Origin: Metallosphaera hakonensis JCM 8857 = DSM 7519
GTDB taxonomy: Archaea > Thermoproteota > Thermoprotei_A > Sulfolobales > Sulfolobaceae
Direction: 5' to 3'
NCBI RefSeq assembly: GCF_003201675.2
Contig: NZ_CP029287.2
Coordinates: 2,344,001 to 2,408,000 of the forward strand
DNA length: 64,000 nucleotides
Position 1 is the stretch's first letter. Every line of letters begins with the position of its first letter. Position numbers and translations under genes: made by a program. This document shows, piece after piece, positions 1 to 64,000 of the stretch. The notes under the pieces were generated by a model, which was given only the letters and a program-made list of their open reading frames with translations, searched no databases and had not been told where the DNA came from.

Positions 1-967
1 GAGGATTAACTTGAATTCTCCCTGTGATCCGTTCGACGTGGAGATGGTAGCTGAAGAAATTAACATTGCCAAACAAATTGCAGTAGTTGCAGGATACGAG
101 ATTGATATCACTGATGCCCACGATGAAGCATTGGAACTGGCCAAAAAGGTTGGATCTCCCGTGTTCGCTGAACCTCATTTCTCTAGATCTCCCTGTTCAC
201 ATATTGATATAATATTACCTAGATCTGCCAGCGGTATCAATAGACTCCTAGGCCAATATGATCTAATCTTACTCTTAGGTGGCACGCTTCATAACGTTCT
301 ATACATGGATCAAGAGTTCAGATGGTCCAAAATTATACAAGTTACCATGGACCCGGAGGAGAAGTCCAAGAGACTATGGCGTACAATTATATGTAATCCA
401 AAAGACTTCCTTAAACTTATACTCCTAAAGGTAAACGAAAAGAGAACCTCATATCAAGGAAAGACAACCAGTCAGGATAGGAGCGTCGTGGAAATAATGG
501 AGTATCTGACCAGTAAGCTTGACAATTACGCTATCTTTGAGGAAACTCCTTCTTATAAGGAAGCTGTTAAAAGGGTTGTAGGTACTAGAAAACGTTTGTT
601 TTTTTCGAACAGATCAGGCTTCCTGGGTTGGGCACTTCCTGCATCGTTAGGCTATATAACTGCAGGCGGAAAGGCAGTTACTCTAATAGGTGACGGTAGC
701 TTTCACTTCTCCCCTCAGGCCCTATGGACAGCGTCCCAATACGATTTAGAAATGAGAGTCCTGGTACTGAATAATAACGGTTACGAGTCACTTAGAGGAA
801 GGGCAGACTATCAGGCTAACTTCTTTAATCCAAGGACGTTTCCTCTTAGAATAGCTGAGGCATATGGATTTGAAACCTTTGAGACCGGTAACTTTAGAGA
901 TGGCATAGATTGGTTAATGGAGAGAAGGGGGAAGCGAAGAGTCCTTGAGGTCACACTAGATCATTAA
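1..967 (+). CDS. Thiamine-diphosphate-dependent enzyme, C-terminal part (acetolactate synthase/benzoylformate decarboxylase-like), 5' end outside window
   Basis: The reading frame is open to the left edge, so the N-terminal pyrimidine-binding domain is probably outside the window; a TTG at 11 is only the first possible internal start. The visible ~318 residues hold the central domain and the pyrophosphate-binding domain. The ThDP motif is clear: GDGSFHFSPQALW followed 25-30 residues after GDG by NNNGY. Enzymes of this fold decarboxylate 2-oxo acids or make acetolactate with ThDP and Mg2+. The exact substrate cannot be read from this part. The gene has no close partner downstream; a 400-bp repeat-bearing gap follows. 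Family is confident, substrate is not. Confidence 0.8.
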   Translation, partial: RINLNSPCDPFDVEMVAEEINIAKQIAVVAGYEIDITDAHDEALELAKKVGSPVFAEPHFSRSPCSHIDIILPRSASGINRLLGQYDLILLLGGTLHNVLYMDQEFRWSKIIQVTMDPEEKSKRLWRTIICNPKDFLKLILLKVNEKRTSYQGKTTSQDRSVVEIMEYLTSKLDNYAIFEETPSYKEAVKRVVGTRKRLFFSNRSGFLGWALPASLGYITAGGKAVTLIGDGSFHFSPQALWTASQYDLEMRVLVLNNNGYESLRGRADYQANFFNPRTFPLRIAEAYGFETFETGNFRDGIDWLMERRGKRRVLEVTLDH

Positions 968-1013
968 CTAAGAGAGTGCAAACTCTTCGAGGCCGACCAT
1001 CACTGTGTTAAGA

Positions 1014-1090
1014 GTTAGTGTTTCTCACAAGTTCTTATCTAGGGACCAGACTAGTTCAAGGTAAATATTTCCTGGAAATAATAGTGAATC
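1014..1090 (+). repeat. ~77-bp dispersed repeat, copy 1 of 3
   Basis: It begins GTTAGTGTTTCTCACAAGTT and aligns over its length with 45682-45758 and 46554-46630, sharing the blocks TTTCT.A.AAGTT, AGGGAC.AGA and AAATATTTCCTGGAA. It is non-coding and lies between genes. No terminal inverted repeat is obvious. Confidence 0.6.
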
Positions 1091-1183
1091 GTTTTGAGGA
1101 TTTATTGAGTTTCTCCAACTTTAGAGTCAAAAAAAGTAAATTATAACCTTTTAGGATAAACTGAAGGTAGTTTAACAGAATAT

Positions 1184-1278
1184 TATACTTCCTGAGACTT
1201 TAAAGGGAAACGTAACCTTTTCTAACGCAACGAGTGGCTTTGGACGCTACATTGCACTTTACGCTATGACTAAGTATA
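1184..1278 (+). repeat. 95-bp palindromic element, copy 1 of 7 (MITE-like)
   Basis: It starts TATACTTCCTGAGAC and ends CTATGACTAAGTATA, so the ends are inverted repeats (TATACTT/AAGTATA). A second inner pair of complementary blocks (about CTTTAAAGGGMAACGTA against TACATTGCACTTTA) gives two ~31-nt imperfect arms around a ~33-nt loop. It lies upstream of vapBC; copy 2 lies downstream in the same orientation. Confidence 0.75.
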
Positions 1279-1383
1279 GTTGGATTTCATATAACAAACG
1301 CATAAACTACCCTATTGTCCAGAGTGCCCAGAGAGTGAGTCTCATACAAAGCTTTATATCAAGTGTACCGTTAATAGTATACT

Positions 1384-1614
1384 ATGAGTGAAGTAATTTC
1401 GGCAAGGCTAAAAAAAGATGTTGTCAAAAAAATAGACGAGCTTGTATCTTTGGGTCTATTCAGGTCAAGGAACGAAGCATTGAATTTTATAATATCTCAA
1501 GGTTTAAAAGAAACTGAGAAATGGGAAGAGATAATGAGGAAGTCTAAGGAGTTGAATCTCCCATTACTTAATAAGAACCTAGATGACTTCTTAACGGAGA
1601 GAGATAGATATTGA
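1384..1614 (+). CDS. vapB: Ribbon-helix-helix antitoxin (VapB-type)
   Basis: This 76-residue protein has an N-terminal ribbon-helix-helix DNA-binding pattern: a basic beta-strand SEVISARLKKDVVKKIDEL followed by a helix with SRNEALNFII, and a charged C-terminal tail likely to wrap the toxin. Its stop codon overlaps the TTG start of the PIN toxin by four bases (TTGA), the usual coupling of a vapBC operon. It would neutralise the toxin and repress its own promoter. The module is bracketed by two direct copies of the 95-bp palindromic element. Family call is secure; the exact subfamily is not. Confidence 0.85.
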   Translation: MSEVISARLKKDVVKKIDELVSLGLFRSRNEALNFIISQGLKETEKWEEIMRKSKELNLPLLNKNLDDFLTERDRY

Positions 1615-2036
1615 GATATTTTGACACCAGTGTTATACTTTTGTCCATTTTAAATGATCCAAGAAGAGACGAGGGTTTAAAATATTTGAAGCAGGGAGGT
1701 CTAACCTCAGAATTAGGCTTAGTGGAGTTAGTTAGCTACCTTTCGAGAAACCTGAATGAGGATCCATTACCGTATGCTATAAAAATAATTAATACCTTTA
1801 ATATAAAAATAATGAATATAAATGGGTTAAGACTATCTCCTTTTGGAGATTTAACCGAGGTGGCCCATTTGGCTATAAACGTTTCAAGGCAAGTTAAGTT
1901 GAGAACTTTAGATCTACTTCACTTAACATATGCCCTACTTCTTAATGTTGACGAAATAATCACAGCCGACAAGGAGTTTATTAAGGCAGAAAAATTTCTT
2001 AAAGAGAGGAATATAACCCTAAATATTGTGAAATAG
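1611..2036 (+). CDS. vapC: PIN-domain toxin ribonuclease (VapC-type)
   Basis: The 141-residue protein begins MRYFDTSVILLSIL, with the first catalytic Asp at position 5. An acidic residue follows in SELGLVELVSYL, then LRTLDLLHLTYALL with the third acid and EIITADKEFIKAEKF with the fourth, the usual PIN quartet. VapC toxins cut tRNA or rRNA in a Mg2+-dependent way and are held inactive by the antitoxin. The start is a TTG overlapping the antitoxin stop. All expected acidic residues are present, so it appears intact. Target RNA is unknown. Confidence 0.85.
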   Translation: MRYFDTSVILLSILNDPRRDEGLKYLKQGGLTSELGLVELVSYLSRNLNEDPLPYAIKIINTFNIKIMNINGLRLSPFGDLTEVAHLAINVSRQVKLRTLDLLHLTYALLLNVDEIITADKEFIKAEKFLKERNITLNIVK

Positions 2037-2253
2037 TGTGGGAGGGTACTAGAGATTATCGATTTCAAACTGTAAGCTATCGTTTGTTAAGTTTTCACGT
2101 TTAGCTATTTCATTAAATGAATTCCGTGATCGCTACGAGGTCGTGTTCACCTTCTTATGATTTTCAATTTCACATGGTCATGCAATCACGATCATATGAT
2201 ACAGTGTCAACTAATGATGATATACATTTCTCCAAGGGATTTTTAACGCTCTT

Positions 2254-2348
2254 TACACTTCCTGAGACTTTAAAGGACAACGTAAGCTTCTCTGATACAT
2301 TGAGTAACTTTGGATGCTATATTGTGCTTTAGGCTACGATTAAGTATA
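2254..2348 (+). repeat. 95-bp palindromic element, copy 2 of 7
   Basis: It runs from TACACTTCCTGAGAC to GATTAAGTATA, the same length and orientation as copy 1. Together the two copies flank the vapBC module at 1384-2036 as direct repeats. A short open frame through it (2117-2332) is not a credible gene. Confidence 0.75.
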
Positions 2349-2363
2349 AGATAGCCTAAAAAA

Positions 2364-2948
2364 TTAGATGTTTCCTGGTATATTGGTCACGGTGGGCAGT
2401 CCCTGGAATACACCGGAGAATATTCCCTGTGTCAGTACGTATGTGAAATGAAAGGTCAGGGCAGTGATCACAAGAAGGATTCCCACAAAGTATAGAGAAG
2501 AATAAAAAGTTTTACCGTAGGCTATTGAAATTGAGATACCGTTGGCGAAAGATAAGGCCACGAGAATGGCCAATAAAAGAAGTGAAAGTTCTGAAATGTT
2601 TACTTTTCCTAGGGTAAAGATCGCGTTGATGACATTGGTATTAAAGATCGTCTCAAAAACTTGCAAAAGCGCAAGCAGAGCTCCGCCTATAGCAGAGCTT
2701 GCTCCCTGCATGGCGTAAACTGAGGCCTCGAAGGCTCTTCCGTTTTGTTCCCTTCTAGCCCTCAAGTTGAGGAGCGTAGTTCCAATCCTTGATACAGTCT
2801 CCCCCACCTCTTTTACACTTCCACCGAGTTCAACCGTAGCTGAGATTATCCTGTTCATCATTAAAATTAGTACGCTTCCACTTTCCTCACCCATCATTTC
2901 AAAAATAAGTGACTTCTTCACCAGTGGTGTTACACCAATTTTACTCAT
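2364..2948 (-). pseudogene. C-terminal fragment of an archaellum/pilus platform protein (ArlJ/FlaJ, T2SSF family)
   Basis: The ~194 residues match the C-terminal type II secretion F domain of archaeal ArlJ-like membrane proteins: the helix with GGSVKEVGETVSRIGTTLL, the basic RARREQNGRAFEA segment, then three or four membrane helices (SAIGGALLALLQVFETIF, LSLLLLAILVALSF, SSLYFVGILLVITAL). Complete ArlJ-type proteins are usually well over 400 residues with two such domains. Here the frame closes with a stop just upstream of the ATG and no N-terminal half is visible; an IS4-like transposase gene begins ~200 bp further. I infer a truncated remnant, possibly cut by transposition. An independent short gene is less likely. 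Confidence 0.65.
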
Positions 2949-3081
2949 TAAGAGGAAATTTCTTAAACACGGTTATATCTCTCGTTAAGTTGGAGAAATA
3001 CGTTTAATTTCCTTGTGATGGACGAGACAGATTGAATTAAGCGCGAAGAAGACGAGAGGAGACGTGTTTTCCCGCGTGCTG

Positions 3082-3103
3082 TAATACTAAATGTCTAGTA
3101 TTA
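3082..3103. other. Perfect inverted repeat upstream of IS4-like transposase
   Basis: TAATACTA and TAGTATTA are perfectly complementary 8-bp arms around a 6-nt loop, ~60 bp before the transposase start. It may be part of the left end of the insertion sequence or a transcription signal. I could not pair it with an equivalent right end. Confidence 0.35.
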
Positions 3104-3161
3104 TCAAGCGGGGTGGAGTTGAGGGAGAAAAGATTTAAGCGAGGGACCCCAGAGCCCCACT

Positions 3162-4163
3162 ATGCAAACCATGATAGAAGGAGTACAAGTTCCCGTGTAC
3201 TCCCAAGAGAGGTTGGAGTCCCTCGCTCAAGTTATGGCATTGGAGCAGTTTAAACTTATCTCCCCCAATCCCGAGAAGCTGGTCCAGGCAGCTCCTTCCC
3301 TACTTCAGGGGAACAGGGGGAAGGACTACGTGTACCTCACGAGGTTGGGAGAGGGGTTGGGCTCGCTTGTGGGCAAGACCTTCACGTTCTGGGACCAGTG
3401 CGGGAAGGTGGGTAAGGGGAAGTTCGGGACCGTGCTTGCAGTCGACGAGAGCGGGCTCACGGTGGGGGAGAAGGGGGAGTTGGAGGCCTTGAGGGACGGA
3501 GTTGGACTCATCCCGTGGAGGAGGAAGGGAGTGAAGGCCAGGAGCGTGGACTTAGTTCACCCAGTGAGGTGTTCCCTCATGCTCCAGTTCGCCGACCTGA
3601 GAGGAGAGAGCCCTTCTCTCTTCCTCCTCCACTCGGTGCAAGAGGTCGTGAAGCACGTGGAGGTAGATTACGTGCTCGCAGACGCGGGTTTCCTCAACTT
3701 CCAGGTACTGAGGGAGATGCCCGTGAAGGTCGTGGTGAGGGGGAAGTCCGGGTTGAAGGGCTTTCAGCAGCTCTCCTCCCTTCGTCTCCAGGAGAGCGTA
3801 AGGAAGGTGGAAGACAGGACTTACGTGGCGTACAGGGAGCTGGAGCTCGACGGCCTCTACTACTACGACGTGGTCTACGTGAAGGACAAGGAGAGGCCCA
3901 GGCACTTCACCTTCGTCACCAACTTCAAGGGCGACCCCTACACCTTAGCTGAACTCTACAGGCTAAGGTGGCAGATCGAGGAGGGCTTCAAGGTCAAGAA
4001 GGCCAGGATAGAGCTGGTGAGGAAGCTCAGGAACAAGGTCTTCCTCTTCCTCTACTACACGATACTGGACAACGCGTGGAACCTGTTCAACCGTGTCGTC
4101 TTCGGCTACGTCACTCCAGGCAAGAAGTTCATCTCCTTCGACTCCTTCATCAAACTTCTCTAA
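3162..4163 (+). CDS. IS4-superfamily DDE transposase
   Basis: The 333-residue protein shows a DDE triad: D95 in VLAVDESG, D174 in VLADAGF and E273 in YRLRWQIEEGFKVKK, the Y-(2)-R-(3)-E-(6)-K pattern typical of IS4-like enzymes. G+C is clearly higher than in neighbouring host genes and codon choice differs (many CTC, GAC, AAG), suggesting recent arrival. No frameshift or stop is seen, so it may be active. Clear terminal inverted repeats were not found. It sits next to the truncated ArlJ-like gene and may have caused that truncation. Confidence 0.85.
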   Translation: MQTMIEGVQVPVYSQERLESLAQVMALEQFKLISPNPEKLVQAAPSLLQGNRGKDYVYLTRLGEGLGSLVGKTFTFWDQCGKVGKGKFGTVLAVDESGLTVGEKGELEALRDGVGLIPWRRKGVKARSVDLVHPVRCSLMLQFADLRGESPSLFLLHSVQEVVKHVEVDYVLADAGFLNFQVLREMPVKVVVRGKSGLKGFQQLSSLRLQESVRKVEDRTYVAYRELELDGLYYYDVVYVKDKERPRHFTFVTNFKGDPYTLAELYRLRWQIEEGFKVKKARIELVRKLRNKVFLFLYYTILDNAWNLFNRVVFGYVTPGKKFISFDSFIKLL

Positions 4164-4172
4164 AAACCGGGG

Positions 4173-4194
4173 CGTGCAGGGTGGGCTATGCACG
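4173..4194 (+). terminator. Hairpin after the transposase gene
   Basis: CGTGCA and TGCACG form 6-bp arms around a 10-nt loop, 9 bp after the stop codon. It could stop read-through transcription or be part of the IS right end. Confidence 0.3.
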
Positions 4195-4379
4195 TCCTCC
4201 CAACCACGTGAGAAAAATTCAGAATCCACTGACCGTTATCGAATATACTGGCTAAATATGTCCAAAAATACTTAAACATGTTATGTTTCATTGTATTTAA
4301 TCAACATTTACTCTATATCAATCAATGATTAAAAGTACAAACTATATATCATCTAGATGAACTTAATTGGTGAAACACC

Positions 4380-4615
4380 ACTGCATTCCGGACATTCTCA
4401 CGAAGTAAGTGTTGTCGAGATACCCTAGTAAAAGCCATGGTTCATGTGAAACGTCTCTGCTCTATCCAGCAGTTTCAAATGACCCCAAGGACATCAGGTT
4501 CAATTCAGGATGGATGTAACCTCAGAACCTATGGAGCTCTACCCCTACCTATAACTTAATGCTCTGGGCAAAGCGAACCTATGAAGCAGGAAGCTCCTTC
4601 TTTAGGAGTGGTTAC
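4380..4615. mobile_element. Decayed IS200/IS605-type remnants
   Basis: Two pieces are seen. At 4384-4406, CATTCCGGACATTCTCACGA is the reverse complement of a tnpB 3' end (compare the intact tnpB at 43371-43391, which encodes its final residues). At 4575-4615, GGAAGCTCCTTCTTTAGGAG with a following TGGTTACTCAC resembles the right-end hairpin of IS605-type elements, the part that in TnpB systems forms the guide-RNA scaffold. No intact transposase frame joins them. Assignment is by resemblance only. Confidence 0.4.
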
Positions 4616-5734
4616 TCACGGATTCCTGATCCTCTTTTGTCCTCTTGGGATAACTGGTAATAACGCAAGAACTCCGAGTAGGCTTCCTAAGATTAAGAAG
4701 AGCTCCGAGTATCCTATGTTAACTGTGTACAGATAGGCGAACGTAAGGCTGCCCAGAATTCCTCCGATGGCCTTTCCAGTATATAGAATACCGCTATTCA
4801 CCGTGGAGAATCTGGTTCCGAATATCTCACCTGCTACGTTGAAGTATAGAGTTATCATGGATCCCCCGGCAAATCCAACTAGGACCGTAGTTAAGATCAA
4901 TTGACCAAACACCAGTGAGATGGAACCAATCAATAGGATAACATTTAAGAATAGGGTTGTCCTGACTATTCCAAGCATATCTGCAACTCTACCAAAGATC
5001 GGTCTAAGACCCCCGCTCAGAAGAGGGAATATTGAGATTAATGTCACTAACTCGGCAGGGGGAAGCGACTTCCCTAGGACTGATAACTGAGAGGAGACGG
5101 TAGTTAGGGGAACTACGGCTCCAATAAACGATAGATATATCAACCAGAACTTGGTTGTGAAGATGACTTGACCTGGGGGTCTACCCTTACTTGAAGTTGG
5201 ATATCGGATCAATGCCATCAGAATAGTTACTATAACTAACTCTGAGAGCCCAATGACGATGGTCACTTCCTTGTAGTTTCCAATCTTTAATATCAATGGG
5301 TTCGCCACAACCGAGCCAAGTCCGAAACCCATGGAGACTATACCGGTGGCGAAACCCATTCTGTCGTAGAACCATTTCATGGCCAGATTCGCAGCTATTC
5401 CATAAAGAATCCCCTCCCCAATACTGCCCAGGGACCAGAAAAGATAGAAGAAATAGATATTGGGAGAAACATAGGTACCGAGGAATCCCAGTGACGCCAG
5501 AATAGAGGCAATAATGCCCACGTTTCTGGGCCCGTTCTTATCTGCGAAGTGACCTCCGACTGGTTGGAAAAAGGAAGAGAAGATGCTGAAGAGAGTGAAA
5601 CCTAAAGCGATTTGTACTATGGAGACGTCAAAACCACTCTTCAATAGGGGTTCCAATGCGTTCCATGAGTATTGATAAAGAGAGTTGAAACACATCGCAA
5701 TGAAGCCAATTACTAAAAAGACCTCTCTTTTCAT
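4616..5734 (-). CDS. Major facilitator superfamily transporter (oxalate/formate antiporter-like)
   Basis: The 372-residue protein is almost wholly hydrophobic with about twelve predicted membrane helices. The first half has the MFS loop signature GGHFADKNGPRNVG between helices 2 and 3, and the second half repeats it as RPIFGRVADMLGIVRTT. Features such as the LYQYSWNALEPLL start and EGILYGIAANLAMKWF recall the oxalate:formate antiporter family of monocarboxylate carriers, so an organic acid is the likely substrate. It is transcribed alone, divergent from the mobile DNA and followed by no close gene. Substrate is an inference. Confidence 0.8.
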   Translation of the reverse strand: MKREVFLVIGFIAMCFNSLYQYSWNALEPLLKSGFDVSIVQIALGFTLFSIFSSFFQPVGGHFADKNGPRNVGIIASILASLGFLGTYVSPNIYFFYLFWSLGSIGEGILYGIAANLAMKWFYDRMGFATGIVSMGFGLGSVVANPLILKIGNYKEVTIVIGLSELVIVTILMALIRYPTSSKGRPPGQVIFTTKFWLIYLSFIGAVVPLTTVSSQLSVLGKSLPPAELVTLISIFPLLSGGLRPIFGRVADMLGIVRTTLFLNVILLIGSISLVFGQLILTTVLVGFAGGSMITLYFNVAGEIFGTRFSTVNSGILYTGKAIGGILGSLTFAYLYTVNIGYSELFLILGSLLGVLALLPVIPRGQKRIRNP

Positions 5735-5874
5735 TAGAGATCTCCCTGTTTGTTACAGATCCTTATGCATCTGTTTTAAAAGCTTTGCTTAGTTTTAAGT
5801 TTAAAGTATTCAAGTATAATGTATTTTTCAGTTAAATCTACAGGATAACTCTAACCTGAGTCCTGTTGAGCAAA

Positions 5875-5969
5875 TATACTCAGTCATTGTGTAAAGTGCA
5901 ATGTAGCGTCCAAACCCACTCGATGTGTCAGAAAAGGCTACGTTGCCCTTTAAAGTCTCAGGAAGTATA
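5875..5969 (-). repeat. 95-bp palindromic element, copy 3 of 7 (inverted)
   Basis: It reads TATACTCAGTCATTG to CTCAGGAAGTATA on the plus strand, the reverse complement of copies 1 and 2, with exactly the same length. It lies in the gap between the MFS gene and the minus-strand cluster ending at 6095. Confidence 0.75.
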
Positions 5970-6094
5970 CAAAAGGACTCTCATGTTTTCAGTTTAAACT
6001 AAAAAGAGAGCGAACGTCCTTTTCCGTAAGAGAAGGAACTGGTAGCTTCTCTTGTAGTAAATCTCCTTGTGACGGTCATTTTTACTTTCTGGAC

Positions 6095-6631
6095 CTAAAG
6101 GGCTTGAAGGACTAAACTTCTATTAATTTGAAGCGATTCAACCCCTAAGTGGCTTAATGGTTCCCTATCTATAATGCAAAACTCTGGAGTGGGTCCCATG
6201 GCTAGCAATCTTCTCCATAGGGTCCCTCTTATTTCCAATGACGAATAGAACTTCTCATAACTCACTCCACGCGGTTTACTAATCCACGTTACTATGTCTC
6301 TAGATAAAATCTCATGTTTACCGCTCTTGAGGGCGAAAAGGGCTCCTTTACCTTCTGCAGAAAATGATGCCACTTCGTCGTGAATAGTTCGAGCTCCCCC
6401 TTCAACTACTTCAATTAATCTGTCCAGAACTCCAGAGTCAAGGATGAAGTACCAGTCCTCGTAAATATCTCCCTTCGGCATCCAAGGTACGTCCACTCTG
6501 TAAGATGCAGATCCAAGGAAACCCCTAATATCGAACTGCCTTAATCCCTCGTGAAACTTCTTAAGATATTCCTCGTATCTCTCCTTGGGTACGTTAGGAT
6601 CCCTTCTATGCCAAAACACATATGCCTCCAT
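6095..6631 (-). CDS. Conserved hypothetical protein, possible dimeric alpha/beta-barrel (EthD-like) fold
   Basis: This 178-residue protein is not recognised with certainty. Its start MEAYVFWHRRDPNVPKERYE and the segment LDRLIEVVEGGARTIHDEVA suggest tandem ferredoxin-like repeats as in EthD/dabb proteins, where small enzymes or chaperones act on aromatic or dicarbonyl compounds. It has no membrane segment or signal. It starts one base after the stop of the muconolactone-isomerase-like gene, so the two form an operon and probably act on related substrates. The fold call is inference from pattern and context. Confidence 0.6.
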   Translation of the reverse strand: MEAYVFWHRRDPNVPKERYEEYLKKFHEGLRQFDIRGFLGSASYRVDVPWMPKGDIYEDWYFILDSGVLDRLIEVVEGGARTIHDEVASFSAEGKGALFALKSGKHEILSRDIVTWISKPRGVSYEKFYSSLEIRGTLWRRLLAMGPTPEFCIIDREPLSHLGVESLQINRSLVLQAL

Positions 6632-6632
6632 C

Positions 6633-6944
6633 TTAGGCTACCAGCTTCTTTATGAGTTCATAAAAGTTTTCGTATGGATGTAATGGATAAATTTCTATCT
6701 CCACTCCATATCCCATTTCTCTCATTATGGGCAAGTTCTCTAATATTTGGTCAATTTCCTCGTGGGAGTCAGCGTCAAGTATCGCAACGACCTCTCTCTT
6801 TCCTGAGACCTTCCAGAGCCCCTTTATTTTACCCTGTTTCACTGCAGGTAAAGCTGCCTCAGCTTCCCTTTGCCATATCTGCATTAGATGTCTCTGCGTG
6901 ATTGATTCAGGCTGATGTATCTTGAACCAGATTAGGTACAACAT
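6633..6944 (-). CDS. Muconolactone delta-isomerase-like protein
   Basis: The 103-residue protein has the CatC family pattern: an N-terminal strand MLYLIWFKI, a helix ending with QREAEAALPAVKQGKIKGLWKVSGKREV, then VVAILDADSHEEIDQILENLP and a C-terminal strand with VEIEIYPLHPYENF. Family members isomerise muconolactone in the 3-oxoadipate pathway, but many archaeal relatives have unknown substrates. It is the first gene of a two-gene operon. With the FAH-family hydrolase and MFS genes upstream, it suggests breakdown of an aromatic or lactone compound. Family call is good; the reaction is inferred. Confidence 0.75.
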   Translation of the reverse strand: MLYLIWFKIHQPESITQRHLMQIWQREAEAALPAVKQGKIKGLWKVSGKREVVAILDADSHEEIDQILENLPIMREMGYGVEIEIYPLHPYENFYELIKKLVA

Positions 6945-7347
6945 TAGATTTATATGGAGTGTAAACTAAATAAGTATTTTTGTTAGAGTAAAGTTGGTCA
7001 ACCCAAGAGTTATTTAGGCAATAGATTGCAAGTGAGACTTCTCTATGTAGATCTGTTGGAAAAAGTATTTTTAGACTAGTACTTTATTATATTTAATATA
7101 TCCGAAATTATTGCAAATATTTAGTTAGTGATGCATTTATTATGAATAGACTTGTATTAAAAACAGGACTTCTTGCTTTCTATGAGCTAGTGAAGGAAGA
7201 GTAAAGGGAGAGGTACTAATGGGCGACACTGAAATAACCTAGAAATCGCGTGGTTTCTAGAGAAGGCTTAAGGACATTTTTGTATCTCATTATCAAATGA
7301 TGCTGTACTAGATTAAGTGTCAGAACTTAGTGAACAGAGACGCCTAG
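6945..7347. other. Gene-free gap with a small hairpin
   Basis: I see no gene. The part next to 6945 is AT-rich and likely holds the promoter of the two-gene operon on the minus strand. At 7239-7260 CTAGAAA and TTTCTAG form a perfect 7-bp stem with an 8-nt loop, which could end transcription from 7348. Confidence 0.5.
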
Positions 7348-8547
7348 TTAATTGTGATGAGCTCTCCGAGGTTCATATCCTCTCTCTTCTTTTCCAATTG
7401 ATCTCTCCTTGAGGAGAGCAAAGTAAATTACTCCTCCAATCATCTGAGCTACTCCCCCCACCTCAAGGGGTAACGCGAAACTTTCCTCAAGTAAGTAGCC
7501 ACTGAGTCCCGAACTCATCTGGGATAGTCTAGTCGCGACACCCTGTAAACTTGAGGCTGTTCCAAAATCCTCTTCCGACACCCCTCTAACGTTCACTGCA
7601 GTCCTGTTCGGCATTCCCACTCCTGCATTGAATCCCCTTATCACGTAAAGGGCTCCAGCCAACGGAAAGAATGGAGAGAGGGCCATCGCTATCAGGAATC
7701 CCCCGTTCATTATCCTTGTGAGAGTAGCTAATCTCAAGGGATTTCCGGTAAACTTCGTGGCCATATAGGAACCTATCGATGTCCCAATTGACGCTAAAGT
7801 GAACATGAAACCAATGGATAATGCGGACGCATCGAAACGGAGGTGAAACCACAGCGGAAGAAGCGGAATTGCTAAACCTATTCCAGCCCCTGATAGGACA
7901 TTGGACGCGATAACCTTGGAAATGTAACTAAGACTGCTTCTCTTCATGAATCTGGTAGACTTCCTCTCTCCTTTCCTTTCTTGAACCATGGCCACGCATA
8001 GAGCTGAGGCCAACAGTAAACCCGATGCTATCCCAAATAGGAACCTATAGTCGTTAATGTTACCAAAGGGAAGGTAGTCGTGGAAAGCTAATAGAACTCC
8101 CCCTCCTGACCCTGCTAATGCTGCGACAGAGGTTAGTCTTCCCATTCTCCTCACCCTTTCATGATCCTCTCTCCAGTTCCTCGCTACCAAGGCAGTCAAC
8201 CCTGGAGAGAACGCTCCCCTTGCTCCTCCAGCAGTTCCTCCTAAACCTGTTATGATGGCTGAGGGTATTACTATCAGGAGATTTTTCGAGGAAATGAGAA
8301 GAATCAGGGCCAATGCCGGTACAAGATCGCCCAATATCAGCGACTTCTTATATCCCACTCTGTCCCCAAGTAAGCCCAAGGCCATGGAAAATCCAGCTAT
8401 GTAAGCTGTCATTCCTAGGAAGACAAGCCCCACCATAACCGGTGAGAGTCCCAACGCAGAAAGGTAAAGCGAACTCGAGATCGTAACGAACATAATTCCT
8501 ACGCTTCTCAATCCCCTGGAAAGAAGAAGCCAGTTGAAGTTGTCCAA
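7348..8547 (-). CDS. Major facilitator superfamily transporter
   Basis: The 399-residue protein has about twelve hydrophobic helices and an MFS loop motif (LGLLGDRVGYKKSL) after helix 2. A charged central loop (VQERKGERKSTRFMKRSS) separates the halves. The likely TTG start is preceded by GGTGA. It follows the FAH-family gene by 17 bases and so belongs to the DUF2173-FAH-MFS operon; it probably imports the compound that the hydrolase processes. Substrate is unknown. Confidence 0.8.
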   Translation of the reverse strand: MDNFNWLLLSRGLRSVGIMFVTISSSLYLSALGLSPVMVGLVFLGMTAYIAGFSMALGLLGDRVGYKKSLILGDLVPALALILLISSKNLLIVIPSAIITGLGGTAGGARGAFSPGLTALVARNWREDHERVRRMGRLTSVAALAGSGGGVLLAFHDYLPFGNINDYRFLFGIASGLLLASALCVAMVQERKGERKSTRFMKRSSLSYISKVIASNVLSGAGIGLAIPLLPLWFHLRFDASALSIGFMFTLASIGTSIGSYMATKFTGNPLRLATLTRIMNGGFLIAMALSPFFPLAGALYVIRGFNAGVGMPNRTAVNVRGVSEEDFGTASSLQGVATRLSQMSSGLSGYLLEESFALPLEVGGVAQMIGGVIYFALLKERSIGKEERGYEPRRAHHN

Positions 8548-8564
8548 AAAATCACCTGAAGTGC

Positions 8565-9473
8565 TTATTCCTGAACCACTTTATTTCTTAATGTCCCCAC
8601 TCCCTCTATGACCGCCTCCATCACATCTCCAGGCTTCAGATATTTCCCTTTAGCGAACCCAACTCCTGGGGGAGTCCCTGTTGAAATTATATCCCCTGGG
8701 CCGAGTGTTATTCCCTGGGAAGCCCAACTCACGAGTTCTTCCACCTTAAATACGAGGTCCCTGGTGTTACCATTCTGTTCAATGACACCGTTGACCTTTA
8801 GGGACATGGATAGGGAATTAGGATTCCTTATCTCATCTATTGTTACTATTACGGGACCGACCGGTGTAGTGTTGTCCATGGCTTTCCCCCATACCCAGTT
8901 CTGCCCGTAAGGATTAAGGGTCTTCGGCCATCCTTCAGGGAATTGCCAATCCCTCACTGAAACATCGTTGAAAACCGTGAACCCGAACACGTGATTAAGT
9001 GCGTTTCCTGGATCCACGTACTTTGCATGCTTTCCGATCACGATTCCCAGTTCCACTTCCCAATCCAGCTTCTCCGTTACCTTGGGTTTAACTACGGGTT
9101 TATCATGTCCAACCAGTGAACTGGGGAACTTGGTAAAGAAGTACGGTTTAGGTGGTGGAGGTGTTCCAGCCTCCTGCCCGTGTGCCCTGTAATTCACTGC
9201 AGGACATAAGATTTTCTCTGGAGCTGGAACGGGAGGAAGCCAGTCTGGTTCACTGGTCAGCTCGGCTTCCTTAGGCCAGGAGCTTTCCAGTTCCCTAATT
9301 ACGTTGATTACCGGTTTTCCCATGGCTATGATCTTCTTCATGTCCGTGAGGAAACCTGGAGCTTCCCTGGTTCCGTAGAGTATCTTGTAGGCTTCATAAA
9401 GATCCAAGAACTTCGAGTCTCTCTGTACTCCAACTCGTGGTTCTCCAGATTTCAAGAAACTAAAAATTCTCAT
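8565..9473 (-). CDS. Fumarylacetoacetate hydrolase family protein (2-oxo acid hydratase/isomerase)
   Basis: This 302-residue protein carries the FAH fold: PEKILCPAVNYRAHGQEAG, the metal-ligand segment DWEVELGIVIG, FNDVSVRDWQ and the closing GPGDIISTGTPPGVG. Members cleave or hydrate acylpyruvates and 2-oxo-hexenedioates in aromatic meta-cleavage, and in Sulfolobales one member (2-keto-3-deoxyarabinonate dehydratase) works in pentose oxidation. The operon with a transporter, and the nearby muconolactone-isomerase-like gene, favour a carboxylic or aromatic acid route, but pentose use is possible. The conserved Glu and Asp ligands look intact. Confidence 0.85.
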   Translation of the reverse strand: MRIFSFLKSGEPRVGVQRDSKFLDLYEAYKILYGTREAPGFLTDMKKIIAMGKPVINVIRELESSWPKEAELTSEPDWLPPVPAPEKILCPAVNYRAHGQEAGTPPPPKPYFFTKFPSSLVGHDKPVVKPKVTEKLDWEVELGIVIGKHAKYVDPGNALNHVFGFTVFNDVSVRDWQFPEGWPKTLNPYGQNWVWGKAMDNTTPVGPVIVTIDEIRNPNSLSMSLKVNGVIEQNGNTRDLVFKVEELVSWASQGITLGPGDIISTGTPPGVGFAKGKYLKPGDVMEAVIEGVGTLRNKVVQE

Positions 9474-9504
9474 ATTTTTCCATGATTTAACCAGGAAAAA
9501 AACT

Positions 9505-9846
9505 TTACTTTGCGACTTCCATTAGGGTCTTAAATATCTCGTCGAAGCTAGCCTCGGCCAATTTCACGAAGACCCCGTAATGACCCATGACGCATACTGC
9601 GTAGTCCCCTGCCGCAACTGCCCATCCATGGAATGGAGTCCATTTCATGCCAGTGAGCTTAGTGAACCCTTCAGCCTGCATTTTCCCCATCATGGTATTT
9701 GCAGCCACCATCATCGCAACCATTTCAGCTATGTCTTTAGGTATCTGACCCTTGTATTCCTCCACTTTCCCTTCCATTGTATACTTGCCTGCAGCTACGG
9801 CTCCCTTTAATCTCATGAGACGATCCAACTTGGCTGACTCAGACAT
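9505..9846 (-). CDS. DUF2173 family protein
   Basis: The 113-residue soluble protein matches my recollection of the DUF2173 family: LDRLMRLKGAVAAGKY, the MMVAANTMMGKMQAEGFTKL helix and MKWTPFHGWAVAAGDYAVCVMG. The family is common in sulfur-oxidising archaea and bacteria and resembles roadblock-type folds; its role is unknown. It is the first gene of the operon DUF2173-FAH-MFS, 31 bases before the FAH gene. An AT-rich TATA-like stretch lies at about 9870-9885. Confidence 0.7.
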   Translation of the reverse strand: MSESAKLDRLMRLKGAVAAGKYTMEGKVEEYKGQIPKDIAEMVAMMVAANTMMGKMQAEGFTKLTGMKWTPFHGWAVAAGDYAVCVMGHYGVFVKLAEASFDEIFKTLMEVAK

Positions 9847-10301
9847 GTTTATCTACTTTATATTGTATCAATCATATATATAAGATTAGTGATTAAACAT
9901 TCCAAATTACAAGATTAATTTAAGTTAACAGGGTTCAATGAAGAACTCAAAAATATAATTATCATTTACTTTAACGGAGTTTGATTTGACTCGTTTAAAC
10001 AACAAATCTTAAATATTACAAAGATTTGCAAATTTAGTATTAATCCATCCCCTGAGTATAATATTAGGTATTCTTGTAGGGCTGACAGTGGGGAGAGCAT
10101 GCGAGAGTCGTGAAGTCAGTTGCGTTATGGAAATTTAACTATGTGATAGCCTTGAGGGTATAGGACATAGGCACGCTTTTTGTCTTAAGTGGTATCATCT
10201 ACAAATCTATACATCCACGGCCTTTTTATCTCATGAACGTAAACTAGACGCGGGGAATGGCTCTTAACACTAATATTAAAGCTTAGGCGAGTAATGATAC
10301 T
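9847..10301. other. Gene-free gap
   Basis: No coding or RNA gene is recognised. The left side is very AT-rich and carries the promoter of the minus-strand operon. The right side near 10270-10280 (TAATATTAAAGCTTA) is a plausible TATA region for the gene at 10302. Confidence 0.5.
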
Positions 10302-10709
10302 ATGCCAACTTTGGAGACACCTTACTCTATACTAAATGAAGTTGTAAGGGACGTTCTTAAGAGAAGCGGGAAATCAGCAACTGCAGAGATAGAGTTAATG
10401 CCCTTTAACCCATCCGTTCTAGGATTCGTTAGGGCAGGGCAAAATACAATATATGTGAACACCGTACCACTGATGGGAGTGGATCAAGCTCATGTAAGCG
10501 AGTACTTATATGTGGTCATTCTTCACGAGTACCTGCACCTCTTGGGAATAGCTGATGAAAGGGAGGTAAGGAGAATCACGCTGGAGATGGTAGACGAGAA
10601 GTTCGGACAATCCAGTTTCGCTCATAACCTTTCGTTGAAGCTGGCCGATCCCAGGGACGTCATGTTAATGGATTCCTGGAAAACGGGAAAACCACATACG
10701 TACATGTGA
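10302..10709 (+). CDS. Small metzincin-like zinc metalloprotease candidate
   Basis: The 135-residue protein contains HEYLHLLGIAD at residues 75-85, an exact fit to the metzincin zinc motif HExxHxxGxxH/D with Asp as third ligand. About 35 residues later PRDVMLMD could supply the Met-turn. There is no signal peptide or membrane segment, so it would act in the cytoplasm. It is much shorter than most metzincin catalytic domains, comparable to the smallest bacterial ones. It stands alone, followed by a 95-bp palindromic element and a vapBC module. Zinc binding is a strong prediction; proteolysis is inference. Confidence 0.65.
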   Translation: MPTLETPYSILNEVVRDVLKRSGKSATAEIELMPFNPSVLGFVRAGQNTIYVNTVPLMGVDQAHVSEYLYVVILHEYLHLLGIADEREVRRITLEMVDEKFGQSSFAHNLSLKLADPRDVMLMDSWKTGKPHTYM

Positions 10710-10747
10710 ATAGCTATTTTAGCGGTCCTAAATTAGTTGGAACATAT

Positions 10748-10843
10748 TATATTTCCTAATGACTTTAAAGGACAACGTAGCCTTCTTTGATACGTTGAGT
10801 GACCTTGGATGCTACATTGTGCTTTAGACCATGACTTAGTATA
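10748..10843 (+). repeat. 95-bp palindromic element, copy 4 of 7
   Basis: It reads TATATTTCCTAATGAC to CATGACTTAGTATA and has one extra base (96 bp) with a few substitutions. It lies 58 bp from the end of the vapBC module at 10902-11512. Confidence 0.7.
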
Positions 10844-10901
10844 TCTTCGATTTATACTTAGAATTTGGTACTACACGAGTTTTAGAGACCACACAACTCA
10901 T

Positions 10902-11289
10902 TTAGAATTTTCTCTTTATGTTAAATAAATCAAAATCTTTATCATTTGAATATATTGTATCAATCTTGAGTCTTTTCATCTGAGCAAAGATTGTTGCATC
11001 ATCCCAGAGTTTATAGCTCAGTCCTGAACTCTGCAAGATTCTTAAAGCGTTAATAATGTCTTCCCAGTTAGTTTCGGCAATATTCATTCCAGATTGCTGA
11101 AGGTAATTAATGAAGACTGGAATTACATGGTTCTTTCCTCTCCTCTCTAAATGAGCTAAAACCTGGGAAATTATGAGTGTTGAAGAATAAGCCTCCTCAG
11201 TCTCAACAATCTCTAGTAGCTCCTTGGCCCTTTCACCGTACAAAGGATCAGGAAAAAAGTACGTATATGAAAACGTTAGAATCAATCAT
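10902..11289 (-). pseudogene. vapC: PIN-domain toxin VapC, frameshifted near the N-terminus
   Basis: From the ATG at 11289 the frame reads MIDSNVFIYVLFS and then stops. The rest, from DPLYGERAKELLEIVETEE to the end, is in another frame. Removing one base from the run of six A (11253-11258, plus strand) restores MIDSNVFIYVLFPDPLYGER, a typical VapC start with the catalytic Asp at position 3. The other acids are present (ISQVLAHLE, LWDDATIFAQM, YSNDKDFDLF). The gene is therefore broken by a one-base insertion, or read through by frameshifting, or the run is a sequencing error. A TTG start at 11285 would give a protein without the first Asp. Confidence 0.75.
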
Positions 11290-11512
11290 TATCTTCAAAG
11301 CTTAGCGCCTCTTCGATATCCTCGATCTTAACATTTTCTTTTCCTGCTACTCCATAAATACTATCTATGCTTACTTTTCTTAAATTAATAATGATTCTTC
11401 CATTGTCTAGTGTAATTTCTACCTTACTTCCTTCCCTCAAGTTTAGTTTTTCTCTAATCTCCTTCGGTATTACGACTCTTCCTCTTTCGTCTACTGTGCC
11501 TGTATAACCCAT
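11282..11512 (-). CDS. vapB: AbrB-type antitoxin (VapB)
   Basis: The 76-residue protein has a SpoVT/AbrB swapped-hairpin domain at its N-terminus (GTVDERGRVVIPKEIREKLNL, then GSKVEITLDNGRIIINL) and an acidic tail that would bind the toxin. It precedes the PIN toxin, whose ATG lies 8 bases inside its 3' end. It probably represses its own operon. With the toxin frame broken, it may be an orphan antitoxin. Confidence 0.85.
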   Translation of the reverse strand: MGYTGTVDERGRVVIPKEIREKLNLREGSKVEITLDNGRIIINLRKVSIDSIYGVAGKENVKIEDIEEALSFEDND

Positions 11513-12067
11513 GATAGAAGTTTATATTCCCACTCTAAAAGATTTCTGATTACAATTTAACTCACAGAGGGAAAAGTTACGGGGCTACTGTGTATAGCCG
11601 TGAATTTAACGGGAAAATAACCTTACCTACACATCTATATAGGGAAGCCTCAGAGTTACCACAGAGAAATCAGTATAGTTATTGTTCGGATACGCGTGAC
11701 GAACAGTACCTTTGTCTAAGGTTCAAATGTTAATACAGGTGCCTTTTACTAAACTTTTTGATAGCTTTTCATCAAAACCCTTAATCCTCTAACATGTGTA
11801 TAAAGGTAGGCTGCAAGGTAGGGATTCAATGAATGTGAACAATATTTAATTTTAATTTGAATTAGTTTAAATCATCTTAAAGTTACTTCCTTTCGATGCT
11901 CTAATTGTGAACTAAAGATTTTGAAAGACCTTCCTCTTCTCGACTAGCTAATCTGAATATAAATTGAAAGTAAACTGATGAATTATGTTTATTTATATCA
12001 AATTGACAAAACTGTAGCTGATACTTATTTAACTAATCTTTAAATTCTTAAGTAGTTAAATATTCCC
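11513..12067. other. Gene-free gap with one dispersed repeat
   Basis: I see no gene. The gap holds a copy of the ACACATCTATATAGGGAAGC repeat at 11581-11652. The right part is AT-rich and contains the promoter region of the radical-SAM gene, with TTTATATCAAATTG near 11990. Confidence 0.5.
11581..11652 (+). repeat. ACACATCTATATAGGG repeat, copy 1 of 4
   Basis: The core AAAATAACCTTACCTACACA plus TCTATATAGGGAAGCCTCA recurs at 30366-30405, 57443-57482 and inverted at 45763-45833. With the last copy the match also covers the upstream GGGGCTAC and TATAGCC blocks, so the true element is about 70 bp. Confidence 0.6.
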
Positions 12068-13660
12068 ATGTCTGGATGGAGAGTTATCCTAACCTCTGAT
12101 AGGGGATCGTTCACAAAGTTCGGTCCATCTAGTGTTCTGGGATATGTGGCATGCATGCCATCTAGACTTGTACCGAGATTCTTTATGGATAACTTCTTCA
12201 CTCCACCGATAAAGGAAGTTGACAAAGAGGGGAAGGCTCTCTACGCCCCTTATGCCCTAAGGAAGATAGAGGCTACACTTTTGGCGAATGGGATAGGAGA
12301 CGTGGCGGTCATTCAACCAGAAAGACTGGAGAAAGTCGTTTCCAACTCCACTAAAGTGGTTGGGATCTCAGTTCACGACCCTAGGGGTCTAGATCCCGTT
12401 ACCTTCAAGTTAGCCCTACTCTTTGGTGGGGGCAAGTCGTGGTTGGAAGAGTTCTTTAACGAACTTGGGGAAACGATCTCAAGGCTGAAGAGAAAATATA
12501 ACTTTAAGGTAATGGCAGGTGGTCCAGGAGCTTGGGAATTGGCCAGGAATAGGCCAGAATGGCTCGACGTTTTAGTCCTTGGGGAGGCAGAAGTCATCTT
12601 GCCCTCGGTGGTCAATCAAATGTTGAACGGCGAGAGTGTTCCACCCGTGGTTAAAGGAAGGGATCCGAAGGTAGATGAAATTCCGCCTATCGTTGCTCCC
12701 ACCAGATGGGGCGAAGTTCAAGTTACTAGGGGATGTCCTAGGGGATGTAGTTTCTGCTCTATTACTCCTGAGACCTTCAGGTCCATTCCCATGGAAACCA
12801 TAAAGAAGGAAGTTGAGGTTAACCTAAGTGGTGGAATAAGGAACATTGACCTCATAACTGACGACATACTCCTCTACGGTTCCTCGAAACTGAGAGTTAA
12901 CCACGACGCCATAGTCAAATTATTCACTGAAATAAGGAAAATGGGCGTTGATGGAGTGTTCTGGCCCCATATCTCTGCTCCCGCCGTTAGGGATAGTCCT
13001 AAAACTATCCAAGCTATGGCCGACATCGCCGAATATAGTTTTGATAGATCAGTGATGCCCGTGGTTGGCCTCGAAAATGGGAGCCTAAAAATCCTGGAGA
13101 AGTACATGCCCGCTAAGGCGTTCCCCTGGACCCCTAGGCAGTGGGGAGACGTGATATTAGACGCCACTGCAATAATGAATGACAATTATATCTTCCCATG
13201 TTATACCATGACAATCGGTTACAAGGAGGAGACAGACGACGATGTTCAGGAAAGCATCGACCTAGTTCAGAAGATTATAGACCGGGATTTCACGGCCTGG
13301 ATATTTCCGCTCCCGGTAATTCCCATTTCCACAACTAGGATTAAGGATAATCCATTCCCTGCAATTGAGAGATTGCCCTCAAGGTATTGGGACCTGTTAT
13401 ATATTACGTGGACATACAACATGAAGGTGACTAGGAAACTCGCCCCCAGACTTTCTGGGTCAAGGGGATTTACAGGTATGGTAGTGAAGTTCATGATAGA
13501 TAGGATATTTTCCTCCATAGAGTGGTTCTTCAGAGAACTAAAGGAAAGTAGAGGTAAGAGTTCCATGAAATTCTCCACTATAAATATTAACAACACTACG
13601 GGTACCATAAGGGCAATAATGGAGCTGGGTAGACTGACCTTTAAGTCAGGAAACTCGTGA
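12068..13660 (+). CDS. B12-binding-domain radical SAM protein
   Basis: The 530-residue protein has an N-terminal cobalamin-binding-like domain (VVGISVHDPRGLDP near residue 98, VMAGGPGAWELA near 148, DVLVLGEAEVILP near 167) and then a radical SAM core with the cluster motif CPRGCSFC, cysteines 223, 227 and 230. Such enzymes methylate or join unactivated carbons. In Sulfolobales, proteins of this architecture include the GDGT ring synthases and calditol synthase that modify membrane lipids, so a lipid role is a reasonable guess, but I cannot assign it. It ends 29 bp before the dienelactone hydrolase gene and may be cotranscribed. Confidence 0.75.
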   Translation: MSGWRVILTSDRGSFTKFGPSSVLGYVACMPSRLVPRFFMDNFFTPPIKEVDKEGKALYAPYALRKIEATLLANGIGDVAVIQPERLEKVVSNSTKVVGISVHDPRGLDPVTFKLALLFGGGKSWLEEFFNELGETISRLKRKYNFKVMAGGPGAWELARNRPEWLDVLVLGEAEVILPSVVNQMLNGESVPPVVKGRDPKVDEIPPIVAPTRWGEVQVTRGCPRGCSFCSITPETFRSIPMETIKKEVEVNLSGGIRNIDLITDDILLYGSSKLRVNHDAIVKLFTEIRKMGVDGVFWPHISAPAVRDSPKTIQAMADIAEYSFDRSVMPVVGLENGSLKILEKYMPAKAFPWTPRQWGDVILDATAIMNDNYIFPCYTMTIGYKEETDDDVQESIDLVQKIIDRDFTAWIFPLPVIPISTTRIKDNPFPAIERLPSRYWDLLYITWTYNMKVTRKLAPRLSGSRGFTGMVVKFMIDRIFSSIEWFFRELKESRGKSSMKFSTININNTTGTIRAIMELGRLTFKSGNS

Positions 13661-13689
13661 TCTCGAAAAGTTAAGTTTTTTACTATTAG

Positions 13690-14478
13690 ATGTTTAATCA
13701 TGGCATGGAAGAAAAAGTAATCAGGTTTCCAAGTTTCGATGGAAACGAGGTAGATGGTTTCTTAGTTAACGGCGGAAATAAGGCAGGGATCATAGTGATC
13801 TCTGAGATATGGGGCATCACAGAGTACATAAGGAACGTAGCCAGGCGCCTAGCTGGACTAGGTTACGTAGCTTTAGCTCCGAACCTCTACTCTAGGAACA
13901 AGGACTTCAATGAGCAAACGATTTCGGGTGTCATGAGGAGGTTCTTTTCGTTGCCTCCGGAGAAGAGAGGCGATAAGGAAGCTATTTCAAAGTTAGTGGA
14001 GGGACTTTCAGACAAGGAAAAGAAGATCTATGAAGAACTTGTCATGAATAGGGTAGCCACGGAGGATCGTATGCTCAAGGACTTAGAGCATACTTACGAG
14101 TACTTGAAGTCAATGGGGTTACCTAAGATAGGATCGATAGGCTTTTGTATGGGCGGAGGTCTCGCGTTTCAGATCTCAACCCAGGTCCCCATAGATGCCA
14201 CGGTCGTGTATTACGGCAGGAACCCGAGGAACTTGGAGGACATTGCCAGGATAAAGGGTCCGGTTTTAGCTCACTATGCTGGAGAGGATTCGGCAATTAA
14301 TCAGGGTGTTCCCGATATGGTGAGGGCAATGATTCAATATAAGAAGGAACTGGATATGAAAATATACCCAGGGACTTACCACGCTTTTGCCACCGAGGGA
14401 GGACAGGTATATAACGAGACTGCAGCGAGGGACGCGTGGGACAGGACAGTGAGATTCTACACGAAAATCCTGGGATGA
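13690..14478 (+). CDS. Dienelactone hydrolase family protein
   Basis: An alpha/beta-hydrolase of 262 residues with the DLH triad: the nucleophile Cys153 in GSIGFCMGGG, Asp in HYAGEDSAIN and His in YPGTYHAFATEG; the Glu of SEIWGITEYIRN, which positions the Cys, is also present. DLH hydrolyses dienelactones to maleylacetate in aromatic breakdown, though archaeal members act on many esters. A second ATG at 13705 (MEEKVIRFP) is an equally good start. It lies 29 bp after the radical-SAM gene and just before a very small reading frame. Confidence 0.85.
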   Translation: MFNHGMEEKVIRFPSFDGNEVDGFLVNGGNKAGIIVISEIWGITEYIRNVARRLAGLGYVALAPNLYSRNKDFNEQTISGVMRRFFSLPPEKRGDKEAISKLVEGLSDKEKKIYEELVMNRVATEDRMLKDLEHTYEYLKSMGLPKIGSIGFCMGGGLAFQISTQVPIDATVVYYGRNPRNLEDIARIKGPVLAHYAGEDSAINQGVPDMVRAMIQYKKELDMKIYPGTYHAFATEGGQVYNETAARDAWDRTVRFYTKILG

Positions 14479-14482
14479 GACT

Positions 14483-14608
14483 ATGGAGAAGGAAGGGGAG
14501 AAGGGTAAAATAATTGAGGATTGTTTCATGACCTGGGTTAGAATACTGGAGATGACAGAGAAAGGAAAAGAAGGAGATGAGCTCGCTCCCGAGAGTAAAC
14601 AATCGTAA
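14483..14608 (+). CDS. Possible 41-residue charged protein
   Basis: An ATG-started frame of 41 codons begins 4 bases after the dienelactone hydrolase stop. The product is very rich in Glu and Lys (MEKEGEKGKIIEDCF at the start). The tight spacing suggests translational coupling, but I do not recognise it and it could be chance. Confidence 0.35.
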   Translation: MEKEGEKGKIIEDCFMTWVRILEMTEKGKEGDELAPESKQS

Positions 14609-14707
14609 TTTCAAACAAGGTCAAGATATTAATCTACAAAGTGAATATTTTTCCTAAGTCATGATTAAAAAGATATTAGAAAATAAAAAGATCTAAAGAA
14701 ATGTCCT

Positions 14708-15679
14708 TCACTCCTTTAACATACCGTTCTTAAATTTCCTGAACTGAGTAATTTCGAATTTTATCTCATCGCCAACGTCATAATACTCATCAGACAGGAT
14801 CGTCACGCCATAACCTTTCATAACGCATATCAAATACCTGGAGTCTCCTACGGCCTCCACGGCCTCTACTGAACATACTAGGTTCCCCTTACCCACTGAG
14901 ACCCATTCGGGCCTGAATCCTATCTCCTCAACATCTTCGCCCAAGACTTCTCCAGGGATGAAGTTCATGGGGAAGTCTCCTATGAACTCCGCTACCCATT
15001 TGGTCCTTGGATAATCGTAAAGTTCCTTTGGTTTGCTCACTTGTTCGAATTTACCTGCATGAAGTACAGCTACCCTATCTGCGAGACTGAGAGCCTCCTT
15101 TTGATCATGGGTTACGTAAATGAATGTCCCTCTCAATTCCTTTTGGATCCTCTTCAGCTCTCCCCTGGCCACTGTCCTCATTCTTGCATCTAAGTTACTT
15201 AGAGGCTCGTCCAAGAGATAATATGATGGATTTCTTACTATGGCTCTGGCAATTGCCACCCTCTGTTGTTGCCCACCACTTATCTTTGTTACCTTTTTAT
15301 CTAAGATTTCAGATATGCCAAGAAGTCCGGCCACTTTCTCAACTTTTTCCCTTATTTCCTCCTTCTTTTCTCCCTTCATTTTCAAGGGAAAAGCGATGTT
15401 GTCCCTTACAGTCATGTTCGGATAGAGGGCGTAGTTCTGAAACACCATGGCTACGTTCCTTTTCTCAGGAGGCCTGTTTGTAACGTCAACCCCATCCACG
15501 ATAATCTTTCCCTTATCGGGTTTCTCGATTCCAGCCATTATTTTAAGCAAAGTGGATTTTCCCTCACCGCTAGGACCCAGGATTACGAAGAACTCACCGC
15601 TCTCTATTTTCTCACTAACTCCATCTAAGACTCTCTTGTTACCGTAAACTTTAACAAGTTCAACTAGTTCTACGGTCAT
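14708..15679 (-). CDS. Sugar ABC transporter, ATP-binding subunit (CUT1/MalK-like)
   Basis: The 323-residue ATPase has all nucleotide-binding motifs in order: Walker A GPSGEGKSTLL, Q-loop VFQNYALYP, signature ISGGQQQRVAIARAI, Walker B YYLLDEPLSNLDA and the switch His in YVTHDQKEAL. The C-terminal third (FIPGEVLG, IGFRPEWVSVGKG) is the OB-like TOBE regulatory domain of carbohydrate importers. It is the last gene of a four-gene operon and overlaps the preceding permease gene by 4 bases. It would energise uptake by the two permeases. Confidence 0.92.
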   Translation of the reverse strand: MTVELVELVKVYGNKRVLDGVSEKIESGEFFVILGPSGEGKSTLLKIMAGIEKPDKGKIIVDGVDVTNRPPEKRNVAMVFQNYALYPNMTVRDNIAFPLKMKGEKKEEIREKVEKVAGLLGISEILDKKVTKISGGQQQRVAIARAIVRNPSYYLLDEPLSNLDARMRTVARGELKRIQKELRGTFIYVTHDQKEALSLADRVAVLHAGKFEQVSKPKELYDYPRTKWVAEFIGDFPMNFIPGEVLGEDVEEIGFRPEWVSVGKGNLVCSVEAVEAVGDSRYLICVMKGYGVTILSDEYYDVGDEIKFEITQFRKFKNGMLKE

Positions 15680-16476
15680 CCCTTTATCCCTCCTGCCAAA
15701 TACTCTCCTCTTAGATATTTCTGCAAGGCTAACGTTAACACTATCACTGGTAACGTGAAAACCAAAGAGAACGCCACGCCTGCCAAAAGGTTTCCTCTCG
15801 TTACATCAGAGTAAATGGTGACGGGCAAGGTTGAGTGAAATGGGATCAAAAGTATCGCATAGGTGAACTCGTCCCAAGAGAACATCCAAGAGATCAAGAA
15901 AGCTGCGGCTATTCCAGGAGCTGCTATGGGAAGAAGTATTGAGAAAAGTCTCCTGATTAGTCCAGCTCCATCTATCCTAGCCTGGTTTTCAAGATCACCA
16001 GGAATAGAGGAGAAGGTCCCTTGGAGTATGAAAGTAGCCAAGGGCAACGTTATCAATGTCTGAGCCAATGCTAAACCTTCGACGGTCTCAAATAGGTGAA
16101 GCTTGATGAACTCAACCGCAATGGGAATTCCTATTACTATGGCAGGCATCATGTTTGTGACAAGTAGTAACACCAGAATTGGATAGGCTAACCCTCTGGG
16201 AAGCCTGCTTAAGCCGTATCCAGCAGGTATCCCCAGGATTAACGTGATGATCCCAACCAGGGTAGCCGTCTCCAAGCTCTTTATCAACGGATCTATGAAT
16301 GCGGTGCCTTGTAGGGAGACCGCCAAATTGTTGATGGTTATGGAGACAGGTATTAGGGTAGGATATCTAGCCAGTAAAGTGTAATCTGGTTGGTTGAAGG
16401 CCAATAAAAATAGAACATATAACGGGAATAGGAAATAAATTCCAATTATAATTGCACCAATGTAGGACCACTTCAT
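15676..16476 (-). CDS. Sugar ABC transporter permease (CUT1, MalG-like)
   Basis: This 266-residue membrane protein has six hydrophobic helices and the EAA-type coupling loop near its C-terminal side (LENQARIDGAGLIRRLFSIL), which contacts the ATPase. The length and the single N-terminal helix before the core are typical of the MalG-like partner. It overlaps both neighbours by 4 bases. It pairs with the upstream permease to form the channel. Confidence 0.9.
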   Translation of the reverse strand: MKWSYIGAIIIGIYFLFPLYVLFLLAFNQPDYTLLARYPTLIPVSITINNLAVSLQGTAFIDPLIKSLETATLVGIITLILGIPAGYGLSRLPRGLAYPILVLLLVTNMMPAIVIGIPIAVEFIKLHLFETVEGLALAQTLITLPLATFILQGTFSSIPGDLENQARIDGAGLIRRLFSILLPIAAPGIAAAFLISWMFSWDEFTYAILLIPFHSTLPVTIYSDVTRGNLLAGVAFSLVFTLPVIVLTLALQKYLRGEYLAGGIKG

Positions 16477-17306
16477 GAAGATCTACCTCCTGTTAACTTG
16501 ATAACCACCCCCATGAACACCAGAATGAATCCTAGGAGTACAGTGGCCGCAGCGAGTGCCAATCCAACTTCTGGAAACGTGGTAGTATATAGGTTATAAA
16601 CCAAAGTTGTGAGCAGGGGTGGATGATCCCCAATGAGGATCAACGGCAATGCGAATATATTGAACTCCTGAACCCCCCTCAATATTAGGGCGACCCCAAT
16701 GAAGCTCCTCAGATTCGGGAGGGTTATATATAGGAACCTTCTTAGGGGTCCGGCCCCATCAATGGAGGCAGAATAATAGAGTTCCTTGGGGATGGACGAC
16801 ATCCCTGCAAGGAGAATTAGGGAAACTATGGGCGTATTTTTCCAGCTGTCAGCTAACATAACAACGAGAAGTGATGAGAGGGAAGTGCTGTACCAGTCCA
16901 CGTTAGCCCCGAAAAGGGAATGCAGGATAGTATTGGCGTATCCGCCGCTGGTCTCAAATATGAAACTAAAAGTGATTGCGGCCACAACGGTAGCCACGCC
17001 CATGGGTATTATTGTAATCGTGGATACGGCCTTTTTCCCAAAGAATTCTCTACTCAGAACTGAAGCTACAACGAAGCCTAGCCCCAACTGAATAGCTAGG
17101 GCGCCAACGGTGACCAAAACAGTATCAAGGACTGATCCTCCAATGTTGAAATAGGCCAGTTCTTGGTAATTATGAAGGGATAAACCCCCGTGGGGGTCTT
17201 GAAAACTCAAATATACCGCGTCTATTGTAGGAAAAAAAGAGAACCCTATTATGTACCCCACCGCAGGGATAACTAGTAAAAAAGGGGTCCATTTCAAGTT
17301 TTTCAC
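16473..17306 (-). CDS. Sugar ABC transporter permease (CUT1, MalF-like)
   Basis: A 277-residue permease with six predicted helices, starting MKNLKWTPFLLVIPAVGYII. The EAA loop reads LYYSASIDGAGPLRRFLYITLP. It overlaps the binding-protein gene by 4 bases and the second permease gene by 4 bases, so the operon is translationally coupled. It forms the membrane channel with its partner. Confidence 0.9.
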   Translation of the reverse strand: MKNLKWTPFLLVIPAVGYIIGFSFFPTIDAVYLSFQDPHGGLSLHNYQELAYFNIGGSVLDTVLVTVGALAIQLGLGFVVASVLSREFFGKKAVSTITIIPMGVATVVAAITFSFIFETSGGYANTILHSLFGANVDWYSTSLSSLLVVMLADSWKNTPIVSLILLAGMSSIPKELYYSASIDGAGPLRRFLYITLPNLRSFIGVALILRGVQEFNIFALPLILIGDHPPLLTTLVYNLYTTTFPEVGLALAAATVLLGFILVFMGVVIKLTGGRSS

Positions 17307-18739
17307 CCATATAGAGGTCCGTACACACCCTGTTCATACTGCTGGGCTACTGTCGTGTTGTAGTTCTGAACTAGGTAGTTGTACATCTCTTGGTTTGCCT
17401 GACTCAGTATACTGGGTATCTCGGAGTATGGAGCATGGTTCACTATGATGGTATCGAAAACCTTGTCAGCTATTTGTCCCCACACAGTTATCCAGGGAAC
17501 CGGTTCCCTGAAGAAGGCGTTACTCATGGCCTCTTCCTCTGCCTTATATAATGCGCTTATGTTGCTGGGTAAGTTATTATAGGCCTCCTGATTAACCGCT
17601 GGCCACGAGAGATAGACAATGAAGTCCCTCTGGACTTGAGTGGATAACAGGAATCTCGCGAAATCAATTAGGGCAGGAATGTCAGTAGCGCCCTTGGGTA
17701 TCGCTAAAACATCACCGCCAACTAAATGGTCTCCATTAGATGGACCCACGGGACCTGGATAGAAACCAATGCTACTCATGTTAACGCCTTCACTTGCCAT
17801 TGTGCTATAGATGTAAGGCCACTGGTAATCAATCATGTAATATTCGCCACTTAACAAGCCCTTGTAGCTACCCCAATAACCATGGACGTAGCCTGGTGTG
17901 AAGTAATTGGACAGGTTGTAGAGGTACTGGAACGCCAATACATCTCCTGAATCGTTAAACAGGAACGGGTTTCCTCCAGCTTGTACCATCCATTGATAAA
18001 GTTCCGTGTAGGTGCTTGCACCTCCATGTCCTTGGAACATTATTGGTGCCACGCCAGTCTTAGCCTTGATCTCTGAAGCTACCTGCATTAGCTGGGACCA
18101 ATTCTGAGGAGCAGTTAATCCTAAGCTCTTGAATAGTGTGGCATTATACCACACCAGCGGTATATTACCTCTCAATGGTATGAAGAACTCTCCGTGATAG
18201 ACGGTCTGTTCATACTTCACGAGGCTTATCATAGAGGGAATCAGGGACACGTTTTGAAGGATCTCGCTGGCATAGGGCGTAAGGTTCATTAAGTAGTTTC
18301 CGTTCAGTAGTTCGCCAATAACTAGGTTGTCTTCGCCAATTATCACAGGACCGACGCTTCCGCTGAGCTCCAATTCCTCAACGCTCTTCACGATGTCAGT
18401 GGCGCCCTCATCGACATATCTTACATGTATGTTGGGATATTCCTTTTCAAACTGAGGGATAATTACGTTCTGCATCACTGATGCCTCTGACTGAGACAGA
18501 TCATCGAAGTAGGTTATGGTAACGTTCTGTGTTGTGGTGGGCGGAGTGGTTGTAGTAGTTGATGTATTAGTCGGAGGTGAGACATGGGAGAGGTTCGTTA
18601 GTTCGATGGCAGCTATGGCACCAATAACTATTATTATTACAACTATACCTATAACTAGAGACTTCGATATCCCTCTTCTTATTCTTTTATAGTTAACTGA
18701 CCTAGACAAGGGTATCACTTCTCTTATGTACGACTTCAT
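17303..18739 (-). CDS. Sugar ABC transporter substrate-binding protein
   Basis: The 478-residue protein is an extracellular solute-binding protein of the carbohydrate type. Residues about 20-50 carry a positively charged stretch KRIRRGISK before a long hydrophobic helix (SLVIGIVVIIIVIGAIAAI), the pilin-like class III signal of Sulfolobales binding proteins, likely cut by PibD. A Ser/Thr/Pro linker (TSTTTTTPPTTTQ) follows, and then the two-lobed domain (VTITYFDDLSQSEASVM to the end) with many N-glycosylation sequons. It is the first gene of the operon. The sugar is unknown. The neighbouring Entner-Doudoroff genes fit a glucose-family or pentose sugar. Confidence 0.9.
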   Translation of the reverse strand: MKSYIREVIPLSRSVNYKRIRRGISKSLVIGIVVIIIVIGAIAAIELTNLSHVSPPTNTSTTTTTPPTTTQNVTITYFDDLSQSEASVMQNVIIPQFEKEYPNIHVRYVDEGATDIVKSVEELELSGSVGPVIIGEDNLVIGELLNGNYLMNLTPYASEILQNVSLIPSMISLVKYEQTVYHGEFFIPLRGNIPLVWYNATLFKSLGLTAPQNWSQLMQVASEIKAKTGVAPIMFQGHGGASTYTELYQWMVQAGGNPFLFNDSGDVLAFQYLYNLSNYFTPGYVHGYWGSYKGLLSGEYYMIDYQWPYIYSTMASEGVNMSSIGFYPGPVGPSNGDHLVGGDVLAIPKGATDIPALIDFARFLLSTQVQRDFIVYLSWPAVNQEAYNNLPSNISALYKAEEEAMSNAFFREPVPWITVWGQIADKVFDTIIVNHAPYSEIPSILSQANQEMYNYLVQNYNTTVAQQYEQGVYGPLYG

Positions 18740-18750
18740 GTTATTTAAAT

Positions 18751-18779
18751 ATATCTGAGATTTTTATACATACAGATAT
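18751..18779 (-). promoter_or_regulatory. Promoter of the sugar ABC operon with flanking inverted repeat
   Basis: On the minus strand a TATA-like GTATAAAAAT lies ~25-30 bp before the ATG at 18739. It is bracketed by the perfect 7-bp inverted repeat ATATCTG / CAGATAT (18751-18757 and 18773-18779). A dimeric regulator bound there would cover the TATA box. The operator is an inference. Confidence 0.45.
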
Positions 18780-18990
18780 TTAGATAAATTCAACAAGAAA
18801 AGTATAAGTGGAGAATGTAAATTTTAAATTCCGCCTTCAGCAGAGGGAGCCAAGTAAAGCTCAATATCTACTCCAGAATATGTGATGTAGAACCTGGATT
18901 ATTTATTATTCTGTAATATAGAATATAATCTAACTTGATATGTTCAAGCATCAAGTTAATGATTTAAGCAACAGAAGTATCTGTCCCTAA

Positions 18991-20127
18991 ATGGTAGCCA
19001 TAGTAAGCGCTTCACTTACGCAGTTCGGTAAGAGAAGGGAGAGCTTATTCGATTTAGCTAAGGAGTCCTCATTACCCATCCTCAGAAGTTTCAGGGATGA
19101 CATTGATTTCGTTGTTGTTTCCAATTCTTATTCAGGAGAATTTAACGGAGTCTCTGGACTAAATAACCTTGTGACCACCTACCTATCTTTGGACTATGTT
19201 CCCTCAATTAGAGTCGACAACACTAGTGGAAGTGGTGGTAGTTCCGTCCTGGTGGCGAAGAGCCTACTTGACTCAGGAATTGCTAGGTCAGTGCTGGTGA
19301 TAGGAGTCGAAAAGATGTCCACTCTTAAGACCAGGGATGTAACCTCGGTCATTTCCTCTCTTTTACCTCCTAGGGAAAGATCGGTGGGAATTTCGGTTCC
19401 CTCATTGGCTTCACTAATGGCTAAAATCTATATGGAGAAATATGGGGCGAAGAGGGAGGCTATAGCGCAAGTTGCGGTTAAGAATCATAGGAACGGCGCC
19501 AAAAACCCTTATGCACATATTAGAAAGGAAGTGAGTTTAGATGATGTACTTTCGTCTACCGTGGTTGCCGACCCATTAACTCAATTTGAGTTCTGCCCAA
19601 TCAGCGACGGTTCTGCCTCAATTCTTATGGTAAGAGATCAAGACGCGTTGAGTTTCACTAGTAAGCCCGTCTACATAAAGGGTGTGGCCATGGGTTCGGA
19701 CTCCTCACATATAACTGACAGGGAAAACTTACTTGAAATGAGGTCAGTTAGGATCGCTGGGGAGAAGGCCAGGAGAATGAGCGGAGTGACACGGTTCGAT
19801 TTCGCTGAGCTTCACGATATGGCAACCATCCTGGAAATAGTTGAGGGGGAAGCCCTAGGATTACTTAGGGAAGGCGAAGGTTGGAAATATTACATGGAGG
19901 GGGAGACAGATATTGATGGAGAGATTCCAATAAACACCAGTGGAGGACTGAACTCCAAGGGACATCCCATCGGGGCCAGCGGAGTCGCCCAACTGGTAGA
20001 GTCATTCTTACAGGTGAGGGGAGAGGCAGGGGATAGACAAGTTAAGAATGCCAGAGTTGGACTTTCCTTAAGCATGGCCGGATTTGGTAACTCCGCCACT
20101 GTTACCATAGTCGGTGATGAGCCGTGA
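18991..20127 (+). CDS. Thiolase-family protein lacking the catalytic Cys
   Basis: The 378-residue protein has the archaeal thiolase/SCP2 fold: MVAIVSASLTQFGKR, FCPISDGSASILM, FAELHDMATILE with the expected His, and NTSGGLNSKGHPIGASG with the second His. Where active thiolases have the nucleophilic Cys (ACASGG) this protein has Ser79 in DNTSGSGG, and the C-terminal Cys motif is also replaced (SLSMAGFGNS). It overlaps a DUF35-type zinc-ribbon gene by 4 bases; such pairs form complexes in archaea. It may be a non-catalytic scaffold or act on another acyl-CoA. Confidence 0.85.
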   Translation: MVAIVSASLTQFGKRRESLFDLAKESSLPILRSFRDDIDFVVVSNSYSGEFNGVSGLNNLVTTYLSLDYVPSIRVDNTSGSGGSSVLVAKSLLDSGIARSVLVIGVEKMSTLKTRDVTSVISSLLPPRERSVGISVPSLASLMAKIYMEKYGAKREAIAQVAVKNHRNGAKNPYAHIRKEVSLDDVLSSTVVADPLTQFEFCPISDGSASILMVRDQDALSFTSKPVYIKGVAMGSDSSHITDRENLLEMRSVRIAGEKARRMSGVTRFDFAELHDMATILEIVEGEALGLLREGEGWKYYMEGETDIDGEIPINTSGGLNSKGHPIGASGVAQLVESFLQVRGEAGDRQVKNARVGLSLSMAGFGNSATVTIVGDEP

Positions 20128-20333
20128 TATATGTTTGCAATTCCTGCGGAAAAGGATACTTTGAACCCAGAGGATTGTGCTCGTGCGGATCTGACGGCTT
20201 TAGGGAAGAGAAGGGGGATTCCGTGAAGGTATATTGCGTCAAACTCTACGTAACTCCCTCTGGGTTTCCAGATCAGTTGGAGTTCTGCCTCTCTGTCGTT
20301 AATGGAGTAAAGGTTCTGGAGCAAAGAAAATGA
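20124..20333 (+). CDS. DUF35-type zinc-ribbon acyl-CoA-binding protein, short form
   Basis: The 69-residue protein starts with a rubredoxin-like zinc ribbon, YVCNSCGKGYFEPRGLCSC, cysteines at about 5, 8, 18 and 20. The rest looks like a shortened OB-fold strand set. DUF35 proteins bridge thiolase and HMG-CoA synthase in archaea and channel CoA thioesters. The GTG start overlaps the thiolase-like stop by 4 bases. At about half the usual length, the OB fold is reduced. Confidence 0.7.
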   Translation: MIYVCNSCGKGYFEPRGLCSCGSDGFREEKGDSVKVYCVKLYVTPSGFPDQLEFCLSVVNGVKVLEQRK

Positions 20334-20496
20334 ACTCTCATCGTGGATAGTGAGAGGAAAGAGATAGAAATACTGGGAAGGATGAAAGGAACCTGCTCCT
20401 TTACCTCGGCAAAGTCTCATGGCTATTGACCCAAATCATGAAGTTGCGTGAAGACTAAACGCCCTAACCTTTTCAGGCTAAATATACAACTCCTAA

Positions 20497-22182
20497 TTAC
20501 GACTTGTCCTCGACTACCCTCCTTAACTCAGTTACCACTTCAGGGTCCTCAAGTATTGTAGGGTCCACCTCTTTCCCCAGAAAAACATCTCTCAACACTC
20601 TCCTGACCACCTTACCGCTTCTAGACTTGGGGAGCCTCTCGACCTTTATTACTCTATCCACTACGTAGATGGGACCAAGTTTAGATCTGATCTCGTTTTT
20701 CACGATGTCCTCATCTACGTTTCCCACTATGAAAATAATCATCTTCTCTCCCTTTATGGGATCTGGGACACCTACGGCGGAGGCGTCCTTTACCCCTGGA
20801 ACCTTAGATAAGATGTCCTCTACCTCTCCGCTTGTTATCCTATGGCCGGCGATCTTTATCATATCATCGCTCCTTCCCACTATCTTAACGTACCCGTCTT
20901 TAAAGAGGGCTAGATCCCCTGTGTAATGCCCTCCAAATTTAAAGTACTCCCTATACTTGGTCTCATTCCGCCACACGCCTATGAACTTAGTGGGAAAGGG
21001 ACTCTTCAAGACTAGATGACCTACTTGTCCTTGTACCCTCTCTCCGTTTTCGTCCACAGTCTCCAGGACAGCTCCAGGAAAAGGGACGCCGGCGAAACCC
21101 TTTCTCGATTCCACGCCCAAGGAGAACGGTGTCCCCACTACATATCCGGTTTCAGATTGACCATATATGTCAGTGACCTTATCTGAGAATCTGCTCGCGT
21201 AATCCCACGATGGCTCATCCAGGATCTCCCCTGCCGTGGCAATGTACTCCACTCTCGGAAGGGTGAGGTTCATAGACCTAAGCAGTCTGAGGAGTGTAGG
21301 TGAGGTGAAGAATACCTTAGGGTTCTCCTTATCAATTATTGAGCTCACCCTTTCCTTGGGGTAGTCCGGAGCTCCCTCCATGAAAACCAAAGTCCCTCCA
21401 TGCAGGAGTGTACCGTACATGATTCTTGAGAAGGTAATCCAACCCACGTCGGCTGTGGTGAAAACTACGTCCCCCTGTTTAAGAGAGAATACGATATCGA
21501 ACACCGTGAAATGGCCGACCATCCATGAACCGTGAGGTAGGACTATTCCCTTGGGTCTCCCGGTGGTACCAGAGGTGTACATAACCATGAGCGGCTCGTT
21601 GGCTTCGATACCCCTGAAATCTTCGAAATCTCCTTCCCACTCCCTCATATTCCTCTCCAGTGATACATCTCCTCCAAATAGGGGAATTTTCTGACCTCTT
21701 CTTTTGGTATATTGAGTTGTCAGGACTAATTTCGGGGAGAAGTCCTGGATCCTTGACCTGACTGCCTCCTCTCCAAGTCCTGCGAATATTACGGAGTAAG
21801 TTACTCCCATCTTTGCACAGGCAAGGAGCGAGGCGATGGTTTCAGGGAGATTGGGCATGTAGATGGCTACCCTATCTCCAGGGGAGACACCCTTTTCCTT
21901 AAGGATATTAACTATTCTCTCAGTGAGACGACCCAGTTCAGAGTAGGTCATTTCCCTTCTCTCTCCCTCTCCATACCAGATCAATGCCGTACCTTCATGG
22001 GAGAACACGTTATATGCGATGTTGGTCTCTCCACCAACGAACCATTTGCCTTCTTGGAGAACTGAGTTCCACGGCTTGAACCACTGGAGTCTGGACGCAA
22101 ATGGGGACCAGTAAAGTTCAGGCCTGTTCACTGCAGTAACGAAAGCTGAGGAATAGTCCATAGCGAGATAATAATGAGTCAA
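20497..22182 (-). CDS. Acyl-CoA synthetase (acetyl-CoA synthetase-like, AMP-forming)
   Basis: A 561-residue ANL-superfamily ligase. The P-loop-like motif is [12 protein letters not shown], followed by [18 protein letters not shown], the hinge [14 protein letters not shown] and the catalytic Lys in [12 protein letters not shown]. It activates a carboxylic acid as acyl-adenylate and transfers it to CoA. In autotrophic Sulfolobales, relatives of this size include 3-hydroxypropionate- and 4-hydroxybutyrate-CoA ligases, so these acids, acetate or propionate are candidates. It is convergent with the thiolase-like pair. Substrate is not resolved. Confidence 0.88.
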
Positions 22183-22465
22183 TTAAAAAGGGATGATGAG
22201 AAGTCAAGGATTCTCCATGACTATTAAAATATGCTTGGTGCTAAGGGAAGCCCTTTTTCTTATTTCAAGATTTAAATTGAAATTTGAATCCTTCTATATA
22301 AGGGTTAGGAGAAAAGAAGTGACCTTGTCTATTCGCATCTCAGCTTCCATTACACGACCTTCATCTATTCCCCTCAGCCCTGCTTTCACGAGTGTTGAGA
22401 CTTAGGATAAGTCTTCAAGAATTTTAGCCCTCAGTTTTTTAAATGCGTGATTAATTTGATCGTGA

Positions 22466-23290
22466 ATGGAACCATCTATCTACGTTAGGTCCAGAGCACG
22501 TCTTGGTGAAGGGCCACTCTGGGATCCGAGGACCAACACTCTATACTGGGTTGACATAGATGGCGGGAAACTCCATGTAACTAAGGACGGGAAAGATAAG
22601 GAGATTGAAGCCCCGCATCTCATATCGGCTCTGGGTTTGACTGAGGACGAGAACACCTTGATAGCTTCCGCAGGATTAACTCTTTACACGTTTTCCAATT
22701 CCAGAGGATTCGTTCCGGTATCAAGTATCACGGGAGAGGGAGTGAGATTTAATGATGGAAAATGCGGACCCGACGGTAAATTCTGGGTAGGAACCATGGA
22801 CCTCAAGGAGGAGAAGGACGTTGGAAAACTTTTCAGATATGAGGGGAAATTCATATCCTTGGTAGATAACTTAATCATTTCCAATGGCCTGGACTGGTAC
22901 AGGAACACCTTCTATTTGGTTGACAGTCCCAGGAAAAGAGTTTACGCTTTCAGGGTAATCGACGGTGAGCTCGAGAGCTTAGGGGTTGCCATAGAGACCT
23001 CAGATTATCCCGGAGTTCCAGACGGAATGGTGGTGGATTCGTCCGGTTTGGTTTGGGTAGCTCACTACGGCGGGGGACTGGTAACTGCGTGGGAGCCATT
23101 CTCTAGGAGGGCAGAAATCGAGATAAAAATGCCTGTAAAGATCGTTACCTCAGTTGTTTTCGGAGGACCAAAGCTGAATCACCTTTTCGTTACTTCATCG
23201 TCAAGAGCTGGGGAGGAACTGGGGGGCTCGGTGTTCGTTGTGGAGACCGATCATTTGGGACGTGAACCCAACATATGTGCCAAGATTTGA
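22466..23290 (+). CDS. SMP-30/gluconolactonase family protein
   Basis: The 274-residue protein is a six-bladed beta-propeller lactonase: RLGEGPLWDPRTNTLYWVDI with metal ligand Glu15, VRFNDGKCGPDGKFWVGTMD, ISNGLDWYRNTFYLVDS with the Asn ligand and VPDGMVVDSSGLVWVAHY with the Asp ligand. Family members hydrolyse sugar lactones such as gluconolactone with a divalent metal. That reaction follows glucose dehydrogenase in the Entner-Doudoroff route, whose later genes lie 4 kb downstream. The metal ligands look complete. Confidence 0.88.
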   Translation: MEPSIYVRSRARLGEGPLWDPRTNTLYWVDIDGGKLHVTKDGKDKEIEAPHLISALGLTEDENTLIASAGLTLYTFSNSRGFVPVSSITGEGVRFNDGKCGPDGKFWVGTMDLKEEKDVGKLFRYEGKFISLVDNLIISNGLDWYRNTFYLVDSPRKRVYAFRVIDGELESLGVAIETSDYPGVPDGMVVDSSGLVWVAHYGGGLVTAWEPFSRRAEIEIKMPVKIVTSVVFGGPKLNHLFVTSSSRAGEELGGSVFVVETDHLGREPNICAKI

Positions 23291-23569
23291 AAAATTCCGG
23301 CCTATGGCTTTATGGAAACTAAATAAATTTCACATGATCAAACCCTAAATTCTCTTTTAAATCGAGTTTTTAAGTTTAAATAAAAGTAGAATACTATTGC
23401 CTCAACGTTGGGAGAATTGAAGCGATCTACAAAGCGATATGACTAGTCTTTCAACTCTCGTCTTGGGGAGATCATAAAATGTAATGAACGCAAACATCAC
23501 TAACCCACGATCACTGGAGATCTTCCCAACAACATTTAAACCTTGGATTTTCTCTTGTAAATTGATTCC

Positions 23570-24652
23570 ATGGATAGAAGGATTGCCTTTATCACGTTTG
23601 TTGGAACCGTGATATCATGGTACTCCTTCTTCTCCATGGGAATATTTGCAGCCTCGTACTTAACTGTCTTCCATTCGTTTCTGGCATCTGGGCTGTTCTA
23701 CTTCTCTGGGTTCGGGGGTAGACCTATCGGAGCACTACTTTTGGGGAGGTTGGGAGATCGTTGGGGAAGAAGGATAGCCTTAGTTGGGGTATTCGTTCTT
23801 CTTTTCCTTGGAGATCTCCTCGTTGCCCTAAATACCCCAGCGATGATCCTCTCTCCTATCCTAATTGGTCTAGGGTTAGGAGGAGAGTGGGGAAGCGCGT
23901 CCGTGATGATGGCGGAAAACGTGACTCGAATGAGGGGAGGATGGACCAGCTTGATTCAGCTTTCGGTACCCATAGGTTTAATTTTATCTCTAGGAGTGGT
24001 AGTGACCCAGAGGCTCCTTCTCATACCGTCATTTATTTCATTACTCATGGTTCCTCTTATCCTGAGCGTTCCTGAACCTAGAAGAGCCAACCTGGGGTCT
24101 GGAATGATGGGATTAAAGCCACTTCTCAAGGGAATTATGGTCAAGGCAGGAGAGAGTTCGAACTTTTACGTTTTCACGTCTTTCTCAATTCCCTTCCTTC
24201 TCGAGGCAGGATTAAGAACGGGGATCGCTCCCATCCTAATCATGTCGGTTGAGGAGACTTTCCTAATGATTCCCATGGGAATAGCCTCCGATATAATGGG
24301 AAGGAGGGAGGTCATTAGGTTAGGAATGCTGATAATGTTGGTGTCATCTATCCTGCTTAGTCTCTCGGCGTTCACCAGGAACCCCGACCTTACGCTAACT
24401 TCCTTTCTACTGTTCGGACTCGGGGACTCGCTTAGCTATGCCCCGCAGGGAGCCTACCTGGCTGAACTATACCATGAAAAGGAGAGGGTCACCATGACAG
24501 GGCTTGCGTATCAACTATCTGCCACAATAGCCGGTGGAATCTCTGTCCTGGTGACCTCATTATCGCTATCTGTTTTAGGGATAGGTGGAAGTCTATTCAC
24601 TGTTCCAGTACTCTCCGCAGTTTACGTTCTCATCTCTATTTTAGCTGTCTGA
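23570..24652 (+). CDS. Major facilitator superfamily transporter (sugar/metabolite:H+ symporter type)
   Basis: The 360-residue protein begins MDRRIAFITFVGTVISWYSFF, and has the signature GRLGDRWGRRIALVG between helices 2 and 3 and its second-half copy DIMGRREVIRLG. The conserved acidic pattern and R-x-G-G-R like loop (GGRPIGALLLG) fit the metabolite:H+ symporter group. It is slightly short, with perhaps 11-12 helices. Its position between lactonase and KDG genes hints at sugar or sugar-acid uptake. Substrate is unknown. Confidence 0.8.
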   Translation: MDRRIAFITFVGTVISWYSFFSMGIFAASYLTVFHSFLASGLFYFSGFGGRPIGALLLGRLGDRWGRRIALVGVFVLLFLGDLLVALNTPAMILSPILIGLGLGGEWGSASVMMAENVTRMRGGWTSLIQLSVPIGLILSLGVVVTQRLLLIPSFISLLMVPLILSVPEPRRANLGSGMMGLKPLLKGIMVKAGESSNFYVFTSFSIPFLLEAGLRTGIAPILIMSVEETFLMIPMGIASDIMGRREVIRLGMLIMLVSSILLSLSAFTRNPDLTLTSFLLFGLGDSLSYAPQGAYLAELYHEKERVTMTGLAYQLSATIAGGISVLVTSLSLSVLGIGGSLFTVPVLSAVYVLISILAV

Positions 24653-24996
24653 TACATTCGATTACATTGTGAGAATCATTGGACTATCATATACTTCCTG
24701 AGACCTTAAAGGGCAATGTAACCTTCTCTGATACATTGAGTGGCTTTGGATCTAACATTGCACTTTAGACTATGACTAAGTATAATAACTGGATATCCTG
24801 TAAACAATGCAGTTCACGTTACGTCCAGAATTTGCGAAAAGGATAATAACATAGACAATACAATGTTTTCTATGAAGCTCAGATATCTTCTACTACTTCT
24901 CAGGATCTTGAGGATATTTAGGAAAAGGTAAGATCTAGTAACTTCTACTCCGTTTCCTAAGCAATATTTTTTACCCTGCCGGTTCTAATGTAGTCT
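24653..24996. other. Intergenic gap with palindromic element and hsp20 promoter
   Basis: It holds copy 5 of the 95-bp element (24690-24784). A tiny frame at 24863-24931 would encode a 22-residue Leu/Arg-rich peptide and is not called as a gene. An AT-rich CAATATTTTTTAC near 24962-24974 may be the hsp20 TATA region. Confidence 0.45.
24690..24784 (+). repeat. 95-bp palindromic element, copy 5 of 7
   Basis: This copy is close to the consensus: TATACTTCCTGAGAC at the left, CTATGACTAAGTATA at the right, and well-matched inner arms (TTAAAGGGCAATGTA against AACATTGCACTTTAGA). It lies between the MFS gene and hsp20. Confidence 0.8.
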
Positions 24997-25368
24997 ATGG
25001 AAATGATTTTACGTGAATTAGGTAGGCAAATAAATGATCTGACCAAGGAGTTTTATGAGAAGGTACTCCCACCGGTCGACATATACGAACAGGGCAATAC
25101 ACTGGTGGTTATCCTGGATATGCCGGGATTTGATAAGGCCGACATCAGTGTGAGGCTCACCTCTGAGGGGTTACTGAGAGTAGACGGAAAGAGGGACGTG
25201 GAACAAGGAGGGATCAAACATGTGGCTCAAAGACCATCGCGAATTACAAGGGAGATCAAGCTACCAATCAAGGTTCCCAAGGACGCAGAGGTAACGGGAA
25301 AATATGAGAACGGTGTTTTGACCCTTAAAATCCCAATAGAAGGAGCTGCTAAGGTAAAGATAGAGTAA
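24997..25368 (+). CDS. hsp20: Small heat-shock protein (Hsp20/alpha-crystallin)
   Basis: The 123-residue protein has the alpha-crystallin domain from [20 protein letters not shown] to [12 protein letters not shown], with the closing G-V-L-T-L/I-x-I-P motif. It is an ATP-independent holdase that oligomerises and prevents aggregation. The N-terminal arm is short, as in archaeal Hsp14-type proteins. Its 3' end overlaps the convergent UbiB-like kinase gene by 20 bases. Expression is likely heat-induced by family knowledge; no specific site is identified. Confidence 0.93.
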
Positions 25369-26806
25369 CTGCTATACCTAGGAAGGCAACCAACAGGGAA
25401 ATGACGTCTCCCAGCAAAAAGTAGACAGGAATCGATGCCGCTACGATAGGTATTCCGATCCACTTCTTTCCCCTTCTTCTTTCTAAGGTAGGTTGCTTCA
25501 GTAACCTCTCCTTCATTTCCGTGGAGACGTAATTCACGTAATCCATGATCTCGTCCACCAGGGCTAACCTCATTAAACCCTCCTCTTCCACTAACCTGAC
25601 CAGGTTAGGTAGGAAATCGAAGTCTGGATCGATCATTCTACATGTTCCCTCAAGGACTGATGACATTCTAAAGTAAAGGGCAATCTTCTCTGGTAACCTC
25701 AGTGGAAACTTGAAGAATGCCTCGCTAGCTAGCCTGTTAAAGTCTTCCAGCTCAAGTTGATCCACTGGAATCCCTTTGATCCCCTTGATCATGAGCTCAA
25801 ACCCCTTAGCCAACACTTTCCTATCGGCATAGGGCTGAACAGCTCCAAGTTGGTCAAGGACATTCACAAGCATTACGGGATCCCCTCTGCTTATGGTAAC
25901 ATACATCCTCAGCAACTTAATCCTGGTCTCCCTATCTATGTAACCAGCCATTCCGAAATCGTACAAAACTATGTTACCCTTCTCATCTACGGCAATGTTA
26001 CCAGGGTGAGGGTCTGCGTGGAAATACTCTCCAGTTAGCACTGGATATATAAAGACCTTGAACACGCGCCAAGCTAACGCTTTCCTGTCGAACTTGTTAA
26101 GAACCTCCTGTGACGTTATCTTCATGGCATCCACGTATTCCATTACCAAAACGTGTCTCGTGGCCTTTACGGTTTCAGGTATTCTTACCCTGAACCCTTC
26201 CAGTTCGTTCCTTATTTTCGACGTGTAGAAGGCCTCCTTCTCGTAATTTAATTCGTCAAAGATCCTTGAGGAGAATTGCCTAAATATGAGCTTCAGGGTC
26301 TCTACCAGACTTGAATCTAGGATTAGCCTAGTTAACGGAAGGAACGTCTTAATTACCGATATGTCCTCCTTCAACAAGTCTTCAACGCCCGGTCTGTTCA
26401 CCTTAATAGCTAACTTCCTCCCGTCTTTACCTATTCCCTTATGGACCTGTCCTAGACTTGCAGCCGCCAAGGGTTCAGGATCAACGTAGTCAATAACGTC
26501 CCCTGCCTCCTTCAATATAACATCCTTTACCTGTTCAAAGGGTGCCGGGGGAACTTCGTCCTGCAACCTCTGCAATTCCTTCATGTACTCCTGGGGAAGA
26601 ACGTCTGCCCTCACCGATAAGACCTGGCCCAGTTTAATGAAAGTGGGACCTAGCTCGATCATTGTGTCCACGAACTTCTTGGCCTCCTCCTCGAGTTCCT
26701 CCTTGGGAATGGTTTCCCCTCTCAATATTCTCCTCCTAAAATTCCTATATTTAAGGAGCCTAGGGGTCAGTTTCTTGATTATGGTGAGGGTCCTCGAGAT
26801 AGCCAT
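25349..26806 (-). CDS. ABC1/UbiB/ADCK-family atypical kinase
   Basis: The 485-residue protein has the UbiB hallmarks: the KxGQ motif in [16 protein letters not shown], an Ala-rich loop in [14 protein letters not shown], the ATP-binding Lys in [11 protein letters not shown], the catalytic loop [13 protein letters not shown] and the metal-binding DFG in [11 protein letters not shown]. Two hydrophobic helices close the C-terminus ([25 protein letters not shown]), so it is membrane-anchored. UbiB proteins support quinone synthesis or lipid-soluble cofactor handling; here perhaps caldariellaquinone. It is divergent from kdgA across a 93-bp gap. Confidence 0.9.
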
Positions 26807-26899
26807 CTATGTTATCATGAAGACATGGGTAAAATACTCTTCCTCCAGTTTGAGGTCACGGGAACTAGAGCTTTTATTGATGATCCCACTATATCATCT

Positions 26900-28701
<1,802 letters not shown>

Positions 28702-28718
28702 GACGAACTAAATCACCT

Positions 28719-30233
28719 ATGAATTTAAGAGAATTATCTCCAGAATTCAAGGATTTGACGATTCTTGAATCTGGCACTCCGGTATTTAAGACGTACCTAG
28801 CAGGAGACTGGATCTCATCCAAGGAGCTCGATGAGGTGGTGTCGCCCATAGATCTGAGCGTGTTCGCTAAGGTACCAAGGATACCCTACGGGATGGTTGA
28901 CCAAGCGCTCTCTAGGGTCTATGACTCAGGGAAGTGGGAAGTACGTGATTTACCTGGAGAGAAAAGGCTGAAGATATTTCATGGGATGGCGACCCTTCTT
29001 GACAAGTTCAGGGATGACTTCGTTGAGATCCTAATGATCGGTAACGGTAAAACTAAGGCAGCCGCAAACGGAGAAGTCAATGCATCCATTGAGAGATTGA
29101 TGAGGGCTGACCTCGACGTAAGGAAATTATACGGCGAATATGTACCTGGAGATTGGAGCAGTGAGAGTCTAGAGACGGAGGCCATTGTCAGAAGGGAACC
29201 ACTGGGCGTAGTTCTGGCGATAACTCCGTTTAATTACCCGCTCTTTGATGTAGTGAACAAGTTTGTGTACTCTACTGTAGCTGGTAATGCGATAGTTATC
29301 AAGCCGGCCAGTAAGACTCCCCTCCCTGCCATAATGTTCGCTAAAGTAGCAGAAATGGCTGGCTTTCCGAAGCATGGAATCGGTATCCTAACAGTTCCAG
29401 GTAAAGACATGGATAAGATCGTGGGTGATCAAAGGATAGGAGTGATCTCCTTCACTGGAAGTACTGAGACCGGTGAAAGGGTGATTAAGGCTGGAGGAGT
29501 GAAACAGTACGTCATGGAATTGGGCGGTGGGGATTCGGCATTGGTTTTAGACGATGCAGATCCAGTGTCTACTGCTCAAAAGATCGCTACCTCGGTCACA
29601 TCGTACAGCGGGCAGAGATGCGACTCCATAAAGTTCATCTTCTCTGAACCTGGGATCTACGATAGGCTTAGGGATAACCTAGTCCTCGAGTTCAGCAAAA
29701 TTAAGGTCGGAGATCCCAGGGAGGACGTTAACATGGGTCCAATAATCGACAAGGGAACGGTTGATGAATTGGAGTTCTCTGTGAAGGACGGGCTAGAAAA
29801 GGGAGCGAAAATTCTGTTTGGTGGGAAGAGGATAAAGGAGAACTACGTTCAACCTACGCTCCTGGAAATATCAAAGGATAAGGTAAAGGAATTATATCTT
29901 TATAAGAAAGAAGTCTTTCTGGCAATTGCCACACTCGTTAAAGTGGATAACGTAGATGAGGCCATATCCTTTAGTAACTCGAGGCGATACGGGCTTGATG
30001 CCTCCGTATTCGGGGAGGACATAAACAAGATAAGGAAAGCGATCAGATATCTTGAAGTGGGAGCCGTGTACATAAATGACTTTCCGAGACATGGAATAGG
30101 ATACTTTCCATTTGGAGGGAGGAAGGACTCCGGCGTTGGTAGGGAAGGAATAGGATACACCATTGAGCACGTAACTGCATATAAGACCGTCGTATACAAC
30201 TATAAGGGGAAGGGAGTATGGGATTACATGTGA
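28719..30233 (+). CDS. gapN: Non-phosphorylating glyceraldehyde-3-phosphate dehydrogenase
   Basis: A 504-residue aldehyde dehydrogenase with all catalytic elements: Asn172 in [10 protein letters not shown], Glu267 in YVMELGGGD and Cys301 in [10 protein letters not shown], and the NAD(P) motif FTGSTETG. It oxidises glyceraldehyde 3-phosphate straight to 3-phosphoglycerate, the step after KDPG cleavage in the archaeal pathway. It is the third gene of the kdgA-kdgK-gapN operon (17 bp spacing). The family call rests on sequence and context together. Confidence 0.92.
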
Positions 30234-30365
30234 TTTTGCGATTTGATTTTAAATACGGTTTTTGAACGACGTTTATAGGAAAATCCTAGTAACTTTTGGG
30301 CTACACGCCTTGTGGACCATTTAGATTTTACAATTATCTACATCAAATTTACTTTTAATTCATCC

Positions 30366-30405
30366 GAAAATGACGTAACCTACACATCTATATAGGGAAG
30401 CCTCA
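30366..30405 (+). repeat. ACACATCTATATAGGG repeat, copy 2 of 4
   Basis: GTAACCTACACATCTATATA followed by GGGAAGCCTCA is identical to copy 1 over 28 bases. Some 45 bp later GAGAATTGAAGTGATCCATA resembles a sequence at 23410-23434, so the decayed element may be longer. Confidence 0.6.
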
Positions 30406-30495
30406 ATCTTAAACTAAGGTTAATACTGTGACTCTGATATTCGTGAGAATTGAAGTGATCCATAAAGCACTTAACCATTTATTAATTTACAATGT

Positions 30496-31743
30496 ATGAC
30501 TTATAATATGACCTTGACGCTTACTATCAAGAATTTCGGTCCATTTAAAGAGTCATTGATAGAGCTGAAGCCCTTAACAGTATTTATAGGTAGGAACAGC
30601 TTAGGGAAGTCGTTACTCTTGAGGCTTTTGTGGGGGCTCTCCTCCGCTAAACCCAAGGATTTAGATAAGGAATTAGCAGGACTGAAAGCAAAGAGAGATT
30701 CTCTCTCATTGAAAGATAAAGAGAAGGTGAGGGAATATGCAAAGCTTTACATGAAGGCCTTCTCTATTTCCTTAGTTAAAGGGGTAGAAAAGAGGATTAA
30801 CGAAGTCTTGAGTACCGCTGGAGAAATAACAGTGTCCTCAGAGCTGGCAACTTTAAGAATAAAGCTAAATGAATCAAAAATTGAACCTAGCTTGGACCAA
30901 TTAGTAGAAATTGAGGTAAGGAGGACCTCTCCTCTAGGAATAGTTTTCAGAGCCAAGGAGGCGGAAAATACTGAAGAGAATATATTATCGAAAGATGATC
31001 TAGACGATGTCCTGTTAGTAAATTCATTTTATTTTACTTTCTCATTGTTTTATCCGTTATTCAATCCAGATGAAACGGTATTTCTCATAGATGGTCGGGC
31101 TAGCTTAACTGAGTTTTTACCAACACCCGAAAGGTCTATGAAGCTCTACAGCTTTTTAGACACAGTAAGTAGGGATTATATTACTTCATATTACAGGCTC
31201 TTGAGCGATTTTGACAAGGGTAAAGTTGACCTAAGCATGTTGAGGGATTTCTTTGACGAACTTGGTTTCAGTCTGAAACTAATAGAGAGCGACGGAGTCA
31301 AATCTCCTTATGTAGAAATGTGGAATAGGGTCACTTTACCTCTTTCACAGTCTCCGTCAGGAATTAGGGAATCGCTTTCTATGGCCTTAGCCTTGGGAAA
31401 TGAGGATATTTCAGTGGTTTATATCGAGGAACCTGAAGCCCACTTGCACCCTAGAGCTCAGAGGATAATAGCTAAGCTCATGGCTAAAGCTCTAAAAAAG
31501 GGAAAACACATCTTCCTCACTACTCATAGTGATTATCTACTTTATTCTATAAGTAACCTTATAGCGTTATCACGTAAAGAGATAGCCCTTGATCCCAATA
31601 GCGTGGTAGTTTATTTACTAAAGAGAGAAGCGGACTTCACTAAAATAGAAAAAGTTAAGGTTGATGAGGAAGGGATATCTGAAGAGGAGTTCACAAAAGT
31701 CGCGGAAGAAATCCTAGACGAGAGGGATTATATATTTGGTTGA
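30496..31743 (+). CDS. OLD/RecF-like AAA ATPase, possible defence or repair ATPase
   Basis: The 415-residue protein is an ABC/SMC-like ATPase without a Toprim domain. Walker A is IGRNSLGKSLLLR (residues ~31-43), the ABC signature-like SQSPSGIRESLSMA sits near 284-297, Walker B is VVYIEEPEAHLHPRAQ near 308 and the switch His is in IFLTTHSDYLLY near 339. A charged insertion (AKRDSLSLKDKEKVREY) is shaped like a short coiled coil. It overlaps the next gene by 8 bases, so the two form one unit. Related ATPases in OLD, Gabija and PARIS systems work with a nuclease or toxin partner; that role here is inference. The ATG at 30508 is an alternative start. Confidence 0.8.
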   Translation: MTYNMTLTLTIKNFGPFKESLIELKPLTVFIGRNSLGKSLLLRLLWGLSSAKPKDLDKELAGLKAKRDSLSLKDKEKVREYAKLYMKAFSISLVKGVEKRINEVLSTAGEITVSSELATLRIKLNESKIEPSLDQLVEIEVRRTSPLGIVFRAKEAENTEENILSKDDLDDVLLVNSFYFTFSLFYPLFNPDETVFLIDGRASLTEFLPTPERSMKLYSFLDTVSRDYITSYYRLLSDFDKGKVDLSMLRDFFDELGFSLKLIESDGVKSPYVEMWNRVTLPLSQSPSGIRESLSMALALGNEDISVVYIEEPEAHLHPRAQRIIAKLMAKALKKGKHIFLTTHSDYLLYSISNLIALSRKEIALDPNSVVVYLLKREADFTKIEKVKVDEEGISEEEFTKVAEEILDERDYIFG

Positions 31744-32113
31744 TATTTGTAGACTTTCTGAATCAGTTAAATGTACAATAATTAATCTTGACGAGCTGAT
31801 CACTGCATCAGAAAAACACGCAGACCTTTTAGTATATTGTAATAATATAGTAATCGTTATTGAGGAGACAAGAAAAATGAAATCATCAGATATTACCCAG
31901 ATACTAGAGACATTGAATGACATTAGGAGAAATAAGGATAGGTATGGTATCAAATCTGACTTGTTAAAGTTTGTTGGACTTGTACATTTTACTAGAGGCG
32001 CGGATCCCATTTCAATTAAATTGCTCTTGACCAAGACAGGCAGAGATTTCGTTTTAGATAAGGCTAACTGTTGTGAGGATCTAATAAGAAAAATTGAGAA
32101 GATGAAATACTGA
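31736..32113 (+). CDS. Small partner of the OLD-like ATPase, possible PD-(D/E)XK-like nuclease
   Basis: This 125-residue protein is not matched to a named family. ADLLVYCNNIVIVIEETRKMK has an acid (D30), a hydrophobic strand, then E43-E44 and K47/K49, the order expected for the PD-(D/E)XK nuclease core; it continues with a helix SDITQILETLNDI. The TTG start overlaps the ATPase gene by 8 bases, so the stoichiometry is coupled. It has no membrane segment. It could equally be a structural or regulatory subunit. The nuclease idea is a motif-level guess. Confidence 0.55.
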   Translation: MVDICRLSESVKCTIINLDELITASEKHADLLVYCNNIVIVIEETRKMKSSDITQILETLNDIRRNKDRYGIKSDLLKFVGLVHFTRGADPISIKLLLTKTGRDFVLDKANCCEDLIRKIEKMKY

Positions 32114-32192
32114 TTAGGGTATTAAAGATGCTTATGAAGTTTTTAGCTTAAGAGAATAATCGCAATGCACTACATAAACTAAAGGCCATTCG

Positions 32193-32342
32193 CGGATTCT
32201 CTGCGAATTCAGTTTATTTATGGAAATAGAACGAATTCGATTTAAAGGTTTTTCCATTGATTAGGTAAGCATTCATACTTTACGGTCCCTTTCATTTAAT
32301 CTGTTTTAGTCATTATTACGATTCCCAATTGACGCCTGAATG
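32193..32342 (+). repeat. ~150-bp dispersed repeat, copy 1 of 2
   Basis: The blocks GCGAATTCAGTTTATTTATG, TTTCATTTAATCTG, AATTGACGCCTGAAT and spacing match 60813-60985, with substitutions and small gaps. It is non-coding and lies 60 bp before the expanded antitoxin gene. Confidence 0.5.
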
Positions 32343-32409
32343 GTTCTACGTTCGTGTTCATGCTCAATACTCTGATAGTTAAGTTTAATTATTGATAGTT
32401 AGATTTTTT

Positions 32410-32853
32410 TTGGTAAGAGATGGAGAAAGTGGTGTAGGGAGAGTTGACACAGAGAGAGTTGACACAGAGAGAGTTGACACAGAGAGAGTTGACACAGAGA
32501 GAGTTGACACAGAGAGAGTTGACACAGAGAGAGTTGACACAGAGAGAGTTGACACAGAGAGAGTTGACACAGAGAGAGTTGACACAGAGAGAGTTGACAC
32601 AGAGAGAGTTGACACAGAGAGAGTTGACACAGAGAGAGTTGACACAGAGAGAGTTGACACAGAGGGAAGAATGGTGATACCAAAAGAATGGAGGGACAAG
32701 TTTAACACTAACGAATTCATCCTGGTTTTAAAGGATGATAGAATTGAGTTCTACCCCCGTGTATTAAACTTAACAAAACTTATTGACAGCATTAAAGTTG
32801 AAGAATTACCGAGTGACTGGCATGAACTTAAACGTATGGTTTATAGACTCTAA
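32410..32853 (+). CDS. vapB: AbrB-type antitoxin (VapB) with expanded VDTER repeat
   Basis: The C-terminal 60 residues are an AbrB/VapB protein: VDTEGRMVIPKEWRDKFN, then EFILVLKDDRIEFYP and a toxin-binding tail ending LPSDWHELKRMVYRL. In front, the residues VDTER occur 14 times in tandem before the final VDTEG, from a 15-bp DNA repeat in frame. The TTG at 32410 (or 32392) is the only way into this frame. An ATG at 32420 reads MEKVV and then meets a stop in another frame, so the original start was probably MEKVV joined to VDTEG and was later disrupted. Whether it is made as a protein is unknown. The adjoining toxin gene is broken. Confidence 0.65.
   Translation: MVRDGESGVGRVDTERVDTERVDTERVDTERVDTERVDTERVDTERVDTERVDTERVDTERVDTERVDTERVDTERVDTERVDTEGRMVIPKEWRDKFNTNEFILVLKDDRIEFYPRVLNLTKLIDSIKVEELPSDWHELKRMVYRL
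32443..32667 (+). repeat. Tandem array of fifteen 15-bp units
   Basis: The unit GTTGACACAGAGAGA is repeated without a change 14 times; the fifteenth reads GTTGACACAGAGGGA. The last unit is the normal VDTEG codons of the antitoxin, so the array looks like slippage or unequal exchange of the gene's own sequence. Exact identity implies recent expansion. It has no spacers and so is not a CRISPR array. Confidence 0.95.
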
Positions 32854-33251
32854 TGTATTTGTTTACGCGTTCCTGAAACCAAAACGTTCAGTTGATGAAA
32901 AGATTCTGAAAAGAAAGAGAAACTTAAGGGAATATTAACAAGGATTGATAACGGTGAGGAAAAAGTTCTAACTACTGTAGTTCACATTTCTGAAATTGCT
33001 AACGTGATTGAGAGCTTATCTAACCTCGCGACCTCGATTAATGTTACTGAAAACGTGATTAACAACGAAAATATTCTCGTTAAAGAAGTCACACTGCAAG
33101 ATTACGCTGAAGCTGTTAAAATGGCCAAGGAGGAAAATGTGAGCGTTAACGATGCCTAGCTTATGTTATAATGCTGAAAAACGGTATTAGCGAGATTTAT
33201 ACTTTTGATAAAAAGTATTTTAAGAAATTAAATGTGAAGATTATATCTTGA
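32822..33251 (+). pseudogene. vapC: PIN-domain toxin VapC, disrupted
   Basis: From ATG 32822 the frame reads MNLNVWFIDSNVFVYAFLKP, a normal VapC start with its catalytic Asp, and stops at about 32938. A second frame continues as KGILTRIDNGEEKVLTTVVH through EIANVIESL to VSVNDA and a stop near 33159, and a third gives ISEIYTFDKKYFKKLNVKII. At least two frameshifts or a frameshift and deletion have broken it. The start lies 32 bases inside the antitoxin gene. The toxin is surely inactive unless frameshifting restores it. Confidence 0.75.
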
Positions 33252-33256
33252 TGAGG

Positions 33257-33362
33257 GAGTTCAAGGGGCGAGAGACCCACCTGTGAGGATGGCGACGGAT
33301 AGCTCCCTATTTGTAAGTCTTCTTCCAGACGAGGTTTGTTTTGAATGAGGTCTCTTGAACTC
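33257..33362 (+). ncRNA. Possible structured RNA or long imperfect hairpin
   Basis: GAGTTCAA (33257-33264) pairs with TTGAACTC (33355-33362), and GAGACC (33272-33277) with GGTCTC (33349-33354), giving 14 bp broken by a 7-nt bulge. The 71-nt loop is G-rich on its left side. The structure directly follows the broken vapC. It could be a small RNA, a terminator region or a degenerate element end. I cannot name a family. Confidence 0.35.
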
Positions 33363-33428
33363 ATGTCTTAATATGTCACTTGGTTCCAACGTCTCTTATT
33401 TATTTACTTTTAATTATCATTACATAAT

Positions 33429-34109
33429 GTGGAAACAACATACGAGTTTGAAACCAGGAGAACCATGGACGTTGTTAAAGAATACCTCATGAATCCTCAA
33501 AACCTAATGAAATACGTGCCAAGCTTTAAGGGTCTGAAGGAAACCGACCACGGATGGGAACTACAGGTCTCATGGGTGATCACGCTAACCCTCGAAATAA
33601 CCAGACAGATAGGGAGAGACGAAATAACTTATTTGATTAAGAAAAATAACGGACTCATAAAGATAAACTCATATCTACGTTTCGTCATACTTCCAACCAA
33701 GGATAGAACCGTAGTTAGGCTCACGTTCTTCTACAAGGGTCCATTTGAGAGGATAGCCAAAAGACAAACAGAAGAATTTTATAAGAGAGGAGTCGAGATA
33801 TTCAAGGAGGATCTAGAATCCATGGGTTCAAGACCCGCGGAAGAAGCGGTTGTTCGGAAAAGTGATCCCAATTCAAGGCTCACGTTATTGAAAATGAAAA
33901 CCCTTTTATCTAAAATAATAGATAGGGGAGAGCTTGACGATGTACTTGAGCAGGCCATGATATGGAGCGTGAACTCCGAGGTTATAGTTATCGTTTCTGA
34001 TGGAAAAGGGAAAGTAGAACTTGTATTTGATAAGGGTGATCTAAAGACCGTGAATGGAGACTTTAACTCCCTAAACGACAAACTAACTGTTTTAGTGAAG
34101 GGGTCTTAG
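33429..34109 (+). CDS. SRPBCC/START-like protein (CoxG-like domain)
   Basis: The 226-residue protein opens with the SRPBCC pattern: TYEFETRRTMDVVKEYLMNP, a helix for the cavity lid, strands GWELQVSWVITLTLEI and VVRLTFFYKGPF, and a long helix with RIAKRQTEEFYKRGVEIF. These ~140 residues form a hydrophobic ligand pocket. The last ~80 residues are a separate region ending in a strand set (EVIVIVSDGKGKVELVFDKG) of unknown role. CoxG proteins help place or mature CO dehydrogenase-type enzymes; here the ligand is unknown. GTG is the start. It stands alone on its strand. Confidence 0.65.
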   Translation: METTYEFETRRTMDVVKEYLMNPQNLMKYVPSFKGLKETDHGWELQVSWVITLTLEITRQIGRDEITYLIKKNNGLIKINSYLRFVILPTKDRTVVRLTFFYKGPFERIAKRQTEEFYKRGVEIFKEDLESMGSRPAEEAVVRKSDPNSRLTLLKMKTLLSKIIDRGELDDVLEQAMIWSVNSEVIVIVSDGKGKVELVFDKGDLKTVNGDFNSLNDKLTVLVKGS

Positions 34110-34290
34110 ACCTGTCTGGACTTCATCATGCTAAATAACCGCCCTTGAATAGGTATCTTTCAAAGTTAGTCGTGGATATATGCAAAGTTCCATCCTATTC
34201 ATCAGAACATTCCTAGATTCTCTGTGGACATGTTTACAAAGAAGCTAGGGAAACTTCAAAGGATATATTTCTCCTGTCCTCCTATGGGAT

Positions 34291-34959
34291 ATGGCAAGAA
34301 AGGAGAAGTTCTGGTCCTCCATACAAGACATTGTTAGTGGAATTGAAAAACACCCCTTCATTACTGGTTTAGTAGACGGAAGCCTTCCCATGGAAAGCTT
34401 CCAGGATTACATTATTCAAGACGCCCTTTACTTGAGAGAGTTCTCGAGGGCTCTCCTAGTGCTCTCAGCCAAGGCTGAGAAACAGGAACAGACAATTAAT
34501 TTTCTAACCCATGTGTTAGACGCTTCCAGGGTGGAGGAAGGGCTCCATAATTCCTTTCTAAGGAAATGGAACGTGGATCTTGATATCCAGGAGATGACAC
34601 CTGTAAATAGGGCGTACACTTCATTTCTACTGAGCGTGTCCTATTCCTCTCCTTATCCTGAGATTCTCGCAGCGGTTCTCCCATGTTACTGGATTTACAT
34701 GCATGTGGGCAAGTTATTAATCGAGAAAGGTTCCCCTGTTGAAGAGTACAGGAGATGGATAAATACCTATGGAGGAGAGGAGTATGAGCGAGGAGTAATG
34801 TGGGCTGTGGACCAACTCGAAAAAGTTGAGGTAGACCAAGGACAGGAGAGGAGGATGCTCCAAAACTTCAGGCTGGCCTCAATTTATGAGTTCATGTTTT
34901 GGGACTCCGCTTACAAGAGGGAGAGATTTCCCTTCTCAATGAGGATCAACAGGAACTAG
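34291..34959 (+). CDS. tenA: TenA-family thiaminase/aminopyrimidine aminohydrolase
   Basis: A 222-residue all-helical protein of the TenA family: FITGLVDGSLPMESFQDYII, QDALYLREFSRALLVLSAKA, the Cys in AAVLPCYWIYMHVGK, then INTYGGEEYE and EFMFWDSAYK with the usual acid. The Cys places it in the TenA_C group, which hydrolyses amino-HMP in thiamine salvage. No other thiamine gene is adjacent. Thiamine demand fits the ThDP enzyme at the window's left edge, but a functional link is a guess. Confidence 0.88.
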   Translation: MARKEKFWSSIQDIVSGIEKHPFITGLVDGSLPMESFQDYIIQDALYLREFSRALLVLSAKAEKQEQTINFLTHVLDASRVEEGLHNSFLRKWNVDLDIQEMTPVNRAYTSFLLSVSYSSPYPEILAAVLPCYWIYMHVGKLLIEKGSPVEEYRRWINTYGGEEYERGVMWAVDQLEKVEVDQGQERRMLQNFRLASIYEFMFWDSAYKRERFPFSMRINRN

Positions 34960-35037
34960 ATCAGGAACAAGTAATTCTCAAATAAACTATGCTTTTAAGA
35001 AAAAGATAACTTAACTAAAAATCCCTTTTCAGATGCC

Positions 35038-35598
35038 TCAGGACATTGGGGCTCTACCAAGTGGAGCCTTAGCTCCCAACGATTCCGCCACAACCTGAGC
35101 TAGACCAGTATACCAAGCTGCGATGGCTGTCAAAATCCCCACGTAACCTCCAGCGTGCGAAAGGCCCACGTTTCCAGTCATGGCCCCAATTCCCAACAAG
35201 AAGAACGTAATCCACAGTAGTAGGAACGTAGCGAATAGCCCCATGTTGGACTTGAACGTCCCTAGCCACATCACAAATGTAAATATTCCAAACCCTATCA
35301 GTACGTATCCTATTCCCACTGCAGTGACATTTCCGAATATCCCTAACGACGTCAAGAAGAACCACTCCCAGAAAGCTCCATATGTGAAGAACGCAACGTA
35401 GCCGAATGTATTACCAGCTCTCCACTCTAGGATCCCTGCCAGGAGCTGAGCGAGTCCACCGTAGAAAGCTGCAAGTCCCAGTACGGCTCCGCTCCCACTT
35501 GATAGGAGACCTGCGTTATAGGTACTTAAAATAAGGGTAGTCAGGGCGAACCCTGATAACCCGAGGGGTGCGGGATTTGCTCTTTTTTGTTCTGTCAT
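35038..35598 (-). CDS. satP: Acetate uptake transporter (GPR1/FUN34/SatP family)
   Basis: The 186-residue membrane protein has six helices and the family motif [14 protein letters not shown] near its N-terminus. GPR1/FUN34/YaaH proteins carry acetate or other short acids with protons. It is divergent from acetyl-CoA synthetase across a 101-bp gap, so uptake and activation of acetate are likely controlled together. The protein is full-length. Confidence 0.9.
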
Positions 35599-35669
35599 GG
35601 AAAATCCTGAGGTTATATAAAACTGAGAGATAATTTAAACCTTTTTTGATGCTATATGAGCACAATAAG

Positions 35670-35680
35670 TTTATAATATA
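35670..35680 (+). promoter_or_regulatory. TATA box of the acetyl-CoA synthetase gene
   Basis: TTTATAATATA is centred ~25 bp before the ATG at 35700, the spacing of leaderless Sulfolobales transcripts. The minus-strand satP promoter must lie in the same 101-bp gap. Confidence 0.6.
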
Positions 35681-35699
35681 AATTTCCTAACCATCTCAT

Positions 35700-37694
35700 A
35701 TGTCTCAGACAGAAAACGAATCAGGTCTACCTTTTCAAGAGAAAATAGTTCCAGAGCTCCTTAGGCACCGCGTAGTTTCCCCTGAGGAGTACATGAGAAT
35801 TTACCGTAAGGTTATGGAAAACCCCCAGGAGTACTGGGAGTCTATGGCAAGAGAACTGGACTGGTTCCAGCCTTGGGGAAAAGCGTTAGATGATACCAAT
35901 CCTCCCTTCTATAAATGGTTCGTCGGTGGAGAACTAAATGCGTCGTACCTTACAGTTGACAGACACGCTAACTCGTGGAGAAGAAATAAAGTTGCGATAA
36001 TTTGGGAAGGGGAGCCTTGGGACAATGGGCCAAAGGAAGCTAGGAAGCTCACATATCTGGACCTGTTCAGGGAAGTTAACAGGGCAGCTTACGTTCTCAA
36101 GGAGGTTTACGGGCTAAAGAAGGGAGATAGAATAGGGCTTTACTTACCCATGATACCCGAACTCCCAATCTTCATGTTGGCAGCTGCGAGGATTGGGGTG
36201 ACTTTCACGGTTGTTTTCTCAGGTTTCAGTGCTCAGGCCGTGGCTGATAGGATGAACGATGCTGAAGCCAAATTGATCATAACGGCAGACGGCGGATGGA
36301 GAAGAGGGAAAGTTGTCCCCTTAAAGGAGATAGTTGATAAGGCCCTCGAGACCACTACCACCGTCAAGAACGTCCTTGTTGTGAGAAGGACTGGAACCGA
36401 AGTTAGCATGAAACCAGGGAGAGATGCTTACCTTCATGAAGTGATGACCAAGGTTCCCGTAAACGCCTATGTGGAACCGGAAAGGATGAAGAGCGAAGAT
36501 CCACTCTACATACTCTATACCTCCGGTACTACGGGGAAACCCAAGGGGATAGTCCACGATACGGGAGGGTACATGACTTTACTACATTCTACAATGAAGC
36601 ACGTATTCGATATTAGGGACACTGACGTCTTCTGGTGCACGGCGGACATCGGTTGGGTGACTGGGCATTCCTACATTGTGTTCGGTCCTCTTCAGGAGGG
36701 AGCCACGGAGGTCATGTATGAAGGGGCAATGGATTATCCTGAACCAGACAGGTGGGTCTCCATTGTGGAGAGGCACCAAGTTTCAATACTTTATACCTCG
36801 CCCACAGCCATCAGGACGTTCATGAAGCAGGGGGAGCAATGGATCACCAAACACGACACAAGTAGCGTGAGACTTATGCACTCAGTAGGTGAGCCCATTA
36901 ACCCTGAGGCATGGAGATGGTTCCATAGATTGGTTGGAAGAGGCAAAATTCCTTTCGGAAGCACTTGGTGGATGACTGAGACCGGAGGGATCATGATCTC
37001 CCATGCTCCAGGCAGTTATCTGGTACCGATGAAGCCTGGAACCAACGGACCACCGCTCTTGGGAGTGGAGGCTAACGTGTTTGATGACGAAGGTAAACCC
37101 ATGCCCGAGGGAAAGAAGGGATATCTGGTGATCACGAAACCTTGGCCTGGTATGCCTCTCACTATCAATAATGACCCAGATAGGTACGTAAAGGTCTATT
37201 GGAGTAAGTACCCCAACGTATTTTACGTGGGCGATTACGCGATCAAGGACGAGGACGGATATTACTGGATTTTGGGAAGGGCAGATGAAGTTCTAAAGAT
37301 CGCTGGTCACAGGATAGGAACATACGAACTGGAGTCTGCTCTAATTCAACATCCTGCAGTGGCCGAGGCGGCAGTGGTTGGAGTTCCTGACCAAGTCAGG
37401 GGAGAGGTAGCTGAGGCCTTCGTGATCCTTAGATCAGGGGTAGAACCAAGTCAGAAGCTTCGGGAAGAGCTTGTTAAATTCGTCAAAGAGAACTTTGGAC
37501 CTATAGCGGTGTTCAAGGAAATCCACTTCGTTACGAAACTTCCCAAGACCAGGAGCGGGAAAATAATGAGGAGGGTAATAAGGGCAGTTGCAACTGATTC
37601 CCCCGTAGGAGACGTGACGACGTTAGAGGACGAAGCCTCCGTGGAGGAGGTAAAGAAGGCGTTCCATGAGTTCAAAGAACAGGTCAGGAAGTGA
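35700..37694 (+). CDS. acs: Acetyl-CoA synthetase (AMP-forming)
   Basis: At 664 residues it has full Acs length. The N-terminal ACS domain is followed by YTSGTTGKPKGI, WCTADIGWVTGHSY, STWWMTETGG, VGDYAIKDEDGYYWILGRAD, the hinge DEVLKIAGHRI and the acetylation-type Lys in LPKTRSGKIMRR. It makes acetyl-CoA from acetate, ATP and CoA; in Sulfolobales, relatives also take propionate or 3-hydroxypropionate. The divergent acetate transporter supports acetate as substrate. Its 3' end overlaps the convergent helicase gene by 11 bases. Confidence 0.92.
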   Translation: MSQTENESGLPFQEKIVPELLRHRVVSPEEYMRIYRKVMENPQEYWESMARELDWFQPWGKALDDTNPPFYKWFVGGELNASYLTVDRHANSWRRNKVAIIWEGEPWDNGPKEARKLTYLDLFREVNRAAYVLKEVYGLKKGDRIGLYLPMIPELPIFMLAAARIGVTFTVVFSGFSAQAVADRMNDAEAKLIITADGGWRRGKVVPLKEIVDKALETTTTVKNVLVVRRTGTEVSMKPGRDAYLHEVMTKVPVNAYVEPERMKSEDPLYILYTSGTTGKPKGIVHDTGGYMTLLHSTMKHVFDIRDTDVFWCTADIGWVTGHSYIVFGPLQEGATEVMYEGAMDYPEPDRWVSIVERHQVSILYTSPTAIRTFMKQGEQWITKHDTSSVRLMHSVGEPINPEAWRWFHRLVGRGKIPFGSTWWMTETGGIMISHAPGSYLVPMKPGTNGPPLLGVEANVFDDEGKPMPEGKKGYLVITKPWPGMPLTINNDPDRYVKVYWSKYPNVFYVGDYAIKDEDGYYWILGRADEVLKIAGHRIGTYELESALIQHPAVAEAAVVGVPDQVRGEVAEAFVILRSGVEPSQKLREELVKFVKENFGPIAVFKEIHFVTKLPKTRSGKIMRRVIRAVATDSPVGDVTTLEDEASVEEVKKAFHEFKEQVRK

Positions 37695-39660
37695 AGAAGG
37701 AGAAGTATTTTTCCGCTGACCTCCTACATACGGCAATAACGTTACTTTTTAGGAAGTCCTTTAGTTCCTTCCTTATTCCATAATAGGCTATTGTGATCTT
37801 TGGGTCCACAGTAATACCATCAATGGTTACCTCCGGTTGGACAAGGAAAATTATTGAGTTGTTCTTATCGTTCGCGCTGGACTGAACCGTCAACCTGAAA
37901 TCCGAACTGTCAAAGGAGATATTGGATAGCGTGGACTTCATATCCTCAATCCTATCTTCCGTGAAAATCACCATGAAATACCTAAGTAGGTCCTTCCTAA
38001 CCAATTTGTATTGCTTCATTCCTCCAAGGGAGATTAAGTCCTGATCTCGACTGCAGATTTTCCTACATCTTTCACCGTAACATAGGGTGCAATATTTAGA
38101 TAACAATATCTTTGCAATGAGATCTCCCATCTTCTCCGGATCGTAGTAGTAGAGTAGTTCGCCCTCAGATATTGCCCTGTCTATGAAGTCAGCGAAGGGG
38201 GTATCTCGCTCATTGGAGTGGAGCAGATCCAACACTGTTTTCCCCTTTATCAACAGGTAGTCCTTCAGTTGATAATCACTCTCCAGTAACTTCATGAGTG
38301 GCACCACACCGTGATTGGCCTTGACTTGATCTACCACAAGAGACGTAGTTCCCTTACCTGTCTTCTTCTCAAGGATATAACTTACGTCCACTCCCTCCCT
38401 ATGCAAGGCCCTCAAAGCCTCATCCAGATTGTCGTATTCCTGGGTCTTGGGCGTCAAGGTGACCACTAGGTATTTTATATTAGTGTCCTCGGTTTTCCTG
38501 ATAAGTCTGCCAAGCCTCTGATAAAACTTGAGGGGATCTTTAGGGACATCAGCCATGATCAGCAATCTGGCCTCAGGTATGTCCACCCCCTCTTCACCTA
38601 CGTGTGTAGATATTATTACGTCCACCAATCCCTTCTTGGAATCGGCAATGATCTGTAACCTCTCCTCTTTGGTTAACTCCCCGGTTAAAGTCCTCACTCG
38701 CGTAACTCCCATATTGTGGAGAACGATCTCGAACTCGTGGGCAGTGGCCCTTCTGGATGTGAAAATAAGAACAGGATTGTATTCCTCCACTCCGTATGCC
38801 TCCAGAATCTCCTTCAAGGTTCTAGCTTTATGTCCCAGGCCCTCCGAAGAGCATAGAGACCTTACTATGCCATCCTCTACTACCTTTTCCCTAAGGTTCT
38901 CCAGGCTCTCACAGAACGCGGTTTTCCCGTGACTATAGAGGGAATATCTCAGGTAGCTTATGGTTCTCTCGTCTCCCTTAATCTTTCCCTTGAGGAGAGC
39001 GTTATACACCATGTTCTCACTGCCGTCCATCTCTGAGTCAAAGACGTCAGCTATCGCCTTTGGGAGAGCGAAAGAGGGATCGATCTCAGAGAGTCTTCTG
39101 AAGTCGTAGGCTAGGAGGCTTGGCGTCCCGAAGGTCTCGGCTAACTTAGTATCGATTCCATATCTCTTCTTACTGGGAAGGAGTGCAGTGAATCCCACTA
39201 TTATTTTAGGTCTTAGAGAGAGTAGATTCGAGACGTATCTCGGATCACCGAAGGCATGATGGACCTCGTCCACTATCACAGCGTCAACGTCTGGTCTGCA
39301 TTTAGTTGATGTGAACGGGGTCGAAACCACGATCGATTTCCCGTCCTCAAAGCTGAAACAGTTGCCCTCATACTCAACTCCGACGTCATCAAAAGCCTTA
39401 CTCCAGAAATTATGATACATCTGATCACACAGGAGTCTGGTAGGCTCCAGGACCAGAACTCTGAACCTTTTTCTCCTTAGATGTTCAGCCGTCATCAACT
39501 CAACAATGGTTTTCCCAGACCCTGTAGGCATGGAGACTACCAAAAACCTAACTTTCTCCATGGACTTCAGAATATCCTCGATGACCTTTTCCTGGTAAGG
39601 ATAGGGAGAAATTCCAAGGCTTTCCTTCAGTCTCCTTCCAAGTTCATCTGAAACGCTCAC
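37684..39660 (-). CDS. Superfamily 2 DNA/RNA helicase (Hef/XPB-like) with C-terminal Cys cluster
   Basis: The 658-residue protein has an SF2 core: YPYQEKVIEDIL, Walker A MPTGSGKT, VLVLEPTRLLCDQM, DEVHHAFGDP (motif II), VGFTALLPSKK (motif III), then FTSRRATAHEF, STHVGEEGVDIPEA and YQRLGRLIRK (motif VI). About residue 520 the four cysteines in CTLCYGERCRKIC may hold a zinc ion or an iron-sulphur cluster. The tail of ~130 residues is unassigned. Hef-like helicases remodel stalled forks, but the nuclease domain of Hef is absent, as in most crenarchaeal forms. It stands alone on its strand. Confidence 0.8.
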   Translation of the reverse strand: MSVSDELGRRLKESLGISPYPYQEKVIEDILKSMEKVRFLVVSMPTGSGKTIVELMTAEHLRRKRFRVLVLEPTRLLCDQMYHNFWSKAFDDVGVEYEGNCFSFEDGKSIVVSTPFTSTKCRPDVDAVIVDEVHHAFGDPRYVSNLLSLRPKIIVGFTALLPSKKRYGIDTKLAETFGTPSLLAYDFRRLSEIDPSFALPKAIADVFDSEMDGSENMVYNALLKGKIKGDERTISYLRYSLYSHGKTAFCESLENLREKVVEDGIVRSLCSSEGLGHKARTLKEILEAYGVEEYNPVLIFTSRRATAHEFEIVLHNMGVTRVRTLTGELTKEERLQIIADSKKGLVDVIISTHVGEEGVDIPEARLLIMADVPKDPLKFYQRLGRLIRKTEDTNIKYLVVTLTPKTQEYDNLDEALRALHREGVDVSYILEKKTGKGTTSLVVDQVKANHGVVPLMKLLESDYQLKDYLLIKGKTVLDLLHSNERDTPFADFIDRAISEGELLYYYDPEKMGDLIAKILLSKYCTLCYGERCRKICSRDQDLISLGGMKQYKLVRKDLLRYFMVIFTEDRIEDMKSTLSNISFDSSDFRLTVQSSANDKNNSIIFLVQPEVTIDGITVDPKITIAYYGIRKELKDFLKSNVIAVCRRSAEKYFSFFTS

Positions 39661-40943
<1,283 letters not shown>

Positions 40944-41532
40944 ATGGCGCGGACTTTAAGAGGAGTCCCAGACTTGATGTACTACCCTCTTCCCCCAAGG
41001 GAGGATATGCCGTGGAGGGAAAAATGGTTAACGGAGATCAAGCCCGTGCTGGACGCCATGGATTTGGAGAGGTTTCTGGGAGAGGGGGCGCTGGTTTACC
41101 TGAAGTTGTTAATCGTCATGGTGCTCTACTCCTGTTCCTATAGGGACGCGGTGAAAATGGTCAACGTGAACGTGGTCGTGGCATGGTTCGTGGGGAGGAA
41201 GGTGGGTAAGAGCACGTTGCACGACTTCGTGGGCAGGTTGTACGGGGCGAGGAAGAAGTTGTTGGAGATCTCCTTCAAGCTTGAGGAGAAGTGCCTACCC
41301 AGTTACCTCCCTGCGAGCGCGCACCTCGTGGACTTCACGGCGTGGCTCGTGGACTCCTTCCTCCTGGACTTACCTCCTGGAAAGAGGAGCGTGGAGACCT
41401 TTGCGGAGAAGGCGGAGCTGGAGAGGAGGGAAGGTAACCTGGAGAGGGCCAGGAAGCTGCTCTCCCTGGGGAGAACCAAGAGGAGGTTCCAGGGAAGGTG
41501 GACCAAGAAGAGGAGAGTACCCGAGAAAAATG
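40944..41532 (+). pseudogene. IS5-like transposase, 5' half, interrupted
   Basis: The ~196 residues (MARTLRGVPDLMYYPLPPRE onward) are the N-terminal half of an IS5-family-like DDE transposase, with the first Asp probably in AHLVDFTAWLVDSF. The frame runs into the IS256-family element after KRRVPEK. The rest resumes at 42817. High G+C matches the other recent IS genes in the window. Confidence 0.75.
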
Positions 41533-42816
41533 TGTACAATGACTTATAAACCTTCATCTCACTCGCCTCCATTGAACTGCACCTCGAAGATCTGCCTGAG
41601 CCTATAGCTGTGTGACTTCACTGCAGAGTTCACGTGCTTCTCCCAGTGCTCCTCCAGGTTCGACGCTATGACGAAGAGAGTAGTGTCCAGCGACTCCTGC
41701 GAGGAGAAGTAGCTCAAGGACCTCTCGTTCCTGGCGACGTAGGAGAAGAACGACTCACAACTGTTGTTGGTGTAGATTGAGGTCCTAACTTCCCTGGGGT
41801 AGTTCAGGAAGGCCACATAGTTCTCAGCTCTCTCCGCTATGTACTTGCCGTAACTTGCTCTCCTCTTGGAGACGAACTCGGAGATCTCCCCCACGACCTT
41901 CCTACCACATTCCGCGTCCCTGCAGGTCTTGAGATCCTTCATGTGCTCCTTGATGGAGCTCGCGTCCTCCTTGGGTAGGTTCCTATACAGGTCCCTCTCA
42001 AAGTGCACTAGGCAGAGCTGATGCCTTGAGGAGGGGAAGTACTTGGAGATCAGCTCGTGGAGTCCCCTGAAGTCGTCCGTGACGAAGAGGGAAACGCGGG
42101 AGAGGCCTCTCTCCACGAGGTTCTGCAAAACCTCGTTCCATCCCTTGAGGTCCTCCGCTCCCTCCCTCACGGTCAGGTTCAGCACGGTCTTCCTTCCCTC
42201 GAAGTCCACCCCCAGCACCAAGTAGACCGAGTACGTAACTATCTTTCCCGCTTCGTTTCTGACCTTCGCGTGATACACGTCCATGAACGCGGCGAAGGTC
42301 TCCTCCCCTATCTCCCTGGTCCTATAGTCCTTCATGAACTGCGCCATCCTAGATGCTATCTGGTCCACCGCGGTCCCCGTCACTCCAGCCTCCCTTAGCA
42401 CTTCCCTCACTTCCTCCTTGGAGTATCCCTTCGCCAGGAGCTTGATCACGAGCTCGTCGTATTCCCCCGACCTCCGCCACGCGTCTGGGAGTATCGACGA
42501 CCTGAACTGGCCCTTCCTGTCCCTTGGAACTTGTAGGTTCAAGCTCATGCCCAACACGTTGAACTGCCTGTCGTAGTACCCGTTGCCGTAGTTCCTCTCT
42601 CCGCTCTCCCTCTGCGACTTGAGGAACTGATCCCTCTCCGCCTTCATGACCTCCTGGATCGCGTCCTCCACCAACTTCTTCAGGCTGTCCTTTACTCCAC
42701 TCTCCTGGAACTCGCTGAGCATGCTCTCAACTGACGCGTTCATGGTATCATCCTCTCTTTTTCTCCCTTTAATATTACTCTTCATTTTTTACCACCTTTC
42801 CAACCATTTTTGTACA
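41533..42816 (-). mobile_element. IS256-family insertion sequence inside an IS5-like transposase gene
   Basis: The element is bounded by short inverted repeats TGTACAA (41533-41539) and TTGTACA (42810-42816) and carries one intact transposase. It splits the IS5-like gene, whose halves flank it. I could not find a clean target-site duplication: the bases outside the ends are AAAAATG and CCATGTT. Confidence 0.65.
41559..42785 (-). CDS. IS256 (Mutator)-family transposase
   Basis: This 408-residue transposase has the Mutator-type DDE set: D169 in AFMDVYHAKVR, D237/D238 in FVTDDFRGLHE and E344 in YTNNSCESFF, with the C-x-x-H element CLVHFERDLYRNLP between. A second ATG at 42743 (MNASVESML) may be the real start. 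The frame is complete, so the element may be active. Its insertion is younger than the IS5-like gene it interrupts. Confidence 0.9.
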   Translation of the reverse strand: MKSNIKGRKREDDTMNASVESMLSEFQESGVKDSLKKLVEDAIQEVMKAERDQFLKSQRESGERNYGNGYYDRQFNVLGMSLNLQVPRDRKGQFRSSILPDAWRRSGEYDELVIKLLAKGYSKEEVREVLREAGVTGTAVDQIASRMAQFMKDYRTREIGEETFAAFMDVYHAKVRNEAGKIVTYSVYLVLGVDFEGRKTVLNLTVREGAEDLKGWNEVLQNLVERGLSRVSLFVTDDFRGLHELISKYFPSSRHQLCLVHFERDLYRNLPKEDASSIKEHMKDLKTCRDAECGRKVVGEISEFVSKRRASYGKYIAERAENYVAFLNYPREVRTSIYTNNSCESFFSYVARNERSLSYFSSQESLDTTLFVIASNLEEHWEKHVNSAVKSHSYRLRQIFEVQFNGGE

Positions 42817-43213
42817 CCATGTTTTGGGGTACCCCCAGAAGAGAGGTGTCTCGCACTACGGGCTCAAGGCAATGGCCGTGATCTCCGCCTCCCTCTTCGT
42901 GAGGTCCATCACGGTGAAGCTGGCCAACTTCTCGGACAAGAGGTTCAAGTCACCGCTCAAGGGGATTAAGATCGCGGACAGGGGATTCTCGCCCTCCCCG
43001 ACACAGCTCATCGCGCGGGAGAAGCCCTTCACTACCCTGAGGGCCCACGTGGAGTTCTTCGGCACCTACCTGGACGCGTTCTGGAGGCCCTACGGGACCA
43101 CGACCTGGAGGAACGACGTCTTCCTTCACGTCCTGGGAGTGATCTACAACATCAAGATGTTCCTCGCTATCCAACGGAGAACTCCTCCAGGACGTAGAGT
43201 CCTTCAGCTCTGA
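42817..43213 (+). pseudogene. IS5-like transposase, 3' half
   Basis: GYPQKRGVSHYGLKAMAV begins the continuation, with the second Asp in IKIADRGF and the C-terminal helix HVEFFGTYLDAFWRP, TWRNDVFLHVLGVIYNIKMF. It joins the 5' half at 40944-41532 if the IS256-family element is removed, though the exact junction residues are uncertain. Confidence 0.7.
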
Positions 43214-43359
43214 GACGCGTCCCCACGCGATCAGGCAACACTATGCGCGATAGATAAATCCTCTCGTCTTGATATTTTTCCATGATAAAGTTTTTCTCGA
43301 TGATCCAGGTTTCACCCTTCTGGCAATATTAATATTTATCATTCTGTTTATCTATTCGT

Positions 43360-44445
43360 TCAGATAATTACATTCCGGACACTCTCACGATCGTTCTCAT
43401 AACCGCATGAAGGACAAGAAAAATACCTATGAGAGACCTCCTTCATCCTTTTACCACATCTAGGGCAGGAAACGGAAGAGTACTTTGGATTAACAAACTC
43501 AACTAGAACACCGTGTTTCTTAGCTTGCCACTCAATCCAATACTGAACCCTACGATACTGCATCAAGTAGAGTTTGTCACGAAACTCCTTAGGGAGTTTA
43601 TTCACGTTCTTGATGAGGTTCTTGAGACCCTCGAGCTTGATTACTTTTGCACCCATCCTCTCGGCCTCTTCGACGACCCACTTCCCGACCTTTCTGGCGA
43701 AGTCCTCCATAATACGCCTAGCCTTTTGATGGAGGGAGTGGATCCTATTCACTATCCTCCTATTCTCTCTCCACCTTCTTGAGTATTTCACCTGAAGATT
43801 TTCAGCTAAAGACTTCCAGTGGTGGACTTCCTCAATGCGGGTCGGGATCCTGACGTAGTCTTTATCGTCCTTCCCTACTACGACCTCGCTCATATTGATG
43901 TCCACAGCGACGCCGGACTTAGCTTCGACTTTCTCCAACGGTCTCTCAAAAACGACCTTGAGGAAAGCCTTCCCATCCTTTACTACCAACCTAGCCTCCT
44001 TCATCTTCCAGCTCATGTAGTCCTTCAAGTTTCTAGGATAACCTAGAATTTGAAGCTCGCCAACCCCAGCAACCCTAACAATCATGTTATCTAAGTCCAC
44101 ATTATAACTTGCTTTAGGAGTTAGCCATACAGTGGGCTTGTATACCCTAGGAAACCTACCCTTTTTAGGATTATTGTACCAACCCTTGTACGTCGCGAGG
44201 GCATCCCTATAACAGTCCTCAGCAATTCTTGGTGGTAGATTATATTCCTCCCTTAACCTCGTGTATAATTCCTCGTGTATTCTTCCCAATACTCCCTTTT
44301 CATTGGGATTTGGAACATTCTCTTTCAACCAGAATAGGGTGAAATGCAGTGCTTTAACATAGTTATTTACGAGGGTTAGGAGGGAATCGGATAGGGCGAT
44401 CTTCATAGAAACGGTAGCTCTGATCGCTTCACCCCTCCTAGCCAT
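43360..44445 (-). CDS. tnpB: TnpB, RNA-guided nuclease of an IS200/IS605-type element
   Basis: A compact 361-residue TnpB. The RuvC acids are D182 in [14 protein letters not shown]272 in [10 protein letters not shown] and D352 in ENDRESVRN. The zinc finger has C327, C330, C344 and C347 ([18 protein letters not shown]). TnpB cuts DNA next to a short TAM, guided by an omega-RNA transcribed from the 3' end of the gene and right end of the element; here this would lie on the minus strand around 43240-43450. No tnpA transposase is adjacent, so it is an IS1341-type single-gene element. All catalytic residues are present. Confidence 0.9.
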
Positions 44446-44483
44446 CAGAGAAAACTAGGAAAAGACGTATTTAAATTTCCATC

Positions 44484-44521
44484 CCCGCCCCTAGGCGAGG
44501 CTTTCATCCTTTTGTAAAAGG
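44484..44521 (-). other. Left-end hairpins of the tnpB element
   Basis: CGCCCCTAGGCG (44486-44497) and CCTTTTGTAAAAGG (44508-44521) are two small perfect stems just upstream of the tnpB start. IS200/605 elements use such hairpins as transposase recognition sites. The resemblance is structural only. Confidence 0.4.
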
Positions 44522-44569
44522 TGAATGTCCACTTGTGGAAACTCCTGCTGTTTCTGAGAGGTAGACCTA

Positions 44570-44880
44570 TCTCTCGCCTATTATCTTGATGATCACATTG
44601 TACTTCATCAGCTCATCTGCCTAACTCCAAGTATCCACATAGCTTCTAATACCTTCGTATACAGGGAAGCTTTATCCAGGAAAAGACTGTGTCGAGGGTC
44701 TGTGTCGAGGATGACATTCAGAATACGGGGAAACGACTCTCATATTGGAACGTTGGCGTAAGTCCTCAATACCTTTTTCCTAACTTTCTTGTGGTAATGG
44801 GAAGCGTCGTCTGAGAAACGCTTATTACCCTCTATATAGAGGTAGGTCTGCCTATTCCAGTAGTTGTAATTCACCAAGTG
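44570..44880 (-). pseudogene. Decayed DDE transposase fragment
   Basis: On the minus strand three open stretches separated by stops read like one transposase: NYNYWNRQTYLYIEGNKRFS then DDASHYHKKVRKKVLRTYAN, RILNVILDTDPRHSLFLDKA followed by SLYTKVLEAMWILGVRQ, and MKYNVIIKIIGER. Their order and style fit a DDE transposase. Stops and a short CTGTGTCGAGG duplication (44685-44710) show decay. No family is assigned. Confidence 0.4.
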
Positions 44881-45058
44881 CTACCACATGAGGGAAAATC
44901 GTATGCCTTATCGGTAAAGAGCGCAATTTGTAACCCAGTGGTGGCACCGTGTTGCTATTCAAAGGTAATACTCGTAATAGAAATATAAATAACATATCAC
45001 GGATATTATGTATTGAGTTATTAGTAAATTTTATTAAGGCTATTATCAAATTTTTTCT

Positions 45059-45538
45059 GTGTTCGCCGGGTTCACCTCAGAGGTTAGCGTGGGGTATTTA
45101 GTGATTCTGGCCATACTGATTTTCTTAAGTATGCTGAGATCGATAAGGGGGAGGAAGTATAAGCCTGGAAGAGTCCTTTTCCGGCCTCTTCTATATCTCG
45201 CCTTAGGAACTCTGGTGGTCATAGGCGACCAATCCATCTTACCGTTGATACTGTTGTCTACAATAGCCGGTATTGTTGTTGGTCTGAGATTTGGAAGTGG
45301 AGCGACCCTCTTCTTCAACACTGGCGTTCTTTATTATAAGAGGTCAATCACGCTGTATTTGATTTGGCTAGTCTTGTTTCTCGTGAGGGTAGGTGTGGAA
45401 ATAGCCCTCCCATTGAACCAATCTGGAGTAACCTTAGTGGATTCCCTACTGATGTTCTCTGGAGGTCTATTGGTAGGAGAAGCTTATCACCTGATCAAGA
45501 AGGCCAGCACATATCAATATAGAGGTCAAAACCTCTGA
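45059..45538 (+). CDS. Membrane protein, CcdC/DUF1453-like
   Basis: The 159-residue protein has four to five hydrophobic helices (VGYLVILAILIFLSMLRSI, LFRPLLYLALGTLVVIG, LPLILLSTIAGIVVGLRFG, LYLIWLVLFLVRVGVEIAL, LLMFSGGLLVGEAYHLI). The RGRKY loop after helix 1 and the G-x-x-x-G-x-R-F-G helix resemble DUF1453/CcdC-type proteins of unknown role. The first codon in this frame is TTG or GTG rather than ATG. It lies within repeat-rich DNA but looks intact. Confidence 0.6.
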   Translation: MFAGFTSEVSVGYLVILAILIFLSMLRSIRGRKYKPGRVLFRPLLYLALGTLVVIGDQSILPLILLSTIAGIVVGLRFGSGATLFFNTGVLYYKRSITLYLIWLVLFLVRVGVEIALPLNQSGVTLVDSLLMFSGGLLVGEAYHLIKKASTYQYRGQNL

Positions 45539-45681
45539 TTGTAAGGGTCTCTCCTCAAGATCTCCTTAGTTTAGTCAGCAAACAGGATTTTAATGTAAAG
45601 TCCAGCACGACTCCCTTATTCAACGGCGTACATGCCTCGCTCAACTCACTGCCTGAGCCCTTCTTTGACGTAAGAGGCAAC

Positions 45682-45758
45682 GTTAGTATTTCTGACAAGT
45701 TCTCAGTTAGGGACAAGAGATGTCTAGGTCAAATATTTACTGGAACTACTAGTGAAAT
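45682..45758 (+). repeat. ~77-bp dispersed repeat, copy 2 of 3
   Basis: GTTAGTATTTCTGACAAGTT at its start and AAATATTTACTGGAACTACT near its end align with the copies at 1014 and 46554. It and the third copy flank the tnpB pseudogene as direct repeats. Confidence 0.6.
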
Positions 45759-45762
45759 ATTG

Positions 45763-45833
45763 GAGGCTTCCATGTATAGATGTGTAAGATACGTTATTTT
45801 AGGTGAAATACACAACTATAGCCGGTAGCCCCT
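45763..45833 (-). repeat. ACACATCTATATAGGG repeat, copy 3 of 4 (inverted)
   Basis: GAGGCTTCCATGTATAGATG followed by TGTAAGATACGTTATTTT is the inverted core. The following TATAGCCGGTAGCCCC matches the left part of copy 1 (11581-11601), so this copy and copy 1 are the longest. Confidence 0.55.
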
Positions 45834-45849
45834 GAAGCGGGAAGCCACA

Positions 45850-46520
45850 TCCTAAGGACAGGATAGTTCACTTATAGGACACTTACGACGGTGAGGAGTT
45901 CGTTACCGTGTCCCTTAAGGGGTTGTACAGCTTGAAGTACGGGTTGGGTTTGAAGAGGTGCAAGATACAATCTCTCGCCTCCAAAAGTGGGAGGAGGGGT
46001 TAAGGAGTTGATGAGGAAGTACTCCCATCGCGAGAGGAACCGCGTGATAGATTACGTTCATAAGTTCGTGAACGGACTCCTGTGAACGTACGCTATGACG
46101 ACGTTTGCCGTTGAGAAGTTGAACAAACAGTCCATGTTTGAAGAGGCCGGTAATTCCCTATCGAGGAAGATCTCTAGGACCATCTAGAGGACTATCCACC
46201 AGATCCTCAAGTACAAGGTCCCTCTTTACGGTTCCTTCGTTAAGGAGGTGAACCCGTACCTCACCTCCAAGTCTCCAGATGTGGACGAGTTTCCCGAAAG
46301 GTAGGCGGGACGTTCAAGTGTGGGTGGTGCGGGTTTACTATAGACAGATAACTCAACGCCTCCCTGAACATCTCAAGACGTGCGGGTTTCCCCACGTCCG
46401 CGAAATACCTCGGGCGTGGGTTGGGGTTACCCCGCTAAAGGGACGGAGAAGGAGGAACGGGGCAATATCCCTTGACTTTGGTGAAGTCCAATGGCTGAGG
46501 ATTGAGATGAAATATCATGA
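45850..46520 (+). pseudogene. Decayed tnpB of an IS200/IS605-type element
   Basis: Broken frames on the plus strand read VSLKGLYSLKYGLGLKRCK, LMRKYSHRERNRVIDYVHKF, TFAVEKLNKQSMFEEAGNSL and VPLYGSFVKEVNPYLTSKS, then the zinc-finger end FKCGWCGFTIDR, a stop, and LNASLNISRR. These are TnpB signatures, with the RuvC-III Asp in TIDR. Several stops and frameshifts make it non-functional. Its 3' part recurs inverted at 49690-49915. Confidence 0.7.
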
Positions 46521-46553
46521 AATCCTATGAAGCCCTAACCTCTACTAGTATAC

Positions 46554-46630
46554 GTTAATATTTCTGATAAGTTATTGATGTGGAACCAGGGATATTTAGG
46601 GTAAGTACTTATTGGAACCAATAGTAAGTT
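46554..46630 (+). repeat. ~77-bp dispersed repeat, copy 3 of 3
   Basis: GTTAATATTTCTGATAAGTT and TTATTGGAACCAATAGTAAG align with copies 1 and 2, with more substitutions. It lies just after the tnpB pseudogene. Confidence 0.5.
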
Positions 46631-46880
46631 CTAGAAATGCGTTCAAAGCTTGCCATGAATATGGGTATATTACCCATGTGAACCAGGGGAAGCCTTGACA
46701 CCGAAATTACGAGCCAGTGTAGAACCGTGATTTTGAACCTATTCACTAACATAACCCGTGCCTCAATGAGAGGTACGGGTCTGGGGTCAGTAAACATCGC
46801 AAATGGGAGATGAAGGTATTCCGTGAAGATGACTGGAAATTCAAAGCGCTGTCTCCAAAGGAGGTGTAGTCTAACTAAGT

Positions 46881-47063
46881 TCATAGAGGGCTATTGCAGT
46901 ACATACATGTTGTCCTAGATGCTGGGTTTGTCCTTGCACATTTGGGGCATATTTTGACTTGTAGAGCCCCAAATCTTGCCGGTAACGGAGATCCACATTT
47001 CCTACAATTTGTGAGGATATCTGGATTCATCTCCCCACAGTTCGGGCACTTCACTTTCCCCAT
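46881..47063 (-). CDS. Double zinc-ribbon protein
   Basis: The 60-residue protein has two CxxC...CxxC ribbons: CPNCGEMNPDILTNCRKC and ICPKCARTNPASRTTCMYC. Such small proteins often bind nucleic acid or act as adaptors, but no function can be named. The minus-strand gene has an AT-rich upstream region with a TATA-like stretch near 47095. The DNA between it and the third 77-bp repeat (46631-46880) has no credible gene. Confidence 0.7.
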   Translation of the reverse strand: MGKVKCPNCGEMNPDILTNCRKCGSPLPARFGALQVKICPKCARTNPASRTTCMYCNSPL

Positions 47064-47213
47064 AATTTATCTAACAAGATGGTCAAGAAATGGAAATTTA
47101 AGCTTTTCTATGCATGTCTAATAATATACTCGTTAGTAAGCAGTGGAATTTTCTCAGTATTGCCAGTTGTCCATTAACGTGGAGGAAGTTTCAATCTCTA
47201 ACTCTAGGCGATG

Positions 47214-48341
47214 TTAGGATTTAAGTTCCCTTAGTTTCAGGTACCAGAAGGAGGTTGCCAATCTGAGGATAGCTGAAGTTAGGAGAAGAACCTTTATGTC
47301 GGTTATTAACCCTAAGACCGAGACTAGTAGATTTAGAATATAACTTGATAGAACCGAACCTGAGAGAGCCCCAATACCCTGAACCACAGAGTAAAACCCA
47401 AGGGCTACTTTCATGTCCTCCTTCCTAGAGTTATCGTAGAGGTAGCTAATGTAAGCAGTGGATCCAACCATGCTGGTAAACCCTGCAACTACCTCGGCCA
47501 GGTAAATGTAATACACGTTGGGCGCTAGGGCATAGGATAACGGGAAAACCATTAGGAGTGCCCTACCTAGGAACATCGCCATTCTTCTGTTTTTAGTAAT
47601 TAGCACAGCTACCTTTCTCCTGAAGATTAGAGAAGAAATTCCTGCAATGAAGGATATAATCGCGATATTAATGTAATTCATATGAAATATATATATTTGA
47701 GCCAGTGGGAATAGAGGCCATGCGAAGGACCAAAAGAAAGTGAAAATAGTGGTTAACGAGAGAAAATTCCAAATTCCTCTGGGTAACCTGAACTCTCTCG
47801 CGGGATCCTCGTAATCCACGTCGGAATGTCTCAACACTAGGACTGTGAATAACGTAATGACCCCGCTCAATATGAATGGTATCTTTATGAGATTAGCTGA
47901 GGATCCCACAAATATACCTGCCCCTAATGTAGCAATTAATCCTCCTACATTGGCGTAGGCCGTGTACTGAGTCAAAACCTCTCCCCTAGAGGTCGAACTT
48001 AACTTTTCCATGATAAGATTCCAACCCATTATTGACATTCCCAGTCCCAACTCAGCCACGCAATACAGGAAGGTAAGATATGGTCCCGTAAAGGGAAGGA
48101 GGGAGAGGATTATCCAAGATAATCCCGAGACTACATTTCCCAGGTATAATAACGTCATCGCCCTTACCCTGGTTAAGGCTACCGTGAACTCGGAAACCGC
48201 TGTAAGAACGGTAGAGGCAGAGCTGATTACACCGAGGTATTCATTGACTATTCCTGACGAAGCGGCCGTGAAAGTTATGAAAGGTTGAGCTAGATCCGTG
48301 GCTATGCTCTTCAGGATCGCGTAAGTTCTTAGGGGTCTCAA
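47214..48341 (-). CDS. Major facilitator superfamily transporter
   Basis: A 375-residue protein with about twelve helices. It lacks the strong helix 2-3 motif but has RVRAMTLLYLGNVVSGLSW and SLIFRRKVAVLITKNRRMAMF loops, and a central charged loop (RHSDVDYEDPAREFRLPRG). The start is TTG. Family call is from overall hydrophobic pattern, and the substrate is unknown. It has no operon partner; the 95-bp palindrome copy 6 lies upstream. Confidence 0.7.
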   Translation of the reverse strand: MRPLRTYAILKSIATDLAQPFITFTAASSGIVNEYLGVISSASTVLTAVSEFTVALTRVRAMTLLYLGNVVSGLSWIILSLLPFTGPYLTFLYCVAELGLGMSIMGWNLIMEKLSSTSRGEVLTQYTAYANVGGLIATLGAGIFVGSSANLIKIPFILSGVITLFTVLVLRHSDVDYEDPAREFRLPRGIWNFLSLTTIFTFFWSFAWPLFPLAQIYIFHMNYINIAIISFIAGISSLIFRRKVAVLITKNRRMAMFLGRALLMVFPLSYALAPNVYYIYLAEVVAGFTSMVGSTAYISYLYDNSRKEDMKVALGFYSVVQGIGALSGSVLSSYILNLLVSVLGLITDIKVLLLTSAILRLATSFWYLKLRELKS

Positions 48342-48520
48342 GGTAACAAATCTATAGGTGATAGGGTATTAATTTTCTATTCTATTGATAAAGATTAAAA
48401 GGTGTGATTGAAAGTTGTTAAGTCAAAATTTTCAGGTAAAGTCATGTTCAAGAACGTTAAAAGTTGATGTCCTTTTCATGTGGTCTCAGAAAGACAGAGG
48501 GAAGACCAAGTATAGTTGTG

Positions 48521-48611
48521 TATGCTTGCTGAGAATTTAAGGTAACATAACTTTCTCTGATACATTAAGTGTATTTGCATCTGCTTGTGCTTTGGACTAT
48601 GACTAAGTATA
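48521..48611 (+). repeat. 95-bp palindromic element, copy 6 of 7 (degenerate)
   Basis: It reads TATGCTTGCTGAGAA to GGACTATGACTAAGTATA over 91 bp, with a 4-base deletion and more changes than the other copies. The right end is fully conserved. Confidence 0.65.
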
Positions 48612-48734
48612 TGTTTTCTATATAATGTAAGGAACACCCTTGATTGGTATGAAACGTATCGGTTAACGTTAGCCATGAGATCATAAAGGAGAACCATCCT
48701 TATTAACGAGCGAATCAAGACGGATCAAGGAATC

Positions 48735-49634
48735 ATGATAATTTCCACAGAAAAGCTACCTGACGAATGTCACTTGGCTTTGGACAAATTCGGACTTAAG
48801 GAGGATCCCCAGGAACAGGATCTAATGAACGCTCACGCATTAATTGGATGGCCCTCCAAAATAGCCTCGCTCCTGGACAAGATGCCTAATTTAAAGATTA
48901 TTCAGACGTTATCTGCAGGAGTAGATGATTTACCTTTTCAAAAATTGACCCATGTCATTGTTATGTCAAACGCTGGGGCTTATTCAGAGTCGGTTGCTGA
49001 ACATGCGTGGGCCTTGGCTCTCTCTTTAGCCAAGAGAGTGAACTACAGGAAGAGGGCGGAGACCTACTCGCTGATACGCGGGACTGCAGTAGTGTTGGGT
49101 GCAGGAGGTATAGGTTCGGAGATAGCTCGAATTGGAAGGCAAGGTTTTCAGATGAAAATCGTTGGCGTGTCTAGATCCTTTAAACATCCTGAGCTCTTCG
49201 ACTCAAGGCTAACTGTAGACCAGCTGGAAAACGCGATTTCCCTCGGAAACGTTATCTTCGACGCTCTACCCTTGAACAAGGCTACCAAAGGGTTACTGAA
49301 CTACGCTCTTCTCAGTAGGATGAGAGAAGGGGCAATCCTGATTAACGTAGGGAGGGCAGAGACCATAGTGGAAGAGGACATAATCAAATTGCTGAAGGAG
49401 AGGCCAGACTTGAGGTTTGGGACAGACGTGTTCTGGAGGAAGAACGGAAAAGAGGATTTCAATTCTCCACTTTGGAGCTTTGAAAACTTCGCTGGAACCT
49501 ATCACACTGCAGGGGCTTCTGCCAGCGGAGAGACGTTAAGGAAGGCTATGATACTTGCATGCCAGAACTTGAGCTCCTATCTAGAAACTGGAACTGCTGA
49601 GAACCTAGTGAAGATCTCAGATTATTTATCTTAA
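48735..49634 (+). CDS. D-isomer-specific 2-hydroxyacid dehydrogenase
   Basis: The 299-residue protein has the two-domain fold: the catalytic part with IIQTLSAGVDDLPF and SNAGAYSESVAEHAWALALS, the NAD-binding VVLGAGGIGSEIARIG, then the active Arg in INVGRAETI, the Glu side in DLRFGTDVFW and the His in AGTYHTAGASASGE. It reduces a 2-oxo acid to the D-hydroxy acid or the reverse with NAD(P). The substrate is unknown; glyoxylate, hydroxypyruvate or phosphoglycerate relatives exist. It stands alone. Confidence 0.88.
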   Translation: MIISTEKLPDECHLALDKFGLKEDPQEQDLMNAHALIGWPSKIASLLDKMPNLKIIQTLSAGVDDLPFQKLTHVIVMSNAGAYSESVAEHAWALALSLAKRVNYRKRAETYSLIRGTAVVLGAGGIGSEIARIGRQGFQMKIVGVSRSFKHPELFDSRLTVDQLENAISLGNVIFDALPLNKATKGLLNYALLSRMREGAILINVGRAETIVEEDIIKLLKERPDLRFGTDVFWRKNGKEDFNSPLWSFENFAGTYHTAGASASGETLRKAMILACQNLSSYLETGTAENLVKISDYLS

Positions 49635-49689
49635 TGAGGGCCCAGGTTCAGTAATGAATGTTTAAGTTGATCTTCAAACCATGTTTGGT

Positions 49690-49915
49690 AGGAATCCAAG
49701 GGGTTCGGGATTCATCAATTTTTCATGAATTTGTGTCCAATTCTCATCCCTTGGACTTCACCGAATTCGCGGGGCATTGCTCCATTCATCCCTCTCCGTC
49801 CCTTTAGCGGGGTAACCCCAACCCACACCCGTTCATGGATGTAGGGGAACCCGTACCTCTTGTGTAACATCTTGCTACCTTTCGGGAAAGTTCATCCACA
49901 TCTGGTAGCAAGCTT
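49690..49915 (-). pseudogene. tnpB 3'-end fragment
   Basis: Read on the minus strand, CCAGATGTGGATGAACTTTC, CCCGAAAGGTAGC and GTGTGGGTTGGGGTTACCCC are nearly identical to 46277-46310 and 46416-46445 of the decayed tnpB. Only this 3' part remains. The rest of the gap 49635-50328 holds the inverted 95-bp element and no gene. Confidence 0.6.
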
Positions 49916-50049
49916 TCTATAGAATATTTTATATATATAGTATATAAATTTCACGATTTATTGGTAACTGTTAGCAACGGCAATCTCGCACTACTTTATC
50001 TAACTTGATTTAAACGATAACCAATGAGGGATAATGGTAATATATTGAA

Positions 50050-50144
50050 TATACTTAGTCATAGTCTAAAGTACGATACAACGTCCAAAGCCACCCGATG
50101 CGTCAGAAAAGGTTACGTTGCCCTTTAAAGTCTCAGGAAGTATA
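50050..50144 (-). repeat. 95-bp palindromic element, copy 7 of 7 (inverted)
   Basis: TATACTTAGTCATAGTCTAA at the left and TCTCAGGAAGTATA at the right, exactly 95 bp. It lies 185 bp from the vapBC module at 50329-50959. Confidence 0.78.
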
Positions 50145-50328
50145 AGACGCGAGATTTCAGAATTTGTGAAGGGGACCCAGAATGCCCCTCCATGTTATGT
50201 TTCAAGGAACATAGAGTTGGTTTCCCCCTTCGTCGTAATAGCCTGACTTATTCTTCTAGCTAGGAACAGCCATGAGATTTATGAACACATTTCAAAATTT
50301 AGTGATAATCACATCTTGTTTCTAAGAA

Positions 50329-50736
50329 CTATTTATAATCTAAAGAAATCTTTATATATTCAACTTCTTTGGTTTTTTCAATATCTTCGTCAGTAGTAAT
50401 AACTCTTCCTCCAATCTTTTTAGCCGTAGCTATAAGGTAAGCGTCAGCCAAAGAAAGAAAAGAATATTTGCTCTTTAGTATAGCAGCAATCTCTGTTATA
50501 TTTTCGTCAGGTGAGACTATATTTATTGGTGAGTTTCTAATGAATCTATGTCTAGCTATTGCGGTATCTTTCCCTACTTTTGAAATATAATTATAAATAA
50601 ATTCTGCAAGATTGATCTCATTCATGTAGATTATTGCGTTGTCGTTATACATTTCCTCAAAGAATTCTTTGACATCCTTTCTCCCCGCAAAAAATAGAGA
50701 TAACGGTCCAGCATCAATGACGTACTTCTCTTTCAA
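50329..50736 (-). CDS. vapC: PIN-domain toxin ribonuclease (VapC)
   Basis: From the TTG at 50736 the protein begins MKEKYVIDAGPLSLFFAG, giving a normal VapC start with Asp near position 8. The other acids are in NEINLAEFIYNY, LSLADAYLIATA and VITTDEDIEKTK. A GTG/TTG-type start at 50757 would add seven basic residues. It overlaps the antitoxin gene by 23 bases. All PIN acids are present and the frame is intact, so it is likely active. Confidence 0.85.
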   Translation of the reverse strand: MKEKYVIDAGPLSLFFAGRKDVKEFFEEMYNDNAIIYMNEINLAEFIYNYISKVGKDTAIARHRFIRNSPINIVSPDENITEIAAILKSKYSFLSLADAYLIATAKKIGGRVITTDEDIEKTKEVEYIKISLDYK

Positions 50737-50959
50737 CTTCCTTCCTCCTTTCTTCAACTATAGTCTTGGCAACCTCTACAGCCTTTTCTCCATCTATTCC
50801 AAATAGGTCTAGGAGGGTTTCGGGTTTCTCCATGCTTACCTTACCTTCATTAACTGTGAGTTCTATTATGTCTCCTTCTTTTATTCCAACTGTTTCCCTT
50901 ATTTCTTTGGGAATAACTATAATCCCTTTCTTGTAGACCTTTACTCTGTATCGTTCCAT
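50714..50959 (-). CDS. vapB: AbrB-type antitoxin (VapB)
   Basis: The 81-residue protein starts MERYRVKVYKKGIIVIPKEI with the AbrB/MazE-type strand-loop-strand, continues GIKEGDIIELTVNEGKVSM, and ends in a Lys/Glu-rich helix that likely binds the toxin. It precedes and overlaps vapC. It should repress its own promoter, which lies in the AT-rich DNA just above 50959. Confidence 0.87.
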   Translation of the reverse strand: MERYRVKVYKKGIIVIPKEIRETVGIKEGDIIELTVNEGKVSMEKPETLLDLFGIDGEKAVEVAKTIVEERRKEVEREVRH

Positions 50960-51270
50960 AAATATGGTTTCACTCTACTATATAAAAGTTTAACTTACCT
51001 GAAGTTAAACGTTTAACCTACGACACTTTCACCAAGGGATTCTCGATATTTTACAATATGACTGTAGGCTTTCTATTTGAGTAGCTTTTATCGGAAAATC
51101 CTTACAGGGTTACGTAACCTTAAAAATAATTTAATAAAGATAGGAAAGAGATTAGATAACTAGCTATATGTTCGAAAATCTCCTCACTGCAAAATGGATA
51201 AAGTTTATTTTATGTATGTATAAGATGAAAACGTTTAGGCCTCAGGAATTCCCGTAAACTGCTATTTGGG
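50960..51270. other. Gene-free gap with a 12-bp palindrome
   Basis: I see no gene. GGTTACGTAACC at 51108-51119 is a perfect 12-bp palindrome. The part near 50960 carries the vapBC promoter (CTATATAAAAG at about 50981-50991 on the plus strand). Confidence 0.4.
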
Positions 51271-51504
51271 GTGAAACCATCTTATGCGTCCATTTTGCCG
51301 TTAGTCTGGGCATTGTATCAGTTAAATAATACTATTCGTGCTTTTTCAATACGCCTTGAAATAGCCTATATGATCATGTTTACTGTAATCACTATAATAA
51401 TGGAAGAGAAACTTGAGCCTGAACTCCGAGCATACTGGAACATGAGCATACTTAGCTTACAGTATAAAGAGCTTTTCAAGGAGTTCTTGTACCCTCATCA
51501 TTAA
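51271..51504 (+). CDS. Uncertain 77-residue hypothetical protein
   Basis: The GTG-started frame encodes one hydrophobic stretch (IAYMIMFTVITIIMEEKL) and a charged C-terminal part (LQYKELFKEFLYP). I do not recognise it. The frame is open upstream to about 51229, so it may be the tail of a decayed gene rather than a true small protein. Confidence 0.3.
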   Translation: MKPSYASILPLVWALYQLNNTIRAFSIRLEIAYMIMFTVITIIMEEKLEPELRAYWNMSILSLQYKELFKEFLYPHH

Positions 51505-51547
51505 GGGATTAAATCTGATTTATACTAAAAAAAGATGAAGAAAAATT

Positions 51548-51823
51548 CTAAATTAGCTTATGTTCGTACTTCGTTACCGGGGTTATCATTTTGACTTTCC
51601 AAGTTATTCCCATTTGACTTGCAACGTTAGCTAAGTCCTGCATACTGGGTACGTCCCACTCACATATGGCAGTTTTGTTCGCCTCATCAATGTTCAATTT
51701 CTCCAATTTGAACCCCTTGGGTACCTTCTTACCCTTTACCATGTCCACAAGCCCGTTGAAGAACTTGAGCGCCTGATCCTTTTGGTTCTCATCCCATTCA
51801 TGTATAACATATACCTTGGTCAT
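51548..51823 (-). CDS. Small conserved hypothetical protein, ferredoxin-like fold
   Basis: The 91-residue protein starts TKVYVIHEWDENQKDQALKF and continues KGFKLEKLNIDEANKTAICE and a terminal TWKVKMITPVTKYE, a beta-alpha-beta pattern like DUF4242/dabb-type proteins. The single Cys and several acids could bind a metal, but this is not established. It is monocistronic and divergent from the DHA2 transporter gene, 105 bp away. Confidence 0.6.
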   Translation of the reverse strand: MTKVYVIHEWDENQKDQALKFFNGLVDMVKGKKVPKGFKLEKLNIDEANKTAICEWDVPSMQDLANVASQMGITWKVKMITPVTKYEHKLI

Positions 51824-51928
51824 AGGTATAATATCGTTTCTTCACAATATAAGATTTTCCATCAATAACTCAATGATTTCAAAGGATCCTACGAAAAGGT
51901 TAAATAATTAATAGTTAGCACTCTAATC

Positions 51929-53617
51929 ATGCAGTACAAATGGATAGCGTTGAGTAATACGACCTTGGGCGTGCTTATGGCCACCATAAATGGGACGATA
52001 ACCATCATTTCGCTTCCGGCCATCTTTAGAGGGATCGGGATAAATCCCCTAGCGCCATCGTCCTTTCAGTACCTACTCTGGATATTAATGGGATATAACG
52101 TGGTAACAGCAACCCTCCTACTGTCCTTTGGAAGACTCTCGGATATGTACGGGAGAGTTAGGCTATACAACCTGGGTTTCCTAGTTTTTACGGTTGGATC
52201 GATTCTCCTCTCGTTAACGTTTGGTACGGGGGATATGGCGGGGTTGGAGCTCGTGATATTTAGGGTGATACAGGGAATAGGAGGGGCTTTTCTAATGGCC
52301 AACAGTGCAGCCATTCTTACTGACGTTTTCCCTGTGAACGAAAGGGGAAGGGCATTGGGAATAAACCAGGTCGCTGCTTTAGCTGGTTCTCTAATAGGTC
52401 TGATCCTAGGAGGAATTCTCTCCGTGATAAACTGGAGATACGTCTTTCTCGTTAGCGTACCCGTGGGCGTATTTGGAACCGTATGGAGTTACCTGAAGTT
52501 GAGGGAGACCAGTGCCAAGAACAGGGAAGGAATAGACTGGATCGGAAACGCAGTTTTCGGAACGGGTTTAATTTTGGTTCTCATTTCCATGACCTACGCG
52601 TTGATGCCCTATGGCTCGGCTCAAACCGGATGGGGAAATCCGTACGTTATTGGATCCTTGATAGCCGGTCTAGGTCTCCTGGCGTTATTCCCGTTCTTGG
52701 AGACCAGGGTTAAATATCCCATGTTCAGGATGGAGTTATTTAGGATAAGGCTGTTCACTGCCGCCAATTTCGCGGGTTTCTTGAGATCCATAGGTTACGG
52801 AGGTTTAATGATAATGATCGTGATCTTTCTGCAGGGGATCTGGTTACCACTTCATGGCTACTCCTATTCAGAAACTCCCTTCTGGGCGGGCATCTACACG
52901 ATACCACTTATGATAGGGTTCGTCTCAGCTGGACCCGTAAGTGGATGGTTATCCGATAAATATGGATCCCGTGGATTAGCAACTGCCGGAATGATCATCG
53001 TGGGATTAGGCTTTTTGGCTCTATCAACTCTACCATACGATTTCAGTTACCCCGTGTTTGGGGCAATAATCTTCATGATGGGCGTGGGAAACGGAATGTT
53101 CGCGTCTCCCAACACTTCCTCAATTATGAGTAGTGTTCCCGCAAAGCATAGGGGCGCAGCCTCAGGAATGAGATCCACCCTTCAGAACACAGGGCAGACT
53201 GTGAGTATAGCCATATTCTTCACCATAGTAATTCTATCCTTGAGCTCGTCTCTGGGTCCCTCCTTAGCTCATGCATTGACTCAAGCGGGTGCTCCTCAAC
53301 TTTCGCCCTATGTACAGAAAGTTCCAGTCACGGGAGCGCTTTTCGCAGCTTTCCTAGGTTACGACCCAGTGAAAGCGTTACTGGGAACTCTGCCTCCATC
53401 TGTTGCGTCGCAAATACCTGCCAGTGCCATTTCGATCATGGAACAGAGAACGTGGTTCCCCAGCGCCATTGCCCCGAGCTTCATGCTCGCCCTGAGGGAA
53501 ACGTTCTATTTCGGGGCAATTCTGTCGTTTGTCGCAGCCGCAGCCTCTGTACTCAGGGGAAAAGCTAAAATCTCAGAGGAGGTTGTCCAATATAATGCAG
53601 AGAAAACAAGACGTTGA
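51929..53617 (+). CDS. DHA2-family MFS drug exporter (EmrB/QacA-like)
   Basis: At 562 residues with ~14 helices it fits the 14-TM DHA2 group. Motif A is [15 protein letters not shown], the helix-5 exporter motif C-like segment is [21 protein letters not shown], and the second half has [16 protein letters not shown]. It would pump toxic hydrophobic compounds out with protons. Its 3' end overlaps a MarR regulator gene by 23 bases, so the regulator probably controls this exporter. Confidence 0.88.
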
Positions 53618-54044
53618 TGTGCTCGTGAGGATCTCAAGGGTCTACAGGGCAGCTAAGAGAGAGTTCAATAGGAGACTGGAGTCCCATGGACTGAACTACA
53701 TTGACTTTCTCATACTTATGAACGTTAGGGAGTCCCCAAAATCGATGGTCTACCTAGCTAAGGAAGTTCTAATGACACAAGCAGGGATAACTGCGGCCAT
53801 AGATAGACTGGAGGAGAGGGGATTGGTTAGGAGGGAACGAGACAAGGAGGACAGAAGAATAATAAATGTTCAGATTACGGATCTCGGGGTTAAGGCTACA
53901 GAGGAGGCAATGCAGGTATATGAGGAGATGGCCTCTGAGTTAATGAAGGATCTGAGCCATGAGGAAAAGGAGAAGCTTATAGCTCTCCTAGATCTCGTCC
54001 AAGAAAAAATAACAAAGCAAGAGAAAGCTACTCAATCAAGTTAG
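53595..54044 (+). CDS. MarR-family transcriptional regulator
   Basis: From ATG 53595 the protein is 149 residues with a winged helix-turn-helix: [32 protein letters not shown] (helices 2-4) and the wing [20 protein letters not shown]. MarR dimers bind a palindrome and release it on ligand binding. It overlaps the DHA2 exporter gene by 23 bases, so it is likely the ligand-responsive repressor of the pair. An earlier start at 53529 would add 22 residues with no family match. Confidence 0.9.
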
Positions 54045-55826
54045 GTCTTCTAGGTAATTCCTGAACCCTTGGTTAAGGTAATGACAGGTCCTTATGAGTT
54101 CTGCGTGGCTCCAAACCAGGGGAGATACTGAAGGGTATGTATATGATGGGGTAATCTGCTCTGGGATCACTCCGGTCTTGAGGGAATTTTTTTCTACCCA
54201 TTTTATATATTCTAAAGCTCTCTCCTTATTTCCTTCAGCTATTAGTTCCTGCGCAACCCATAGAGTTGTAATGAACCACGGGTTTGGGGAATTCCCATCC
54301 CTGAGGTAGGAATCGCCTTCATACCTAGCTATACCTCCGTTAACCCCTAGAACCCTCTCCACGGTCTGACGATTTATTCTCGTTTTTTCGTCTCTAGGGA
54401 AGACCAGGAGACTACCCAATACTGTGCTGGAATCGACCACGGAATCGATTCTTCCATTGATCATACTCCTCGCGAAATGGTCTCCTACCCAGAACGTGTC
54501 CAGTCCCTTCCTTAGGGATTCCGCTACCGAGAGGTATTTAGTCGCAACGTCGTCCTCCCCAAAGAAGGAAGCGAACTTAGACGCTGAGATGAGACCGGCG
54601 TAGACCGAGGCTTGAGTGAAGAAATGAACACCGTATCGTTCCTCCCAGAGATCATGTGACGGCAACGTGTGAACACCGTCATCGTCTAGATATGAACACA
54701 GGAAGTCGGCTGCGGCCTTGATCCCAGGTCTGTATAGGTCCTTAATGAAGTCCACATCCTTGAAAATCGAGAAATGGATCCATAAAGCGTAGATCATGAG
54801 GGCAGTTTCGTCTTCCTGGATGGGGAGATACTTCTCTGTCCACGGATGCCAGGTGCTTCCCCAATGGCCGTCCACCGTGTACTTCTGAAATAAGAATCCC
54901 CTAAAAAGAAGTGGTTTAGAGAAATGAAAGAACTTCCTTGAGAGGTCCTCGTATCCAGCTAACGCCATTGCAATTACGGCGAACGCTGCGTCCCTATGCC
55001 ATACGTAGTTGTAGTTGTCTCTGTTGAATCTCATGATGTCGGTGTCTAGGGATGCCGGAAGGGCCCCGTTGTCCTGGAAGTGTGACGCCAACATGAGCAA
55101 GCTCCTCTTTATTTCGTTATATCTCGCCTTTACTAGCCAGGCTTTCCAATATTTCCTGGTTCTATCGAGAATTCTGTCTCCACCCCTCTCCAGGACGTAT
55201 TCATGGAGAGCCACAACGTCTCTGTAACTGCGTCCTGCAACCAGCCAACACGTAAGCGAGTCTCTAACCTCAAACGAAACTGCGGAGTCCACTGCGCCCT
55301 GTGCAATTGGGTTGTTGGATAACGCCCCGTCTTCACAATCCTTCCATGTCCCTAGGTAAGATCCCGTTTCCTTGTAACCGGTAGCGTACTGATACGGAGC
55401 TACTCCACAGGAGAACAGGAACCATTTATCTCTTTTATAATGAATCACGGATAGCGTGGAGGGATCATATAACGCGGTATCACCGTATTCCACCCCATTT
55501 ATGTGAAGATCCCACGCGAAGAACACTCCTCCAGTTAATTTCACTTTTCTAATCAAGATTGGATATGCCAGGTCAACCGTGTCGGTTACGGAAACGCTTT
55601 GCCCATCTAAGGTAATCTCAGCTTTGGAGACGATAGTGTCAGGCTCATAACTCACTTCTGGATCAAGATCGTGGATCCAATGAAATCCCGTCCTAGTAAG
55701 CACGCCAACTCTCCCGGCATGTAGGTGATTATCTATGGAGAGAGGATAGTAGAGCTCTTTCATGAGATATTTTTCATCAAATAACGCACTCAACTTCCCG
55801 TTTCCTAAAACAATACTTCGCGTCAT
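54036..55826 (-). CDS. Glucoamylase/glycoside hydrolase family 15
   Basis: The 596-residue protein has the archaeal GH15 layout: an N-terminal beta-sandwich (MTRSIVLGNGKLSALFDEKY to about 250) and the (alpha/alpha)6 barrel from DNYNYVWHRDAAFAVIAMAL. Likely catalytic Glu residues are in SHDLWEERYGVHFF and TGVIPEQITP. It releases glucose from the non-reducing ends of starch or glycogen. No signal peptide is seen, so it acts inside the cell, supplying the Entner-Doudoroff genes elsewhere in the window. In S. solfataricus a glucoamylase gene sits in the kdg cluster; here it lies 24 kb away. It is convergent with marR (9 bases overlap). Confidence 0.92.
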   Translation of the reverse strand: MTRSIVLGNGKLSALFDEKYLMKELYYPLSIDNHLHAGRVGVLTRTGFHWIHDLDPEVSYEPDTIVSKAEITLDGQSVSVTDTVDLAYPILIRKVKLTGGVFFAWDLHINGVEYGDTALYDPSTLSVIHYKRDKWFLFSCGVAPYQYATGYKETGSYLGTWKDCEDGALSNNPIAQGAVDSAVSFEVRDSLTCWLVAGRSYRDVVALHEYVLERGGDRILDRTRKYWKAWLVKARYNEIKRSLLMLASHFQDNGALPASLDTDIMRFNRDNYNYVWHRDAAFAVIAMALAGYEDLSRKFFHFSKPLLFRGFLFQKYTVDGHWGSTWHPWTEKYLPIQEDETALMIYALWIHFSIFKDVDFIKDLYRPGIKAAADFLCSYLDDDGVHTLPSHDLWEERYGVHFFTQASVYAGLISASKFASFFGEDDVATKYLSVAESLRKGLDTFWVGDHFARSMINGRIDSVVDSSTVLGSLLVFPRDEKTRINRQTVERVLGVNGGIARYEGDSYLRDGNSPNPWFITTLWVAQELIAEGNKERALEYIKWVEKNSLKTGVIPEQITPSYTYPSVSPLVWSHAELIRTCHYLNQGFRNYLEDLT

Positions 55827-56251
55827 ATAGGTATTTTAACCCATCAATTAAAAATACCTAACCTTTCAATACAACGTGGCATAATAAATTTTAGAATGTG
55901 AATTATAACTGCTCGGAGCTGGCCAAAAGATAAAGCCGAGAATATGAACCTAAAGGAAGAGGACAAAATGGAATTGGTTGTTAAGAACGGAGGTAAAAAT
56001 GGAACTATTACCCTTTAGAAAGCCACACTCGAGTTTTAGGTTGAAATAGACGTAAATGAGTGGAAGAAATCGGAGAAGATACTAGTAGATCTCTCGGAAT
56101 TGATAGTTAATACGCAATTTCTGGACAAGTGATGATTTAATATCGATAGTATTTTAGACGAACCATTATGTTCGTCAAGAAACTCGAATCTACTGTATCA
56201 GTGAAAGTAGATTTTTATTTTACGTCACCGTAATGATTACGGGGGCGTAAT
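55827..56251. other. Gap with a decayed small frame and an operator
   Basis: From the ATG at 55944 a 63-codon frame runs to 56132 with two internal TAG stops (MNLKEEDKMELVVKNGGKNG, then VEIDVNEWKKSEKILVDLSE). It looks like a decayed small gene. The downstream part is AT-rich and holds the promoter and palindrome of the ATPase gene. Confidence 0.4.
56220..56250 (+). promoter_or_regulatory. 31-bp palindromic operator over the start of the ATPase gene
   Basis: The core CCGTAATGATTACGG is a perfect palindrome with a central G at 56235. Its flanks continue it imperfectly out to TTACG / CGTAA at the ends, so 27 of 30 paired positions or nearly so match. It ends one base before the ATG at 56252. 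TTTTTATTTTA just upstream (about 56211-56221) is the likely TATA box, so a bound dimer would cover the transcription start. Repression by a regulator or by the gene's own product is an inference. Confidence 0.65.
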
Positions 56252-57421
56252 ATGCTATTTGACATTAGACCTAAGGAAGAGAGAAAGGACCTTTACGACA
56301 GAGATAAGGAGATTGATGAAATAAGGCAAAGCATAGAAAGGGGGGTTTGGATAGCCGTGTACGGCATCAGAAGAGTAGGAAAGACCAGCGTAGTGAACGT
56401 CGCTGTAAACGACCCTAATTACATTGTCATCAAGATAAACCTCATGAGAATGTATAACCCAAGGAGAAAGGTATATGCAAGATCTCAATTCATGGGTGTG
56501 TTCCTAGAGGGAATCAATAACGCAATAAAGAAGTATACGCTCGGAGGTAGGGCGATTAGGTATATTTCAAATATTTTGGGTACTGATGAAAAGTCCTCAA
56601 TAGAACTCAACGCAGTGCGAATTAAGACTAGACTAAAAAAGTTTAGAGAAGAGGATGTAAGCTCAGTGGTCAGGGAGATCGATCAGTTAGCGAAGGATAA
56701 CAGGAAGAAACTGGTGCTGGTGTTCGACGAAGCCCAGGAGTTAATGAGGGTCAACGGCATAAATTCTTCCTCCGTGTTTCACGATATCTACGACTATTGC
56801 AAAAGCACTACCGTTGTGTTCACAGGGAGTATGGTAGGTCTCGTTGAGAAAATGTTGAAAGAACTTGAGTATCAAAAACCCTTCTTCGGAAGGTACATAA
56901 GGAAGATAAGGGTAGAGAGGTTCGAATTGAACAGATCTAAGGACTTCCTTATGAGGGGATTTGAGGAAGAGGGGATCAAAGTGGGTGAGGATATATTGGT
57001 TGAGGCCGTAAGGAGGTTCGATGGAGTGCCAGGGTGGTTAACTTTCTTCGGTGCCGAGTACTCTTTTAGAGCTAAACATGGAGATTCACCAGATTTAAAT
57101 GAGATTGAGAGAATGGCCATAGAACAAGTTAAGAGTGAATTTAAGGATTTCTTAACGTCCACGCAATCTCCAGAGAGATATTCCGCCATATTAATCTCCT
57201 TGGATAGACTTGGAGGTAGAGGAGAGCTAAGGGATGTAACTAAAGTCGTAAATGCCTTACTTGGCGAGGTACCAGAACCCAGAGTTCACGAAATTCTCAA
57301 TAGACTTGTCAATTTGGGTTTCTTAAGAAAGGAGGGACAAGAATACTTATTGCCCGAGGACGAGCCCGACAGAAAGGGGTTAGTAGAGGCATCCAAGGAA
57401 TTGAGTAAAGGAGGCTACTAG
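56252..57421 (+). CDS. Archaeal AAA/STAND-type ATPase (COG1672/MNS clade)
   Basis: The 389-residue protein has a P-loop near residue 35 (VYGIRRVGKTSVVN), Walker B in LVLVFDEAQELM and a sensor-like VVFTGSMVGLV. The end (ELRDVTKVVNALLGEVPEPR, LNRLVNLGFLRKEGQ) is a winged helix. These ATPases are abundant in archaea, often tied to mobile or stress functions, and their role is rarely known. A near-perfect palindrome covers its promoter. It is not closely linked to another gene; the HEPN-MNT pair starts 200 bp later. Confidence 0.85.
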   Translation: MLFDIRPKEERKDLYDRDKEIDEIRQSIERGVWIAVYGIRRVGKTSVVNVAVNDPNYIVIKINLMRMYNPRRKVYARSQFMGVFLEGINNAIKKYTLGGRAIRYISNILGTDEKSSIELNAVRIKTRLKKFREEDVSSVVREIDQLAKDNRKKLVLVFDEAQELMRVNGINSSSVFHDIYDYCKSTTVVFTGSMVGLVEKMLKELEYQKPFFGRYIRKIRVERFELNRSKDFLMRGFEEEGIKVGEDILVEAVRRFDGVPGWLTFFGAEYSFRAKHGDSPDLNEIERMAIEQVKSEFKDFLTSTQSPERYSAILISLDRLGGRGELRDVTKVVNALLGEVPEPRVHEILNRLVNLGFLRKEGQEYLLPEDEPDRKGLVEASKELSKGGY

Positions 57422-57442
57422 ATATGGTCGACTACTCTACCT

Positions 57443-57482
57443 GAAAACTGCGTTATTTACACATCTATATTGGGAAACCTCC
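57443..57482 (+). repeat. ACACATCTATATAGGG repeat, copy 4 of 4
   Basis: GCGTTATTTACACATCTATA followed by TTGGGAAACCTC, with a few changes. It is just after the ATPase gene. Confidence 0.55.
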
Positions 57483-57621
57483 TGTCCCTGTGATGCTCAA
57501 GACTGACCATTCTGGTGGTAGTTTCATCCCTATTTCACCGTTTTAACCGAGTCGTGGAGTCAATGATCCATAACCTCCTCTTATATGTGACTTTATTTTT
57601 CCTTTCGGGATACTAAAACCA

Positions 57622-57993
57622 ATGAGAAGAACAGAGGATTGGATTAAGCAGGCGGAGAGGGATTTAGAGGAAGCACGGTACTCCAAATTAGGAGGATATT
57701 TCGAGTTGACCTGCTTCCTATCTCAACAAGCTGCAGAGAAGGCAGTGAAAGGACTCCTACACCATAGGGGGATAGAGAGGAGAGGTCACTCCATATCTCA
57801 CCTCCTGGAGAATCCTCCACCCGATATACATCAATGCACCACTTTCCTCGATAAACAGTACGCTCCCTCCAGGTATCCAGACGTCTATGAAGAGGGTTCT
57901 CCCTATGAGTACTATACGGAGAAAGACGCAGATGAATGTATAAATTGCGCCAATAGAATACTTGAATGGGTTAAAGGTCAGGTTTGGAAATGA
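57622..57993 (+). CDS. HEPN-domain protein of a HEPN-MNT pair
   Basis: The 123-residue helical protein has the HEPN pattern: MRRTEDWIKQAERDLEEARY, the CFLSQQAAEKAVKGLLHHRG helix and RGHSISHLLENPP, followed by DECINCANRILEWV. HEPN proteins act as RNases or bind nucleotides and are held in check by an MNT nucleotidyltransferase. The RGHSISH segment carries the conserved His seen in many. It overlaps the MNT gene by 4 bases (ATGA). Confidence 0.87.
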   Translation: MRRTEDWIKQAERDLEEARYSKLGGYFELTCFLSQQAAEKAVKGLLHHRGIERRGHSISHLLENPPPDIHQCTTFLDKQYAPSRYPDVYEEGSPYEYYTEKDADECINCANRILEWVKGQVWK

Positions 57994-58340
57994 AGCTAAT
58001 CATCCTATTTGGATCCAGATCCAGAGGAGACTTCACGGAGCATAGCGACTATGACGTCTTAGTTGTGGACGATGATATCCCTAAGGATCCTAGGAGAGTA
58101 TCAGATCAACTTTACGCTAAAGTTTTGGCGATGTTTCCTGGGGAAGTGGACCCTGTCTTCATGAATTCTGAGGTTTTTCTAAAAAAGGTTAAGGAAGGAG
58201 TTCCCTTTGTACTTCAAATTCTGGAAGAAGGTAAAGTGATAGAGAAGGATGAGGAGTTTTGGAAGGAGACCATGAAAATATATAATGAAATTAGACCTCT
58301 TTACGAGAGAAGGGGAAAATCCTGGATAAGGAAGAGATGA
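57990..58340 (+). CDS. MNT-type nucleotidyltransferase of a HEPN-MNT pair
   Basis: From ATG 57990 the protein starts MKLIILFGSRSRGDFTEHSD with the MNT motif GSxxRG...SDxD (GSRSRGDFTEHSDYDVLV). A third acid is in EVDPVFMNSEVF. MNT partners can add AMP to HEPN proteins and so silence them. The 4-base overlap with the HEPN gene is typical. A TTG at 57984 would add two residues. The active-site residues are intact. Confidence 0.87.
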   Translation: MKLIILFGSRSRGDFTEHSDYDVLVVDDDIPKDPRRVSDQLYAKVLAMFPGEVDPVFMNSEVFLKKVKEGVPFVLQILEEGKVIEKDEEFWKETMKIYNEIRPLYERRGKSWIRKR

Positions 58341-58355
58341 GAGCTTTTCACTATC

Positions 58356-58505
58356 TTAATCTTGTATATAGATCACTAATAACTCACTAATAACCATGAA
58401 CTTAATTTCTCCTCTCGCCGCCTTCCTTTGAACTACTCCGTCAGTTCCTAAAAGCTCCTTCGCAAGATCTCCAGGAGCGTCACCCGTGGTTCGATCTCTA
58501 TACAT
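58356..58505 (-). CDS. Possible 49-residue protein
   Basis: An ATG-started frame encodes MYRDRTTGDAPGDLAKELLG, continues RKAARGEIKFMVISELLVIY and ends near 58356. It lies between MNT and the TDT transporter on the opposite strand. I do not recognise it. It could be a small protein or the remnant of a longer one. Confidence 0.3.
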   Translation of the reverse strand: MYRDRTTGDAPGDLAKELLGTDGVVQRKAARGEIKFMVISELLVIYIQD

Positions 58506-58553
58506 TTTAGACAGTGATTATCAGCCATAAAGTCTTTTAGTATAATATCCAAC

Positions 58554-59624
58554 ATGGAGTTTCAGGTAATACTAACCATGTTCAAGAGAGTTCTCTATGA
58601 AATTTCTGTTCTATCGCCATCCTACTTTGGAGCCGTTATGGCCACAGGCACCGTCTCCCTAGTATTGTATGTGAACCACCTAATCATCCCTGCCCTCCTC
58701 CTGACCTTCCTGAACTTGGCAATGTACATCATTTTACTCCTCTTCTTGGTAATAAGAATCCTGAAGTTCCCCCGCAAGGTGGAACAAGACCTCAAGCGAT
58801 CAGACCTTGGACCAGGTTTCCTAACCTTAATTGCTGGTACAGACGTAGTTGGGGACGAGATGATCTTGCTTTTTCATCAATTTACGCTGGCTTTAACTCT
58901 CTGGATCACGAGTCTAGTCCTTTGGTTAACCTTGCAATATTACTTCCTTTTAGTGCTAATCCTCAGGGAGGAGAAGAATGGGTTCAAGGACGTTAACGGG
59001 CTCTGGCTACTTTTCCCCGTTTCGACGCTGACCATATCAGTCCTAGCCGTGGATCTTTCGTCGTACTTACCCTCAATGATTTACGCTGGGTTAATAACTT
59101 ACTTCATGGGCTGGATCATATACCTAGTGTTCACAGTTCTCATTGCGTTCAGGCTCTTTCTAAGCAGGGTGAGCGTCGAGGAGATGATTCCAGCCTATTG
59201 GATCAACGGAGGATTCCCAGCCTTGGCGTCGCTCTCCTCTTCACTCATGGTCATTCACTCCGCATCTCTTCACTCCATACCCATTCTACATACTCTACAT
59301 GGATTTCTTGAGGGTACAGGACTTTTCATCTGGACATATGGGAGCTGGTGGATCCCCCTCCTTTTCCTCCTCTTCCTCTGGAAGCACGTTGTCAGAAAGG
59401 TCTCATTTCTCAAATATGACTTCCAGTTCTGGAGTGCCCTCTTTCCCTTAGCAATTTACGATTTAGGTACGTATTTCACGGGAAGGGTCACAAGGATACC
59501 TGGAATATTACTCATTAGTTACGTTTTCTTGTACGTTGTCTTGATCCTGTGGATTTATCAGTTCGCAGGGTTGATATACAACGTTTTTGTTAAGCTAAGG
59601 AAACCCATTGATGGTATAACCTAA
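58554..59624 (+). CDS. TDT/SLAC1-family transporter (TehA-like)
   Basis: The 356-residue protein has about ten helices and the family start LSPSYFGAVMATGTVSLVLY, with LGPGFLTLIAGTDVVGDEMILL and the later YWINGGFPALASLSSSL. TDT proteins carry dicarboxylates, tellurite, sulfite or anions. In acidophiles an anion or organic acid role is reasonable, but the substrate is unknown. It is followed 114 bp later by a DUF302 gene, with no overlap. Confidence 0.82.
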   Translation: MEFQVILTMFKRVLYEISVLSPSYFGAVMATGTVSLVLYVNHLIIPALLLTFLNLAMYIILLLFLVIRILKFPRKVEQDLKRSDLGPGFLTLIAGTDVVGDEMILLFHQFTLALTLWITSLVLWLTLQYYFLLVLILREEKNGFKDVNGLWLLFPVSTLTISVLAVDLSSYLPSMIYAGLITYFMGWIIYLVFTVLIAFRLFLSRVSVEEMIPAYWINGGFPALASLSSSLMVIHSASLHSIPILHTLHGFLEGTGLFIWTYGSWWIPLLFLLFLWKHVVRKVSFLKYDFQFWSALFPLAIYDLGTYFTGRVTRIPGILLISYVFLYVVLILWIYQFAGLIYNVFVKLRKPIDGIT

Positions 59625-59738
59625 GCGCTCCACTTCGTTCTTGACGCTGGATTATAACACTTTCATTCCAGGAACTTGGACTTTGTAAAATACGGTAAAA
59701 ACTTTTAAACGGTCGATTTACTGGCTTTTTGACGTTAC

Positions 59739-60104
59739 ATGATAAAGCAGGAATTTTCCATTCCCATGGATGAACTCCTGATGAGGATAAGGGAGAAAAT
59801 CAAGGGATTGGATGCGGAAATCTTCGCCGAAATAGACCACTCTCAAAATGCCGAGAGGGTTGGAATGAGCCTAGAACCCACTAAGGTCCTGATCTTCGGG
59901 AATCCCAAGGTGGGGACAATTCTGATGCAGGAGAAAAGAGAGATAGCCTATGAGTTACCTCTCAGGTTAGCAATTTGGAGCTCAGGTGAAAAGACTTATG
60001 TTGCCTACGAATTGCCCAGTGAAATTGCAAGTAGGTACGGCATAACCAACCGTGACGTATTAAGGAAAATGGACTCCTTTATGGAAAACGTTCTGAAACT
60101 CTAA
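59739..60104 (+). CDS. DUF302 family protein
   Basis: The 121-residue protein has the DUF302 pattern: AEIFAEIDHSQNAERVGMSL, PTKVLIFGNPKVGTILMQEK and LPLRLAIWSSGEKTYVAYEL. The family often occurs near respiratory, metal or sulfur genes, with no proven biochemical role. It is monocistronic as far as can be seen. A TATA-like CTTTTAAAC lies near 59702-59710. Confidence 0.85.
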   Translation: MIKQEFSIPMDELLMRIREKIKGLDAEIFAEIDHSQNAERVGMSLEPTKVLIFGNPKVGTILMQEKREIAYELPLRLAIWSSGEKTYVAYELPSEIASRYGITNRDVLRKMDSFMENVLKL

Positions 60105-60444
60105 TTAACGCTCTTAAAATTCATATTAAATATATATTACTTAATCTACTTCTCTGCAAAATCATAGGTTCTGTGGGTCTCTGTGGGTCTCATTCTGAGT
60201 TTTTGCAAAAATGTTCCAGGGAACTTACCTCCATTAAAGATATGAGATAAGTAGAACATTTCCCTAAACCATCATTTGGGACACGCGAAAAAGACCATGA
60301 ACATTCGTTTCTTTCCCATGACTTCAGATGAATTGCTTTTACTCGGTACTAGAATACCGTATATTTTGACTTGGGTCAAAGTATGCTTAAACCATGGAAG
60401 TAACTTTTTAAACATTACAGTATAAGACTAAACTTGGTGAAAAG

Positions 60445-60588
60445 ATGATTAAGATACTTTCAAGGAAAAAGGACGTCCCATATGACATGGCAAGAATGCC
60501 CGAGGATTTCCTTAAGATTGAATACCCTGAGTACTATAACTCCTTAAGGAAGAAGAAATATAATGATCCGATGATGTATTTCTCTTAG
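60445..60588 (+). CDS. Possible 47-residue protein with Shine-Dalgarno-like site
   Basis: The ATG at 60445 opens a frame MIKILSRKKDVPYDMARMPE continuing with FLKIEYPEYYNSLRKKKY. GGTGA lies about 7 bases before it. Upstream are CTTTTTAAAC, a fair TATA region, and an inverted repeat TTTGAC/GTCAAA (60366-60381). These signals support a real small gene, which I cannot name. The rest of the gap 60105-61061 holds copy 2 of the ~150-bp repeat and no other gene I can see. Confidence 0.45.
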   Translation: MIKILSRKKDVPYDMARMPEDFLKIEYPEYYNSLRKKKYNDPMMYFS

Positions 60589-60812
60589 GCATTTTCCTCT
60601 CATCTAAGGTCAGGAAGAGAGTTATTGAGTCCCGTTTCCGGAACGTATCTTCTTTAATTTAGTGATCATTAGTTTGATGTGCGGGTCAATGGCAAACATC
60701 CGCGACTTAATCCAAGTTCGTCGTGTCTTTGGCGTAAACTGGACTACTCATTTAGAAATACTTTAAATGGAGATTCTGAGTTCTATAGCTGATGTCTCTC
60801 CACCCTAAGCGA

Positions 60813-60985
60813 TTGTGTCTCCTTTGTGAATTCAGTTTATTTATAGAAATGGAACAAATTTAATTGGAGAGTTTCGTGTTGACTAGATAGAAATCCACGG
60901 TTCATAGCTTCATTTATTTGGTCTGCCTTGGCCATAATTACAATTCGCAATGGCCATAATTACAATCCGCAATTGACACCTGAAT
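60813..60985 (+). repeat. ~150-bp dispersed repeat, copy 2 of 2, with internal 22-bp duplication
   Basis: Blocks TGAATTCAGTTTATTTATAG, TTCATTTATTTGGTCTG and AATTGACACCTGAAT match copy 1 at 32193-32342. A 22-bp segment starting GGCCATAATTACAAT is duplicated in tandem at 60930-60951 and 60952-60973, with one change. Confidence 0.5.
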
Positions 60986-61061
60986 CTTCCTTTAAGGCAA
61001 CCATGTATTGGAATTACTAACGCCCGTGAGAGCATTTGTGATGAGGTGACTTTGCCGGATC

Positions 61062-63110
61062 TCATGTCCCCGAGTAGGGATAGTATGGAGTTCCTTTCAA
61101 CTTCATATGAAGTGCTTTCTCCAAGGCTATAAAGACGGCAGCTAAAGCCCCAGTAGTCCCTGCTTCTCCAACTCCTCTCGCCTTACTTAAAGTGTTTGAG
61201 GGAGTGCTAAATGCCTCTGTTACGACCTTTCTTACTGCTTCCACCGCGGTTGGGACGCCGTTATCAGCTATGGAGCCATAGACAGGGTTCCCATTCTCGT
61301 CAACGGGAGCTGATTCGAGAAGCACTTGTGAGGCCCCCTGAAGTATACCTCCTATTAGTTGTCCCTCCACCTCCGAAGGGACGATTACTCTACCCACGTC
61401 ATCAATGGCGTAGTATTCAAGGACATTAGCGAATCCCGTCTCCTTGTCCAAGTCAAGAACCGCCATGTGTATCCCAGGGGTGTATAAGTCTGAAACCCGT
61501 GAGAACACCTCAGCCTCAAAAACTTCGTTGGAGTTTATGGCTTCCTTAACCGTCATCCCCCTCCTCTTTATGGTTTCAAGGACTGCCTTACTTGCCTCTA
61601 TAACTGCGGACCCCCCTGCAGCTGCGCTCCTACTACCGAAGCTTCCAATCCCTTCCTTGATCAGGGAGGTGTTATTCACTTCCACCTTAATCTCGTTCGG
61701 ATCCAGCCCTAGAATCTCTCCAGCCAGGAGGGCGAACGTGGTCCTATGTGCCTGCCCGTGGGGACCACTTCCGGCAATAACCAATACCTCTCCCCTTCCA
61801 ATACGAACCTTAGCGCCTTCCCCAGGAGAGCTTCTCACAACCTCAGTGAAGGCAATGAAGGACACCGACTTGTCCTTATGTTTCTCCTTGAGCGAGTAAT
61901 AGAGTTGTTCCCCACGGGAGAACATCTCTCGATAGGCCGCCTTATCAATCTTGACTCCCAGGGGAGTAGTGAACTCTCCGTCAATGAAATTCTTCTTTCT
62001 TAATTCCACTGGACTTAAACCAAGTTGGTCTGCTAGGTCCTCCATCAACGTCTCAGTTATAAGAGCTGCCTCTGGTCTGCCTGCACCTCGATACGGTCCA
62101 GTGGGCGGTCTATTGGTGTAAACCCCGAGGGCCCTAAGTTTGGCGAACCTCATTTTATATGGTCCGTTCGTCAGCGATGCTATAAACCCAGGAGTTGTGG
62201 TGTTTAGGGTGAAGGCATACGCCCCTAAATCGACTGCTATCATTCCCTCTAACCCTAGGATAGTCCCGTCCCTTCTCGCGTGAAGTTTAAGCCTGGAGTA
62301 TACGCCCCTCCCCTGCGTGGGATTGGTTAGATGCTCTCTCCTTGTTTCTATCCACTTGACCGGTCTCTTCAACTTCATTGATGCGAGGGAAGTGAGTACG
62401 TACTCTGGGTATGCAGGAACCTTATTCCCGAAGCCGCCTCCAACGTTGGGAGGAGAATAGACTACTATTCTCTCAGGGGGAATGTTGAGAGCCTCTTGAA
62501 GATCTGCCCTCACTCTAAAGGCTGATTGGAACGACCCAATAACGGTTAACGTATCGCCATTGTAGTAGGAGATGACTCCCTTCGGTTCCATGGGGTGTTG
62601 AACTATCCTATCCTGAAGAAGTTCTCTCTCCACTGCGACCTCTGAGTTCACCAGTTGATCGAGATCACCCCCGTTTAGGTCTAAGTCGATTGCGATGTTC
62701 CCCTTCTCATGTATCTTCACTTCTTCCCTCATAGAGTCTTGGATGGAGAGCACTGGAGTTTCCTGTTCGTAATCGACCTGTATTTCCTCCATGACGTCCT
62801 CAAGTTCATACCTGTCCCCAGTTACGAAGGCAGCCACAGGTTGGCCTACGAAATTTACCCTTCCGTCACTGACAATGGGCATCTTAACTAAGTTCTTGGT
62901 CCTCGGATCGGGTCTCACGGGCATGTATGTAGAAACTGCGTCCCAATCTAGAAATAGAAGGACGTTATCGCTCCGTGATATATCGGTAACTTTCCCACGG
63001 GCAATCTGTGACCTCACCACGCCCAGATATACTGTACCTGGAAGTTCTAAGTCGTCTACATATTTTCCTTGGCCGGTGATTTCATCCAAATGCTCCCTTA
63101 TCCTGATCAT
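61062..63110 (-). CDS. Molybdenum hydroxylase large subunit (aldehyde/xanthine oxidoreductase family)
   Basis: The 682-residue protein has the CoxL/CutA pattern: [68 protein letters not shown] and the catalytic Glu in [14 protein letters not shown]. It holds the molybdopterin cofactor. In Sulfolobales the three-subunit glyceraldehyde dehydrogenase has such a large subunit, which would oxidise glyceraldehyde in the non-phosphorylative Entner-Doudoroff branch. The medium (FAD) and small (2Fe-2S) subunit genes are not adjacent within the window. It may therefore be an orphan or work with distant subunits; other aldehydes, CO or aromatics are alternatives. Confidence 0.87.
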
Positions 63111-63339
63111 GAGGAGTGCCTGTAATTATCACATAAAAAGCCTTTCTTGAACTTGTTTCATGTCGTATTTCACAGATTGCTCCTGAACCATGAGAGACGA
63201 GAATTGGAGAATCATGTGGTCTCATTTTACTTTCAGACTAGTTTTCACGCAAACACAGGGAGCCCTAGTCAACGCTGAATAGAATATCTTAAAGCGGACT
63301 GTCATTTTTCTTGGACTGAGAGTTGAATTATTTCAAAAA

Positions 63340-64000
63340 TTATTCAGGAGGTATCTCTTGGAAGACCTCCTTGAGTTCTATACCCTCCCTCCTTCTCAAT
63401 TGGCTCGCAATGGCATATATCAACGCCCCTCCTCCAACTAGCGCCACGAGATAGCCTGTTCCTATCACGTTTATCCCTGTGCTGGATACTACTCCAAAGA
63501 ACGGATTAGTTACCGATTCATAAGCTAGGAAAGCCATGAACAAAGAGGAGATCCCACCTAACGCGATCAGGAGGGGTTTTCTCTCGCTTTTTCCCACTTT
63601 AATCCCAGTTAATCCCACCAGGAAGAGGTAGATCGCAGCCAGCGGAGTGTAAGCGTAGAGGGATTCGGCTCCGTTCACCGAGATCAGGGGTATTGCCAAA
63701 AAGGCTAGGGTGAGGATTAGATCCAGGATGTGAGCCATGTAGGGTGAGGATGCCCTATTGAGTTTGGCGAAGAAACTCGGAAATACCCTATCAAAGGAGA
63801 ACGCGAAAACGTATCTAGAGAAGACCACGACGCCGAAGGCCATAACGAAGAAGTTCCAAGATATGAGTCCTAGCCCTAGGATCCATTGAACGATTGGAGG
63901 GGAGACTGCCATGGCCGCAGTCCAGAAGTTATAGGTGAACGACGGGTAATAGGACGCGTTGAAAGCATATCCGCCAACGACGTCCATGACCAGGAAAGGC
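63340..64000 (-). CDS. APC-family amino acid permease, C-terminal part, 5' end outside window
   Basis: The minus-strand frame is open to the right edge, so the N-terminal half is outside the window; the ATG at 63987 is only an internal Met. The visible part has six to seven helices (WILGLGLISWNFFVMAFGVV, LDLILTLAFLAIPLISV, LAAIYLFLVGLTGI, LLIALGGISSLFMAFLAY, GTGYLVALVGGGALIYAI) and the AFSFDRVFPSFFAKLN loop, like the R-D-R-V/LP-x-x-F/L motif of amino acid/polyamine permeases. It ends with a short charged tail (LKEVFQEIPPE). Substrate is unknown. Confidence 0.82.
   Translation of the reverse strand, partial: PFLVMDVVGGYAFNASYYPSFTYNFWTAAMAVSPPIVQWILGLGLISWNFFVMAFGVVVFSRYVFAFSFDRVFPSFFAKLNRASSPYMAHILDLILTLAFLAIPLISVNGAESLYAYTPLAAIYLFLVGLTGIKVGKSERKPLLIALGGISSLFMAFLAYESVTNPFFGVVSSTGINVIGTGYLVALVGGGALIYAIASQLRRREGIELKEVFQEIPPE

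What the first reader, a model, noticed from the sequence alone, without database searches (positions are those of the whole stretch)
10302..10709. 135-residue protein with exact metzincin zinc motif
HEYLHLLGIAD fits HExxHxxGxxD and PRDVMLMD is a possible Met-turn, in a protein without signal or propeptide. A cytoplasmic metzincin of this size in a hyperthermoacidophile would be unusual, with no obvious inhibitor or partner gene.
Basis: partly seen in the sequence, partly recalled or inferred. Interest (0 to 1): 0.5.

Follow-up and report, generated by a model that had tools for sequence, protein, structure and literature searches.

The report
Widespread archaeal mini zinc-peptidase family

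Summary
The ORF at 10302-10709 and its letters are as described, and the gene is real: 25 of 31 genomes of its family (Sulfolobaceae) carry it. A profile finds it in 117 of 398 sampled genomes of its phylum and 57 of 243 of the Thermoplasmata phylum. No curated family model covers it.

The metzincin reading fails. Across 114 distinct homologues N53, H75, E76, H79 and G82 are invariant, but D85 is D in only 90, while the next residue, E86, is E in 112 and D in 2. The "Met-turn" methionines are not conserved.

Predicted models (pLDDT 85.9; 91.4 for a longer homologue) match the minigluzincins selecase and abylysin best, with YbeY close behind. The minigluzincins' third histidine lies 11-12 residues after the first; E86 lies at +11. 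So it is most likely a mini-Glu-zincin: H75, H79 and E86 bind zinc, and E76 is the base.

A terminal Tyr/Phe plus Ile/Met/Val closes 110 of 114 sequences, against 18 of 820 neighbouring ORFs. This tail is probably functional: a latency tail or an active-site prop. No partner gene is conserved. Zinc and activity are unproven.

The parts
10302..10709 (+). Gene: 135-residue predicted mini zinc metallopeptidase, standing alone (no overlapping or closely spaced gene on the same strand)
   Evidence: conserved and under purifying selection
10524..10538 (+). H75-E76-Y77-L78-H79: HExxH, two zinc ligands and the general base
   Evidence: H75, E76, H79 invariant in 114 of 114 homologues; Y77 in 113 of 114; lies on predicted helix 62-80
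10557..10559 (+). E86: proposed third zinc ligand (H1+11), first residue of the next helix (86-101)
   Evidence: E in 112, D in 2 of 114; same place as the His conserved after HExxH in minigluzincins (H1+11 in MJ1213, +12 in projannalysin and proabylysin); coordination itself not shown
10554..10556 (+).
   Evidence: D 90, S 10, N 6, R 3, A 2, G/E/Q 1 each of 114; helix starts at 86 in the model
10545..10547 (+). G82, invariant glycine of the turn after HExxH
   Evidence: 114 of 114
10446..10460 (+). TIYVN (residues 49-53): last strand before the active-site helix, with invariant N53; MJ1213 has TIYIN at the same place
   Evidence: N53 in 114 of 114; strand 49-53 in the model; MJ1213 letters
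10422..10430 (+). GFV (41-43): short strand before it, proposed substrate-binding edge strand
   Evidence: strand in the model; role inferred by analogy with gluzincins, recalled
10650..10673 (+).
   Evidence: methionines not conserved; predicted helix 117-128 at lower confidence
10689..10706 (+). KPHTYM, the C-terminal tail ending in the family's terminal Tyr/Phe-Ile/Met/Val
   Evidence: 110 of 114 homologues end so, with at most one residue after it; 18 of 820 mechanically called neighbour ORFs do; low confidence in this model, while part of the longer homologue's tail is an ordered strand, 150-152

Best explanation
It is a soluble, cytosolic mini-zincin: a one-domain zinc metallopeptidase of the minigluzincin type with a glutamate in place of their third histidine. 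H75 and H79 on the active-site helix and E86 at the start of the next helix would hold a catalytic zinc. E76 would activate the zinc-bound water, and a peptide would lie along the short edge strand (41-43). D85 caps the second helix. The strictly terminal Tyr/Phe-Ile/Met/Val tail would fold back to the active site. I think a reversible latency tail (as in proabylysin) is somewhat likelier than a structural prop replacing the Met-turn (as proposed for Acel_2062). Shown: the gene, the conservation, the absence of a conserved Met-turn and the terminal motif. Predicted: the fold. Inferred: zinc, the third ligand, peptidase activity, the role of the tail; substrates are unknown.
For: Conservation in 114 distinct homologues: N53, H75, E76, H79, G82 invariant; E86 in 112 (D in 2); D85 only 90 (an alignment-free count gives E in 106 of 114 at H1+11 and D in 84 at H1+10). 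A second alignment, made by another tool on 100 sequences: the same five residues invariant, and E86 and the tail Tyr in 90% or more. AlphaFold2 models with pLDDT 85.9 (window protein) and 91.4 (L052 homologue). Foldseek: the ten best PDB matches of the window model are all selecase, abylysin or jannalysin (E 7.5e-4 to 0.041). VIA-align: window model to selecase 4qhf Z 10.1, rmsd 3.2, 99 aligned; homologue model to 4qhf Z 10.1, rmsd 3.0, 105 of 109 aligned, with the next family (YbeY) at 7.9. Third-ligand position: MJ1213, projannalysin and proabylysin have a conserved His at H1+11/+12, and a third His as ligand is stated for minigluzincins in PMC6925264 (passage). Tail: 110 of 114 against 18 of 820 neighbour ORFs. 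Precedents: proabylysin's C-terminal tail inserts into the cleft and touches zinc through V105 (PMC5557861, passages); Acel_2062's C-terminal Tyr113 carboxyl binds the first His and takes the Met-turn place (PMC3890501, sections 11 and 13). The single-sequence PDB search has lugdulysin, an M30 metalloprotease, as its only weak hit (two entries, E 0.0052 and 0.014; M30 is listed among Glu-zincins in PMC3890501).
Against: No coordinates were available, so the distance of D85 or E86 to the zinc site was not measured. Sequence links to minigluzincins are weak: profile against PDB gives MJ1213 E = 0.04 with 29 sequences but only 2.4, below chance hits to ribosomal protein bL20, with 100; hhalign probability 68.7 over 37 columns against only three sequences. 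Foldseek on the longer homologue ranks YbeY first (E 0.058), with nothing at or below 0.001. In the window model YbeY (Z 9.6) and the repair-protease entry 6mdx (9.2) tie with the minigluzincins, and one selecase entry, the tetrameric form 4qhh, scores only 6.8 and 6.0. VIA-align looks only at chains that Foldseek already ranked, and best Z values of 7-8 are common for models without a clear match. Within Sulfolobaceae D85 and E86 are both invariant (25 of 25), so this group alone cannot tell them apart. Catalytically dead-looking paralogues exist in some relatives, so the fold alone does not prove an enzyme.
Confidence: 0.6

Rival explanations
1. Asp-zincin: H75, H79 and D85 bind zinc as in snapalysin (recalled) or as proposed for the bacterial mini-zincin Acel_2062 (Pfam PF06262, motif HEXXHXXGXXD), with the C-terminal Tyr replacing the Met-turn.
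For: D85 is present here and in all 25 Sulfolobaceae sequences. In Acel_2062 a water in one monomer is coordinated by His95, His99 and the Asp of the same motif, where zinc would be expected (PMC3890501, section 11). PF06262 is the Pfam family hit, weakly, by most members (13 of 100, best E 0.001).
Against: 24 of 114 homologues have S, N, R, A, G, E or Q at this place while position 86 stays acidic in all 114. No member reaches PF06262's cut-off (best E 0.001, 19.4 against 22.4 bits). Acel_2062 aligns with Z 7.3 and 6.1, below selecase 4qhf at 10.1 in both models. The paper notes that the Asp is also replaced, often by Glu, in part of PF06262.
Confidence: 0.2
2. A metal-dependent hydrolase that is not a peptidase, for example a YbeY-like RNase.
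For: YbeY from S. aureus scores Z 9.6 against the window model and is the first Foldseek match of the longer homologue; three members hit Pfam YbeY weakly.
Against: The family keeps the Glu of HExxH in every sequence, which YbeY replaces by Gly (recalled), and has no His at H1+10 or H1+11. The YbeY match falls to Z 7.9 in the better model, against 10.1 for selecase.
Confidence: 0.11
3. A repair protease for proteins cross-linked to DNA, a functional analogue of Spartan/Wss1.
For: Entries 6mdx and 6mdw ('protease dependent DPC repair'; Spartan by recall) align with Z 9.2 and 7.4; Wss1 has been placed with minigluzincins and has an Asn on the strand before the active-site helix near the zinc, like N53 (PMC5557861, passages).
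Against: At 135 residues the protein has no room for accessory domains beyond the catalytic fold, no repair gene is shared widely among neighbours, the third His of Wss1 is absent, and yeast Wss1 itself aligns with Z of only 7.2 and 5.4.
Confidence: 0.08
4. The conserved tail is not inhibitory but a structural prop (Met-turn substitute) or a recognition tag. This concerns the tail only and is compatible with the peptidase reading.
For: Acel_2062's C-terminal Tyr113 occupies the Met-turn place (PMC3890501); the dead-looking paralogues of two genomes also end in YYI, which an inhibitor of the own active site would not need.
Against: Two tandem copies with intact motifs lack the tail (L093, L104), which suits a removable regulator better than an essential prop.
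Confidence: 0.4

Closest known systems
Minigluzincins: selecase MJ1213 (4qhf and relatives), projannalysin (4jix), proabylysin (4jiu); provisional MEROPS family M95
   Same: Small one-domain zincin (105-112 residues there, 135 here); best fold match (Z up to 10.1); strand TIY(I/V)N before the active-site helix in MJ1213; third ligand position at H1+11/+12; a C-terminal tail that matters in proabylysin
   Different: Glu instead of His at the third position (112 of 114 E, 2 D); a conserved C-terminal tail beyond the part of the homologue model that aligns with selecase (residues 14-140 of 164); barely detectable sequence similarity
Mini-zincin Acel_2062 / PF06262 (Zincin_1, provisional M94)
   Same: Tiny zincin; this member also reads HExxHxxGxxD; no Met-turn; an aromatic residue at the C-terminus of many members (PMC3890501)
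   Different: The Asp is not kept across this family; below the Pfam cut-off; lower structural score (Z 7.3 and 6.1); further helices and a tail after the third ligand here
Metzincins, e.g. archaemetzincin (M54) and snapalysin (M7)
   Same: HExxHxxGxxD spacing in this one protein
   Different: No conserved Met-turn, Asp not conserved in the family; archaemetzincin 2x7m only at Foldseek E 1.4
YbeY (PF02130)
   Same: Similar small zincin-like fold
   Different: Keeps the catalytic Glu, lacks a third His; the YbeY motif is recalled
Spartan / Wss1 (SprT, WLM)
   Same: Minigluzincin-like fold
   Different: Third His at H1+10 absent; no accessory domains
Lugdulysin (M30)
   Same: Only weak single-sequence hit in the PDB, over the HEYxH region (E 0.0052)
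   Different: Much larger protein (410 residues); low structural score for the homologue model (7bb8, Z 5.3)

Membership tests
Metzincin (MA(M)) | HExxHxxGxx(H/D) with the last residue as third ligand, kept across the family | tested here: not met
   Present in this protein; D in 90 of 114 homologues, the rest S, N, R, A, G, E, Q
Metzincin (MA(M)) | Met-turn | tested here: not met
   By sequence: position 121 Met in 5 of 114 and position 123 Met in 6 of 114; any Met in positions 119-125 in 25 of 114
Minigluzincin (M95) | Minimal one-domain fold of selecase/abylysin | tested here: met
   Predicted models only: VIA Z 10.1 (99 aligned) and 10.1 (105 of 109 aligned) to 4qhf; YbeY and 6mdx are tied with it, and Foldseek on the longer model is weak
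Minigluzincin (M95) | Histidine as third zinc ligand after HExxH | tested here: not met
   Glu in 112 and Asp in 2 of 114 at the matching position; His in the three solved members; third His stated in PMC6925264
Minigluzincin (M95) | Latency through a C-terminal segment | tested here: inconclusive
   A conserved terminal motif exists and part of the tail is ordered in the homologue model; where it docks could not be seen
Glu-zincin (MA(E)) | HExxH plus a conserved downstream Glu | tested here: met
   By sequence conservation only
Glu-zincin (MA(E)) | Zinc bound by the two His and the Glu; peptidase activity | not testable with these tools
   Needs a structure or purified protein
Mini-zincin PF06262 / M94 | Pfam curated score | tested here: not met
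   13 of 100 members hit at E up to 0.1, best 0.001 (19.4 bits, cut-off 22.4); the window protein does not hit
YbeY (PF02130) | Pfam match and third His | tested here: not met
   Window protein: no match; 3 of 29 and 3 of 100 members weakly, best E 0.028; no His at H1+10 or H1+11 in 114
Spartan/Wss1 | Third His at H1+10 (Wss1 His125) | tested here: not met
   No His there in 114; ligand numbers from PMC5557861 (passages)

The most novel reading that the evidence does not exclude
A pan-archaeal family of mini-Glu-zincins is missing from the protein-family databases. It joins the minigluzincins (third ligand His) to classical Glu-zincins with a very short HExxH-to-Glu spacing (six residues between), and its activity is gated by its own extreme C-terminus, a Tyr-Ile-type tail that enters the cleft. 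In some Sulfolobaceae, inactive paralogues that keep a similar profile, and in two genomes the YYI end, would act as in-trans regulators.
Probability: 0.25. Interest if true: 0.62.

Novelty: new variant of a known kind. Interest (0 to 1): 0.42.

Why it matters
It turns an unannotated gene into a testable enzyme family present in two archaeal phyla, including named Metallosphaera genomes. It corrects a motif-based misreading: the residue conserved across the family is the Glu after the Asp. If E86 is the ligand, the family shows how little separates His-type minigluzincins from Glu-zincins. If the tail is a switch, it is a compact model of zymogen control within 135 residues.

Tried and rejected
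Rejected: metzincin (see membership test). A fixed operon partner: besides the family gene, no gene cluster occurs in more than 8 of 64 neighbourhoods or, leaving out ORFs on the other strand of the gene itself, in more than 9 of 84; the widest ones lie at scattered distances. A virus or plasmid gene: no relative among viral contigs (0 confirmed of 100 pattern matches), plasmids or phages. An HbYX-like proteasome tail was considered and dropped, because most members carry one residue after Tyr-Ile (83 of 114). A bacterial member: the WOR-3 hit L006 matches over 21 residues only; its phylum gave 0 of 60, with no positive control. PF06262 does not ring in the window genome, while 4 of 14 control genomes ring. 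NCBIfam: the only member hit near significance is far below its cut-off (L031, TIGR04549, E 0.0033, 16.7 against 75 bits). Hits G089 and G147 are not relatives (sequences) and were dropped. Searches count a few damaged or partial matches (G506 and G570 with stops inside, G426 and G751 partial). Rows dropped before counts: of 170 ORFs that matched, 55 repeated an already seen matched segment, leaving 115; the dead-looking paralogue L078 was then left out, giving 114. These 114 come only from loci that I fetched, not from all genomes that matched. Neighbour ORFs were called mechanically and include spurious ones. Literature: searches for minigluzincin/selecase (19 papers), Spartan/Wss1 in archaea, minigluzincin/gluzincin ligands, HEYLH (15 of 18 listed, unrelated by title), Sulfolobus + HEXXH, archaeal zincins (12 of 22 listed) and proabylysin/projannalysin. 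None of the listed titles or abstract starts describes this family; I read passages or sections of five papers only, and the library holds open-licence papers only. A bacterial-type promoter/terminator scan found nothing above chance.

Full report
The observation. No other ORF of 50 aa or more overlaps it, and the reverse strand in register has six stops. The genome is a 2.54 Mb Metallosphaera-like chromosome: genome G084, listed as the same genus, has a contig of the same length (2,464,819) as Metallosphaera javensis AP024487.1; Metallosphaera belongs to the Sulfolobaceae. Against four congeners dN is 0.11-0.21 and dS could not be computed (saturated), so the gene is under strong purifying selection. 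HExxHxxGxx[DH] occurs once among 247 window ORFs, with 0.007 expected in shuffles.

Distribution. The single sequence finds relatives in 25 of 31 genomes of its family and in two genomes of a second family of its order (29 of 197 hit in all; two weak hits dropped). Two Thermoplasmata archaea also carry it (L004, L005). The 29-sequence profile A1 matches 117 of 398 sampled genomes of the phylum, its own source genomes included, and 57 of 243 of the phylum of L004. It matches 0 of 60 of a bacterial phylum (no positive control). Nothing was found in viral contigs with A1, or in plasmids or phages with the single sequence. Six genomes of its own family gave no match; two of these are below 90% complete. 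No Pfam or NCBIfam model reaches its cut-off for the members tested, and no PHROG hit is better than E 0.07 for three members. The family is therefore large, archaeal and undescribed in these libraries.

Which residues matter. I collected 114 distinct homologues from the loci that I fetched and aligned them. N53, H75, E76, H79 and G82 are invariant. Y77 is Y in 113. Position 86 is E in 112 and D in 2, and R90 is R in 104. A count that needs no alignment (residue at fixed distance from the first His, 114 rows with HExxH) gives D in 84 at +10 and E in 106 at +11. A separate 100-sequence alignment lists the same five residues as invariant, with E86 and the C-terminal Tyr in 90% or more. Ser, Asn and Asp at 85, just before a predicted helix that begins at 86, look like helix caps. 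Ser, Ala, Gly and Arg would be poor zinc ligands. I infer that E86 is the third ligand. In the 25 Sulfolobaceae sequences both D85 and E86 are invariant, so the argument rests on the 89 deeper members, of which 65 have D and 24 do not. The suggested Met-turn is not conserved: Met at 121 in 5 of 25 Sulfolobaceae and 0 of 89 others, at 123 in 5 of 25 and 1 of 89.

Fold. The window protein was modelled with pLDDT 85.9 (tail poor) and a 164-residue homologue (L052) with pLDDT 91.4. Foldseek puts ten chains of selecase, abylysin and jannalysin first for the window model (E 7.5e-4 to 0.041), then YbeY at 0.1. VIA-align gives selecase 4qhf Z 10.1 (99 aligned, rmsd 3.2), abylysin 9.8, YbeY 9.6 and 6mdx (a DPC-repair protease; Spartan by recall) 9.2, which are ties. 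With the better model six minigluzincin entries lead (8.7-10.1; 4qhf 105 of 109 residues), with YbeY at 7.9, 6mdw 7.4, Acel_2062 6.1 and the tetrameric selecase 4qhh 6.0. Foldseek on that model is weaker and puts YbeY first at E 0.058. By sequence the link is faint: MJ1213 at E 0.04 with A1, 2.4 with A2, behind chance hits, and hhalign 68.7% over 37 columns. The single sequence's only PDB hits are two lugdulysin (M30) entries at E 0.005 and 0.014. Still, the motif strand is nearly the same (TIYVN here, TIYIN in MJ1213), and the conserved histidine of MJ1213, projannalysin and proabylysin lies 11-12 residues after the first His, where this family has E86 (+11). A third histidine as ligand of minigluzincins is stated in PMC6925264 (passage seen); that it is this histidine is my inference from its conservation.

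The C-terminus. In 110 of 114 homologues the protein ends in Tyr/Phe followed by Ile, Met or Val, with no residue (27) or one residue (83) after it. Among 820 mechanically called neighbouring ORFs without the motif, 18 do. The exceptions are one divergent end (L054), one sequence that stops at a contig end (L096), and two tandem copies with intact motifs but no tail (L093, L104). In the L052 model part of the tail forms a strand (150-152) with block pLDDT near 90, while the last four residues average 57. There are two precedents. In proabylysin the C-terminal tail enters the cleft and contacts zinc (PMC5557861, passages). In Acel_2062 the C-terminal Tyr113 binds the first His through its carboxyl group and takes the place of the Met-turn (PMC3890501, abstract and sections 11 and 13). 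Which applies here cannot be settled without coordinates or experiment.

Context. In the window the gene stands alone. Upstream on the other strand are a DUF2173 gene and an FAA-hydrolase gene. Downstream on the other strand is a MazE-like/PIN antitoxin-toxin pair, and then a radical SAM gene on the + strand. Across 64 and 84 neighbourhoods no gene is shared widely (at most 8 and 9 loci), so the substrate cannot be read from context.

Mechanism. I propose a zinc-water peptidase: H75, H79 and E86 bind zinc, E76 activates water, N53 and the edge strand 41-43 shape the cleft, and the tail regulates or supports the site. The gene, the conservation and the terminal motif are shown; the fold is predicted; everything about zinc, catalysis and the tail is inferred.

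Known or new. It works like a minigluzincin by predicted fold and ligand position, but I do not file it there, because their third histidine was tested and is absent. It fits the definition of a Glu-zincin by sequence. It is not a metzincin by the two defining features tested. I rate it a new variant of a known kind.

Noticed in passing
L078:4944-5282 (+) and L174; L191:3974-4336 (-); L192:3950-4318 (+); L193, L194, L195: Dead-looking paralogues (113-129 aa) in other genomes of the family have lost HExxH (e.g. VEYLR in place of HEYLH) but match the family profile (hhalign 95.9% to A1). Those of two genomes of one genus (L173 = L078, L174) still end in YYI; the others end differently. Intact in 7 of 31 genomes, decayed in 2; none found in the window genome.
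   Followed up: partly
L191:4320-4667 (-), L192:3679-4002 (+), L193-L195: Overlapping with those paralogues lies a second small gene of similar pattern without HExxH (alignment A5; homology to the family only suggestive, hhalign 19%). It is found in 17 of 31 family genomes, not in the window genome. In L191 a DUF429 gene follows.
   Followed up: partly
L003, L070, L071, L072 and L078: A molybdopterin hydroxylase large-subunit gene lies about 1.2-2.3 kb (centre to centre) from the zincin gene in L003, L070, L071 and L072 (Pfam checked for L003, L071 and L078); in L078 the dead paralogue directly follows an XdhC-like gene. May be plain synteny.
   Followed up: partly
L093 (two copies, 5416-6543, -) and L104 (4736-5770, -): Tandem duplicates of the family gene in which one copy has the conserved C-terminal tail and the other ends before it, with intact HExxH.
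   Followed up: partly
window 10902-11512 (-): A MazE/AbrB-like antitoxin gene overlapping a PIN-domain gene: a VapBC-like pair.
   Followed up: no
window 10302-10709, compared across its family: Genus g5 (3 of 3 genomes) and one genome each of g2, g8 and g9 gave no match to the gene; two of the six are below 90% complete. It seems dispensable in some relatives.
   Followed up: no
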